A DNA stretch of 64,000 bases from Bryoerythrophyllum caledonicum (lineage: Eukaryota > Streptophyta > Bryopsida > Pottiales > Pottiaceae): assembly GCA_963971425.1 (NCBI GenBank), contig OZ020514.1, positions 17,085,406 to 17,149,405 on the forward strand, written 5' to 3'. Shown here piece after piece: positions 1-64,000 of this stretch. Under the pieces are notes generated by a model. It was not told the DNA's origin, made no database searches, and saw only the letters and a list, made by a program, of their open reading frames with translations. Made by a program: the position numbers and the translations under genes. Position 1 is the first letter of the stretch; each line of letters starts with the position of its first letter.

Positions 1-243
1 CTGTGAGAAGCCTTTTCCTCGTGCTCGCGCAGGGTCCTCTTTGCGTACAAGTGTGGGAGCTGCTGGATCCGCCGTGACGCCTGGGGGCTCTTCTTGCGAC
101 CGTCAAGGACGTCGACTATCCATGAAGGCGCCACCACCCCATTCTAGGCCACCTTAAAGTCCCTCTAGGCCGGGCAAGACACTGATAGACACTTCTGAAA
201 CAACAAGGTAGGAGTGTCTCTCATCCTCCATCGACATTACCCC

Positions 244-1859
244 GCTGTTCACCTCGTAAGCAAGGTGAAAGACGTGTAGCACGGGGCATTCCAAGGATGA
301 TTTACACCCTAGAGAACGTCAGCATCTGCCCGCTTAGGTGGAGGCTGCAAAACTTTTCTCAGAGGTGGACCCGAAAACAATGCCAACGCCCCTACCTCCA
401 GCGCCTGGCCTGTACTTGGTTGTGAAGGCTAGCGAGATTGTGTCGCCGGATTCCCTACTACATGGCGAGATGCCTTTGTTGGAGTTGCAAACACTGCAAG
501 CAATTGGTCGTTTAAGTAGGTTGATATTCAACGCATGGGGGGCGGTTCATAGTGAACCCGATCTTATGGTAAGTCCATCCTTATTTGCAATGCTTGTGGT
601 AGGTCCCTTCTCATTTGCATTTGCAATGTTATAATATGTCCTGTTCTATTTGGTACTAAGTACAAAGTCGACCTAACTATCTGAGCATCTATTGCGCATA
701 ATGCTCTAGGGTCACGCGATCTTCAGGCCATCAACACGTGTCGCAACATCTTCATGTCACGAGATGAGTCCAAGATTACTGATGAGATAGCTTCTTTTGG
801 GGTTCATCACCAGCTAGCGTTCTCATACCCCGCCAAGCTCCAAGAGTTTCCGGACAGCCATGCGAGGGTGTTCGAGTATTGCAGCAATACGTGAAGAAGA
901 CCATGCAGTCCTTTGACTTTGCTACTGGTATAGCTGCGGAAGACGTCGCATGGTCTTGGTCGTCATTCATCTGGCGATGCAGTCCATTCCCTCGCCAGAG
1001 TGCCTAGAGCGCACGTTCAAGTACACGGAGGAGGAGTTTAAAATGCTCGTGGGGTGGATGTTGAAGGGAGAGCACAATGGTGCATTGGATCAAACTCCCC
1101 CACCATGTGCTCGGGCATTGAAGTTGTTTACGAGTAGCAAATATGGTTGTGGAGTAGCCATGGTTTTCCCTCTCAATGGTTTGCGTGAGGATGCGTTTCA
1201 TAAATGAGGGGATCAATTTCTTTTTGCGATGCAAGAGCTACTGAGGATGGGGCGCATTTATTTCACTACCTTGGAAACCAGAGCGGAAGACTTTCTGGAA
1301 TTTTGGCAAGTTTCGAAGTCTGGCTCGTGCATGTCTTTGTTGGTTGACCCATACATGGTGTGGCGGAGGACGGTGTATGTGCAAGCTTGTTGTGACTTAC
1401 TCCACTTCAGCATGGATGGCGAGCTTCACCGAATGTAGGTGGCGGGCGGCGGGGAGGAGCTGTGGACGAACTCGGACAGGTTACACTATGTTCTATTCCT
1501 TCGAGAGAATATGGCTTTAGGATACGCTCCCGCTGGGTTGGTGGCTACAGGTGAGTGGTTCCCTTCACCATGTAGCCTTGGCGTGGCAGCAAGAGGGGTT
1601 GGCATCGTGTCAGGCCAAGCTGGATGTTATCATGGTCGATGGCCTAGCGGTTGATTTTAGCGGCCTCTGCCACTCCCCCCTATCCACGGATTTCTTGGAA
1701 CGCCCTCCCTCGTCGCCTTTGCCAAACACCTTGTCCTCTGAGCATGCTCTCGAGTGCGGTGCAGGAGATGGGGTTGCTAGTGCTATGATATTGCTCGCCA
1801 ACCCGACAGGGTTCTTGGGCATGTCGATGTCGGACACAGACAGACCGTTAGGGACATAG
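244..1859 (+). pseudogene. Broken multi-exon gene, function unknown
   Basis: Several protein-like frames follow one another on the plus strand with plausible splice sites. The first runs to a GTAAGT donor after position 570 and is Pro/Leu-rich. A second block lies near 712-890. A third runs from about 950 to a GTGAGT donor near 1550, and the last from about 1581 to the stop near 1859. In-frame stops occur at 332-334 (TAG), 1204-1206 (TGA) and 1436-1438 (TAG), each one C-to-T step from Gln or Arg codons. A frame change is needed near 890-950. I see no recognisable domain. The frame continuity across stops and the splice sites suggest an old gene rather than chance ORFs. It could also be a transposon-encoded protein of a family I do not know. 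Confidence 0.4.
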
Positions 1860-2208
1860 AATGCCCTACAATTGACCATTTGGTGGAGGTATGAAATGCT
1901 TTCTGGACTCATGAGGCACTGTGATTGAGCCTGTTTTTGAGGTCCTATGTTTCTGTGGTGGGGCTGGATAGGTAGTGCGAGTTATTGGAGATGGGGCCGC
2001 AAATTTGACACCTTTACATAGTGGGAGTGGCCGAGTTCCTGCGGAGAGCTTCGAGGTTCAGGACAGTGAAGATAGTGGAGTGCCGGAGGATAGTGCTACG
2101 CACAAGTATTTGCAGGATTTACTTGTCAACTAGTTTCATGGTTTGGTGTTTTATACTTGACATGTTTGACGGATTTATGGTTTAGGACAAGTTCAGGTCA
2201 TGATAATA

Positions 2209-2312
2209 GTTAAACTGGTTGCAAAGATGAGTAGTACTCAGATTTTGGACAAGAGAGGGTCACGAGAATGGTTAAACCGGTTGCAAAAATGAGTTGTACT
2301 CAGATTTTGGAG
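2209..2312. repeat. 62-bp tandem duplication
   Basis: Two adjacent diverged copies, starting at 2209 and 2271, share the core GTTAAACTGGTTGCAAAGAT and continue through CTCAGATTTTGG. The period is 62 bp. No coding role is evident. Confidence 0.7.
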
Positions 2313-2383
2313 GCATAAGTATTTCTATTTTATGACTTTAAAATAGGGTGCTATGAAAAATGACGAGTTATAAAGCCCTGAAC

Positions 2384-3038
2384 ATGCCTTTGTAAAGGGT
2401 TGTACATATGTTGTATAAATGATAAACATCCCTAATTGAAAAAAAAAAAAAACAAACGAACTTTCATGCAAAGTTGCACAGTGTCATTCACATGTTCTAC
2501 ATGTTTTTTTTACTTGTCCAATTAATATTTCACTGAATTCTAATTTAGACCATGGGTTGGAAAGAATACATAGTGGCTCTTGTTTTTTGTAGAACATAGA
2601 ATGACTAAATATGCACGTAAAGCATGTCTAAGCCACCGCTTTTGTGAAGGATTGTACATATGTTGTATCCGTGATAAAAATCCCTAATTAGAAAAAAAGA
2701 ACATGCTTTTGTAAAGGGTTGTACATATGTTGTATAGGAGATAAACATTCCTAATTGGGATAAAAGAACCTGCTTTTGTAAAGGGTTGTACATATGTTGT
2801 ATAGGTGATAAACATTCTTAATTGGGGAAAAAAAAAACTGGAAACCAAAAAAAAAAAACTTTCATGCAAAGCTGCATACTGTCATTCACATGTTCCATAT
2901 GTTTGTTTTTTAAACTTGTCCAGTTCATATTTCACTAAATTCCAGAATAGAGCATCGGTTGAAAATAATCTATTGTGGCTTCTGTTTTTTTTTAAAACAT
3001 TGAATGACTAAATATGGACCTGAAGCATGTCTAAGCCA
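2384..3038. repeat. Nested satellite-like array (67-bp units between ~180-bp direct repeats)
   Basis: A unit containing GTAAAGGGTTGTACATATGT occurs near 2390, 2638, 2704 and 2771; the last three are tandem with a period of about 67 bp. A separate block of about 180 bp beginning ACTTTCATGCAAAG and ending CATGTCTAAGCCA is present twice, at about 2459-2635 and 2860-3038, in the same orientation. The array directly abuts the MULE remnant, so it could be terminal or subterminal repeat sequence of that element. I could not match it to an inverted copy on the other side. Confidence 0.75.
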
Positions 3039-3364
3039 AGCACGCTTAAGGATATCCCCCTCATCAAGAAGACCCAAAACCTTTTAAGTTGTATTGCTAG
3101 GACGGGACCATCGAGAGCTGAAGGACCCTGTCGTACAGTCCGTGAATTCACTACAAGCCTTTCTTTGCCTCTTATTTCTATCTCCCTCATTCACTTCAAA
3201 CGTCGATTACGATGCGGGGTGTAGGACGCTTGCGTCAGCCTTCACTTGATGTTTAGAAGCTTATTGTTCATTTCGGTCGCGCCTGCAAGTCCATGGTTGA
3301 GCAAACTTGGGTTCTCTGTTACCAAATTCTACATACTTGTGAACACAGACGCCAGATCGGCGAG

Positions 3365-5239
3365 CTACTTTTGTGGATTCTCCATTATCCCTTCTCTTTG
3401 ACTCACGCTGCACAACGAAGCATCCGGATGGTGACCTGTGTCGTGCAGAATGTCTAAGGGACCAGGACACGCTCCTGTAACAACGGTACCACGAAGTGAC
3501 CCCTGAAAACGAATAATGGCTGCGTCTTTTACATCTTTGTTCAGCATCTTGAAGACCTTCACTTAATGCTTGCAGATGTTCCCTCTCAAACCAAGCGGGC
3601 ATGAGTAGTGAGCCCAATCGGTGGTGGGGCTCATAATCACCCAAATTGTGGGAAAACTTGTCTGGCTTGCCACGTAGGCGATGTCCTCGGCCTGATTGAT
3701 GCAGACATGCTCGTCTGGAATCTCTCTGGCCCGTATGACCGCGTTAGCAACCATCCCTTCTGTCTTTCCATTCCTGATGAAGCCATATAACTTACATTGC
3801 ACTGCGTACCAGTAGTGCGTAAGTACATCCTTTGCGAGGTGGTAAATGAGCCAATCTATGCGGCGGCCATCAAACTTCTGTTGTGTGCTGGACAAGATAG
3901 ACTTCAAGTTACCGTGGTAGCTCTCAACTGCTGCAATTGTGTCTTGGTTTGCATGGAGGATGCACCGATAACCAGTGAGCCACATCTTGAGCTTAGGTAC
4001 CCAATGCCTCTGGAAGTAGTTAAAGAAAGTTTTAGCTGCAGAATACTTTACCCGCAAGTGTCCGAACTTGTCCAAAGACACGCGCACCACAGCTTCGCCT
4101 TGTTGGATGCCACTTCCATACATTAATTGGCGCATTCTTGCAAAACAAGGGTTCTTACATAGTTGGCCTTGATTTTTTGGGTCGCATTCTCCAGCCAAGC
4201 TTTACAAACATGCCATAGGCAAAGGACTTTGACATTGTCCTCATCACGCCACACCTTCTTGCTTGACAAAAAATTGAATTGTAAGGAAACCTTAGTAGTA
4301 CACGTCGCTAAGCAATTGAAGAAGTTATAGAATCCAAGTAGCGTGAATAGAAAGACACAATTAGGACAAGAAATCACCTTATTGCATTGATCTCAGCGTT
4401 GTCGTTATCTGTTACTAAAGCGTTTGGCTCCCAATCCGGTTGAATTTGAACGCAATGGTCTCTAAGCTTCTGTAGCCACACAACAATGTCTTCCTCCCAA
4501 GACTTTTCTTGGATGCTAAATGCCACGGGGATGCCTTGCTCCCATTTATCGAAGACCATCACAGTATACAACGGATACTGCACAATATTTTAATTTGGAA
4601 ATCAGAACTTCTGGATGAAGAAGCTAGACTGAAGTACATAGACTTGAAAACACTGTACCTTTTGCAAATTGGTCCCGAATGTCGCGTCCTTGGCCAATGC
4701 CCTCTTATGGCCATGTCGCACCATCATGTCTAACTGCCAATCGGTCTGAATTGCAAGGCAGAAGAGGTTGTTGTTGGTGGGGGCTTGGTTTAGGTCAATG
4801 ATCTCGTATTTGTGGTAGTGAAAGTGCGCGTTGGGGTTCAAAACGGTCCACATTCGCACACTCATTGAATCACGTGGGTGCAATTCCACAACTCTTTAGC
4901 CATCTTGTTCGCAATGTTATGAACATCACGAGGGAGGACGAACGTGTCCCTAGTGGGTGGTAAGTTTAACCTAGGACACCTCAAGACCTCTTGTTTATGG
5001 TCAGCCATAACCTGTGCTAGGGACTTTTTCCTACACAATGACGCCTCAATCCCATCGTTGGTAGTTTGTGATAGCCTTCCGGACAGCCTTGGCCTTTGAC
5101 CACCAAATTCTAAACCATGACACGGTTTGCCCTCCCTATTGACATGGTCCATGGAGTGGAAGTGAATCGTAGAAAGTGTTTCATCAATTAGCAATTGTTT
5201 AGCAACAAAGAAACATTGGCAGCTGTCGTAGTACGCGTT
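3365..5239 (-). pseudogene. Mutator-like (MULE) transposase with SWIM finger, decayed
   Basis: This encodes a transposase of the MULE superfamily, which cuts and moves DNA in the nucleus. Reading down the minus strand, an N-terminal block (5239-4862, FVLPRDVHN) is followed by KDATFGTN (first catalytic Asp region, near 4690), then YPLYTVMVFDKWEQG and VTDNDN (second Asp, near 4400), LCLWHVCKAW (near 4210) and AVESYHG (catalytic Glu, near 3960). It ends in a SWIM-type finger, SCPLGLRGNICKH (near 3580). Two or three short introns with GT/AG ends separate the blocks, for example after DNAEINAIR. The frame continues past a TAA after CKH into a conserved-looking tail ending at 3365. The first Cys of the SWIM CxC is Tyr here (YSC). 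No terminal inverted repeats were found. Family assignment is firm; inactivity is inferred from the stops and the missing Cys. Confidence 0.8.
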
Positions 5240-5452
5240 GGCAAGTATTCACATCTTAACACAAAGATACCCTAAGGTAATCGTTCCCACAGTGAATCCT
5301 CGAGAACTACAACGGCTTACAACAAGCCTATATCTGTACAATGCTAAACATACCACAATATATACATAAAAAGAAAGAAAAGAAAGGTTTAGACCACAGG
5401 TCTGAGTGTTTAACTACACCAACCACCACCGCTTTCCATATAAACAACGTCC

Positions 5453-5547
5453 CGGGTAGGAGCCTACTTCGCTCGAACGGGAAGGACCCTCGGGTAGGGG
5501 CCTACTTTGCTTGGTCGGGAAGGACACTCGAGTAGGGACCTACCTCT
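5453..5547. repeat. 38-bp tandem repeat, three copies
   Basis: Copies begin at 5453, 5491 and 5529 with CGGGTAGGAGCCTACTT or close variants. Each ends in a GGGAAGGACMCT-like stretch. No ORF is associated. Confidence 0.75.
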
Positions 5548-5596
5548 AATTAGTCTAGTCTTAGGGGTGGGGTTATCTTTACACCTATGTACAATA

Positions 5597-6158
5597 TAGA
5601 CATCCGGAGTACATGAGTATCCGGAGGGGGTATATCACCACGGACTATGGTCCGTGGTCTCACAGAGATTTTAGTGTTGACACAAGTAACGGCTATCCTT
5701 CCTCACATTCTTTTCGATTACTATTGTTCACTCAATTGGGATGGTTGTGGTTTCACTGGGCTTCATCCGTAAGGGGGATAAGCCTTGGGCCTTAAGGACT
5801 AGCACTACTCTCGTGGCAAGCACGTGGTTTACCTACCTACCACCCAAGTTGTTAGTCCTTCATTTATCTCGGAACGGCTAAAAGTTTATTATCTACTTGG
5901 TCCACATAGACATCCGCACAAGGGACCATCGACTCTATTATTTTCCTTCAGAGAACAAAGTCCTTATACCTTCAGTAGACATCCACATAAAGGGGGTTAT
6001 TTAGATATCCTTCCTCCTCTCGAGGTAACCCGAGTTGTTAGAGTAATTCCTAGTTATAACCACATAGACATCCGCACAAGGGATCAAACTAGGTCCTACT
6101 CAGTCCTTAACACCTAGTCTTGGGTTCAGTCCTCACCAATAGACATCCACACAAAGGG
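5597..6158 (+). repeat. Dispersed 18-bp motif, five copies
   Basis: The motif TAGACATCCGCACAAGGG, or the variant TAGACATCCACAYAAAGGG, starts at 5907, 5976, 6065 and 6140. A half-copy (TAGACATCCGG) lies at 5597. All are on the same strand in otherwise unlike sequence. The spacing is irregular (roughly 70-90 bp between the four full copies), so this is not a simple tandem array. A regulatory or LTR origin is possible but not shown. Confidence 0.65.
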
Positions 6159-6572
6159 AAAAACTGAAACAAGACTTAATGCTTTAAGGTAAGGTAATGC
6201 TCCTATGAATCAACTGTTCGACCAAAGGTTAGTGTATCCAGAATGTAAACCACGCCTTCACAACCGGCTACATCCACCACCGATAGGTCACACAAAGCAT
6301 ACCAAGACTCCTTCATCACCCGTTGTCTTGATGTAAATATCTACAGTGTGTAAAACATATACTTGTTTATATTTTGGAAAGATCTTTGATTAGGAGGACG
6401 AAACTTATTGGTGACGCTTCTAGTAGCTTCAAGGTGACGTTTATTGCTCACTGGATTGTTTAAAAGACGAAAGCCATAGACAATATTCACCAATTCGAAG
6501 TATTACTTTACGTTCTTAGAGTTTGTGCTTGGATTTGAAGTTCGAGCTAAAATATCGGACTGGAGGGTTTTT

Positions 6573-6944
6573 ATGGAGTCACAAGATCTAGAGTATGAAT
6601 CGGAGGTAGATTTACAGCTTTCCTTGTCTCAGTTGCCAATTCAACCATCCCAGCTGGCGGTTTCCACACCATTGCCATTCCACCCTCAAGATGAAGCTGG
6701 ATCTTCTCGTCCACTGAAGCAGCCTCGTGTTGAACAGCGTTGGCATGGTAATCTCCAAAAGGATGCTCGTGTTTTAATAATCTTACTTCAAACTGGATGT
6801 GTTGAACCGGACACTCGTGAAGTGACATTTGAAGGAAGTTTCGAGAGCCTGAACGAAGACCATTATTTCTGTATACCTAGGCCAATTGAGATAAGCGTTG
6901 GCCACCATCGTTGGTTGGATGGGCCAGTGAATCCTTTGACGTAG
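6573..6944 (+). CDS. Small hypothetical protein, 123 codons
   Basis: I chose the ATG at 6573, which follows a frame already open from about 6525. The product is acidic and Ser/Gln/Pro-rich at the start (MESQDLEYESEVDLQLSLSQ). It has a Pro-rich middle and a C-terminal block with YFCIPRPIEISVGHHRWLDG. No domain, signal peptide or membrane segment is visible. It lies between repeat blocks, so it may be an exon or a transposon fragment rather than a free-standing gene. Expression cannot be judged from sequence. Confidence 0.3.
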   Translation: MESQDLEYESEVDLQLSLSQLPIQPSQLAVSTPLPFHPQDEAGSSRPLKQPRVEQRWHGNLQKDARVLIILLQTGCVEPDTREVTFEGSFESLNEDHYFCIPRPIEISVGHHRWLDGPVNPLT

Positions 6945-7750
6945 ACTCAACGTGTAGATTACATCGCAATTACTATCAAACGCATCCTCAAGATCTTGCA
7001 AATGGAGTAGCACTGTTCTTTGACTTTAGTTTTTACTTCTACTTGATTGTGATTAAAGCTTTGTACTAATTATAAGTATTTTGTGTTCCATTTGAATGTT
7101 AGAAGTTAAAAGATGGTAGATAGAGAGTAGTTTACCTCCTAGTTAGAACTCTAAAGGTTTGTTGACCTTAAAAGATAAGTAGATACTTATCTTTTGGGTT
7201 TTCTTAGGGCCAATGGGTGTTTTAAGGCCCATGTGATATGCACATAGGCAGATGTTATCCACCTTAGGAGTCTAGAGGATAGGTAGGCATCTTCTCTCTT
7301 CCTCTTAGTCGGGTTTTGGGGGAAAAAGGGGTTAGTGTGCTTTTAGAGTGAAGTGTGTGTGTGTAGAGAGCCGAGAGTTTGATTGGCGATAACTCTGGTT
7401 GTAAGAAATATTTTGGAATAAAATTTTGAGGGTTTCTTTCTCTTTAATTTTGATGCACTTCCAAAGAGACTATTTTTTCTTGATTTGGAGTTGTAAGCAA
7501 AGAGTTACAAGCGTGTGAGTGGAGGAGGGTCTGCTGCCACCCAACGAAGAGGAGCAGAGATTCGGGCGGCCACCAAAGTTTGTAGTTTTTGCGTATGTTT
7601 TTGAAAATTTAAAGAATTGTAGAACTTTTGTTTAGCTTTGCATGAACTTATCATTCAAGTTGTTTGGAGTTGAATTGCAAAAGTTATGAAGGCTTTGAAA
7701 TTGTGAAAACCCTAGGCCATCTATTGAGAGGGCAGAGGTTTCAACAAGTC

Positions 7751-8040
7751 ATAACTTTTGGACAGTAGTTTAGAATGGTTTGAGATTTGAAAGGTGTGTG
7801 CACCATTGTCATAGCTCTTAAAAAGCTATTACAATTAATATTTGGAGTTTTAAAGAAGTTATGAGCGATTGAATTTCTAGAAGGGCGGAATTTTGAACTC
7901 ATATAACTTTTGGACAATAGTTTAGAATGACTTGAAATTTGGAGGAGTGTTAGTTATTTGTATTAGCTTTTCAGAAAATTATTATACTTAGTAGTTGGAA
8001 TTTTGAGTCATCTATGAGACCCGTTTGAAGGTTACAGCCT
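7751..8040. repeat. About 152-bp tandem repeat, two diverged copies
   Basis: Copies start at 7751 and 7903 with ATAACTTTTGGACARTAGTT. They continue through TTTAGAATG..TTGA.ATTTG and a later ..ATTA.A.TTA..A.TTGGA.TTT block. This looks like untranslated or long terminal sequence of a retroelement, but no matching second LTR was found. Confidence 0.6.
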
Positions 8041-8102
8041 TGGTGGAAGCTCTTCCATTGTGTTTTTGAACACTTCTTTTGAGTTTCTTTGTGTTTTTGA
8101 AC

Positions 8103-8556
8103 ACATGAAGATTTGAAGACTTGAAGGCAAGAAGACATGAAGACTCGTTTGTTGTAGCTTGTCGCTTGTTATTCCTAGCCGGATTTGAAAGTTCGTTGTC
8201 TTTATTTTGTTATTCCCAGCTGGATTTGGAGGCTAGTTCTTTTCAATTCTGCTTCGTAAATTTTGTTGCAGCGAAGTGGGGTTGATCATCTACACGATCA
8301 TGTTTATGTTGTTCCCACCGGTGAGGCACGATTGCTGGTCACCGTGGGTTTGAATTTAAGGAGCCAATCTTTTGGACGGTTTCAGCTTGTGGTCTGGCCG
8401 TCCAGTTTTACCCGTCCGAGGCTGTGGGTTCTTATCACCTTACCTTTACCCTTAATCCATTTAGAGCCACCACATGATAGGCCAACGGGGAGCTGTTTGA
8501 AGAGTCGAAGATATGAAGATATGAAGATTTGAAGAACAGAAGATTTGAAGACCTAA
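8103..8556. repeat. Two purine-rich GAAGA-type simple repeats
   Basis: Low-complexity runs of ATGAAGATTTGAAGA-like units occur at about 8103-8142 and 8500-8556. An ordinary-looking stretch that includes a weak 89-codon frame separates them. I assign no gene. Confidence 0.6.
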
Positions 8557-8664
8557 TTGGACTCTCCTGCCATATATTCCTGTTGCAGCCAGATTCCCCG
8601 TGAATTCTCAAAGCCTCCCCTCTCTATACGACACCGTCTCCTTCCTCCTTTAAACATTTGTTAT

Positions 8665-8866
8665 TTCACCTGTTATTCCCATCCTACCTTAACTAAATCT
8701 ACGTGATGGCACAAGGAAACAACAACAAACATTCACTTCCAGATTCACGCCTCTCTAACTCTCCCGTTTCTTCACCTGTTATTCCCACTTTATCTAACTA
8801 TTCTAAATGATGGAGCAAGGAAACAACAACGAGGAGGTTAGAATGAAATGAGGAGCGGACTACTTG
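8665..8866 (+). repeat. 106-bp tandem duplication with repeated MAQGNNN-like start
   Basis: Units start at 8665 and 8771 with TTCACCTGTTATTCCCA. Each contains an ATG followed by a GAGCAAGGAAACAACAAC-like stretch. The first ATG (8706) opens a short frame beginning MAQGNNNKHS that ends after about 34 codons. The second opens MMEQGNNNEEVRMK, then a stop. The duplicated start could come from the 5' end of a gag-like gene. No downstream gag domain follows. Confidence 0.5.
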
Positions 8867-9258
8867 AAATGGCACTCACAGTCATGTATAGAATCCGAGC
8901 TCTCCAACCATAGAAGGCTTTAGAGAGCGTAGGTTTAGAATTAAACTGAAAGCAAATACACACATCAAGCAGTGAAGAGAGGTGCGAAGAGGCTCCTCAC
9001 ATATACTGCCAAGAACTCATACAAATGCCAAAAGCAAACGATACCTTCTACTAAACATGGCGGCATTGACTACCCTTGACGGCGCAGCCACCGTCCCACC
9101 AACTCTACGCGCCAAGTCAAAAGGCATCTACACAAATCTCAAGGCAAAACCAAGTCAAATCCAAGTTCAACCCGGGGCCAAGTCCGTAAATGAACAGTGA
9201 CCTACAAACTAAGATTCTGACCCTATTTCCGGGTCAACTCATCAAGTCTTCTCTTCTC

Positions 9259-11391
9259 TTACCTCCTCTTCCACTTCTTTGTGCTCTTGCTTGAAGTTGG
9301 GTTGGTCGCGGCCTTCGCGAGCGCCACAAGAGGTGATAACAGATCTATAGATGAAGAGGTTGCCAATCCCGCCATGGATGACCAAGGTAAGGCCTTTGTC
9401 AAAATCAAAGAGGCATCCCGGCTGCCCGAAGTGAGTAGCACGGAAGTCGTACTTCGGTGGGGCTTAGACCGGGCCGGAAGGGCCGATACGAGGCTCGGAA
9501 TCCCAAGGAAGGCCTCCTGTACGGAGGTGTGTCCCAACTTGACCTTAGTCCGCATTGGAAGGTGCAAGTAAGTAGAACTTTCACTCGTTGTCTTCCCAAA
9601 AGGAGTCATACCCTACAAAGGAGTAAGAGTCGGTGTTGCGCAAACGGGGTCTCCAAGGAAAAACTGACACGGGAGAGTCGTGCACGGAGGTTCCATCGTG
9701 GCACCCATGCTATCCTTTCTTCTACTCTGCACCTGCGTGGTGATATGTGAAGGAGAAGGACAAGCGGCAACTCCTACAGGGAGAGCTCGAGAGGGGAGAT
9801 CAAGGCTATTGAGATCAATCACGCCCTTCTCTGTTGGAAGTCCTTGGTCATCCGAGTCTTGCTTCTCCGAATCCGCTTCTGAACCAGAGTCGCCATCCTT
9901 GCCCGAACTCTACGAATCCTCTACAAACTTTGATAGGATATGGATGAGGTTGCCTACCAACAACCTCATGTTAGGATACGCTTCTTTGATCTTACCGGTC
10001 TGCTCCACCATGAAGGCAATCACCTTCTTGCTAGAAATATGGCCATCACTCTCCAATCTAGCATAAAACATCTTGGCTTTCATCACTGCATTTGGCGGGA
10101 CGTGCAATGCCTCTTCCACCTGCTGCAATGCCGATGTCGAGGCATTGGCTTGGAAAAGAGCCTCCTTGCAACTCTTCTCTACCTCTAATGCCCGACTCTT
10201 CATCTTTGTCACATCAAGAGTGAGTCGGTTGACCTTCGGTTCAATAATGCGGAGGTCACCAACTTCTCCAATCTTCTCCTTGGCCGCAACGACGAGTCCT
10301 TGGTGAGAGGGGTTGCCGAGCAGGCTGCCTAACCGTCCCAAGGTCTTATCCACATCGTCCACATACACCCGAAGAACCTCTACCAACTCGGAGGCAAAGT
10401 AAGTCTTTCCTCCGAGCTGAGCTAATCATGTAGCGGCTGCACAGGCGGTAGCTCGAGTTAGGGTGGAAGGTGCTCCTCCTTGTCTCTGTCGTTGACGCTT
10501 GGGAGGTGGTAGTGCTTCCTCCTCTGACTATGATGAACTACTCCCTCCTTCTGATCTAGGCTCGCGCTCCGATTCCGTCCCTTTGAACTTCTTCATAATC
10601 AGTTGAGTGCCATACACCATGGCCTCCTCCGGAGTGGTTTCCTTGAAGTAGTGATAGAGGTCGATGAGGAAAGGGCAAATGGGTGAGCGCCTCGTACTGT
10701 TGACGCTCTTCGTCAACCTGATCACTACCTCCTTTATAATTAAGGCCCAGTTTACCATCCTCTCCCCAAGATAGGCACCATACATGGTCCTAGCAAGTGT
10801 GATCGTGACTCGGGTAGGTTTCTCCGGGTGCAAGGTTGGTACGAGGAATGAGAAAACCCGCTTGGCCAGAGGATCCAGACAATCTTGCAATGCATAACTA
10901 TTCTTGGCATCCTAGGTGCCAAAAAGCCCTTTGGCGTACTCCTCCTTCTTAAAACTCGTCAATCCTGCCCCCTGTCGTGGAAAACCATACACCTGTCGTG
11001 GAAAATTGTACACCTCCTGCCATCTTCCCATGGTCCATCGGTCCGGGCAAGCCCGAATGCTACCCCCCTTTGGTTCTGGTAATGGATCTTGCCGTAGCTC
11101 TTGCACAGTTGAGTCTACACAAAAACTCCAACAAAAGTCTAGTAGAGAGAGACAACCCATTTGAAGAAGGTCCTCCTTCAATTTGGTAAGTTTGAGTGGA
11201 TCCTTTGGAATGGTGGGAGAGATGTCATTTGTCGTTGAGGTCGTTGTGGTCATGTTTCTTGCATGCTTGTTCGGACCTCCTGCCTCGGTCTTCCGCTTCT
11301 CTTGACTGTTGTTGCAAGCTTCTCGAGGTTGGACCTCTCTGTCTTGCTTGTGCTCGTGGTCGTGGTGGTATCCTTGTGCTGGTGGAGCCAC
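9259..11391 (-). pseudogene. Unknown coiled-coil/gag-like family, copy A, nonsense-riddled
   Basis: One minus-strand frame stays readable for about 711 codons, broken only by stops at 10912, 10528, 10426 (TGA), 9910 and 9613 before ending at 9259. The N-terminal third is basic and Thr/Lys-rich. A conserved block near 10,830 reads TLHPEKPTRVTITLARTMYG, followed by WALIIKEVVIRLTK. Then come a Ser/Glu/Pro-rich linker with PPPKRQRQR (possible nuclear signal) and a helical coiled-coil segment (about 10,386-9,913). The tail is Ser/Pro-rich. It aligns block by block with copy B at 14.2-16.2 kb: HPEKPxR, the W-x-RL-K helix, and a helix ending MRLLVGNL here against MQLLVNNT there. I do not recognise the family. 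It has no visible enzyme motif; a gag-like or lineage-specific nuclear protein is conceivable. A start codon could not be fixed because the frame is open further upstream into the minisatellite. Confidence 0.6.
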
Positions 11392-11439
11392 AGCCCTTCC
11401 TTCGGCTCACGTGCTCGGACCTCCTTCAGTTGGTGTGCT

Positions 11440-11880
11440 CGAACTTCCTTCAGCCCGCAGCTCGTCTGGTGGTGTTCTCGTGATGTCCCAGCCTTTCTTG
11501 TACTCGTATGCTCGTGATCGTGATGTCCCAGCCCTCCTTCTGCTTGTGTGGTGGTGGTCGTGGTGCCACAACCCTCCTCGTGCTCGTGCTGGTATCCTCG
11601 TGATCGTGATGTCCCTCCTTCCTCAGCTAGTGTACGCGGACCTACTTCCCTTAGCCGGTATGCTCGGACCTACTTCAGCTGGTGTGCTCGAACCTCCTTC
11701 AGCCCGCAGCTCGTGTAGTAGTATCCTCGTGATCGTGATGCCCTTGCCCTCCTCGTGCTTGTGGTCGTGGTGCCGCAACCCTCATTGTGCTCGTGCTGGT
11801 ATCCTCGTGATCGTGATGTCCCTCCTTCCTCAGCTAGTGTGCGCGGATCTACCTCCCTCAACGGGTATGCTCGGACCTTG
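11440..11880. repeat. About 207-bp coding-type minisatellite
   Basis: TCCTCGTGATCGTGATGTCC recurs, including at 11595 and 11802 with a period near 207 bp. Shorter internal repeats of CTCGTGCTCGTGGTCGTGG and GCTCGGACCTCCTTCAG type are also present. On the minus strand it encodes Arg/Glu/His-rich repeats such as SRSRGYQHEH and LKEVRAHQLK. It lies directly upstream of copy A in that orientation, so it is probably an expanded N-terminal low-complexity region of that gene. Plus-strand frames of up to 208 codons here are compositional shadows. Confidence 0.6.
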
Positions 11881-11899
11881 CACTAGTGTTCGGCTCGGA

Positions 11900-14070
11900 A
11901 TTTTTGGAGGTAGCTTCCTTGTTGTTGCCGGTTGAGCTTCCGGGTTCTTGCTTGGGAAGTTGCGGAGCTCCCGTTATTTGAGCTAGTCTAATGTCTGTGT
12001 CGGTGGGCCTTCCGAGCTCCTCTAGATTGAGCTAGCTTTTCCAAGGCCTTAATCTACCCGTTGGTCTAGGGTGTTAGGCTTTGGTGTTAAACCCCTCCTT
12101 GTCTCTTTTAGCACTTATCCAATGACCCTGTATCTTACCTACTCTATTCCTTCCTAAAAGCTAATACCATGTAGATAATAACCTCCAAACCTTATTAGTT
12201 TGTTCGCGGGTCCCGCCACGCACGGTCTTCACCCCTGGATTGTTTGTTGGGCTTGTCCAAGCCTCTCTTGGGCTGCCTACACCGTAGCCGTTTCGTCGGG
12301 GTCCTCCTCTTCTAGATTAATATTCACATCAATTGTTAAATGTGTCCTGGCCTTCTTAGATGCCCGTACAGATGCGGTTGCAGCCTTTTCCGCTTGCTGG
12401 ACAACCTTATTCGCTCTTACCACAACCTTCTTCTAGTTGATAGACTTTCAACGGTCCTTCAATGTGTGTGCAAATACCTCTTAAACCTCTACCTTGTATT
12501 CATTAGTGTAGTCCTCAGGCCCATATTCACAAAAGTACCTATTCGGGACAACAAAGTTAGCATAGGTAAGAGAATTAATGTAAATGCTGAAAGAAAATGG
12601 AATCCACCAAAGTGCACAGTGTCTGCGACTTACATAATCTCTTGTATGGCTGATTCAACTCGGACTTGTGACCTGTCTTCCTTGCCACGGAAACAAAGGA
12701 TGTTTTCTTCAATATATATACAAGGAAATTGTCTGGTCGAACTTCCGCGTCAACGAAGTCGTTCAAGCGGCTCCACAAAATGGTGGCTTTTTTGACGGTT
12801 TTTGTTCTTCCTCCTCCTTGATTGACCTTTTCCTCCCATTTAAGGTCGGTTCGATCAAAGGCACCTTTTGGCGGCAGCTAGATAGATGCCCAGATTTTTT
12901 TCAGGACTTTCCTCTAGGACGGCAACTTGTACATCTGGTGGGGTGTTGATGTTGCAAGTTGTAGAGTAAGTATTCCTCCGGATAGCACTTAGTTGTGGCT
13001 AAATGTGTCCAAAGTATCCGCTCTAAGTTCGTTCCCACAGAGACCTATTGTTTTTCCTTAAATGATAGGCAAAAGCTAACTACCAAATACTACTCTACAT
13101 GTTAGCTTTCCTATTCATCTCTTTGCTCCCAATCTGGATCCTTCTAGACTCCAGAGTTCCTACAATAGCTTTCGGAACTAGTTTCTGGACAGCCGTAGGG
13201 TAGTTTGATTGATCTTTGTTCCTCCTCAGAGAGTCTTCCGGACGGTTTAAACAAGTGACCGGAAGGCCACTGATCATGTTTTGTGTAAGTGGCCGGATTC
13301 CCCACTCTCTTGTGACTTAAAGTGCCTAGACACCCACTCCCTCGTAACTTATAGTGGCTAGACACCCACTCTTCCTACTCCGCTAACTGATAGACATTTG
13401 TTGAAGTCGGACTCACACTCTCACATCATTCAGATGGCCATCCGGACGCGGTCACGCAGAGGTAAATCCAGACTACAATGACATTCCAGTTGGTAATATA
13501 GTAGTTCTACTGAGTGAGTTTTACAATTTGTAAGTGAACTTCCTTCTAAACATACACATTGGGCTTTTTTCCTATCGTAGGGGGAGATTCTAGCCTCAAC
13601 CGGAATCCAGGTTCACACGGATATTCCATGCCTTAGAGGCTACCAGACACACCTCTGCAATACGTCTCTTCCCCTCCTGGCTGCTTCCGGACCCTGTAAA
13701 TTAATGTCAGGTTACTACCTAACTCCTACAGCTCTTCCGAGCGATCTCCCAATGCAAGTCCCAACCGGTTGTTCTAAGTACAACCACTTCAACACTCGAC
13801 ACATAAGAACTTAAATCACCATACTCCAACCACAATGGATCTGTTCCCTCACAAGAAAAAAACCCATATCACCACAAGTTCAAAAGAAGAAAATGTGATA
13901 GATGGAAAATGTTCTTCATGAGAAAAAACAAGATGGTGAGTTGTCTAAAACTCATGTATTAAGAACTTACTAAATTCCCAAATTTCGAATCTACCTAATC
14001 CGCGAGGAATCTGGAAAATCTTATCCTAATAACAAAAAAATCTTTATCTCTAAACATCCGGAAATCCGAT
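11900..14070. other. No gene recognised
   Basis: Scattered short frames occur on both strands (for example 12,340-12,795 plus and 12,575-12,778 minus), but none has a motif, a splice pattern or continuity. Parts of 12.9-13.8 kb are unusually rich in CCGGA/TCCGG words. I see no RNA gene. Confidence 0.5.
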
Positions 14071-14073
14071 ATC

Positions 14074-14116
14074 AGATCCAAAAATTATGGATGTTAGATC
14101 CGGATTTTCGGATGGT
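14074..14116. repeat. Short inverted repeat (hairpin)
   Basis: CATCCGGAAATCCG is followed about 20 bases later by CGGATTTTCGGATG, its near-perfect reverse complement. It could be an MITE footprint or a transcript hairpin. No flanking target-site duplication was identified. Confidence 0.5.
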
Positions 14117-14235
14117 AAAGAAGTTCATGGAATTTGTTAACCTAAAGTTTGGCAGTTGGGTGCAATTGTGAGCCTCATCATTTAATCGCTACAAAACCTA
14201 AATAACTAAAAATTCCTAATTTCAACTGTAACCCT

Positions 14236-16225
14236 AGCTATGGAGTCTTCTTGTTCCGGCGACTCCTCCGCAACGGGGATGCTCGTACCGTTTTCGTCGC
14301 CTTATCAGTCTTCTCCGGAGTTGGATCCGGTGCCTGGCTCCTACTTCCGGAAGCAAGGATTTTCGGCTCCGGTTTGTCCGATAAGGGTGTCGCCTGGGTG
14401 GCCTTCTCTGCCGTGCCAGTCGTGGTCCCCACCAGAGCCTTGACACTGGAGGCTTCCTTCGGAAGACCCCTAGACAATGGGGAAGTTGTCTTTCGGTGGA
14501 TGGAGGAGAGAGAGAAGCGAGGTATCCGGAAGACTTGGAGAGCCCCTGGAACAGTGCTGCCGGAAGAGGGTTCTTTCCAGTCTTCGCCGTCTCTGGACTG
14601 TTATGAGGGGCCTTGCTCTAGTGTCCGGGTGAAGCCACATTGGGTGTGCCAAAGGTCTCATCCGCCGGCCGCTTACCTTTGCCGGAAGCTTCCTGCGCCT
14701 TCCTTCACGGTCCGGTTACATATAGGGATGAGTCGAGTTCAATGGGAGAGTTCGGCGCCATCAGTTCCTCCCGGACTACAATGTTGGCCGTGTTGTTTAC
14801 CAGCAGTTGCATCTGCTCCCAAGTCTTCTCCATCTTCCGGGCGTGGTCCATGAGGAATCGGATGATTTGCCCATGGTTCACCTTATCTTCCTTCTCCAAG
14901 CACTCCTTGAAGAGAAGACTCCGGTTGACCGTGTCCACCGGAAAGCTCAACGCCGCCCAAACCTCCACGAGAGCTTGAGCAGATGCGGTGGCCCTGTCTT
15001 CCGCTTCCTTCTGTGCTGCTCATGCCTCCGTCACCGTGGCTTCCGTCACCAAGGCAAAGTCCTCCTGCAGCTTTGCCCGGGATTGGACTATCGGTAACTG
15101 CTGCTCCTCCATCACCATCAACCGGTCCTCGACATGCCGGAGATCCTTCAATCAAGGCATGACCTCCGATACATCGTCGACCTTGAGTTCATCCAGGATT
15201 TCGTATATTAGCGCTGAGCTATCGGCGAGGTACTGGTTGATCCGCATGGTCGACCAGGCTACGTGCCGAAGTAACTCAATGATGTCCTCCACCGCCTTGC
15301 TGGTGAGCTCCGGAGGTTCGGGAGTCCCTACTCGTTCTGGTCGGGTGGAGAGGCCTGCCGCATCTCGACCTTTGGTGGTCGTGTCCATCCGAGTCGGTGG
15401 TGATCCCGTCGGCACTGCCTTCGGTTGTACTAATCGACTTCGCTTCCAGGTCGGAGGGGTTTTGGCCGGAGGTGGCTCCGCATCTTCTGTTTTGTCCTCC
15501 AAGTCCGTCTTTGGCTCGCCATACTTCTGGATATTCAGAAGCTCGTCGTATTTGTCTTGCTCTTCCGACTTCAGCAGTTCGTGCCAAAAGTAGAGGTGAG
15601 TCAGGTAGGCCGAAAGTGGTGATCCGGCCTTCCTTGTCCGGTAGAGGCCCTTGACCAATCTCTCCACTAGGTCTTGCATTAAAGACGACCAGTCGTCGAT
15701 GATCTTCCCTCGCATTGCTCCCAGGAAGACACTCGCCCACTTGAACACCAGTCGCTTTGGCTTCTCCGGATGGAAGATTGGGTTTAGAAACCCAATCACA
15801 ATCCGGGCGTGAGAGTTGACGAGGTCACTCGTCGAGAAACCATCCTTTGGGTCGGCATGTTGGTGGAACTACCCGTCCACAATGTCGTCTTTCTTCTCCG
15901 CCACCTTTACGTCCCCATTCTGGAAGCCATACGTACACTTCTACTCCGACCGGGTCCACTTTTCCGAGTGCGCCCGGAGACTTCCGTCATACTAGTTGTC
16001 CGGGTCCCCGATCAGCTCCGTAACCATTTGTTCCTCCTTTGTTCTCCGTGCCACCTGTAGGAGCCCTGAACACCCCATCTTGTTGAGGAAGTGAAATAAG
16101 ACATGCAGGTCCATGTCTTTAGTCGGATACTCCGACATCAGCTTTGCGATTGGCGGCGCTCTGGCGGCCGCGCTCTTCACCATCCCCGGTTTCTCGGCTC
16201 GCTCTCCTTCGGCCATGACGGTCAC
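14236..16225 (-). pseudogene. Unknown coiled-coil/gag-like family, copy B, nonsense-riddled
   Basis: A frame opening at 16,225 (ATG-like start within MAEGERAEKPGMVKSA) reads down the minus strand through stops at about 16,005-15,866 (three TAG), 15,152 (TGA), about 15,020 (TGA) and 14,705 (TGA). It then appears to shift frame near 14,470 into a basic tail ending RRSRRNKKTP at 14,238. The central block IFHPEKPKRLVFKWASVFLG is followed by WSSLMQDLVERLVKGLYRTR, an acidic/Pro linker (EPPPAKTPPTWKRSR) and a long coiled coil (15,300-14,720). The order of parts matches copy A, but the two differ at most residues, so they are old paralogues rather than a recent duplication. No catalytic motif is visible. 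Every internal stop could come from CAG or CGA by one transition. Function is unknown. Confidence 0.6.
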
Positions 16226-16693
16226 TCTTCCTTCCCTCCGATCGCACCTACACGCACTGACCTCACAAAAGCACTTGTACTATAGAAGTACTACCGATGT
16301 TGAAAAACAAATAGAAAGTAGGGCAGAAAACAAGGGAGAGAGAGAGAAGAAGAAGGAGAAAGAGCGGAAACGACAACTCTGAAGAATTTCCGTTTCTGCG
16401 CCTTTTAATAATTGGCGCGATGTACGGAATCCATAACGGCTCTGACGTCGCTTCCCAAACGCCGTAATGACGATTCCGCTTCCGCATATCCTCCGGAATA
16501 CTCCTAACATTTTCCGGTTTAGGGTTGTCTCGTTTTCGGAAAGTTGCTGAGGACAACGGTTTCTAACAATTCTGTTTTAACACATAATTCTTATTTCCTA
16601 TTTCTTATCTAGTTATACTAGTCTACACCGTTTGAATCACTAATTTTTTCATTTTTATTTATTCATCGGATTTGAAAGGTTGTATCCGGAACC

Positions 16694-17211
16694 TTGTGGG
16701 AACGGATTGCCACAGCTGGACATGATAGGCGTGCGCATTCTTTGTTTTCGTGGCACGTGCCATTTTCATTGATGGGGTTATTCGAGGGAGAACCAACATT
16801 TGCTGTGGAAGGGGCACTTCCTGGACAAGGCCCATTTAGCACGCGCTCGGCAATTCCGAGACATGCCACTGTCACTGTAGAGGGGGAGGTTGCTACAATG
16901 CAAACCGTGTTTTGAGAAGAGATGTTTGCTTTGTTGGGGACGTCGCTAGGGCAACTGAAGATAGGAATGGGGACATGTTCAGAGTATGGCAGGTTTGGGG
17001 GCCAGGAGAGACTGCACGGGTTTGGGTTGTAAATGGGGAGTGGGGTGTTTGCAGTATTCGACTGCCAAACAGGGGAAGCATCTCTGCCACTACACAGAAC
17101 GTCCGCCTCCGATTCGCGTACAAGGTCCTCTTCACTAGTGGTGGGGCCGCAAACGTTGTATGTTCATTGATGGACTTCGTCATAACCAACAAGGTCTACA
17201 ACACATTCTAG
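16694..17211 (+). pseudogene. Unrecognised ORF remnant
   Basis: Two overlapping plus-strand frames have protein-like composition. The first (about 16,694-16,915) includes GEPTFAVEGALPGQGPFSTR. The second (16,912-17,211) includes GDMFRVWQVWGPGETARVW and AANVVCSLMDFVITNKVYNT. Joining them needs a frame change at about 16,913. I recognise no domain and see no convincing splice sites. It could be a decayed exon of a host gene or a chance pair of frames. Confidence 0.25.
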
Positions 17212-19164
17212 ATTGTCCATAATATGGTCTACGCCCTGAAAACCGAAGGCTTGTCCAGAACAGGCTTCACAGTGAAAAACCCTGCCCAACAATTCTTCCT
17301 TAAATTTGGAACCCTCTCAAGTTACCCAACTGCGGACATCCTACTAACCTAGGTTATGTGCACGCCATGAATCTTTAAACTCCGACACTCTGTCCATGAT
17401 TTAAGAAAGAGCTTATGAAATTTGAACTCTTAGGGAGAAACTGAAATTAGTTCAAGAACACTGGACAGGTTGTATACCAAAAATAAGGAACCATACAAGC
17501 AAAGGCAAAACTTGCATGGAAGGGAGAGAGAGTAGATGAAGCATACCAAGAATGTTGTGCGACATCCGATTAAAACAGTGGAGAAGAATCCAAATTAATG
17601 GCAACAACACATCCAAAGCACAAGAATAAATGCATGATCACAAGAACTGATCACCAAGAACACTCTAAAGCCAAAACACTCAAATCATGGCTGAATTTTG
17701 TGCAACCATCTTGAAATCCCCTGAATTCATTGCTGAGGTAGTTGAGCGATCTCAAAAGAGTGGTAGGTAACTTAACCTTCAAACGGACGATTAGGGAGGC
17801 AGACGAGAAGTGGAGGATGAAATCGGGCGAGGGGTGTCGGGCGGGCGGGCGCTCGCGGGCGGCCAACGTGGCGGGGAGGTTATGTGGTGGGCTTGGCCAC
17901 TGTGGCGGGCATGCGACGTGGCGGGAGCATCGTGGTGGAGCAACACCATGGCAGCCCAAGAATAGGTCGCGGCAAGAGGGACAAGGCCGGGCAGCCAACC
18001 AACTCACCGAGCATTGGATCTGGACGAACGCTCGACCAAGCAAATAACGAGATCCCTGGTAGAAATACCTTCATCGTGGTCACACAGTCTATTTCTTTGG
18101 CAACTCTACAACCGTTTGTAGATGAACTCCTTGTGCTTGGGCTTCAACACTCTTACTGCACACAAACGGGGGTGCCATCAATGCACACAAATAGAGGTGC
18201 CATTAACCCTTTTAACGACAAGGTCTTCCATGCTGCCCTGATAGTTCTTAAGGGGTCTTCCATGCCGCCCTGATAATTCTTACTATTTAGTAGATTCTGC
18301 ACAACAAAATCTACATGAGTACATTTTACTGTTCACTTTTTCACAGAAATCAATGTAGTTCATTATTGCCTCAACCAATTGGAGATCGGGAAGATAAGTT
18401 AGATGGAGGAAAGCATAGCGTACAACCACTCCGACCAGTGCAAATCAATCCAATGGTTCAATCAACCGTGGCTCCTGAAAAACTGGTCAAATCGACCACA
18501 TTTTAGTTCCTTCGTTGTTAAAAGGTTTAACTCCTTCAACCAAACTGGAAGAGGCTCGTCGTCTAGGGAAAAAATAGATATGTGTGAGTGAAGGAGTGAG
18601 CATGGACCATGTCCGAAAGGACTAATGACTGCGATTCCGACATCCGATCCTGTATTGGTTCTAGAGTGTTATGACTTCATTTACCTTGAAGGGTCTTCCT
18701 ATTCAGGTAATCTTAGACCCAGACACGCGGGCAGTAGATGGCTGCCCAGTACCTCCAGGCTCGGAGGGTTTCTTTCCTTTACTCTTGAGCAACTTGTCCA
18801 TGACTGTCAATTCGATGTACTTCGGGAGGTCTTTCTCTGCAAGAACAACGCAACATTGCCATTAACATACTCGAAGCTTTCATCCAACACCGGGTTTTCG
18901 AAGAGAGCCGTTAGAGATCATAAACTGCTCAGCTTACCTGCTAACACACTGGCATTCACCAGAAATTCTGGGGTGTTGGTAGTCTTCAACTGCGCACCAA
19001 ACAAACAGGCATCGTTAGATCAGAGTGGTATAGATAAATCACAGCCTTGAAATTGAGAAGAGAAATGTTGATTGCTACAAGTGTTCAATTTTAACTAAAC
19101 GTGAAGTGTCACTTTCAACGACCCGCATCAGGGGAAGCTCGCAAATGAAAGTTCTACACATGCA
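17212..19164. other. No gene recognised; GC-rich patch and small repeat
   Basis: A GC-rich patch at about 17,815-18,045 opens overlapping frames on both strands, which I read as compositional. A 32-bp duplication (GGTCTTCCATGCYGCCCTGATA) starts at 18,222 and 18,254. A 141-codon plus frame at 18,625-19,050 has no recognisable motif. Confidence 0.45.
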
Positions 19165-21577
19165 TTAGCGAACGATTTGAGTAGGTGTGGCTGATAAACA
19201 TGAATGTACCAGTGCTGTCAAGCCCTTTGCAAGCTCAACGGGGTCCACTGATCCTGGGCCTGCCAAGTAACCAGGTTGGAAATCATCTCCGTTGTAGCCC
19301 GCTACAAATAATGCACCGGCCTTTTCTAAGGCAACCTTAGAGCTTTCAGGTACAGCCCCAGTGCTGCAAACACACGTTCGCATACATTAGAATATACTCA
19401 AGCTATATAGAGGGCTATTACGCCTGTTGGACAATATGGAGGTTGTAGACGAAGAGGCAAAGAAGACAAAGCAAAGTCCACATTGAACCATTCAGAAGTA
19501 CGATGCAAATATGCAAAAGATTGCAGACCTGTCTGATGTCATCAACACCACAGAGGCGGGAGCCTTGTAAAGATTGGAGGCACCAGATTCATTGATGGCA
19601 AAAAGACGGGCCGCTCCTTCCTTGCTCCAAACCAAGCCAAGATCAGATGATACTGCTGTCTTAAAAACCGTGGAGTTCTTTCGGATAACTAACTCTGGTG
19701 CGAGTACCAGAACTGTTGCTCCTGCTTGAACAAAAGCCTGAAACCTCCTCCCACAAAACATTTCAGTTGTGTGAATCAAACACACAACTGAGTCACGATA
19801 CTATGAATCCTCAAGCTTACAGACTTATTAATGTGATCAGCCAGTGAAACGAATCAATCCTCTTTTTTGATGTATTATATTATAATATAATTATCTTTGA
19901 TCCTTAGTGTAACAGAGCATATGAGATCTGTAACCTTGTAGTCGTAAGTTCACAGATATCTCGCTCCAGCTTGAGAGACAAATTCAAACTTGACAAGTTC
20001 AAATTACTGAAAAAATTCTCTGAACACCTGAGGATAAAGTCATAAATGCACTGTTTCCAGAGCCTATATTCAAAATCTGATTAGGTTCAGTACGCTTTAG
20101 CTTGAACTCGTTCACGTCTTGTTCATTATGTCCATTGATAAGTTTGTTTATGCTTGACAATCAAGTGTTGGTTTTAGATTATCTGCATTGTATCATCCAT
20201 GATCGATACCAGTAGAATAGCAAACTAACCGTGCTGAAAGCGGGAGGGCATCTCGAGACAAGGTGTTCCCCCTTTCCGTCAATGCAGCCAACGCCCTCTT
20301 GACGGTTTCAACATCAGTAAATGTTTGAACACCAAAAATGCGTTCTTGTCTTCAGCAGTGAGTCCAACACTGCCGACAACGGATGGGCTGCAACGCAACT
20401 CAAAGCGATTACTTCGATTCATGACGAGGCATGACTAAATACGGGTGCATAAATATACTCTTCACATGCTAGTATCTTCATCAAGAGCAGCTTCAATGAT
20501 AGAACGTCTCCTCCATTTACAGGCACGCCCACCTGTAGTTTGAAGCGATGTAGACCGTGAATGGGAACTCTTGATGAGAAACTTGACGATTTGGAGCTGG
20601 CTCAAAAATGCTCCGGAACAACAATGCGCTCGAAGGGATATCGGAGATGGTGCGCACTTTGGCATCGGAAAGAGGTGACGAACCAACTGCACCAACGTGT
20701 ACATAAAGCTTTTGAGCACTGGTGAGAGACGCTGTCACCTGCAAACACAGCCTACTTCGTTGGTCCCAATCAAACAAGCTCACTCCAACCAGCGCCAATG
20801 TCATCAACTCCCTCTAACAACATTTTCAAAACACTGAAGAAGAGCATAGAAGAAATATTACAAAAGACTCACCTCTTTAAAAAGACTTCTTGCGAAGAAA
20901 TATTACAAAAGACTCACCTCTTTAAAAAGACGGTTGAACTGAGCCTTGCTGATATCCGTAGCTCCCGAGGTGTAGGAACCCCGCGCATACACAGTTGTAG
21001 TCATCCTTGGCTCTGCAAATGATAAATGACACCAATTTCTATCGGAGCCGAATTCACTCCGCTTGAAGAAAATCCTAAAGCCTTGCACAAGGATCTACTC
21101 AAAAATCCTATCATGGATTATAATCATGGACTACCAATGATAATAACTGCAAAGACATGTGCGTATTTTGACTAGAAGCCTCAAATTCGCAGCCACTAGG
21201 TGAAGGCATGACTTCAATTTGCAAAAACAACAGTCCATAGAAAAACAATTACGATGATCGAGTGGCCATACACTGATCATCGTTGGTATATTGTTGGTAG
21301 GCATAAGAACTCCGCGATTATGAGGGTTTGGGATAAAACGATTCAAGCTCTCAGGTTCGAAGATATCCCTGAACTGTACCTGGAATATTGGCATTGACCT
21401 TCTTCAGCTGCGACTCTCGCAGATTGCGATAAGCCACGACGTAGAAAACCTACATCTGAAAATGTACCTCATTGAATAAGCATTTTCAAAACATAATAAA
21501 ACAAAGATCATGTCAGAACGTCGAACAAACCTCGGGAAAACTATTTGCTGCCCTTGTCCAGGCGCTGACTCTGCCGA
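19165..21577 (-). pseudogene. Multi-exon plant-type gene, function unrecognised, with a frameshift
   Basis: Seven minus-strand exons have clean splice sites: 21577-21531 (VSAWTRAANSFPE), 21449-21380 (VFYVVAYRNLRESQLKKVNA), 21012-20918 (VYARGSYTSGATDISKAQFN), 20738-20533 (VHVGAVGSSPLSDAKVRTIS), 20387-20230, 19737-19529 (ATVLVLAPELVIRKNSTVFK) and 19363-19165 (ALFVAGYNGDDFQPGYLAGP), ending in TAA. The fifth exon starts GLTAEDK in one frame but continues ERIFGVQTFTDVETVKRALA in another, an apparent frameshift. The third also needs a frame change near its start to stay protein-like. The 5' end was not found. I do not recognise the family; no catalytic motif stands out. It lies head to head with PRL1, about 380 bp apart, so the two may have shared a bidirectional promoter. 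The retained introns argue against a processed copy. Confidence 0.55.
20849..20938. repeat. 45-bp tandem duplication spanning a splice donor
   Basis: The sequence from GAAGAAATATTACAAAAGAC to TTTAAAAAGAC occurs twice with a period of 45 bp (units start at 20849 and 20894). On the minus strand each copy carries the exon end ..TTTAAAGAG followed by a GTGAGTC donor, so the third exon of the 19.2-21.6 kb gene has two equivalent donors 45 bp apart. Confidence 0.9.
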
Positions 21578-21961
21578 CTGCACACAACCATTTCGTCTCA
21601 GATAACTTCCATATGCAAGCCACTTCAACACATATCACATGCAGAAAAACAAATCACGTTCTAGTCATCAATTGTGCCCAGTAGCTGGAAGCATCACACG
21701 ACTTTCGTAAACTTAAACCCTCGTCTCCTAAAAAACCAAAGCGCTCACAACCTACCCAAATTCGAAACCTACAAAACCGAACGCCATTTTACAAAACCTG
21801 CCAAATTTCGACGATGGCAGTCCTGAATGCTAATAAAACTTCAAACTCGGCGACATTACACTCACAAACCATTTCCTTCCCATACTCCAAACACTGAACC
21901 CAAAAACCTAAGTTTTCTGACGATCCACAAGATTCCCGAGCCGAATTAAAAAAAAGCATGG
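21578..21961. promoter_or_regulatory. Candidate bidirectional promoter region
   Basis: This gap separates the two divergently oriented genes. No clear TATA box or shared element was identified. The call rests only on position between PRL1 exon 1 and the first recognised exon of the minus-strand gene; further 5' exons of the latter may lie here. Confidence 0.25.
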
Positions 21962-24900
21962 ATTATTATCGGCAGGAGGGGAAGCCGGAGGCGGCCGCGA
22001 GGTGGTGGACTTTGTCGAGCCGCAGTCGCTGAAGAAGCTCTCCCTCAAGTCCCTGAAGCACGCCTTAAACATTTTCGCACCCTTCGATGATCGAGTCGCG
22101 GTTCTCTCCGACAGGTTTTTCTGGTCTCGTTTCCTTCTTTGCAGTCGATTTTGTTACATGGGCACGTGATTGAATTTGGTGCCTGCCCGTGTTCAACCTG
22201 CAGCTACAATGCCAGTTGTTGGTGCAGCTCCTGCAGCCCCTGCACTGGATCGCTCTTCTACTGCTATCACAACAACTGACCGGTATATTTCTGTCAGAAC
22301 GCATTTAGAATATTTGTGTCAAGAGTACTTAAGAATGTTGTTATTGAGACAGAGTATGGGTTTTAGCTGTAGCTTGAACATATCTGTATATTGAAAAAAT
22401 GACATTTTTGAAAGTGGATGAGTATTCACTTCTAGTCATGGTATAAACAGGTACCAACCAAGTGCTGCAGTCATGAAGAGGCTTCCCAGTAAATGGCCAA
22501 AGCCCGTCTGGCATCCCCCTTGGGTGAACTACCGGGTAAGGCGTGAAATCTATTCAATTTATGCAGGTGATTGGCTACTTTGCCGCCAAGACTGAAAAAT
22601 GATCCTGTGCAGGTGATAAGCTTGTTATTTTTGATACTCTGCAGTGTTTCTGGATAACTCACTGATGCGACAGATGGACAGATGGTGAAGTATTTTGTGT
22701 TTCGATTTGTTGTTTGATCTTGCAGGTTATCAGTGGGCATCTACGGTGGGTCCGATCGATAGGATTTGATCCTGGAAACGAGTGGTTTTGTACAGGATCA
22801 GCCGATAGAACTATCAAGGTGAGTGTTTTCCCGAGTCGACATGTTTGTGCATTCCAATTGTTTCTTGATTGACTTTTTAAAAAACATAGTGTGAAAAGCA
22901 ACCCTTAGCGAAAAATTGAAGATTGGTTCTGGACAAGGAGTAACAATTTCGCTGATTAATTTGTGTTACTTCTTGGGATGACTTTGGTTGTTGTTTAGAT
23001 TTGGGATTGTGGAACTGGAAAGTTGAAGCTGACTTTAACTGGTCATATTGAGCAAGTTCGAGGTATGTTATGCATTTGTTTTGAGCTCTTAAGATTTTAT
23101 GCTATGGTTATATTGGTGGTTCTTTTCGTTATCAAGTTCCACTGTGGAATGAGTGAGTGAACGTTGTTGGACAGGCCTTGCTGTGAGTGGTCGTCATCCA
23201 TATATGTTCTTAGCTGGTGACGACAAACAGGTCAAGTGCTGGGATCTGGAGTACAACAAGGTGTGTTCTGGCTCTTGTGAAACACGTTGATCCATTGCGC
23301 CAATCATGGTTTTCTTTGCTCTCTATATGAATGTGTACTTGTCGAAGAATTTGTTGTGAACATGGGTTTGTACAGGTTATCCGATCGTACCATGGACATT
23401 TGAGTGGAGTTTACTGCTTAGCTCTTCATCCCACACTTGATATTCTCATGACCGGCGGACGTGATTCAGTTTGTTGGGTATTATTCTCTTTCTATTCCGT
23501 CTTTTGCCCTGTTTTTGCTTACTGAAAATTTTGAGTTTTTTATTATTTGAGGTCTAAAGATCTAGCATATCCCTTGGCAGGTGTGGGACATGAGGACTAG
23601 GGCACAAGTGTTCGCGTTATCAGGTCATGAGAATACCGTGTGCTCTATTATCACACAGGCTACTGTAAGACTTCAATATGGCCTTCTCTGTTGCATGAAG
23701 AATGCTCCGATTTGTGTCGTACCTTGCACCTATATCATTTGCTTTCTGACAGTTATCGTTTTGTGCCTTTCCTAAGATTTCTTTCGGGTTTGGTTTCTTA
23801 TGTCTAGATTAATCTACAGTAGCACGTTATTGCACTGTTTTCTGGTTCACAGATGTCTCTGGTTTATTGTTATGCATTTCAGTTAACTGACAGATGCATA
23901 TTAGTCAGTCTGTAGATGAAGTAGTAAGATTTCAGGGCATAGTTATGTTAACTAGTTGCAGAATGTTGTACTATTGGGCTCTTGACATTTTATCTTGTTC
24001 GTAGACCTCAAATTTGTAGGACCCACAAGTTGTAACAGGATCACATGATACCACGATCAAAATTTGGGATCGTGCTGCAGGTTACTAATTAATCCCTTCA
24101 AACACCTAGCCTTCTTAGTTCTTAATACAATTTGTGATCTGTTATTGCATCTTTTCTGTAGCCTCATGTTTTCACTTTGCACTTAATGTTTTGTCTTGTC
24201 ATTTCTGCATTTTACACAGGGAAAACAATGTCGACGTTGACCTTCCACAAAATCTGTGAGAGCATTGGCATTGCACCCTTTTGAGTAAGTTCCAGCCTTC
24301 TTTTCGTGATGACGATTTACCTGATATGCTAATTAGCTGTATCACTGGTTGTTTGACTTTTTCTGTTTGACTGGTTCTGTTGAAGATGTATCTGGTGTGC
24401 AGTTTAATAAATATTTATAAGACTGCAATCGTTTTGAAATATATTTATTTTAAACCATATGTTGTTCCCCTTTGTTTTAGGAAGACCCTCATCCATTTCC
24501 TATGTTTATTTCCTGACAGATGCATATTTGCATTCCCTATCAGATACTTTTTGTGTGCTGTATTTCTGTTCTTTGAGCAGTACGATCTAACATCGCAAGT
24601 ACTTTGCTTGAAGAGGCATACTTTTACTTCAGCTTCAGCTGATAACATTAAGAAATTCTGACTGCCAAAAGGAGATTTTCTGCACAAAATGCTGTAAGTT
24701 ATTTTTTCAGTTATATGCTGCATTAATGTGTTTGGAGTGATATATTACGTTTGATTTAGGTTCTTTTGTTGGTGGTCTATGTAAATATGTAGCAGACGGG
24801 GTTTGTTAACTCACGCACATGATTGTCGCGGTTAGTGTTTCTGGCTATTGTTTTGGCATACAAAGTCTGTCAATGCGATGGTTGAATTGTCTGCATGGTA

Positions 24901-25520
24901 AATATCTAGGTCTACGTAATTCGGTTTGAGGTTTGATATGGTGCCTGTGGTCTTGAAATAAACAGATCCCAGCAGCGCACAATTATTAACTGTATGTCGA
25001 TCAATGAATACAATGTTCTGGTTTCTGCAGGTTTGAAATCTGCTCCAGTTTTGAACCTTTCTAAATCAGGACATTCATCATAACCCAGTTTCGCATATAT
25101 TGTGTTCCCAATATCAATTTTCCCATTTTTTGATGACATGCAGGTGATAATGGAAACATGTGGTTTTGGGACTATAAGAGTGGGAACAACTTTCATCAAA
25201 CGCAGACAATTGTGCAGCCTGGTATTCTATCTTGCCCCTTTGTACATCTTTTCCACTCGGGCTTTCAACCTGCATGCTTTGGTTTCATCTATTTACAACC
25301 GATTTAACTTATTTCATCGTCATGAATTGCTGTGCTCTTTTTTGCAGGATCATTGGATAGAGAGGCCGGAATTTATGCCCTTTCATTCGATCAAACTGGC
25401 TCGCGATTGATCACTTGTGAAGCAGACAAGACTATCAAATCTTGGAAGGAGTATGAATCAGCCACACCAGAACCGCACCCTATCCACTTCAAGCCGCCTG
25501 AGGACGCACGTAGATTCTGA
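21962..25520 (+). pseudogene. PRL1: PRL1-type WD40 protein of the Prp19/NTC spliceosome complex, degenerate copy
   Basis: In plants PRL1 (PLRG1/Prp46 family) is a nuclear WD40 protein of the Prp19 complex that acts in splicing and stress signalling. The N-terminal EPQSLKKLSLKSLKHALNIF (to 22,114) and seven-blade repeats are clear. Exons are 22451-22535, 22725-22818, 22999-23062, 23175-23260, 23375-23477, 23581-23664, 24020-24080, 24220-24284, 24616-24693, 24966-25030, 25144-25221 and 25348-25520, with an Ala/Pro-rich exon ending at 22,282. The C-terminus, [20 protein letters not shown] to ..ARRF-stop, is complete. Lesions: the only nearby ATG (21,959) is out of frame with EPQSLKK; two bases are missing in exon STLTFHKK/SVRALALHP (about 24,251); KKFW is KKF-TGA at 24,659-24,661; Arg of VCRVWD is Trp (TGG, about 23,477). 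Introns are retained, so this is a duplicated or decaying gene, not a retrocopy. Sequencing error could explain one lesion but hardly all. Confidence 0.93.
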
Positions 25521-26640
25521 TGGGTTAAAAGTCGATTTTCAAAATGGAATTTCTTTTTCTAAACAAACTGGTGAGGAGTTTGATCGAGAGTAATTTTTGC
25601 ATTCCCTTAACTTTTGCATTTCATGTTCTTTATATCTTTAAGGATGAGCGATCATGTAAAGAAAGTGAAGTGTATCTGGATTGTAAAATCTTTTATGATC
25701 GTAGATTCTCCCATGTCCAAAGTTCGCATGTCCTTAAAGACTCAAACTATGAACTTTGAACTGTCCAAACGTTGCTTCTTCCCAATTTCATTTTTAAAAA
25801 TTAAATGTAATTTTTCTGTTTAGAGTTTTTAATGACTTACAGAAGTTGAATAAGTTGAATGCTGCTACGGTTATGAAATGAAGATTTAAAACCCTTAGGG
25901 ATTTTAAATAACAAAAATTCACTTTGTTTTTTTAACAATCTTAAGTCATAAACATCAATCCAGACCCCTTAGACAGGCACGTATTTGCCACCATAGAATA
26001 CAAAAAATGTGTTAAAGTTTAGCAAGACTTAGACCTGTGGATTACAGATTCTTCAACTAACATTTGTCATTTAAATTTCACTTCAATATATAAACCTTAT
26101 CATGTTCAAATATGACATTGTACTTGTAGAATATTGTGGCCACGTTCTGCACACCAATGGCACCTTCTAACTGTTAAGGGTTAATCTTGATCTTTGTATT
26201 TGCATGTGTAGTTGCTCTCATTGTTATTTTAACTTCTAAAGGACAATTCTCCTCTTGGGGAACGGTCTGAATTTGGATAGAATCCAAATTGACATTATTT
26301 TAATTTTTTTTTAATTTAATGAGCAACTTTTTATTAGTTTCCCATTGACATTTTTGTAATAATCCGACTTATGGTTTTAAATTTACAAACAACATATAGT
26401 GACATGACAAATAGTGCATCAATACTTAAACATAAACTAGAGTTTTAGCTCAAATTTATTGATACTTTCCCATCTTTGAATGTGAATGGAAATCTTCGCA
26501 TCTACCATGGGGATTTTTTAGCTTCTAAAAAAAAACCAGTTTTATGCAAAATTTGTTGGTGTTGTTAACTTTTGGCACATAGTTGTTTTGCAAGATGTTA
26601 AGTAACACCTTCTAACCTTCAACACAATGAGAACTAGTAA
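25521..26640. other. No gene recognised; AT-rich
   Basis: This is the downstream flank of PRL1. A few frames of 60-70 codons at 25.5-25.8 kb are probably 3' UTR shadows. Nothing else is recognisable before the LINE begins. Confidence 0.5.
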
Positions 26641-26649
26641 GTGAGCTCC

Positions 26650-29600
26650 GCATATTGTGCTGAGAGGAGATGCAAGGACTTAGTCTGAAGACCTATTTCT
26701 ATCATTAGGAGGTGATATTGAAACGAATCCGGGTCCTATGCGAAACATATTAAAAACTCACCCCCGCTCATAGTAGAAAAGCAAAAACGTATTTCATAAG
26801 AAACACAATAAAATTTCATTCAGAATAATAAAATCTAGCTAAAACATTTGCACCTTTACTAAAACCTCATCATCCAATACATAATGCTATTAGTACAACA
26901 TTTCCACACCTACATATATTTATACAAAATAAAATAACTAATTATCCAACCTCTCACATATTATATGAAATAATCACTACAATACATCTGACATAAACAC
27001 ATGTAACAATATACTTGCAGACCCTAATATACAAACAAACGAAACAAACCCTCTTCTACTACAATAAGCTAATTTAAACAATCCACCCCAAAGACGCATT
27101 TCCACATCACATCCACATACAAAGTTTCTTGAAACAAATCAAGGAATAATAAATGAAAAACAATCCATACACAAAGACCTCTATTACTTCATACACCTAG
27201 AGAATGATTCCCATCCTCTGTTGAAGTTCAAGGTAAATTCCCATTTTTTACCCACACAACTAATTACCAAATCACTACAATGCTTTGAACCAATTCCAGA
27301 ATATTCACATCCGCCACCGTTGCTCGACATACCAAACCCCCAACCCAAATCATACCCAACACAAACAACGAAACACATATTATTACATGGAATGCTTCAT
27401 CACTAAATACAGCTCTACCAAGTCTATAAAACCTAGTAATTAACCTCTGGACTCCTCCAGCACTCATCCACATTCAAGAAACCAAATTAACAGCCACTAA
27501 ATCAACAAAATATATACAAATAAGGATTCCTCCAATACAAATTAATTTTTAACTATACACATGTGCTTACTAGATGCATACGACAAAGAATGCCATATAC
27601 AACGGCAAGAGGAGGTTTATTAACATTCATACATAATATATATGCTTACCTTCGTAACATCACTAAAATCCCTACACCTACCAACATATCCCCATATCTA
27701 CAAATAATAAAAATTAACAACCAACCATTACAACCATGGCTGAACATACATATATACATGCCTTCCCATCTACAAGACCTACATTTAATCCCTATCATAC
27801 AAAGAAATATCTCTCACCAAATCTCAGCACATCTAAATCACACCTACATCCTATGTGGCAACTTTAACCGAGACATTGCCCTTATTGGAAGACAAAATTA
27901 TAACAACACTACCCCACCACAACTAGAAGATATACAATGGCGTAACTTTACTGACAACATCAACTTGACATATATACCTACCAATACACCATTCTCTAGA
28001 CAAGGTGGCTTCAACTACACAAGCACTAGCCTAATTGATGGTTTCTACATCAATTCGCCAAATAACAATGGATATACATCCATGACTATCACTGAAATGA
28101 ATCTCAACTCCGACCACTTCTCCATACACCTATACATCTCACAAAACACTTTACTAGCTAGACCCATTGCACCTTCACAAGCTACACAAACCTGCATTCT
28201 TAATCCCATTTCCCAAGAAAATCTAGAAAAATTTAACATTAAATTCTTTAAAGAAAACTCACTAGAATTAGACAACCTCACTACCTTTTTCAGAACAACC
28301 AACCACCTCAATCCAGTTAAGCCAAAAAAGTAAATAGAATAGTCTCTCGCATAAAAAAGAAGATTACAGTGATGTAACACATGCACAAAATTAGACAAAC
28401 TCATACAAAAAATCTCTGACACCCTTGAAGAAACATGCAAAGCCAACCCCTTATCAACACTAACAAATAGAACCGCACAACAAGGTGGATTTCTACCACG
28501 GAAATTATCTGAACCTTGGAAAAAACACCTTGCAACTTACCATCTCATTTGAAAAATCATATATACTGCTAAAAACCGACCAAGTTGACGCTCAAATCCA
28601 ATCATAAATGAAATCCGCAACCACCAAAACATTCAAATACCACTCCACTAACCCAACCACTCAAGTGATGACTGGACTAACCAAATCTCTGACATTGTCA
28701 AAGATGCAAATAAACAAGCTTGTGATATCTCAACAAAATATACCATGGAAAACTTAAAGAAAGCCATCTCAAAATATAGGAAACTATATGAAAAAAGCCC
28801 CAAAAAAGTACATAGAATAGTCTTCAATGATAGTGAAAATGCACCTCTTGATTGTATTTTAGACAGAAATAATAATATTCTTACTAGTCCAGAAGACATA
28901 GCCAACGAAATTCACACTCAACAATCAATAAGCAATAGACCTACAGTCCCTACGTGTTACTATCAGCCTGACTATACACCCAAATGCATGTGTGGTGTTA
29001 GACAATACCCATGGCAAGACCTTGATGGATTTACAATTGATACAAGAGGACGACCACAAATTCCAATGCACACATATTTTGTCCAAGAAACTTATGATAT
29101 GTGCCTTAAAAACCTTGGAAATAACAAAGCCCCTAGCCCTGACAAAATCTCCAACTCAATTCTAAAAAACATGCCACCTAGATTCCACAATATGCTATCT
29201 TTATTCTTTAAACACTACTACAAATAAAACAAATACCTACATCATGGAAAACCAGTCCCATAGTACTACTATATTAAAAAGGAGACCCATCACAACTAAC
29301 CAATCATAACCTATTGCCTTGGCAAACACAATATACAAACTATATACAAGCACGTTAACATCTATCCTTTCATTTTATGGTGAAAATACCAAAAACTACA
29401 TGATAGCCAAGAAGGTTTTAGAGCTGAAAGGCATACATCAAGACAACTACAAACACTTATAGCTGCACTAGAAGATGCGAAACTCACAAATCAAGACATT
29501 TATATATTATACATTGACTTTAAAATTGCCTTTGGATCCATTGATCATGCAAGACTTTTAGCAATAATGAAGGACCTTGGTTATCTTACGGATGCCATAG

Positions 29601-32600
29601 CACTAATAGGAAACATATACTCACAATCCACCACTACATTCATTGGAGAACATTTTGGAAAAATTTTGCCCATTCCCATTCAAAGAGGTACCATCCAAGG
29701 TGACACACTTAGCCCTTACCTAATTATTATCTTCCTAGAACCCCTCTTAAGATGGCTACAACAAGGCAACAATGGATACATATTTGATACATCAAAAGCA
29801 AAAATCTTCTCCGTAGTATACGCTGATGATTTAGCCGCGATTGCCAATAAACTAAAATCACTTCAAACACAACTAAATAAATTAGACAAATTCTTTGAAT
29901 GGGCAGTGATGGACCTAGGAATACCTAAATGTGTAGTTATCGGCTACCCAAACAAATCCAAAATGAACCCCATAACATTCAAAGCTCAAATACAAGTTAC
30001 TAACATCAACTACAAAAATCAGCCAATACTGGTACTACACCAAAACGAATCATATACATATCTGGGTATAAACTTAGTCCTATTACTGAAATGGAAAATA
30101 CAAATACATACCACTACCACCAAAGTTATAAAACAATGTAAAAAACTAGCAACTTGTCCAGCAACAATGAAACAAAAAATTATCATGGCCGACACAGTTA
30201 TAAGGACATGTATCGCATATAGCTTGTATGCAGTACCATACTCCTTGCCCGCCATCAAAAAGTTGGACAAAAAGATAATAGCTCTCCACAAAACAATATG
30301 TGGTCTCTCTAAAAGTACTTCAAACATAGCTACCTAACTACCACATGATCTATTTAGCATAGGAGAATCACCTCACTTAAAAATTCCTACCTTAGATGTA
30401 TTGGAGAACAACTTCAAAATGCCCTTAATGACACAGGAAGATTAGGAAAAATTTATAACGGCCTACTACAATTCATTCTATCTAAATTTGGAGGGTCCGA
30501 AAACATCCCGTGCATTAAATACCACCACTGTGTCCGATCACCTATTACAAGAACATTATTCTTACTCAAAAAAGAAGCTGGCGAACATCTAAAAAGTACA
30601 ATAGAAAAATTCCTAATAGATACCTCACCACTTGAAAATACATGGATGAGAGAAGTTAAAAACATCCCCGGGCTTAATTCAAAAACATCTCTCAAACTAC
30701 TACAGAAATTACTACTACACAATATAATAGATATCAAACAAATTATATTACTTAATGGCCGCAACATGATGAGTTCATATGAATTCAAAAATTACCACTC
30801 TACACCCACCAAACAAATAAAAAACGCACTACACATTTTAAACAACTATTTTGTTACCCAAAATGTTCACTGCAATGTCAAATACCATGTCCATACCACC
30901 ACCCAGCAAGAACCTTAAAAGATAACTACATCATTGAAAACCACATCATACTACCTAGGCAAATCGAACTGCCAACCCATCCTCCTCCCCCACCACATTC
31001 ATACCAACCCCCCACCCAAAAATATTCCTAAAAATCTCCAACAATTCCCTATGCACATAGTACTTGGTTATAAAAAACAACACTACATAGACTCTAACGG
31101 AATAGTAAAAAATGACACATCATATCTAAGCCAATGGAGACTACCAAACCATACCACATGTAATGAATGGCAGCCTCAAAGAGAATCATTCCCCTGGAAT
31201 GACCCTAATATTTGTAAACACCACACTGAACTTCTCAATCAATACTACACCAAAACACAACATCGGCACTTTTCTAACTTAATAAACGCATACTTTTCCA
31301 TTGAATAATAAAGAGACACAAGATTTGCATTAAACATTCCACTTGCCCACAAATCTATTAATGAATGTAATCCCGAAAGTGACATAGAAACAAACGTTAA
31401 CACCATACAAACACAACATGATGTAGCCCACATATATGAAAATAATGGCAGATACCTTATCACCATTTCTAAAACTAGACTTCACTGGCTATGGAACCAA
31501 TATCAAAAAGCAAAAAACAACCCACAGGGCCTTGAACCACCAACACAACTATTTGAAATTGAAATTGTGTGGTTATATCAAAGCTACAAATCCTGAATCC
31601 CAAAAAATGATCCACTACAACTTACGCAACACACACTACCAACACCAATATTAGACTTTCTCACATCAGCATTCAATATCAAGCACTTGTATTTCTCATC
31701 ACCAGTCACATGCCCCAAGCAACTCACTCAATTTTACTTGCCATTCTCATGTGGTGTAATATTTGGGTCTCTTGGTAAAGCCTTTGACCACAAATGGAAG
31801 GGCATTGGATATGCCATCCACACAACGAAATAGATACACAACAAAACATATACACAACAAGCTATACATTGGGCCCAATTAGTTGCCAAAAACGATCCAA
31901 ACACTATTACAATACTAATCTCCTCTGACATCAATTGGTACCAAAACTTTACCCCCTACACTGGCCCCTTCCTAGATACACACATCATAGCCCACTTTGC
32001 CGGAGATACCATCACATATGAAGAATCTACAGTACCCCAGAACTTAACTTGACACGAAAAGAACTCTCAACACTAAGAATTATGTGTATTCATCATCAAA
32101 ATAACAACATTGGAACTTATAAACTACTGAATCAACTTACATATATAGTTAACAACCTCTCGATACAACAAATACACACTCAAATTGCCACATCTACCCC
32201 TCCAAATTGCCCTGTTAACTACAACAAAAAATGGTCTAAACTCACCTACCCCAATACTCTTACACATAATAATACACCCATTCCCCAACTCCCAAACTAG
32301 CATACTAACCTTCCATTAAAATTTTACCCACAATTTAGTTATTATACCAATGGTTCGTTCAAAAAACCAAAAGAAATAAGCCCTGGAGTATGGAGAAAAG
32401 AAAGAGCAAGGTATGGCATATACAACCCCAAGGGACTACATATTGCCAAAAGGCTACATGGCCATCAAAATATCCTACGAGCCGAGATGATAGCCATACA
32501 CAAAACTCTGAGAATCATCAACACTCAATTCTCAAATGAACCTGCATATATATTCAACGACAGCCTAAACGTTCTTTTTCTACTAAACACACAAATAAAA

Positions 32601-33830
32601 CATCGGACACTACATATAAGCCACCCAGACTAAGTTACACTTGCTTCTATGGTACAACTGCTCCAAAACCGTACACAACCAATTACATTATACAAGGTAA
32701 GAGCCCATGTTAACATTGATGAAAATGAACAAGCTGATAAACTAGCAAAAGATGGTATTCACCTTGCACATAGAAACGCTACACATCCATACGAACACGC
32801 CCATGCTACACCATACTACTATCAAAAAGACGACTGGCCTTCCATGTTTGATACACTAGACAAAGGCCCTGTTCGATTTTTGGAAAAATAAATCATTAAA
32901 TACAATAGGAAATACAACCTAGAAATCATGGCCAGACAAACCCCTAATATGTATAAATGGATAGGTAATGCAGATATTGATAATGAACCCTCTAATGAAT
33001 TTTGGGACAACCCCACTATATCTGATAAACATGCCTCATCAAATTCCGCATTGGAACATATATGGGCCATGCTCGAAAACAACTATGTTTTGGTAGAGAA
33101 AGATATCCCTCCATCACTTGCCCCATTTGTAACTCATTGGACCCTGATACATGACTACACGTATTACTTACTTGCAGACAACAACACATACATTCACTTT
33201 GTGTTAAAAGGCACAACAAAGGAGAATGGAAAATTAGGAAACTACTAGTCTCTTCCAAAAAATCCAGATGCTATATTCTCATGAATGCAGGCACTTTCAA
33301 CAACAATCCCTAAGAAAATACCGTTCCTAATTGGTTACTTTCTTGTACATGTGGTATCCAAAGATGCCACTATAATGCCATATTTAGACCTGAATTACTC
33401 TGTGTCAAAGGACTACCCTACCAAAATGAACCATTTGTAAATGTTGAACAAAATCTCACCATACAATTTATTGAATTCACATATTGTAAGGATAGATTCT
33501 CTCCTGAAACCGTAGAAGAAAAAATCAACAAATACAGACCATTAACTGAAAGTATTGCTGCTAGAGGATGGAAAATTGACCCCCTTATTGTCATCGCAGC
33601 TGGTGCTAGAGGAGCTACGCACATTCCATCAAAGAAATGAATTGAAGACAAATTTAAAACATCTAAAACCACCATACAAAATACCTTCAAAAACATTAGT
33701 ACCATTGCTATCCAATACGCTATGCATATCCTCCTCCACAAAAGAAAACTAAAAAATCACCAACCCGTGCCTCAATTGCAAGAGCCACCCTAATTGTAAA
33801 TAAAAATTTAGTAGCTAGAGCTACTTTATT
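26650..33830 (+). mobile_element. LINE-type (APE-class) non-LTR retrotransposon with RNase H, decayed
   Basis: This long element copies itself by target-primed reverse transcription. In order: a 2A-like motif (26,693-26,737); an AP endonuclease with TWNASSLN (about 27,377), IHIQETKLT (about 27,470), GGLLTF, LCGNFNRD (about 27,860) and NSDHFSIH (about 28,108); the RT entry NKAPSPDKISNSIL (about 29,130), IDFKIAFGSIDH (about 29,515), IQRGTIQGDTLSP (about 29,680) and VVYADDLAAIA (about 29,815); an RNase H with YTNGSF (about 32,340), AEMIAIHKTL, FNDSLNVL and EQADKLAKDGI (about 32,727); and a C-terminal block IVIAAGARGATHIPSKK (about 33,585). The first RNase H Asp is Asn (YTNGS rather than YTDGS). 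Many stops and frame changes interrupt it, so this copy is dead. The plus strand is strikingly poor in G. EN-RT-RNase H order fits I-like or related clades; I cannot place it further by eye. Confidence 0.88.
26693..26737 (+). other. 2A-like ribosome-skipping motif (GDIETNPGP)
   Basis: Codons here read LFLSLGGDIETNPGP followed by Met, matching the 2A consensus D-V/I-E-x-N-P-G-P with the usual Leu-rich lead-in. In known 2A sequences the peptide bond between the final Gly and Pro is skipped during translation. It sits upstream of the endonuclease, the position described for 2A motifs in APE-type non-LTR elements. A TAG lies 9 bases before it and another stop 36 bases after, so this copy cannot use it. 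Confidence 0.85.
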
Positions 33831-33834
33831 TTGT

Positions 33835-34024
33835 TAGCAAATGTTAGCACTGTCTCAGGTCACGCATGTGGTGGGCTACTTTCTCCTGCCTGCAATTGTG
33901 CACTTAGCAATGCCAAGTCACTACATACCCCACATCTGCTCAAACGAGTCCATCAGGGTTTGAACCCGGACCACTTATATGAGACAAACACTCTCTCCAA
34001 CCAACAAAGAGCTCGTGACTTGGC
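33835..34024 (-). repeat. tRNA-derived SINE, minus strand
   Basis: On the minus strand, GAGCTCTTTGTTGGTTGGAG (34,014-33,995) resembles a tRNA A box. It is followed about 40 bases later by GTCCGGGTTCAAACCC (B box, about 33,970-33,955). Between them TCTCATA resembles a Met-type anticodon loop. A non-tRNA body of about 110 bp follows to an A-rich end (AACAAAATAAA) at about 33,835. The spacing and extra body suit a SINE rather than a working tRNA gene. It sits tail to tail with the LINE. Confidence 0.55.
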
Positions 34025-36436
34025 TATCATCAAACTTAAAAAAACACACTATTTTACTGCAAAACTTCGATACCTAAACCTACTCAGGCTCTGACCACTC
34101 GTGGTCTTTGTTATTGGTCAGTGGATATTAAAGTGTCTACTCTCAAAAGGGAGAAGTAGTCCTATCCATCTATTCATATGTCCCGTAGGCTTAGGTCTAG
34201 AGGTGGAACAAACAAACACTTTACTCACACCGATCTCATTCAGAGACCAGAGTTACTCCTTCTCTATTGCTTTGGTGTTAATGGCGTTGGATCTGACGTG
34301 TTAATGCGATGCCAAGTTGAAATTGGGTGCACATAGCTATGGAGGTGCTAATTTGGACAAGGAGGGTATTGGAGAGCTCTGATCGGGGGTTTCTATAGAG
34401 TGTTGTTGAATAGAAGTGGAGTACGCGGTGGCGCTTGTGTTTTCCCCTTGCCATTACGGTGCTCTTTCAAATGGGCCTTGTCTTGTTGTTTTCCTTGAAA
34501 CAAAGCAGAGAGAGAGATAGAGAGGAGAGATCCGGCTGTTGGGAGCTGTGGGTAGTTCCAAGTATCTAGGTTTGTGTGTTTTGTTGTTGTTAGTGGGGAT
34601 CTTCTTGGTATTTGAATTCGTCTGTGCATCACCTGTTTAGTTTATCGTGAGACGCAAGTGCTGTGGTTTGATGTTCCTTGTGCTCTTCGTTGTGTGTCCT
34701 TAGGATTTTGTGCTACAACTGAGACATATTCCTAGCTGCCAGGCATTCTCAGTGGATTGGTTAAAGTGACGGATTCTGTGTTGTTTTCTCCCTCCTCTAT
34801 TGTCTCTGTCTTGTGAGGATTGTCGCTTTCTCTGATGTTGCCTTGGAGGACTATCTCTATGGGTTTCTCTTTGCTCCATCCGTTTTCCGAAACTTGGAAT
34901 TTTGTAATGTTTTCATGGCCTGAGAGGTTTCTGTCTCATTTGTTTTCTGTTCTCTATGTATCTAAGGTCCGTGCAATCTAGATGTGTAGTAGAGAGTTGA
35001 GAGGAGGTAGGTACCGTCGCGGAAGACAACGTCATGCAGGCACGTCGACATAAAGATGAGTATCTACGAGGAAGACGACGTCGTCGAGAGGCGGTGACAG
35101 GGGGTGAGTGCCGAAACACTTGAACTCGCTACCGTATCCTCCACAGGTACGCGACCCATGCAATACCGTACGTATACTATACCATATATGTATTGTAATT
35201 GTATAGTAAGCCATAATCTGTAGCGCACATGTGCGTTCACATTGCAATAGGTTTTGATGACTCAGAGATGAATTAAAATTCCTCATCTAGAGCCTTCATC
35301 CAAGTAATCACTACTACTTCTGCAACATCAACTACTAATTCATGCATGTGGTATGGGGTAGGATTTGGAGAAGAGAGGATAAGGTACAAACTTTGAAGCT
35401 TGAGGGCATTTCTAAAATGGTCTAAAGGTGTCACCAAAATATTTGGGCTATGTGGAGTATGGACCATGGATGGAAGAGGTAAGAGCAAGCAACTGGAAGA
35501 CTCTACTTCACCTAAAGGAGAGATTAGTGGTGAAGTATTGGACACCTTGATTTCTAGCTTGCAGAGTTTCCACATTAAGAATACTTCTTCTGAGGCAAGT
35601 GGTAGTGGCACAAAGTTTAAGCGCTCTCTTATAGCCAAGTCTCGCACATGCACTCAGGATTTGCACAAGCTTGGCACCAAGGTCTTAAGTATAGAATCTG
35701 TAAAGTATTGGACTTCACTAGGCGGGGTTCGTAAAATTCGAGCACTTCGGGCAAATGAGGGCATTCTTACACCTTTGTGCTACGCTTGAGGTCAAGTGGA
35801 CACTGACGACTTGGTAGTTGCTGAAAGGGCAGTTGCATTAAGAAATTTTGGCTCAAGGTATACAGTAAAGATATAGGACTTCTCTCGGGGAGTCAAACTA
35901 CTCCCATTCTCTCTCATCTTCACTGAATTTGAGAGTGAGGGCTTCTTGTTCCACACCACGTGGCACTGGAAGGTAGGCACTTGGCGAGAGCGAGCTAGTA
36001 GTATGTGAGGCTCGACTGGAAAGTGTTTTGCCATGAGGCTAGAATCTTGCCATGAAGCTACTCAGGATTTGCACAAGCTTGATAGTAGGTGTTTCTCCTA
36101 GTGAAACCATGAAGCTACTTGATTGGAAAGTGTCACCTAGCATCTATGCACCAAAGATTAAGGGTACCCATGAAGCATGGGGTTCTTTAAAGTGAATCAC
36201 TTAACTCCCAACTTGGATTCGAGGAAGGGGCCTGGTTTCACTAGGAGAAATACCTCCTGTGCTATAGGTGTCCATGAGCAAGTGTTAGAGGAGATTGTCA
36301 CTCATCCGGAAGAGGTAGTAGATCTGATGTTACCATCGGTGGAAGAGGAATAATTGTTTGACCAGCGTGGGGTGGATGTTGTAGTACCAAATTTGCTCAG
36401 GAGGCTACAACAATCATATTTTAATTGAGAAGACAT
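34025..36436. other. No gene recognised; possible retroelement leader
   Basis: The region mixes short frames. The longest, 35,400-35,789 plus (129 codons, TTG start; Ser/Lys-rich), has no domain and may belong to the degraded element that follows. CTCAGGATTTGCACAAGCTTG appears at 35,654 and again at about 36,060, a short direct repeat. Confidence 0.4.
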
Positions 36437-38458
36437 GGCTTCACCTTATAGAGGTGGAGAATGAGGAGTATGGAGATTTTCGGGTGCCACAGGCACTATC
36501 AAAGTTGATGACTTTAAAAGGAAGTTCACCATGTGGTGTGAACTCCAGAAGTCCTGTAATCCCAACTTCAATCCATACATGGTTTCGAGGGCATTGTTTG
36601 GGTGTCTAGAAAGAGCTCCATAGGTGGATTATGGAGAATTCGAAGAGGCCCATTTTCTAGAAATTATGGCCTGGAGAGATTTCTTTGCATCAAATTACGA
36701 GCTAGGTTCTTTGTGCAACTCAACAGAGACTATCAAGGGCAAAGAGCGGATAAAATGAAGGCCCTTTGTTCCTTCACTCGTGGAGGTGACGAGTCTTTGA
36801 AAGAGGCTCATGCGAGATTAAAGAGACTAATCTCGGCCACTCACATATTTACAAGACAACAGGTAGTGCAACATTGATATAGTATCATGGACAAGGATTT
36901 GAAGACCTTGGTGCGCAATGAGGCATTGCGATTGGAAGTGCCAACTACCATATGCTTTGTTTTTGAAACCTCGGAGCAAATTGAGATTAATTTACTAAAA
37001 GAAAAGGCAGCCATGGAATTTCTCTAACGGAATGTGAAGGTCCCGAAGAAGGTAAAAATGGCCAAGTTGGTTGTTCCTTCATATATTTAGATGACAGTGG
37101 TGCCTTGTGCTTCAAATGTGGGAAGCCAGGGCGCTAGAGGAAGAGTTGATAGGGAGGTAAGACTCCCACACCTCAAGCTAGAGGCTTTTGTTTCAGTGAT
37201 GGTGCCGAGGGGCATGCGAAGGCCAACTATTGGAAGCTTCACACGGAGTTGAAGCCTTTTGGAAGCAAAGGAGCTAGAGCAAGAAGTAAAGAGGAGTCCA
37301 AGGCCACTCGAGGAGAAAAGAAGAGTTTGAAGGCCAAGTTTGCGGGGTTGGAGGAAAAAATGGAAGCAATGAGTGCCAACACTACCGTGGGAGGTGGCAA
37401 CCCTCAAGTCACTCGTGGTTTCCATGCTTGGAGTGGCTTTAGTTCTATGGATGATGGATTAGGGGACTTTATGTTGAGTGGCATGGCACTTGCCATCAAC
37501 GATGGCACATGGGAGGCCTATACCTTTACACTGAGCTAGACACCAATTTCCAAGGAGGTTCCACATGGAGCTAGTCCAACTCTTGACCCTCAACATGGAA
37601 AGGATAATTGGCAAGCACGGTTGCCCCAATCTTTCACGTTGGAGGAGATGGTGCCCACGTTGTGCATGGTTATCTAGTGGCAACATCCAAACGGCCCTCA
37701 CCACAACTTTGAGGATACACGGGAGTTTGTGAGGCAATTATAGAATCAAGAACCTTGGTATGTAAAGCTTCTTGTTTTTTCTGCAAAGGTATTGTCATAT
37801 CACAACTTTAATGTGGCAGAGGTTTTCAAGACGGCGGCCTCAATGTGTGAGTAAGGCAATTCCACGGGTGTCAACGTGTTGAAGGCGGAGGTGATCGAGG
37901 TAGGAATAAAAGAGAGCCAGAGCTACAACGCGGAGGGGCTGCTTTTAGCAGCCATGCGTGTGAAGACAATGGCCGCCAGACCTGCGATTGAGAGGTCATC
38001 CATTCCACTAGGTGGTAGTGGTTAACAATTCCCAAGGTATTTTCCAACTTGTTGGGCCTAAGAGGAGGATCTTTGTACCTTGACGTGTGCTTTTGGATTG
38101 AGAAGCTCAACCTTTGATGCTCGGAGCACCCACTATTGAAGAGTTGGGTTTGACTAAGGATACTTTGGAGAAATGCCCATGGATAATTAGCACATCCATG
38201 AGAGTTATAGAGCACAATACAGACATCACAAGAGCTGAGTTGGTATTGCAACTCAATTAGAGTGATGTGGCGGATGCAAGTTCCATGAAAGTAAAGGCAA
38301 TAGTCATGGAGACCAAGTCATATGATGTCTTGGTGGGCTCGGCGATGCTATATCCAATGAAATTCACCTTGGATTTATGGGAGGAGTCTGCAAGCTTTAG
38401 ACTAGGATGGCAAACAAAAGATAAGCGAAAGGTTGAGTTGCCAGCTCGATTTCTTTGA
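36437..38458 (+). mobile_element. Ty3/gypsy-type gag-protease remnant
   Basis: The frame from ATG 36,437 resembles a retrotransposon gag: DDFKRKFTMWCELQKSCNP, then LFGCLERAP, and ESLKEAHARLKRLIS near 36,800. A zinc-knuckle start, CFKCGKPGR, follows at about 37,106, where the expected His is Arg and a TAG follows. A retropepsin-like segment with VLVGSAMLYPMKFTLDLWEE ends at 38,458. At least five stops and two frame changes interrupt it. Reverse transcriptase and integrase are absent. Flanking LTRs were not found. The superfamily assignment rests on gag and protease style only. Confidence 0.5.
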
Positions 38459-39009
38459 GTTCTGACTTGTAACCTTGTTGATGTATTTGCCTTCTCTAGA
38501 TGTATGAATGTGGAATCTTCATGGTTTCAGGCAGATTTTGAGAATTCTCCTATTGATAATCACACTTCAGAGGCAATGCATGTCCATATGGGCAACACGA
38601 GTGATGGTGAGGCACATGGATATCAACCTGTCATCGAGGCAGCGTGGAGAAATACCACCAAGTTGAGGAAGGACACAAATTTTTAGATATTAGAGTTGCT
38701 CGTTGTTAATATGATACCGTAAATAGTTGCGGTAGATTTAGAAAGGAAAGTAAAGGGGAGAAAATGGAGTGAGGTGATACAAACTTAAAGTAGTCCTTAT
38801 GTATTAGCAATGATATTACCAATTAGTACTATAAGTAAAGGCCTTTGAAAGAAGGCCATATCTCACTCCAAGTATTGTTTGTAATACCTTATGTGTTTCA
38901 TTCATGTGTGCAATCATTTCTCTACTTCTTTTGAACCTCAATAGGTTATGGGCCTACTCATGTGAGTTGCGTGTGTAGAGTTTTGGTGCAGATTGGTTAT
39001 GAGGAGATC

Positions 39010-39215
39010 TTGAGAGTCTTTGAGTGTTGGAGGTGCACAAGATTCAATTTGGAGCATTGGAGGTGTATAAAAGTTGACTCAAGGTTGTTGGAGCATTGGA
39101 GGTGCAGAAGGTTCAATTTGAAACATTGGAGGTGATTGAAGTCGACCCAAGGAGTTTGTAAAAGCATTACGGGTGATTGAAGACAATCCAAGGAGTTTCT
39201 AGAAGCATTGGCGGC
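39010..39215. repeat. GCATTGGAGGTG tandem repeats
   Basis: The core GCATTGGAGGTG or a one- or two-base variant occurs about six times at spacings of roughly 30-55 bp. It is followed alternately by a GTTCAATTTG or TCGACCCAAGGAGTTT-type tail. It sits just upstream of the copia gag and may be part of its 5' leader. Confidence 0.6.
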
Positions 39216-39433
39216 GCGCATTCAAGGGTGTCGACTTTGTAAGTGTTTACATTTGCACCTTTGCACTTTTGGACTTTGCCCATATACATAGTACACAATC
39301 AATATGGGTAGTCCTGAAGTTTAAGTGTTCTAGGTGCATTCGTGCATATTTGAGCCAAAAAAAAGAGCTCATTTGAGTGGTTAAGGTGCACTAGTGCACA
39401 TTGGAAGTTAGAAGTTAGTGTTGGAGTGCAAAT

Positions 39434-42277
39434 ATGGCAACATATGATGGCGAGAGTGCTACAGTCATTGAGAAGTTCAAAGGTAAGAATTTCAATTTTT
39501 GGAAGTTCAAGATGGAGATGGTGTTGTTGGCATCCATGGATCTTTGAGAGATTCTTGACATTGACAATCACCCAGAAATTTTGAGAGATTGTCCATCGAC
39601 AATCTCCCATGATTGTTCATTGTGAAGAACTTCTAGCAACTTCTAGGAGATTGTTGATGACTCCGAGGAGCCTCCATCCGAAGATGATGATCCAAAGGTG
39701 AAGAAGGACTATAGTTGGCATGTGAAGAAAGCCATGTCCGTCATTGGCCTCAACTTAGTGGACAACCAACTTGCCCACATCAAGAGTTCCGAAGGACCTG
39801 TGGAAGCATGGAAGACTTTGTGCAACATCCACAAAACGAGAAGCTTGTCCACATCCTCTTCTTTTGCCAGAAGCTCTTCACAATCAAGATGCAAGAGGAG
39901 AGGATTTATTGAATCATGTCAACGAAGTGAAGGCACTTGCGGATCAACTCACTTGCTTGGATGTCCTGATGAGAGATAAAGATGTAGTCATGACCTTGCT
40001 TGAGAGTTTGCCGCCTTCATATGAACACTTGATCATGGCCTTGGATTCTTTGGCAATGAAAGAGCTCACCTTGGAGTTTGTAACGGCACGGTTGATGCAC
40101 AAAGTATCCAAGCACAAGGAGAAGGAGCCCAATGGCGACGATGCGGCCTTGGTGTAAAAAAAAACAAGTGGGGAGGCTTTTCTTCAACACGTGGCGAGCC
40201 CAAGGTATGTTACAATTGCAACAAACCGGGCCACATTATACGAAATTGCTTCAAGCCAAAGAAGTGGGAGCAGGACAATGCAAACCAAGCAAACGAGAAG
40301 GAGAATGCCAATCATGCAAAAGAAGATGATGACTACGCATTTGCAACTCAAGGTGGACCACATTCCAAGTCCATATGTAAGTGGATCATGGATTCGAGCG
40401 CCACAAAACATATGACACCTCTTAAGGCGGCATTTGACACGTATGAGGTAATTACTTCACATAACTTGCAATTGAACGATGATAGTGTTGTGGAGGCCGT
40501 TGGCGTTGGATCTATTATTGTCAAAGTACTTGTGAGGGGTTGCTCTAAGAAGTTTAGAATCAAGGGTGTTCTCCATGTGCCCAAGTTGCAAGCGAACTAG
40601 TTTTCAATGAGCAAACTTGCTCTTGGTAAGCAAACTTGTGACAAGTGGAATGAAGGTGCAATTCAACGTGGAGGGATGTGTGTTGAGGGCACCAAACAAA
40701 GATGTTCTTGTGGTAGCACCTCGTGAAGGCAATTTGTATCAAGCAACTTTCATGACAGTGTTTAAAGCCGATGCGGCCAACATGGTACAATCATCAGCAA
40801 AGAGTGGTGCATTGGAGCCTTGGCATCGTCGTCTTGGTCATTTGAACGTGAGAATTGTGCATATGCGTGAGTTTGGATGCATTGCATATGCAACGGTGCG
40901 GGATACAAAGAGGGATAAACTTGATGCAAAAGGCACAAAGTGTTTGTTTCTTGGCTATTGCAAGGGCACTAAGGCATGTCGGCTCATGTACATTGAGACC
41001 AATAAAATCATTAAGAGTCGTGATGTTGTATTTGTTGAAGATACTACTAGTATTGGTGATGTTTTGAAGATGAGTCCAAGTGGGAGAAGCGAGACCCGTA
41101 CCTCGGTGGATGAATCTTCCAAACCACCACCCTTGAAAGATTGCAATGGCAATACCAAGAAAGAAGAGAGATTGGATGCCGAAGAAGGAGGTGTAGCATC
41201 TTCATCAACACTTTCACCAAGCGATGAGGACTTGGGGAACTTACAAGAGCCGCAATATACAAGAAGAGAGCGTCGTCCGTCCAGTAAATGGTGGAAGAGC
41301 CACATTTTGCCTCAACATGAGCTAGAACGTACCAACGTGGCGTCATTGAAGAATCCTTTAAACATGTGTGAGGCTATGAAATCAAAGGATACAAACAACT
41401 GAGAGTCGGCTATGCAAGAAGAATACGACTCGCTCCTGGCAAATGACACGTGGAAGTTGACCTCTCTATTAAGAGATCGCAATAGCGTTGGATGTAAGTG
41501 GGTGTTTCGTACAAAGAAGGATGCTTTGGGTCGAGTATTTTAGCCACAAGGCAAGATTAGTTGCCAAAGAATACTCTCAAGTTGTGGGAGTGGACTTTCT
41601 TGAGACGTTTGCTCCCGTTGCCAAGTTCACCACCATTCGGTGCATTCATGCACTTAAGGTGGCCTTGAACTTGGAGATCCACCAAATGGATGTGAAGACT
41701 GCATTATTGAACAGCGAGTTAGACGAGGACATTAACTAGGACCAGCCACAAGGTTTTGAAAAAGAAGACTTTGATCGTCTTGTGTGCAAACTCAAGGAGT
41801 CATTGTATGGACTTAAGCAATAATCAAGAGCATGGAACCAACGCATCATTTTTTTCTTTACCAAGGAAGGTTTTACAAGGAGCCAAGCGGACCATTCCTT
41901 GAACATCAAGTAAACGGGTGAGTACTTGGTGATAATCCTCATCTATGTGGATGACTAGATCATCTTGGCTAGCCTTTTGGCTAAGTTTTTCGTGGCTCAA
42001 AGATAAACTCACGATGGAGTTTGAGATGAGCAATCTTGGTGAGTTAAAGTATTGCGTTGGTGTGGAATTTGTGAGAGACTGCAAGGCATGCACCATCACC
42101 AGGAGCCAAAAGAAGTATGTTGAGGAGGTGCTCAACCGCTTAAACATGAAGGAGTGCAAGCCAATTGGTACCCCTCTTGATGTGAATGTCAAGTTAATGA
42201 AGCTCTTGAAAAAAGAGTTTCAAGCCATTCAAGGTGAATTTGGTTTTGTCAAAATGGCTTTAGTTTTGGAGTTTTAG
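39434..42277 (+). mobile_element. Ty1/copia retrotransposon, internally deleted and truncated
   Basis: Domains in order: gag from ATG 39,434 (KFKGKNFNFWKFKMEMVL, then LLESLPPSYEHLIMALDSL near 40,005); zinc knuckle CYNCNKPGHIIRNC (40,208); protease WIMDSSATKHM (40,385, DSS instead of DSG); integrase zinc-domain end EPWHRRLGHLN (40,817), which jumps directly to the integrase C-terminal MREFGCIAYATV and GTKCLFLGYCKGTK, so the D-D-E core is missing; reverse transcriptase [48 protein letters not shown] and IYVDD. The RT ends around SNLGELKYCVGVEF and CKPIGTPLDVNVKL (about 42,190), and RNase H is absent. Several stops, including TGG-to-TGA in the gag DLWEIL motif, make it inert. No LTRs were recognised. 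Confidence 0.9.
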
Positions 42278-44077
42278 GTCAGTACAACCCTAAAATCGAG
42301 TTTACGGCTTACTTTGATCATGGATCCTTGATCTTGGTTAGGGATTGATGAGATGAACCGTGGATATGTGGCTGCCACCCTTGAGCCTCCTTTGACTTGG
42401 ATAAGAGGGCGTGGTTGGCCACTCTTCCTCTCTCTCATCATTCTTGGAGGCGAAGCTATGCTAAAATCTCTTTTAATCCTCATCTAGTTTTGAGCTGCGA
42501 TTGAATGTATATTGCAAAGTACATATTTGGAGTTAGAACGTGAAAGTTAAGGAATATCTAGACCTAGTTATAAGCTTCCTAAGGATAATTGACATGCTTA
42601 ACTTGGAGCAAAGATGACGAAGTTGTAGCATATTTTGTGATAAGAGGATCAACTGCCGGCTAGATCTAGATAGTTGACTTTGAAAGGCGATTTATGGCAC
42701 AAAGTATCCAAGTTGAAGCTAGAATTTCTCAGGTAGATTCATTGTATTGTCAACTTTTTAGGAATTATCCTCATGTTTAGATTCAGTTCTAACCCAAGAA
42801 GTTATGGTCGCTGAAGTAAAGGGGAGTTGGCCGTGGTGACGATGTAGCACTAAGCTAACTTACTCTACTTTGAGAGACCATATCGTAGAGCTCACTCTTG
42901 ATTTTGAAGAAAAATTTGATGGAAATGATGCCACTTCAAGTTTTGTTCTTGGAATGCCAAAGCACAAGTGCAACACAATTGAAAATGAACAAGGGCAAGG
43001 ATTTTTGTTGTCAAGGGTGTGCTGACAAGGCCGACAAAGTCTGAAAACTTAGAGGCAAGATTTCTCTTAGCCCATTTGTTGTTTTGCATTGAAAATTGAT
43101 GGAGAACAAGCAATTGCAAGTGTTGTTTTTACAAGGGCAAAGTTTGTTGGAAACAAGTTAGTGATGCAAAAATTGTGATGGATTTAGTGCAATGGAGTTG
43201 CTGCCATGACTTGGAAGGTGGCGACTTCCAATTTTCTTTGATTTTTAGAATGAATCATGGATGAATGAATTTATTGGATGAAAATTAGATGAACGGACTT
43301 TGAATGAATGAATGTCATAAGATGAATAAAAATTAATGGAGCTATGATTGATGGATGAAAGTTTAGGATATATGGAATGTAAGATGGATGAACTTAGGCT
43401 TCAGGGATGAACTTAGGGCTTATGGATGAACTTAGGACGGATGGATGAACTTTGGGTATATGGATGAACTTTGGATCTATTGATGAATAAAAATTACCAA
43501 AATTACGTGTGAGTGAAGTTAATCCACTTGTCTACTAAACGCATCTAAAGGTGGAAACACTATATTCATTAAAATGAGACAAATCGTGAGATTTGAGACT
43601 AAAAGCCTATTACTTCGGACTCAAATATCGAGAATAGTTGTTGTAAATGGAGGCATACATCATGTAACATACAAGAAACATCTCAAATCCAACAATAAAA
43701 CAACATGATCATTGCAACGCTCCATAATTGCATTACACAAGACATATTATTAATAGATCGTCATAGAGAATATAATTCTACCATAGTCAAAGACGAAGGA
43801 GTACAATGGAATAAAATAATACTTAAATTTTATTTTCATGACATCATTTACCAAAATAGGTAATCACAAGCAAATTTCTATTTATATTAGTCTAGGATCT
43901 ATGCTATCGTCTCTACAACAAAACAAGGAAGGACCCCTAAAGCATATAAAATTGTTCCTACTTAGGAGTTCCCCCCTCACTAGAAGGAATGGTTGAACCA
44001 CCTCCTCGTGTCTGTAGAAGCAAGGCCTCCTACGCTTTCACTTTCGCATACCCAATCAAAATTTCCTTCCTCCGATA
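42278..44077. other. No gene recognised; contains a small minisatellite
   Basis: At about 43,385-43,480, GGATGAACTTAGG / GGATGAACTTTGG repeats four to five times with spacing near 20 bp. It is preceded by a looser GATGAATGAA-type stretch from 43,240. The rest shows no motif. Confidence 0.5.
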
Positions 44078-44690
44078 TTAGGGTTTATAGTAATCATCCA
44101 CTTCCGAATAATTCACAGATTTTAGCACAGGTGAATGACGTGATTGATGGCACCGACCACTATCAGCCCCAGAACCACCACCTCCACTCAAGCATAGTGA
44201 ATTCCGACAAAACTGTGAAGATGCGGATCTCAAAGATCTAGGCTTAAAACCAAGAGATTCAGTATGCAATCCCGTTGAACGTATGGGAGGATTACTAACT
44301 CCAACAATACCTTCAGATCTTGAACTAGGAAACCGCCTCAGCTTAGCAGGGGTAGGAGAAGGCTGGACATGAATAAATGAAGGCGGAATAATCAAATTGG
44401 AAGATACAGGCTCAGACTCGTTTACCTTGTTTACATCAATTGCACCATTAACATAGAGCTGCCGTTTAGGAGTGCAATCGCCAACAGGCTCTACAAAAGC
44501 ACACATTCGCTTGAGTGGCAAAGGAGATGCCACACAAGGAATTCGAGCCCTCCGCTCAGAAGGGCTATCAACAACACCATCATCGACCTTCTATGTAGAA
44601 AAGTCCATGATAGCAGAGGCTGCATCGGTTGCAGTGCACACAAGAAGCGACTTTGAGTACTCATAAAATGAGCCACAATTGGAGGGCGGT
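44078..44690 (-). pseudogene. Unrecognised ORF with one in-frame TAG
   Basis: A minus-strand frame reads from about 44,690 (SKPPSNCGSFYEYSKSLLVC) through a TAG at 44,591 and on to the stop at 44,078. It is Ser/Pro/Arg-rich with CAFVEPVGDCTPKRQLYVNG and PSPTPAKLRRFPSSRSEG, and likely disordered. The TAG follows MDFST and could come from CAG. It lies downstream of the FCP1-like gene on the same strand and might be a further exon of it, but no joining splice pair was proven. Confidence 0.4.
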
Positions 44691-45100
44691 TTACTACAAT
44701 CACTCCTACATAGAAGAGGGATGGTAGCCTTCACAACGTGCAAAAGACACACGAGATAAAAGAAGCGATGAGTCAATACAACAACAGTCACAACAATCCA
44801 ATGCATGCTCCACCCGAGGATAAATATGAAAGCCCAAAAGAATACAATATACCTTGAATCCATAATAAAAACAATACCCTCGACCGGAGGATAAACAATA
44901 ATACTGAGGACAATGATAAATCCTAAAACCGACCAAAAGATGAATAGCAGCACATAGAAAACAAAAAACACAAGACAATGCCAATAAATTACAAAAAAAC
45001 TTGTTGAAGTTGTAAAATATTTATATATTCAAAATGTAAAAGGGTGTTTACAATGTCGATACTAAATGCCTACTATATTTCAAAATAGAGGCCGATGAAA

Positions 45101-46077
45101 CTATGAAGCCGACGAAGTAGAACCATGTGGAATTTCATAGAAAAAACCAACGTTCTTGTTTGAGAGCACCATCCCATCTACAATATATTTCATGAAAGGA
45201 CTATTAGGCGCCAACGGTGGAACCCCTATGCGATTGTTGTTAACATAATCATGTAATTGCCCAACAAGGCATTCAGAAACTAGACATCGTAGCCAAGGTA
45301 CAACTTCCTGAGCAAGGAATAGGTCATTACAAGCCGCATGTCTCCACGGACGAAGGAAAATGGCATTTCCCATATGATTACACAAGCTCTTCTCCAGGTT
45401 GTCGTCGATGAGAAGTATCTTGTCTAAATCTACGACCATCGACTCAAGTCGTTGCCTAAATAAAGTTGATGACAGAGTTTTCAAAAAGATCATCTTGTTC
45501 GAATTGTATTGATCCATCAGGAACTTATTGGGCGAGGTTTCAATTCTATCACAGCTCTCCTAACCAAGAACTAGAGCTGGAGAAGGCATGTCTGAAAAAA
45601 AATACTTTGCAATTTCAACAACAGTGGACTTCTTCATGGAGCTCCAAACGACAATAAAGTTCATTTTGTTTTGGATGTCCGCCAGAAACACACGAACTCC
45701 AGGGCGAGTATATTCAGCTTTCGGACCTATGTATGCAGGGACGGTGCAAGAATACGTTGCCCGACTCCTTGAGCCTCTAGACAACCGGGGGAGATGCTCT
45801 GTCTCGCACAAGATGCCATTAATATCCAGAACAATACTAAGCCACTTGTGTGGCCACCGGTTGGAGACAACAGAAAAACTCCTCTGCAAACAGTCTTGGG
45901 ACAAGACGAACACACACTAAAGTCAATGGAAATTACCTAATGAAATGCACATTGAGCAATATGCAAAGGAAGTGTCACAGATTGCATCAATTCTCCCCCA
46001 CATAGCGACTTCTGTAAACCATTCCCAATTCGAGGCTTCAATGCAAGAGGTCGATGAACAATATCATCCATTCTCAT
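45101..46077 (-). pseudogene. FCP1-like (NIF/HAD) phosphatase-domain gene, two exons, two TAG codons
   Basis: Exon 1 (46,077-45,937) starts MRMDDIVHRPLALKPRIGNG. It ends FH-TAG directly at a GTAATT donor. Exon 2 (45,883-45,101) carries the HAD fold of FCP1-type domains: WLSIVLDINGILCE (motif I), VRVFLADIQNKMNFIVVWSS (motif II region), and DLDKILLIDDNLEKSLCNHM then NAIFLRPW (motif IV). Members with DxD at motif I dephosphorylate Ser/Thr, for example on the RNA polymerase II tail. Here motif I is D-I-N-G, as I recall for a plant-specific FCP1-like clade, so catalysis is doubtful even in an intact protein. A second TAG interrupts LVLG-ESCDRIE, where relatives usually have Gln. Both stops are one transition from CAG. 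No frameshift is seen, so the gene was lost recently or is a near-intact copy. Confidence 0.78.
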
Positions 46078-46304
46078 CTCAGAAAACAATTGAAGAAAAC
46101 TGAATTGTTAAACAATTCGATAAATTATAAGCAAATGTTTTTACAAATATATACACTCTGCCTTAGCTGCATTAAAACTCATATGGATCTGATGCCAACA
46201 GTCCAATACACCCATATAAGACCTACTGGAGACTATGAGTAGTCTTTCAAAAAAATACACCGCTATAGCTCATAAAATAGCTTGAAAAATTTGAAAAAAA
46301 AAAG

Positions 46305-47239
46305 CTAGCCAACATGGTCAGAATTAGATGCTCCGTTTGGAGGTCCATCAGGTGACGGCTCGTAATCCACTCGATCCTCCTCCACTATACTGACATCCAT
46401 AGCCACCACGGGAACGTCAACAATGCGGGTCTCTACGTCGCACTCCTCAGACTGTTGAAGGGGAGCAGGGAGTGGAAGCGGGTTCTAGTGTAGGTAGAAA
46501 CCTGGCGTATCCTCGGGTCGAGGATACTCCATAGGAGGGGTTTTTCTTGGAGAAGGCACCTCAGAGGGAACTAACGCAGGTGCTTCCCTAGAAAGTGATT
46601 GCTCGTGATCAGCAGAGGAAGCTTCAAGAATGTGAACAGACGGCTCCCTCTAAGGTAATCGAGTCGAAGGTTGCAGGGGAGTAAAGAGCCCTGCACCTAA
46701 GTTATCTTCAACACGAGGATAACTCGTGTTTAGAGGCACCTCAGAGGGAGGAGGACTAGATGATGTTGCCCCCGAATTCAGAGGGCTCCTCACGTACATC
46801 TAGGCCAGGTCCGCCTTCATTTGAAGCTGAAGCTCAACCCTGATAGTTGCCTCGATCCGCACCTTCTCCAAAGCAAAGTCCATCGTCTGCTTTTCAAGAG
46901 CTGCCTCCATCTCTGCCTGCCTACGCTTGGACTCTTCTAAGTAGTCCACCATATCATGTTTGTCCTTCATCTCCATTAGGCGTTTGTACACTAGATGCTG
47001 ATAAAAATCACCACCAGGTTCGTACTTCACAATCTTTTCAGGGGGCGGGGCTTCTCCAACAGCGTTGACAAAGATGTCGGAAGCCTCAATCATAGTTGGT
47101 TTCAAAGGATGTTTAACTACATGAGTTTTAACATTCGATGGGCAAGCCACTAGAGGTCTTGGGCTTTCGTCGTCACTATCTGAAAGCACAATGATGGCAA
47201 CATCCCGCTCCGTGCCCCTTACAGCTTGTGGCGCCTCCT
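46305..47239 (-). pseudogene. Acidic coiled-coil protein with SUMO-interaction-like motif, three TAG codons
   Basis: One frame runs from an intron-like acceptor (TTACAG) at 47,240 to a stop at 46,305, about 310 codons, broken by TAG at 46,800, about 46,650 and about 46,487. It begins EAPQAVRGTERDVAIIVLSD followed by SDDES. A hydrophobic core (AIIVL) next to acidic and Ser residues fits a SUMO-interaction motif. A coiled coil follows (about 46,990-46,810, LEKQTMDFALEKVRIEATIR). The rest is Pro/Glu-rich and probably disordered. No enzyme domain is seen. The upstream exon would lie in the AT-rich DNA beyond 47,240 and was not found. It differs from the 9-16 kb family in sequence but shares its style and pattern of decay. 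Confidence 0.5.
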
Positions 47240-50200
47240 GTAAGGTTTTAAAACTTGGGTCGACTTACAAAACACCCAGGCTACACCCACCTTTAGGTTC
47301 GTTCTAGGGGATGATCTGGCGTCTAGTCTTAGGTAGTTAACTCTAATTCCACTAATATATGTGTCAATTGTTGTTTGCTTTAAGGTTTTGAAGGTAAAAG
47401 TGTATCTATAACCTACACTCTTAAGGATTTTTACTTATTATTCTTATTCCCACAAGCATGTGCAATTATGACGTGAGCTTTGCTCATTGTAATTATTCTG
47501 TGAAGTGCCCATCGACTTCTAACCTATACCCTCATGGGTAAATGGATTCTATCCATTTGGTACTCATTGCCAATTCCTTAATTAGTTCAAGTTAATAAAT
47601 CACAATCTAACCTCTAGCAATGAGCTCCAAGCTTCCTTATGTCTTCACTTTATGCTTCCCATCATCACACCTTTAAACCACAAGTTAAAGCACAAACAAC
47701 ACACAAGGAATAATGAACACTATTCTTAAAGATTCAAAGTATTAAGTCTAATTCTTAACTCAATTAACTAGATGCACCATTATCTCCTTTATCTAGACTT
47801 CCTATACTTTGAATATTTCTTTATATCAAACTTTTATTCCTTTGTTAATTATAACTTATTTACTGCACTATTATCCTTCATATACTATTACACTTTCTAA
47901 GGATATTCTTGTAATATAAGTTTTGATCAATTCTACTACTTAGCTAGTCTTAAAGATTAACTTTAAACACAATTAGACTCTTGATCTAAAATTTACAATT
48001 TAATTACTAGACTCACAAGTCAATGTAATTTCCACATCATGTGATCAACTCAATCATGTGTTGATCAAACATTAATAATCAAAATTATTAAGTTTCAAAT
48101 TAATATTGCATTCATAATTGAAACTTCAATTCTCATGAATTCCAATTCCAATGATTCTGAATCACAAACTTCAAACAAACATTAGTACATCACATACATA
48201 ATGCATTCTATCAAAATTAATTATAAGCAATTTAAAATTAATTTTATTCTCAATTGCAATTAATTTTACTTCATTTCTATGCATCAATGATTCAATTGTC
48301 TTGCATATTTTTTGTTTATATATTTATTTTATTTTATTTTTAATTTTTTACAATTTGTTCACAAATTGGTACTGTAGATATTCAATTTCTACTCTAACCA
48401 ATTTCACTTCCAAAATTCACAAATTTAATTTATTTATTATAAATTCTATTCTAGTGAATTTTGTAATCTCATTACAATTTTCCTTCACATTTAACTTCCA
48501 CAATTCATAATTTTGAATTTAATTCCTTACTTAATGTGTCTTATTACACATGAACAATTTCACACAACAATTGCAATTATGTAGCTAGCAACTCGTAGAC
48601 TTACACATAATTCAATAATTAAATATATTTCAAACAAATTTCTTACAAATCACATGTAAGAATTCTTACTAGCTTCAATCCAAGCTAGGACTCACATAAT
48701 TTTCTTCAAATGTGGTGTGATCATCATCACTTTCTATTCACTTATACTATCTAATTATGAAAAGGTACCACTTTTCCTAATGACTTTTTCTATCACATCT
48801 TTTGGTTTAATTTCAAAATCTTTTCATATCATTAGGAGTTATGTCCCTTCTTCGTACCTTTCTAATTCTCTTTACTATTTATTTTAGTAATTTCTATTTA
48901 TTTTTTTATTTTACTTCTACTTTTACTTTTACTTTATTCTTTTGAAGTTGTTTTTATAGCTTTTGAGCTCTAATTTTTTGAAATTTAACAACTTTATCAT
49001 TTTCGCTCTACATAGCCCTCTTCTTTAAATTGGAGACGTCCTTGTCGACTTCAAAAACCTTTGTTTTTGAATCTTTGACTTCTTCACTTCGTCTTCTTTT
49101 TTATTGTTTCCTTATTTTAGTCTCCTTAAGCTCGAAATAGCATTTCTTCTTATTTGTCTTTCTTCTTTAATAATTGTTGATTGTCGTTATTCGCTTTCCA
49201 TACTTCAATTTTTTTATTTTTTATTTCTCTTTAAGTCTTTATCAATGAACTTCTTGTAAAAAAAAATTTCATTTTTTTTTTTTTTTTTTCATTTTTCTTT
49301 TGAATTTTTAGACTTTTCCAAAGTCTTTAAACTTCCATTCACTATGTTTCACTTGAACATGTTCTTCATATTTTATTTATTTTTTTATTTTCATTTTTTA
49401 TTTAAGTTTGGAAAATTAGCACTCATGAGTCCTTACATCACTAGATTAGTATGTTAGTAGTGTTTGTCCTCACCACTAATTACTAATTTTATGTCACAAA
49501 ATTTCTTTTTCACATTTATCTATTTTTTCTAGCTTATGTGAGCTATCCTATCATACAATTTATGTAATGTGTGTATTACTTCACCACTAATTGTACTATC
49601 TACATTACTCACATATTAACCTTTTTTCTTTCTTATTTTTCCATTTCTCAATATTCTCATGTTCTCTCTTATTTTTTCTTTTTCATGACAATCTCTCATT
49701 AAATTTATCATGTTCTCTCTTAAAACTAATCATTCTCATTCTGATATCTTATCATGTTACCACTCAAGTTTTTATTTTTCTCTCTTATTTTTCCCTTTCA
49801 CTATTTTCCTTTCAGGTAAATTTTTATTTATTTATTATTATTATTATTTTATTTTTTCAATAAATAAAATTGACTGGGAGTGGTAACTTTTTTGTTTTCT
49901 AAACTTTTAACAACTTCTATTATTTTTTAATTTTTTTTTCATAGAATGGAATAAGAATACTTTTAAGAGCATATTAATGGTTGCATTTTGATAAGCATAT
50001 TCTTGAGCATCATTACAGAATATTCAGAGAATATTTTGAATAAATCTTCATATTTGGAACAGGCATGGTAAGTCCAGGGCCTATTACTGAAGATTGTCTA
50101 GAGTCTCATTTGCAAGTAGGACATACATGATCATGCATGTCCCCTAAATTACTTTAATCTTAATTTATTCAGCCATTAATCCCGGTACATTTGCATGTAA

Positions 50201-51992
50201 ATTTGCGTCAGTCGCCCATTCGCATTGTACTTCACACAGAGCAACTCGTCTTTTGATCTTTTACTCAACTAGTATCAGTGGTGGTCCAGGAACAATTAAA
50301 AACTGTGAGTCACTCATGGTTGAGCCACTTGGACTTAAGTTACTTGTGATAGGTCTCCAGATAGGTGGAATCAGGTGCTGAAAAAACAACATATATCGCG
50401 AGAACTTTGCATGGCAGATGGCTCCAAAATTTCTGTACCTCTATACTCAGTATTTAACAAGGCTTACATAATCACTTCGGTTACCACGTAACTACTGTTG
50501 CGCTTATCAACAACTTGAGAGCCATGCACGTCAATATAGACAGCCTTTCTGTCTATTCCTGTGAAGATCTTTAGGAAACATACTCTTAAATCTCATACTT
50601 ACAGGTTCAGGTTATACAAATTATCACGGTCCATAAGTTGCATAATCTTAGTAGAAACGAAAGCTTGCATATCATTTTAGTTTAGAGCTTCCAACAACCA
50701 AAAATCACGATTATGTCCTTGTGCATATTGCTACAAGAGCATGCACAGAATTGATCTACTTGGTCGCAAGTTAATACCAGGAATCAATCTCCACCAAAAT
50801 ATCCTCAACATCATATTCCTTTGAGTCAAAGCATCATTGTTGCTAGAAAATCAAAGACATCCACTCACCAACACGAATCTACATCACCTAGCTGCTAGAT
50901 TGTAGATGTTCACAGGATTGTACTTGAAAAATTTATCGTCTTGTCTCTCATAATTCATATCACTTGAACGCTCCAAATGCCGTTCTTTGTCTTCACACGG
51001 TTATAGAGTAGTTGCGCGGTCATCCTCGCAGTCATCCCACGATATATCCCATATCGATTGGTGAAGCTGAGGATACGCAATATATAATGGCTGAGTGAAC
51101 TACACACCTTTAGTTACAAGCTTGGATGGCCTGGTCTTCTCAAGCCGTAGTTGATACTGCCATGGCAGCCTTCGGGCGCTAGTGCCGGGTATACAATAAC
51201 CTTGAGAGATCTGCCCCATCCCGCTTGGTGTAGTTTAGAGACAGGTAGGTGCAGTTGGAGCACAATTTTTTATTTTTTTTTTATTTTTTCGTTTTTTAGA
51301 TCCACATAACATGGTCGCTTCATTCATTTTGCTTCATGCACCTTGTAAGTATTAATCAAAAGTCCTTGTTAACTTCGTGTTCATCAAACTATCAACATTG
51401 GAAATATCACTGCACAACCAAAACTCATGAGTCCAGAAACTTTCATGAATCTGGAAATAACAAGTATCTGCACATAATCTCATTCATATCTCTAGATTTC
51501 GATTAAATTTTATCCTTTTTAGTTCGTCACTTTCCATTCACGGCGTGAGTTCCGAGGTGGTGTCTGCACAGACAGCCTCTATCTGTATTGACATCATTTT
51601 TAGTCCGTTCACGGTACTCTTGAGTTATAATACTCACTTGTAGTTCATAGATCCTCGTATGTTATTTTCAGCTTAGTTTACATAACCTCATGAGCATGAT
51701 TCAGGAACTCTTCCTATGGACATAAGTTAACGTGTGTAACTTGCACACTTGGTATCTTCTGAAAATCTGTGCATTCTTACAGTCTGCATCATTACTCCAG
51801 CTTCAAAATTCACACATCTGAACTTATATATATAACATAGAGTACCACTTAAAATCTCCAGTTCAAGTTAGCGTCTACCGCTGCATCATCATAAAACAAA
51901 AAATTGCATTGTCTGAGTTCGAATATGATAAAAATGGAAACTCTTAGGCGGCCAAACTACCATATCAGGTGAACAATAAAAGCCTATGGTAA
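47240..51992. other. Long AT-rich region without recognised genes
   Basis: The plus strand is T/C-rich with long T runs (about 48,300-49,900, including a pure T run near 49,270). Frames here, such as 49,591-49,863, are low-complexity Phe/Leu/Ser strings. A small hairpin (TAGACAGCC..CTGTCTA) lies at about 50,537. I found no matching LTR at the other side of the neighbouring genes. It may be a giant intron, an LTR or intergenic DNA. Confidence 0.45.
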
Positions 51993-54900
51993 CTAAGTTG
52001 ACATCGCACGTTGAATAATCCCCTGCTCCTCGTCCAGCCTTCATACTTCTTCCATAATTCTCAACTCCAGGATAGACTTCGGCACTTCTCTCAAAACCTG
52101 CACAATTTCTCAAAATCTGCGGCGCGTGTCAAATATCTTCGGTTTCTTGTGCTTGTATTCATCAGCTAACTCCAAATCCTGGAGGTAGCTCTGCATCTCT
52201 ATCCCGTCCAAGTTGCGTCGCACGTCATCATCCGTCACGAGATAAGTCGCATGTGACTTCTGGTATGCCAACCAGGTAGTAATCTGATGCTATCTCTTTG
52301 GAGAAAACTCCAATGAAAACTTGGAGCTCGGTCCAATGAGAAACTGCGTAAGAGCCATGGTCTCAAGTATGCGCAGCCAACGTGCGGGCTTCTGCTGAAG
52401 CTTGATCCAAATATGGAACTCTGGCTTCGCCTCATCATACTTGTTCACATTCACCGTCACCTTGTATTGCGTACATACATAGGCAAGAAAATTGCAAAAC
52501 ACAACTGCTCGGAAAAAAATAGGGTCTATGTGATACCTGTGTGCTTCAAAATAAGCGCGATAAGAGATTGCACACTCGTGCGGTGTGGCAAAGGTTCCTG
52601 GCACCAAGGGCCAGTTGTATGGAACCGAATCCAAGCGCGCCCACGGCGCCCACTTGTATCTCCTTGGTCCATGAAGAGGGCACAAATGAGGATTCGTAGC
52701 AACTGCTACAGGAACTGCGTGAGTCCAGCTAATCGAAGCTCGTGGATACATTTGATCCCATGGCTTCCAAGCCTTCACTGAAAGTCCCACGTCCTCGAGA
52801 ATCCACTCGAGCGCAGGCCAGGTAGGGAAAGGTTTCTCCTCATCGGCATCAAACATGATGTCGTAGTTACCGAGGTATCTCTACTTCATGATCGAACCTC
52901 CCACTGGCGCTGATGCACCTACCCAACCGGATGACTGGTAATCCAAAGGAGGAGCACTCAACATCACCTGAGTCTTGAAGTCGTCCGTGTCCATGACGTG
53001 AGTTCTTGCTCCCTCCAGTGCTCGCAGCAAGCGCTGCTTGGCTCGCTGTTGGCCGTAGACATAGTGACCCATGGTCATCTCTCCTCGCTGGCCAATCTCT
53101 TCCCGCACTCGGGCATGCATCAAAGTATTTGATAGTAGCTGCTCGCTATCCAGTTCGTGGAGAAGATTCTCCAATGTCCTCTGCCATCCTGGAATAGCCT
53201 CAAAATTCTCAGGAGTGACGAGGGGCCTAAAATCTGGAATCCTCACAAGTCGGTATGGTTCCACAGGCTGCTCCGCCTTTCTCTTGTTACTGATTTGAGC
53301 CTCTAAGGTCATGTAGTAAAGGAGCCCCTGGTGCCTAAGTCACCAATCCACAGGTTACACTGATTTGGATTCTCCAGATCAAGGTCAGCTCTTGCTAACA
53401 TCTCACACATGAGATTTTGCATGTTAGCAAATGGCTCTGCGCCTCTCCATAGACGCTCAAACTCGTCGTTACTTAGCTTAGCTCCAGGTGCTAAGTCTGT
53501 AAGACGTAAAAACGTACTCTTTTGTAGTTCATAGGCCTTGAACAGGGAAAAGGGATAAGGTGCCTCCAATTCCTGTTCCCATAGAGCACTCTGTAGCTTC
53601 GACCTCGAAGCTTGCTCCGTGGTGAACTGCTGGATTAGCTGAGTGTTCGCCGCTGTCAAAGTTTGAACACTACGCTCAAGCGTGGTTATTGTTGCAGGAT
53701 CTGCCTGTACCACCAGTTGAGCTCTCTGACCGTCTAATCTTAGCTCATGCAAATCTTTTGCATGTGTGCGCACTAACGCATATTTTTCTCGGGTGAGCTT
53801 CTCACCGTTTTCTCTCTGGTACTTGTGCATTTCGGTGATGTTCTTCACCTTCTGGTTAGCTTTGTGGACCTCCCTCGTAAGGCGGCCCACCTCCAGCTGA
53901 GTTTGCTCATAGTGGGCGGCTTGACCCGCAAACTCCTCCCATCTTTTCTTCCATTGAGTGGCGTTGGTTGTTGCCTCTGCCACCTTCTCCAACATCTCCG
54001 CGCGTTCTCTTGTCATCCGACTCTCCACTGCGGCCTTGAGAAATAGCGCCTGCTCGTGCACCACCACTTGACTCTTCAAAGCTTTGATCTCCCTCTATAG
54101 GCTCTCCATCTCGGTTGCCTGCTCCAAAGTCTTCACTGTGGAGTCCGTGTTGGACTCCATCGCCTTCTTCTAGGACTCCTCCAATCTTCCCAGTCCCACC
54201 ATCAGGTCACCAAGACTAGGCTTCTCCTTTCCTGTCGGGACAGCGCTAGAGGCTCTGGCCAAACCTGATGGTGTCTTGGTCTGAGGTGATGCTTCATGAA
54301 GCATTGGCTCTTCAGAAGGCTACTGATCCTCCTTAATCGGTAGCACCACATACTCAGGGGTCCTCTCCGGATTTACAGTCATCAATGCCCATGGATGGGG
54401 CTCAGGTGTCGGTCGTCATGACATTTCGGGCAGTGTCGGAGGCTCCTCTAGCTCACATTCCTTCTGATCCTCCACATAGACTCGCGCCCTCCTTCGCGTT
54501 GGCATCTCCGGTGTCTCCGATGGACCTCCCTCGGTAAGAGCTGGGCAAAACTCTTATAGATATGTCGCACAGTGAAAGAACAACCTGTTCCTCGTGTTCT
54601 TCCTTGATATCTCCAACTTGATCTGATTGAACACAATCTTCAGCCTGTTGAGTTGTTTGCCATGCCAGCTCCGATATGCAGCTGCCAAACCTGGAGCGGT
54701 GATGATATTTTTCCCTTCCGGAGCCATCAGCAATCGCTGGTTCACATACCTCAGCCAATCAATCCAATGATCCTTGGCGCGGTTGATGATGTACCCTGCT
54801 GCCACTACTGCTCCCTTCGGATTTTCAAAAACTTGCATAAGATCAGCTTTACCTAGGTGATGTATGCTGATCAAAGTGGAGCCTGAATCAGGTAGTCCTG

Positions 54901-55241
54901 GAAAGTGAGGAGCGATTGCCTCTAGATTGAAGTGCACCATCTTGTTCTCCATCTTGAACTCATCCTACGATCCCTTCTTTGAAGCTCTCCAATATTCCAG
55001 TGTTTCGCTCGGGATCCGCCATAGGCCACTTCTTGCAGATGAACTCCCACAATCCGGCTTCTTCCAACTTCACCTGATTGGGATCTACCACCTCTTCTGG
55101 TATGATCATGAGCGGTGAAGGTGCTACTGACCGCTCAGATGCTGGTTTGTTCACCATTTCTGCTCTTCGTCTTGTCATCAAAAATGGTGCACACATCTCA
55201 TCAATTTGATCATTTGACAAAATACCATTACTGAGAATCAT
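51993..55241 (-). pseudogene. Unknown large coiled-coil protein gene, about 1,000 codons, heavily nonsense-mutated
   Basis: From 55,241 (MILSNGILSNDQIDEMCAPF) the frame shifts once near 54,955. It then stays in one frame from MENKMVHFNLEAIAPHFPGL to 53,309, past TAA at 54,554, TGA at about 54,418 and three or four TAG. It shifts again near 53,310 and runs MTLEAQISNKRKAEQPVEPY through TAG at 52,881, TAG at 52,290 and TGA codons to 51,993. The middle (54,079-53,600) is a long coiled coil (TRERAEMLEKVAEATTNATQ). The C-terminal half has WLRILETMALTQFLIGP and the Trp/Pro-rich LDSVPYNWPLVPGTFATPHE. No family is recognised. The two shifts could be introns or indels. Every in-frame stop could derive from CAG, CAA, CGA or TGG. 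The size and coiled coil recall the 9-16 kb family, but I see no shared motif. Confidence 0.55.
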
Positions 55242-57339
55242 TTTTTCTCAAAAACTTCTTCTTGCTTCTAACACTCTTCTTCTCGCTTCTCTCTCACAAC
55301 TCTCGACAAGGTTTGTTTTTAAAGTTTAATTTTTTCATGACTTCGTATAAAGGTTCAAGTCTACAGCTATGGACAAACTCTGATCTCCATTACATGACGT
55401 ATGTTTGTGAGTTCTCACTTGATCATGGATCTCATACTCAAACTTCTTGCTTCAGAGTTTAGTCTTACTCAGACTTTCTCTCGGCAAGTTCTTTTACAAA
55501 CCTTTGAATCAATTTAAACAGAGTTGTGACTCTAGGACACCTATCAAAACTACTCTCTTTAATCAGGTGCACTCTTATTATTTTTTCTTCTTCAATTCAT
55601 CCTGCATTCTTACGACCACACCTTGCTGATTTTTAATTTAATTTTTTTTTGTTTTGGACTGACTCTCGACTTTCTCGTGAATGCATTCAGAAATTTTTCA
55701 TGTTATGCATATGTCATCTACAAAGTTCACAATTTCAATGCTATCTTCGTTTCTAGCAAGTTCCTCAATTAAGTTTCTTAAAACAGTCCTTTCCATTGCA
55801 AACTCTCTTTTCAATTTTACTTATTAACGTATGAGTTAGGGGAGAAGTTAGTTCTTTTGTGTTGACAACATTTATTTACTGTGACTTTCATCATGCATAA
55901 TTTTTATTATAAAAACTTGTGTCTGTTGATACCAGCATCCTACTTCTTATGACTTGATTCGTATCTTTCTGAGAGACTCTAAACAGCCGACTTACAAAAT
56001 ACAAAACTTGGTATGATGAATTTTTCTTTTTCAGGTAAGACTAAAAATTTTGTAAAGTCGCCATCTCCTAGTTGAACTCACACTCTCGCATGGCATTATT
56101 CAGATTTCTCACCTTAGAGAGATAACGCAGATGATGCTCACAAGGATGCCTAATGCCTGTAGATGCTCAACGTCTGTCAGGCTCACTACTATAGATGCTG
56201 GTGGATAATTCTGCATTACTTAGCAAATGCAACAGATTGTGTACCATTCTAATCTCTTGGAAGCTCATACATGATTAATGATGTTCCTAACGTAGCATGG
56301 CAAGTTCTGGGATATTGTATCAACCTATCTACCTGCGTCTCAGCTCAATATTCTACCTATGGCTATTCAATTTTTTTTCACGATTATAATTTTTCTCACA
56401 AGTTTCTCACATTGAACACTCAAGACAACAAATGCATTGGAAATGATACCACGTGCATGTCTTTTTATTCTCACCTCACAAGGATGACGCAGACGATGCT
56501 TGCCTACTACAACCGATGCCAGACGTCCACTCGATCATGCAGACGAGCACATGGGCACTAATCTCTGTATGCACAATACGCACATATTTTCAGTGATCAC
56601 AAACAATAACCCACTCATCTTTTCCATGCATACTGACTGCTTATAATCCAGTGTCGTTCACTTTCAAGGTTAGGATTTCATCATCTTACACATTTGGAAC
56701 TTCGTGCAGTTCTCACATGCATGTTTCCTAACTTACTCATCGACCATCGCAACAAATGACATCGTTTTCTTCAAAGGCCATCATATCGCACCTCAAGAAC
56801 ACAAATATGCAAGCAGAGATCTTTTTGTCGCTTTGTCGATTATAATTTGCGATCAATCTTTCACCATACACAGGTTCTCCTTATTACTCTCTTGTCCGTA
56901 TTACTCAACACTTACGACTCCCTTCTACTCTTGGTTCAACAACATTCCAGATCTTACCTGCTCACTGGTCCCGCATGCGCTTCCCTGCTTCTTGCACCTA
57001 AGTCTCTTCAGTTAGGATTCTGATACTCCATATCTACAGGGTTTGCGTAACTTCTCTACAGGCGACGTTTCCATAACCACTGTAGTGAACTCACTAACCT
57101 TAGTTTCTTGAACCGTCTTTCTCAAGGCGGGAATGTCCGTTTGTTGTATGATTAGAGTACTTACGATTTGAGGTTCTTCTCCTCTAAATTTATTTCTTAC
57201 ACTCGAGACTTCCCATCTGTGAGTGTAGGTTTTAAAATTCTACTCATTTGGTTTCTCTAATCAACTGTCCAGTTTCGCATGCAATTTGTACACGTCTACG
57301 CGTAGGTTTATTCAGTGCCTCACCTTTGTACAATACATA
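55242..57339. other. No gene recognised
   Basis: T/C-rich sequence with short frames (for example 56,704-57,015 plus) that carry no motif. It is interrupted at its right end by the Tc1 insertion, and the same style of sequence resumes after 59,008. Confidence 0.5.
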
Positions 57340-57366
57340 CAGTGGTCAGCAGAAGTGTTCGGACAG
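57340..57366 (+). repeat. Left terminal inverted repeat of the Tc1 element
   Basis: Begins CAGTGGTCAGCAGAAGTG and ends TTCGGACAG. TA precedes it. Confidence 0.95.
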
Positions 57367-57667
57367 GACGCTTCCACTTCCAATATGAGCTAGTTTTCTT
57401 ACGTAACTCACATTCAAGTTGTAAAAATTTAAACATACAATCACATAGTTACAAAAAACATGTAACATAACATTCATAATAAAAAATGTCAATCAAGAAA
57501 TCAATCAAAAATAAAACACATGATGTGGGTGTCCAATTCTTTATGCAAAAAGTGAAGTGGTTATCTATTTACATTGGAAACAAAGCCATGAGCTACAAAA
57601 TCAAGCTAAAAACTTGAATGTAGAATCATGAGGACTACCTAAAAACTTGAATGTACAATCATAATGA

Positions 57668-58693
57668 CTACCATCGTGTATAGCCACCTTTTGCTTGATA
57701 AACATCTGCAGCTCTCTCAGGCATAGACATGATCAATTTCCTCACGGTATCAATCTCAATGCTATACCAAATTTCTTGCAATTTCTCCCACAAATCCTTC
57801 TTGTTAGTGGGTTTCTTCTTTGACATTCTCATACGACGATCTACTTCATTCCAAAGGTGTTCTATAGGATTCAAGTCAGGAGATTGAGCCGGATGCCAAA
57901 TTAGTTGAAACTTCTGTGCTAACAACCAATCTGTAACATACTTAGAAGTATGTTTGGGATCGTTGTCGTGCTGAAAAATAACATTCTCCTCTCCTAAATC
58001 ATACATGTGTATAGTATTCATGAGCTCCATCTCCAAAATTTCACGATACACAAACTTATCCATGTTTCCTTCTATAAGACGAAGGTTGCCAATTCCCTCC
58101 CAAGTCATACATCCCCAAACCATAATGTTTCCACCTCCAAATTTGATAGTAGGTTGCACATGCTGATCTAAAAGATGCTCTCCTCTCTTCCTCCAACAAT
58201 ACTGCCTCCCATCTGAGCCAAACAAATTGAATTTTGACTCATCTGAAAAAACCACATAACTCCAGTCCATCCAACTTGCATGCCTACACTTCTTTGCCCA
58301 TGCATATCGACGTGCTTTGTGTTTCTTTGACAAGAATGGCTTCTTAGTTTTCACTCGTGCTCTCAATCCTTGCCTCTGAAGACATCTTCTAATTGTATCA
58401 TCACTCAAATCCAATCCTTGAGATCGCATTTCTCTACCCACTGCTGCAGCTGTACCATTAGATGGTGCATTCAACAACCTTACAACCTCACGATCACCAC
58501 GTTCATCAAGAATTCGAGGTCTCCCTTGTGAAGGAGCATCTCTCAAATGACCTCTCATTGTAAACCTCCGCACAATAGCATGGCAAGTGCTTCGAGAGAT
58601 GCCTAGAACCGCTGAAATTTCGGAGTACGAATTCCCTCTCTCATGCATCTGAAGAACTAACTTACGTTCAGCAAGAGTCCTTCTAGGAGCCAT
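57668..58693 (-). CDS. Tc1-type transposase, DD34E, intact
   Basis: This encodes a cut-and-paste transposase that binds the inverted repeats and inserts at TA. It is 341 residues long, typical for Tc1, with ATG at 58,693 and stop TAG at 57,668. Residues 1-110 hold two helix-turn-helix units (RKLVLQMHERGNSYSEISAV; second around residues 66-110) separated by a GRPR hook (57-60). The catalytic triad is D151 in VVFSDESKFNLF, D243 in FQHDNDPKHTS and E278 in PDLNPIEHLW; 34 residues lie between the last two, giving DD34E. A Gly-rich loop (FGGGNIMVWGCM) precedes the second Asp. There is no stop, frameshift or missing key residue. Plant mariner-like transposases usually have DD39D, so this type is unusual in a plant-like contig. 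Transfer from another kingdom is possible; contamination must also be excluded. Confidence 0.96.
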   Translation of the reverse strand: MAPRRTLAERKLVLQMHERGNSYSEISAVLGISRSTCHAIVRRFTMRGHLRDAPSQGRPRILDERGDREVVRLLNAPSNGTAAAVGREMRSQGLDLSDDTIRRCLQRQGLRARVKTKKPFLSKKHKARRYAWAKKCRHASWMDWSYVVFSDESKFNLFGSDGRQYCWRKRGEHLLDQHVQPTIKFGGGNIMVWGCMTWEGIGNLRLIEGNMDKFVYREILEMELMNTIHMYDLGEENVIFQHDNDPKHTSKYVTDWLLAQKFQLIWHPAQSPDLNPIEHLWNEVDRRMRMSKKKPTNKKDLWEKLQEIWYSIEIDTVRKLIMSMPERAADVYQAKGGYTRW

Positions 58694-58979
58694 AGCTAAT
58701 CAAGAGCAATCTTATTCAATCACAATGTGTCTTGAAATGCAAGAGGTCTCCATAAATACATGTCGATTCTCAAGATTTTTCAGATGCACAACTTGTGTGC
58801 ATAATGAATTGGACACCCATGATTGACACATCATGAACTGCAGCCCATGCAAGTGGCTCAATGTGAATGATGGTACTCTTTCTAGTTTACAAGTGGCTCT
58901 TTAGTTATAATTAGCTGAAAAAATCAGCACCTACCTACCAAACTCGACAAGTGTTACTATTAAATTGAGATTGTAATTA

Positions 58980-59006
58980 CTGTCCGAACACTTCTGCTGA
59001 CCACTA
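58980..59006 (-). repeat. Right terminal inverted repeat of the Tc1 element
   Basis: Begins CTGTCCGAACACTTCTGC and ends GACCACTA. TA follows it. Confidence 0.95.
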
Positions 59007-59008
59007 TA

Positions 59009-59849
59009 TGAGTATTCCTACTTATTCCGTATGCCGACTGAATACATACGTGTGTGCACTTGACCACTCTTTTCAGACTGTACTTTCGCTCTTTCTTGTA
59101 CTGATTAATTCAGTTTCCATGATTAATTTTTCTCTCAAAAATTATTATTTTCCAACTTTCAAATTTTAATCTTTCCATTTTCCTTTTCTCTTAACTTAAT
59201 TAAAAGCTTTTATGTGATTTAAAATTCTAAAATTTTAGAAACATAAAATTGGTGAGTGCCAAAAAGTTCAATAATGCCCTACTAATTATCAAATTAGTGT
59301 AGCTTTCCCTTTCTGGTCCCATATTAATATTAGAGAATTATTTTTTATTTCCATTTTTATTTTTCAAAAAATAATTTATTTTTTAGCACACCATAGTGAC
59401 TACTGTAGCATTTTGTGGCAAATCCGGTCAAGTGAGAGGTTTTTAAATTATGAATGAAAATGAATTTGACTCATAATTTGTCAAAAACTTAGACATTGCC
59501 TCACTTTCCCTCGGGTAGTTTAGGGTCATTCCGGACCACTAAAAAATAGTTTTTTAATGGTAATTTATCCTTCTCTTCATCTCTTAATTTTCCAATTTTT
59601 GTTTTCCCCCTATCCTCTTTTGATAATCAAATTTTTAAGTTACCAAAAGTGACATTTTGAAACTTAAATAAAAGAACCAAGTTCTATCACTAGTTATAAT
59701 GTCATACTAATTAGTACTATGAATTTTTTCTTTTTTGACCAAAATTTAATTATTTTAAGAGAATTTTAGTGGAGTTGTAACCAAGGGCTTAATTTAACAA
59801 TTATTTTTGTTTAGGATTATTGCCCCCTTCTTTAATTCATAACTTGCCC
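59009..59849. other. AT-rich flank with a candidate polypurine tract
   Basis: On the minus strand, AAAGAAGGGGG (about 59,834-59,824) follows the integrase stop by some 15 bases. That is the expected place for the polypurine tract that primes plus-strand DNA synthesis in LTR retrotransposons. The sequence beyond it would then be 3' LTR, but I could not identify LTR ends or a second copy. Confidence 0.4.
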
Positions 59850-60935
59850 TCAAGTTATGTATTGTTTTAAACGATAACCATTATAGCGGGTTGCATGTAC
59901 ATTCCCCTGAAAATCTTGCAGTTCTACTGAACCATTAGGGTAAGATTTAAGTATGCGATATGGACCAAACCACCTCATCTTAAATTTCCCTGGGAATTTC
60001 TGAAATCGACTATCATATAGTAACACTAAATCATTATCATTTAAAACTTTTGGTTGTAACTTACTATCATAGTAGGTTTTTTGTTGTTTCTGAATAGCTT
60101 CCATATTTTGGTAAGCTTGAGCTCTTACCTCACCAAGACGCTCTAAAGTGTCATAACGTTCTCTCAAAGATGCAGCATTTCCAAGTCTCTCGGATATTGC
60201 TACCCGTAATGAAGGTACCTCCACTTCAATTGGTAACATGGCCTCCAAACCATATACTAACTGAAATGGTGTTGCTTTAGTTGTAGTTTTTATGGTGCAT
60301 CTATATGCCCATAATGCATTGTTTAACTCATAATCCCAATTAGATGCATTCCCTTGTAATGTTTTAGTTATGATCTTACAAAGTATGCCCTTAGACTTTT
60401 CAATTTGTCCATTAGCTCTAGGGTGATAGGGTGTTGACTTACAATGCTTAATGAAATATTTTTGCAACATTTTCTCAATAGTATCATTGATAAAGTGAGT
60501 CCCCCTATCACTAACAAGTTCTTTTGGACACCCAAATCTGGTAATGATATGTTCATAAATAAATCTGGCAACAGTATCCGCATCATCATTTTTAGTGGCA
60601 AGGGCTTCTACCCACTTAGTCACATACTCTGTTGCAACTAAGATATAACGATTTTGACCCTCACGACTGGGTGGTTTAATGGGACCTACAAAGTCAATCC
60701 CCCACTTCTCAAAAGGAATCTGTGCTAAAATTGGTGTTAATGGCATATAGCCTCGCAGTTTTGAAGTGTTTTTGGTGCAAAAATGCCTTGGTCCTTTAGG
60801 GATTAAAAATGTTTGGAGGTTAAAAAATTGGTCCATACCATTTTTGTTTATACAAACGCACAAATCCTTATGAGGCTTAAGTACATCCATAATCACACCA
60901 CTATTATTAAGTAGAATATAGACACTACTATTCAT
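59850..60935 (-). CDS. Ty3/gypsy integrase, uninterrupted ORF, N-terminally truncated
   Basis: This encodes a retrotransposon integrase that joins element cDNA to host DNA. From ATG 60,935 to TGA 59,850 it is 361 codons without a break. The core shows D81 (KWGIDFVGPI), D143 (LVSDRGTHF) and E179 (RANGQIEKSK), a DD35E spacing. STPYHPRANGQ, TPFQLVYGLEAMLPIEVEVP and the C-terminal WFGPYRILKSYPNGSVELQD (GPY/F module) follow. The N-terminal HHCC zinc domain is gone: only HFCTKNTSKL remains where two Cys would sit, and residues 1-50 look unrelated to integrases. RT, RNase H and gag are absent upstream. Either it is a 5'-truncated element fragment that happens to stay open, or a retained (domesticated) integrase. 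No chromodomain is visible. Confidence 0.88.
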   Translation of the reverse strand: MNSSVYILLNNSGVIMDVLKPHKDLCVCINKNGMDQFFNLQTFLIPKGPRHFCTKNTSKLRGYMPLTPILAQIPFEKWGIDFVGPIKPPSREGQNRYILVATEYVTKWVEALATKNDDADTVARFIYEHIITRFGCPKELVSDRGTHFINDTIEKMLQKYFIKHCKSTPYHPRANGQIEKSKGILCKIITKTLQGNASNWDYELNNALWAYRCTIKTTTKATPFQLVYGLEAMLPIEVEVPSLRVAISERLGNAASLRERYDTLERLGEVRAQAYQNMEAIQKQQKTYYDSKLQPKVLNDNDLVLLYDSRFQKFPGKFKMRWFGPYRILKSYPNGSVELQDFQGNVHATRYNGYRLKQYIT

Positions 60936-61046
60936 ATTTTTTTACTATGCATAATGTAGTACAAAAATGGAAAAGTACATCAAACGCTAAAAGATATTGC
61001 ATTGTAAGAAAAATGTCTCTTGGTACCGCAAAAACAAAAAATACAC

Positions 61047-61640
61047 CTAGTCAATATTCATCAGGCTATTAGTAGTGCCACTCGCCCCTACCTCGATGTC
61101 GTGTGCCCCTATGTGCATTGGGAGGTCTTCTTCTGAGCCCAATACAAGTCTACGAGACGCCAATTGTGTTCTCCTCGCTGGTCCATCTTCATCCAACACG
61201 GCCCATAGGATTTGAGATTGCATGAGCTGGTCGAGCGCTTGCCGTGTCCCTGGACTGTGCACATCAAGCAAGAAGTCGATTCCGTCATTTCGGAAAATTT
61301 CTTTCCACTCTGATTCCGATAATTGTCTTAGTTCTTGTGGGTCCGGTTGATCAATGTCGTGAGGAATGCGATCCCCGTTGTCGTCTGTGGTGCGAACTCC
61401 GTCAACGGCCCACAACCATTGCTGTGGATGAGGTCCGAATTGAAATTGCTCCCCGTTCTCATCCCTATGGCCATTAAAGCATTGGTAGAAGAAATTTCGT
61501 TTTCCTTGACCGTATAAGTCCTTTAACGGGATCAAACTCTTGCACACCCGAACAATCTACTCCGGGTCCCTTTCCCAATACCACTCGTTTGAGGGTGCAT
61601 CTTATCCAATGAGTGCATCTTCAGTTTCCAACTCCACACC
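61047..61640 (-). pseudogene. Unrecognised acidic ORF with stops
   Basis: The frame reads from about 61,640 through a TAA near 61,601 and a TAG near 61,559 into a 160-codon open stretch ending at 61,047. It is Asp/Glu/Gln-rich with GKRNFFYQCFNGHRDENGEQ, PHPQQWLWAVDGVRT and SESEWKEIFRNDGIDFLLDV. No family is recognised. It lies downstream of, and is oriented like, the RING gene and could be its distal exon. A splice link was not shown. Confidence 0.4.
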
Positions 61641-62531
61641 AAATCCTTTCCCCACATCAAGGGGGCATCAAGTATGCTAACTTCCGAACAATCAAGGGGG
61701 CATAAGTATGCTAGGGGGGGTACAAAACGGGCAAAAATAATATACTCCATAGTATGTTAGTTTTGAAGCCCTTTGTTAAATTGTTGTTGAATGCCAACCG
61801 TCTATTTTTTAGGTGGGGAGAAATCGTGGCCAACAAAATGTTAGGTGAACTGAAAATCTCTTGAGCAAAATGCTGATTTTTGGGACTTTGAGATGTCATA
61901 ACACATGTTGCTCTATAAGTGGCTGAACCCTTTCCCGAGATGAAAATATTGCATACTACAGAGTTTGAAAATATACTAGAAATACTACGCAGTATATCAA
62001 TTTTTTCAACGCACCAAAAACTAGGTTTTGAAGAAAATGATGGAAAATAAAAATATTTTTGAAAACTCTTTATATTTTAAGATAGATTAGTGTATGCTAA
62101 AGAAGGTTCAATAAGAATTTGGAGCAAAAATCAACATTTAACCCCCATTTTAAGCATTTTTGACAATAAACCCATTTTTTGGTATTACAAGTAAATTTAA
62201 GTCTCCGATCATAATTTTTCATTTGGAATGACTGAAAAGAACATATTGTGCATGAAATTTGAAATTTTTGTGGAATTGTGAACTTCTAATCTCCCACAAG
62301 AAGTATATTTGTATACTTTTTGAAACTGTGACAAGTATATAGTAATTACAAATATACTTCTTCTCATTGAACTGTAGAGGGTTTTGGTGAAAATTTATGA
62401 TATGTGTAATGGCATGGAAGTCAGGACTCACATTTTAGAGACCAACATCTGAAATCAAAAGCAAATTGGGCGTGTGACACGAAAGAGCAATTGTGACATG
62501 GCAAAAACCGGTTTGTGACAGTATATTCGTA

Positions 62532-63998
62532 TCATCCATGGGCGTTTGTCACATTGAACTCCCAATGCGGGGGCATGTATGGAACTAATCGAAAAATTTC
62601 ATACAATCGCTCGTGAAAAGGGGCCTTGCACAATGAGCACCGCCGGCGTACAACCATCAAGCTAATCAAGCAAAATGGATGGTACAAGTGCTCACAAGTG
62701 CCTAGATGCATCCCACCTTCTGGACCAAATGGGTTTAGACAAATTGAGCAAGTCCTACCGTCGGATACGAAGCTCAAAGGTTGTGGCCACAATAACATGG
62801 GGTTGCCCCGTTGGTCGAGGGTGGATGAAACCTCTTTTTTGAAATCCCAATTGTAACGGGACCAATCGATGGTTGTTTGCCCACCGATGGTTTTCACCAT
62901 TGCCATTTCATTCATCTTGAAAAGATCATCTACAAGGGCCCACGACGTCAAACCAAACACCCTCTCTTGGTTATTTTTGGAATAGTTGTTGTCGATTTTT
63001 CGGATTTCCGCCACCAATTGTCGGGACCGATCGACCGTGAAGACGCACGCCAACTTCCATTGAGAGTAATGTTCTACCAACACATCCAAGCGACTTTGTA
63101 GTCTTGAATTCTCTTCAAGCGCTTTAGCCAATTCTTTGCCGCCGTCACCCGCCGCATTTTCTTCTTCGTTGACCATAGCTTTGTCGGCGTTGGTAGGGGC
63201 CTCGTCAAACGACAATGAATCGTCTTAAATTGACACGTGTACAAGCCCTTCCTCCTCTCGTCGTGGATTCCGATCTTCCATGGTCATTGCACTAGCTTGT
63301 AGGGCAAGTCGGAGCTCCTCCATATCACGTCGTTGTTGGTCAATAACAATGTTTTTGTCACTGACTTCAACTCTCAACTTGCGAACCTCATCGCGCAATG
63401 ACAATAGTTTTGTTGTCTTCCCTTCCAATTGGTTCAGCAAGGTTTGGATAGTGTTGGCAAAAATAGCACCAGTAGAGGCTTCAAACATTTGATCAACAAC
63501 CGCGGGGGATTGTACCTGAGCTACAACTTCATTAATGGTATCGTTAATGACTATGTTAACCAGGGTTGTTCATAGGACCTCCCCGTCCGAAAGACCGGGA
63601 GGTCCGCTCATCCGTCCGTTAAGCTTCATGTCCGAATCTTAAAAGAATATTTGGATATATTCGAGCATATTCGAGCATATTCGTCAAAATTTGAGGAATA
63701 TCCATAGAATATTCATAGAATATGTCCGATAATGTCCGGGACCGACCGGTCCGTCCGCTCGGTCCGCCAAATTTTGGCCATGTCTGTCCTTTATGACAAC
63801 CTTGACGTTAACGGTCTATTCTGCCCTCCTTCATTTGGTGCGCGCTTGTGTCCTTTGGCTCCTTGTGATTGGAACGTGGGATCCGTCAGAGTCTATATCC
63901 GTGTTTGAGGGATCGGTCTCGTACGTGTCGACCGGTTCAGTCTTTGCCATCAATTTGCCCAATCTTCCTTCTGGAAACCTCCGTGTCTCCAATGGTAT
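62532..63998 (-). pseudogene. Coiled-coil RING-H2 protein gene, interrupted by a MITE and stops
   Basis: Many RING-H2 proteins are E3 ubiquitin ligases. The frame is open from the window edge, with an ATG at 63,950 (MAKTEPVDTYETDPSNTDID). It meets TGA and TAG near 63,835-63,820, is split by the 244-bp MITE, and resumes VINDTINEVVAQVQ. A coiled coil follows (63,470-63,300, KLLSLRDEVRKLRVEVSDKN), then TAA at 63,225, a second coiled coil (ALEENSRLQSRLDVLVEHYS), and a C-terminal RING at about 62,760-62,630. The RING spacing C-x2-C-x11-C-x-H-x2-H-x2-C-x10-C-x2-C keeps all eight zinc ligands (CSICLNPF..TCEHLYHPFC..RCSLCKAPF). It ends at 62,532 in TGA, which may itself be a lesion, since the frame stays open beyond. 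Removing the MITE and one target copy restores the frame exactly. The 5' end may lie outside the window. Confidence 0.7.
63561..63804. mobile_element. hAT-type MITE, 244 bp
   Basis: The ends are CAGGGTTGTTCATAGGAC (63,561) and, on the other strand, CAAGGTTGTCATAAAGGAC (from 63,804). These are imperfect inverted repeats of hAT style. Flanking 8-bp target copies are ATGTTAAC (63,553-63,560) and ACGTTAAC (63,805-63,812), one mismatch. The interior has no ORF but contains repeated GGTCCGTCCG-like and ATATTCGAGCAT-like words. It is a non-autonomous element that needs a hAT transposase from elsewhere. Confidence 0.85.
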
Positions 63999-64000
63999 CA

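Follow-up and report, generated by a model that had tools for sequence, protein, structure and literature searches.

Heras (2006) and Odon (2013) reportedly described 2A-bearing non-LTR elements of the APE type, namely trypanosome L1Tc and elements of sea urchin and other animals. 2A sequences in non-LTR elements of trypanosomes and animals are likewise treated in the available part of PMC4981915, as is an N-terminal 2A of animals that carries a hydrophobic tract and works in Nicotiana benthamiana. A 2026 survey covering almost 10,000 viral StopGo sequences (PMC12846837) sets out, in its available part, the StopGo mechanism and an LLLLSG-like upstream class in which (A/S/C)G precedes the Asp; it finds there no sign that plant viruses use StopGo naturally, though StopGo works in plants. 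Among the open-access titles and abstracts listed by the searches, no report of a 2A in a plant LINE was found, which is no proof of absence.

A further point of reference is the Dualen/RandI group, for which, to our knowledge, neither a 2A nor a PCIF1-like domain is known. Its members in green algae carry an APE endonuclease, a restriction-like endonuclease (RLE) and an RNase H in one polyprotein and end in a non-A 3' repeat tail. The element reported here has the APE endonuclease, the RNase H and such a tail, and probably also an RLE, which is named from motifs. The group is described in the part of PMC4640811 at hand and placed in green algae in that of PMC8226300, while in the accessible part of PMC3747384 flowering plants have L1 and RTE, RandI (8 families) is assigned to green algae, and bryophytes do not figure.

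The 2A described here, a kind of signal familiar mainly from animal viruses, lies in the window, the whole stretch of 64,000 nucleotides analysed from the moss Bryoerythrophyllum caledonicum, at the front of a decayed element whose layout looks Dualen/RandI-like (Table 1). As in L1Tc and the animal elements, a 2A core is found in an APE-type non-LTR protein, but here the host is a plant, an RNase H, a PCIF1-like domain and a probable second nuclease are present, and the 2A comes after a low-complexity leader. With viral LLLLSG-like StopGo sequences it shares an L-rich hexapeptide ending in a small residue and G, followed by D-I-E-x-N-P-G-P, although the element is not viral. The 2A signal sequences of sea urchin NLR proteins, according to the available part of PMC4981915, also front a large protein with a hydrophobic tract and are active in plant cells; they differ in belonging to a host immune gene and in placing a 26-residue 2A at the very N-terminus, without a long leader.

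The window element and its intact relatives

The first-pass annotation had described an exact 2A signature ahead of the AP endonuclease of a dead LINE. Translation confirms the signature at 26693-26737 with an ATG directly after it, all nine residues of GDIETNPGP being the same as in an intact relative (L039), and no further D[VI]ExNPGP site was detected in the six frames of the 64 kb. That the window copy is dead also holds, as it contains 26 stops in its first tblastn segment (26693-30361) and several frame changes, while ahead of the 2A its 5' part is either missing or no longer recognisable. An APE endonuclease precedes the reverse transcriptase (RT) of this non-LTR element, which resembles Dualen/RandI more than it does the usual LINEs of plants. 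The motif is in frame with the endonuclease (EN) in intact copies, where EN and RT share one frame, whereas the window 2A has the same phase as an EN-like ORF (27524-28333) with stops intervening. No Pfam match was obtained for the window APE fragment alone, and its family is assigned via L039 (PF03372). At the other end of the copy, 134 bases of 3' UTR are 74.6% identical to that of L039.

Two neighbouring features were observed besides. The last exon of a PRL1/PLRG1-like gene, a fragment recognised by eye, lies about 1.2 kb upstream of the element, and an intact-looking Tc1/mariner transposase of 343 aa (PF13358, PF01498) is encoded on the minus strand at window positions 57668-58699. Its spacing reads DD34E by eye; plant mariner elements are usually DD39D. 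Elsewhere in the genome, three rbcL matches were obtained, and the one compared with the PDB is closest to Rubisco large chains that we take to be plant enzymes; together with the PRL1-like gene, which is plant-like, this indicates a plant host, although the rbcL contigs (95 kb for the one read) could be of plastid origin.

Table 1. Features of the window element and of relatives (window positions unless a copy is named; aa, amino acid)
Feature	Location	Strand	Evidence
2A/StopGo-like peptide LFLSLGGDIETNPGP, then Met	26693..26737	+	window translation; next codon ATG
Decayed non-LTR element, looks Dualen/RandI-like	26693..~34264	+	67% nucleotide identity to L039 over 26706-33766
ORF2 polyprotein N-terminal domain (MPN..., no known family), decayed	26738..27340, approximate limits	+	46% aa identity to L039, 197 codons
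APE-type endonuclease domain	27360..28140, approximate limits	+	motifs QETK 27475, CGNFNRD 27854, NSDH 28106
Reverse transcriptase	29393..30076	+	PF00078 E 2.5e-20 on window 29384-30337; YADDL 29819-29833
PCIF1-like domain, decayed	31516..31932, approximate, placed from L039	+	FGSLGKAFDHKW at 31762-31797
RNase H domain	32340..32750	+	YYTNGS 32340, ADKLAK 32733; PF00075 on L039, L042, L043
CCHC knuckle and probable restriction-like endonuclease	33119..33748	+	motifs alone: CPIC 33119, RPELLC, EFTY 33473
3' terminal block, decayed	34241..34264	+	matches hairpin and TTC tail of young copies
PCIF1-like domain between RT and RNase H	L039:5836-6252; L042:5712-6614; L043:5775-6677		
Conserved 3' terminal hairpin-like block	L039:8324-8355; L041:8356-8387; L042:8270-8302; L043:8345-8377		

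In L039, a single open frame runs through the 2A, the N-terminal domain, the APE endonuclease (PF03372, E 5e-6, over the cut-off), the RT (PF00078, over the cut-off), the PCIF1-like domain, the RNase H and a knuckle region. Two copies of a second lineage (lineage B), L042 and L043, have an RT 78-80% identical to that of L039; their EN matches stay below the cut-off, while the PCIF1-like domain and the RNase H, which lies downstream of the RT in all three copies, exceed it. The C-terminal region of L039 shows a CxxC-x9-H-x4-C knuckle followed by KPD...IEFTY...KxxKY, and the probable RLE is named from the motifs CxxC-x9-H-x4-C and (K/R)P(D/E)..E..K alone, with L043 reading KSD; a PDB profile search of the region returned no RLE and one unrelated weak match (E 0.79). 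When the RT was compared with the PDB, the best R2 chain reached 109.7 bits and the best L1 chain 77.3, with 62 for 8gh6 and 58 for 8ibw, both of which we take to be R2 entries. On sequence, the order of APE, RT, RNase H and motif-based RLE looks like that of Dualen/RandI.

The PCIF1-like domain matches PF12237 over the cut-off in L039 (E 3e-12), L042 (5e-11) and L043 (2e-10), and a sequence comparison with the PDB matches it weakly to PCIF1 (E 0.4-0.5). The catalytic motif of PCIF1 is NPPF. In a by-eye alignment of the stretch just beyond the end of the PDB alignment, HPHN stands where this motif would fall in all four copies compared, and because NPPF apparently reads HPHN, methyltransferase activity is doubtful; the domain is possibly a captured, inactive cap-methyltransferase-like module.

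Among the 150 scored of 4,065 first-look candidates, the 41 top-scoring ORF2 matches are 100% identical over 200 N-terminal ORF2 residues. In this young subfamily, 33 of the 41, spread over many contigs, have open frames of identical length (3,087 codons). The three such copies on contig C1 (at 3622089, 7115306 and 8811822) all carry the exact 2A motif. Two copies were examined by eye for target-site duplications: L039 has a 12-bp repeat, TCTTGGTATTTG, that shares its first bases with the tail, and the other has an imprecise longer repeat alone. A hairpin-like block followed by TTC repeats forms the 3' end in all five copies read (L039, L041, L042, L043 and L098). The block may be the recognition site of the RT. 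Folding of the 3' UTR gave z -1.45, not clearly beyond chance. No relatives of the element were found among the viral contigs or genome contigs searched, both poor sources of plant elements. As part of the explanation preferred below, the 2A family is probably abundant and recently active in this genome.

Conservation of the 2A peptide

From base composition, about 5e-5 chance matches are expected per 64 kb and 0.36 per 437-Mb genome. The genome contains 1,402 exact GDIETNPGP-coding sites (712+690; reversed control 0), and a broader pattern (D, a codon whose second base is T, E, an unrestricted residue and N-P-G-P) occurs at 1,720 exact sites (882+838; reversed control 2). The downstream peptide YFIP(N/S)TIKL, with 1,679 exact sites, comes close to this number.

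Relatives selected without the motif comprised 28 ORF1-anchored loci with a recognisable ORF2 start (among 30 fetched and 150 scored) and 19 plus-strand loci of 87-92% identity, hand-picked among 150 scored in an ORF2 search. The exact core is kept in 41 of these 47 and the six losses, NPRP (2), NLGP (3) and NPSP (1), are each one residue off. On C1:1-32.23 Mb, an exact 2A stands at the expected place in 76 of the first 100 peptide-bearing copies, and conversely the peptide is present in 76 of 97 copies with a 2A. Sixteen of the 24 peptide copies without an exact core were fetched; in every one the 2A is present but point-mutated or decayed, sharing the frame of the peptide in 12 and lying in another in 4 (L102, L103, L109, L114), and no subfamily lacking the 2A appeared among them. 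The refuting condition set by the first-pass annotation, relatives without the motif or with it out of frame, was examined in this way, and the outcome favours the annotation: all the exceptions fetched are decayed copies. Decay of the 2A after insertion is common, as the six single-residue losses and the 24 of 100 copies without an exact core illustrate.

The core (D/G/C/N)(V/I)ExNPGP is present in the window and in its relatives. The protected block extends from Lys -16 to Asn +2 and reads approximately K-L-L-(I/L)-(L/I)-L-(C/G/S)-G-D-I-E-x-N-P-G-P-M-P-N with x free, whereas the residues upstream of it are highly variable (44 distinct sequences). Within the core, the most variable position is x (T, I, K, M), where the StopGo rules allow freedom. 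Residue -10 is C in 21, G in 16 and S in 7 of the 44 distinct sequences. An L-rich tract followed by (A/S/C)G is found upstream of the core, the LCG and LSG forms fitting the viral class; the LGG form, shared by the window with many lineage A copies, falls outside the viral (A/S/C) preference and counts against skipping.

Compared with L039, the 2A region gives dN/dS values of 0.18 for L042 and 0.08 for L043, and the 15 aligned 2A codons of the window give Sd 12/13 and Nd 3/32, ratios that are rough because synonymous sites are near saturation. Change between the lineages in the 2A region is mainly synonymous. Conservation of the segment at the RNA level was also considered and judged unlikely because third codon positions vary.

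Leader, ORF1 and start codons upstream of the 2A

ORF1 and ORF2 do not form one frame in 26 of the 28 ORF1-anchored copies, owing to a stop before ORF2 in 25 and a different frame in one; the two exceptions are L047 and L059, the latter with a stop inside ORF1. Relative to ORF1, ORF2 takes its frame at random: 9 copies are in frame, and 10 and 9 are in the other two frames. A general role of the 2A as the joint between ORF1 and ORF2 was therefore rejected, and because the two are so rarely one frame, the 2A would shed a low-complexity leader and not ORF1. The N-terminal product proposed by the first-pass annotation needs to be amended to this extent: the 2A does precede the EN-RT polyprotein, but what it would split off is usually the leader.

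The 2A frame extends upstream through low-complexity sequence, and codons -1 to -20 of 51 motif-chosen copies contain a single stop in this frame versus 140 and 40 in the others. Downstream, as read from the sequence of intact copies, the 2A lies within an open frame continuous with the enzymes. The leader contains no recognised domain that would account for a benefit of shedding it, a point against skipping.

Start codons differ between groups of copies. In a young-subfamily copy (L046+L039), whose 5' end was placed by comparing two copies, in-frame ATGs occur 263, 255, 223, 219 and 171 codons ahead of the 2A. Counting against skipping, six ATGs that open short frames come before the long one, and the leader itself contains one ATG in another frame. 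Five DIEKNPGP copies (L032 and L064 being one copy) have in common an in-frame ATG 66-67 codons before the 2A. In lineage B, an in-frame ATG upstream of the 2A is present in only 7 of 25 copies, again counting against skipping, and 17 of 25 scanned spacers are free of ATGs in all three frames, which leaves the Met after NPGP as the first. Across both lineages, 14 of 30 motif-chosen copies lack an in-frame ATG in the part read.

Some further observations concern this upstream region. Between ORF1 and the 2A, the lineage B spacers L047-L076 contain long CAA-type repeats that encode poly-Gln, poly-Asn or poly-Thr depending on the frame. The ORF1 product of this lineage (L042:2-538, L043:1-720) shows an RRM-like stretch and a C-terminal coiled coil by eye, and has no Pfam match over the cut-off. 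Remnants of a second 2A unit occur in the leader, YYKLLILIGGDINTRPN in L039:1-1062 and GRDIGTIPGPMPNILK in L040:51-400, which suggests that 5' ends are reassembled from parts of other copies.

Proposed ribosome skipping, its alternatives and their implications

We consider it likely that the motif is a true 2A that heads a Dualen/RandI-like ORF2 polyprotein and that ribosome skipping frees the enzyme polyprotein. A ribosome would enter the 2A frame upstream and synthesise a low-complexity leader ending in K-L-L-x-x-L-x-G-D-I-E-x-N-P-G, whereupon the nascent 2A in the exit tunnel would block formation of the Gly-Pro bond and the leader would be released. Synthesis would then resume at the Pro and yield a polyprotein of about 2,340 residues that begins with P-M-P-N and comprises, in this order, the N-terminal domain, the APE endonuclease, the RT, the PCIF1-like domain, the RNase H and the probable RLE. 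We infer the skipping, its efficiency and the role of the leader; what is observed is that the peptide is conserved and in frame with the enzymes, that change is mainly synonymous and that intact copies exist.

A nine-residue match by chance in a dead element would suit the state of the window copy itself, yet the expectation per window, the excess of 1,720 genomic sites over two in the control and the retention of the 2A in relatives picked without regard to it leave this reading practically no probability, and we regard it as ruled out by the relatives and the genome counts. The peptide might alternatively be conserved as another protein-level feature, for instance as a short hydrophobic stretch that starts the ORF2 protein and serves in targeting or as a membrane signal, with no skipping involved. 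The hydrophobic K-L-L-x-x-L tract ahead of the core would accord with such a signal, as would the animal N-terminal 2A that doubles as a signal sequence in the available part of PMC4981915. A targeting signal, however, would have no need of a D-I-E-x-N-P-G-P that leaves x free, as the StopGo rule does, and N-P-G-P is altered through isolated losses scattered over single copies, so that we hold this alternative to be improbable.

The 2A could also be the fossil of an ancestor in which ORF1 and ORF2 shared a frame: ribosomes would now cross an AUG-poor repeat spacer after ORF1 and reinitiate, so that ORF2 starts exclusively at the Met that follows NPGP. Both the separation and random relative frame of ORF1 and ORF2 and the position of this Met as the first ATG of most scanned lineage B spacers would agree with it. 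We nevertheless consider a fossil highly improbable, since the peptide has been kept through near-saturated synonymous change, the young subfamily has in-frame ATGs far upstream, and the five DIEKNPGP copies share theirs. Skipping at a genuine 2A remains our preferred reading, and for lineage B a design with two entries may be entertained, if with considerable doubt. Here the ORF1 stop would be followed by the AUG-poor CAA-type repeat spacer and then by the 2A, whose frame would be entered without a normal AUG, with the first AUG placed exactly after the skip site. If this were true, skipping and direct initiation would yield a near-identical N-terminus, P-MPN or MPN, and the output would be robust to changes in spacer length and frame from copy to copy.

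The natural variants of the 2A (x = T, I, K or M; C, G or S at -10) lend themselves to testing which positions matter. Membership in a Dualen-like group, if true, would place such an element in a plant genome, and if the peptide is kept under selection, more than 1,000 2A sites in a plant retrotransposon family would represent a natural, endogenous use of StopGo in plants.
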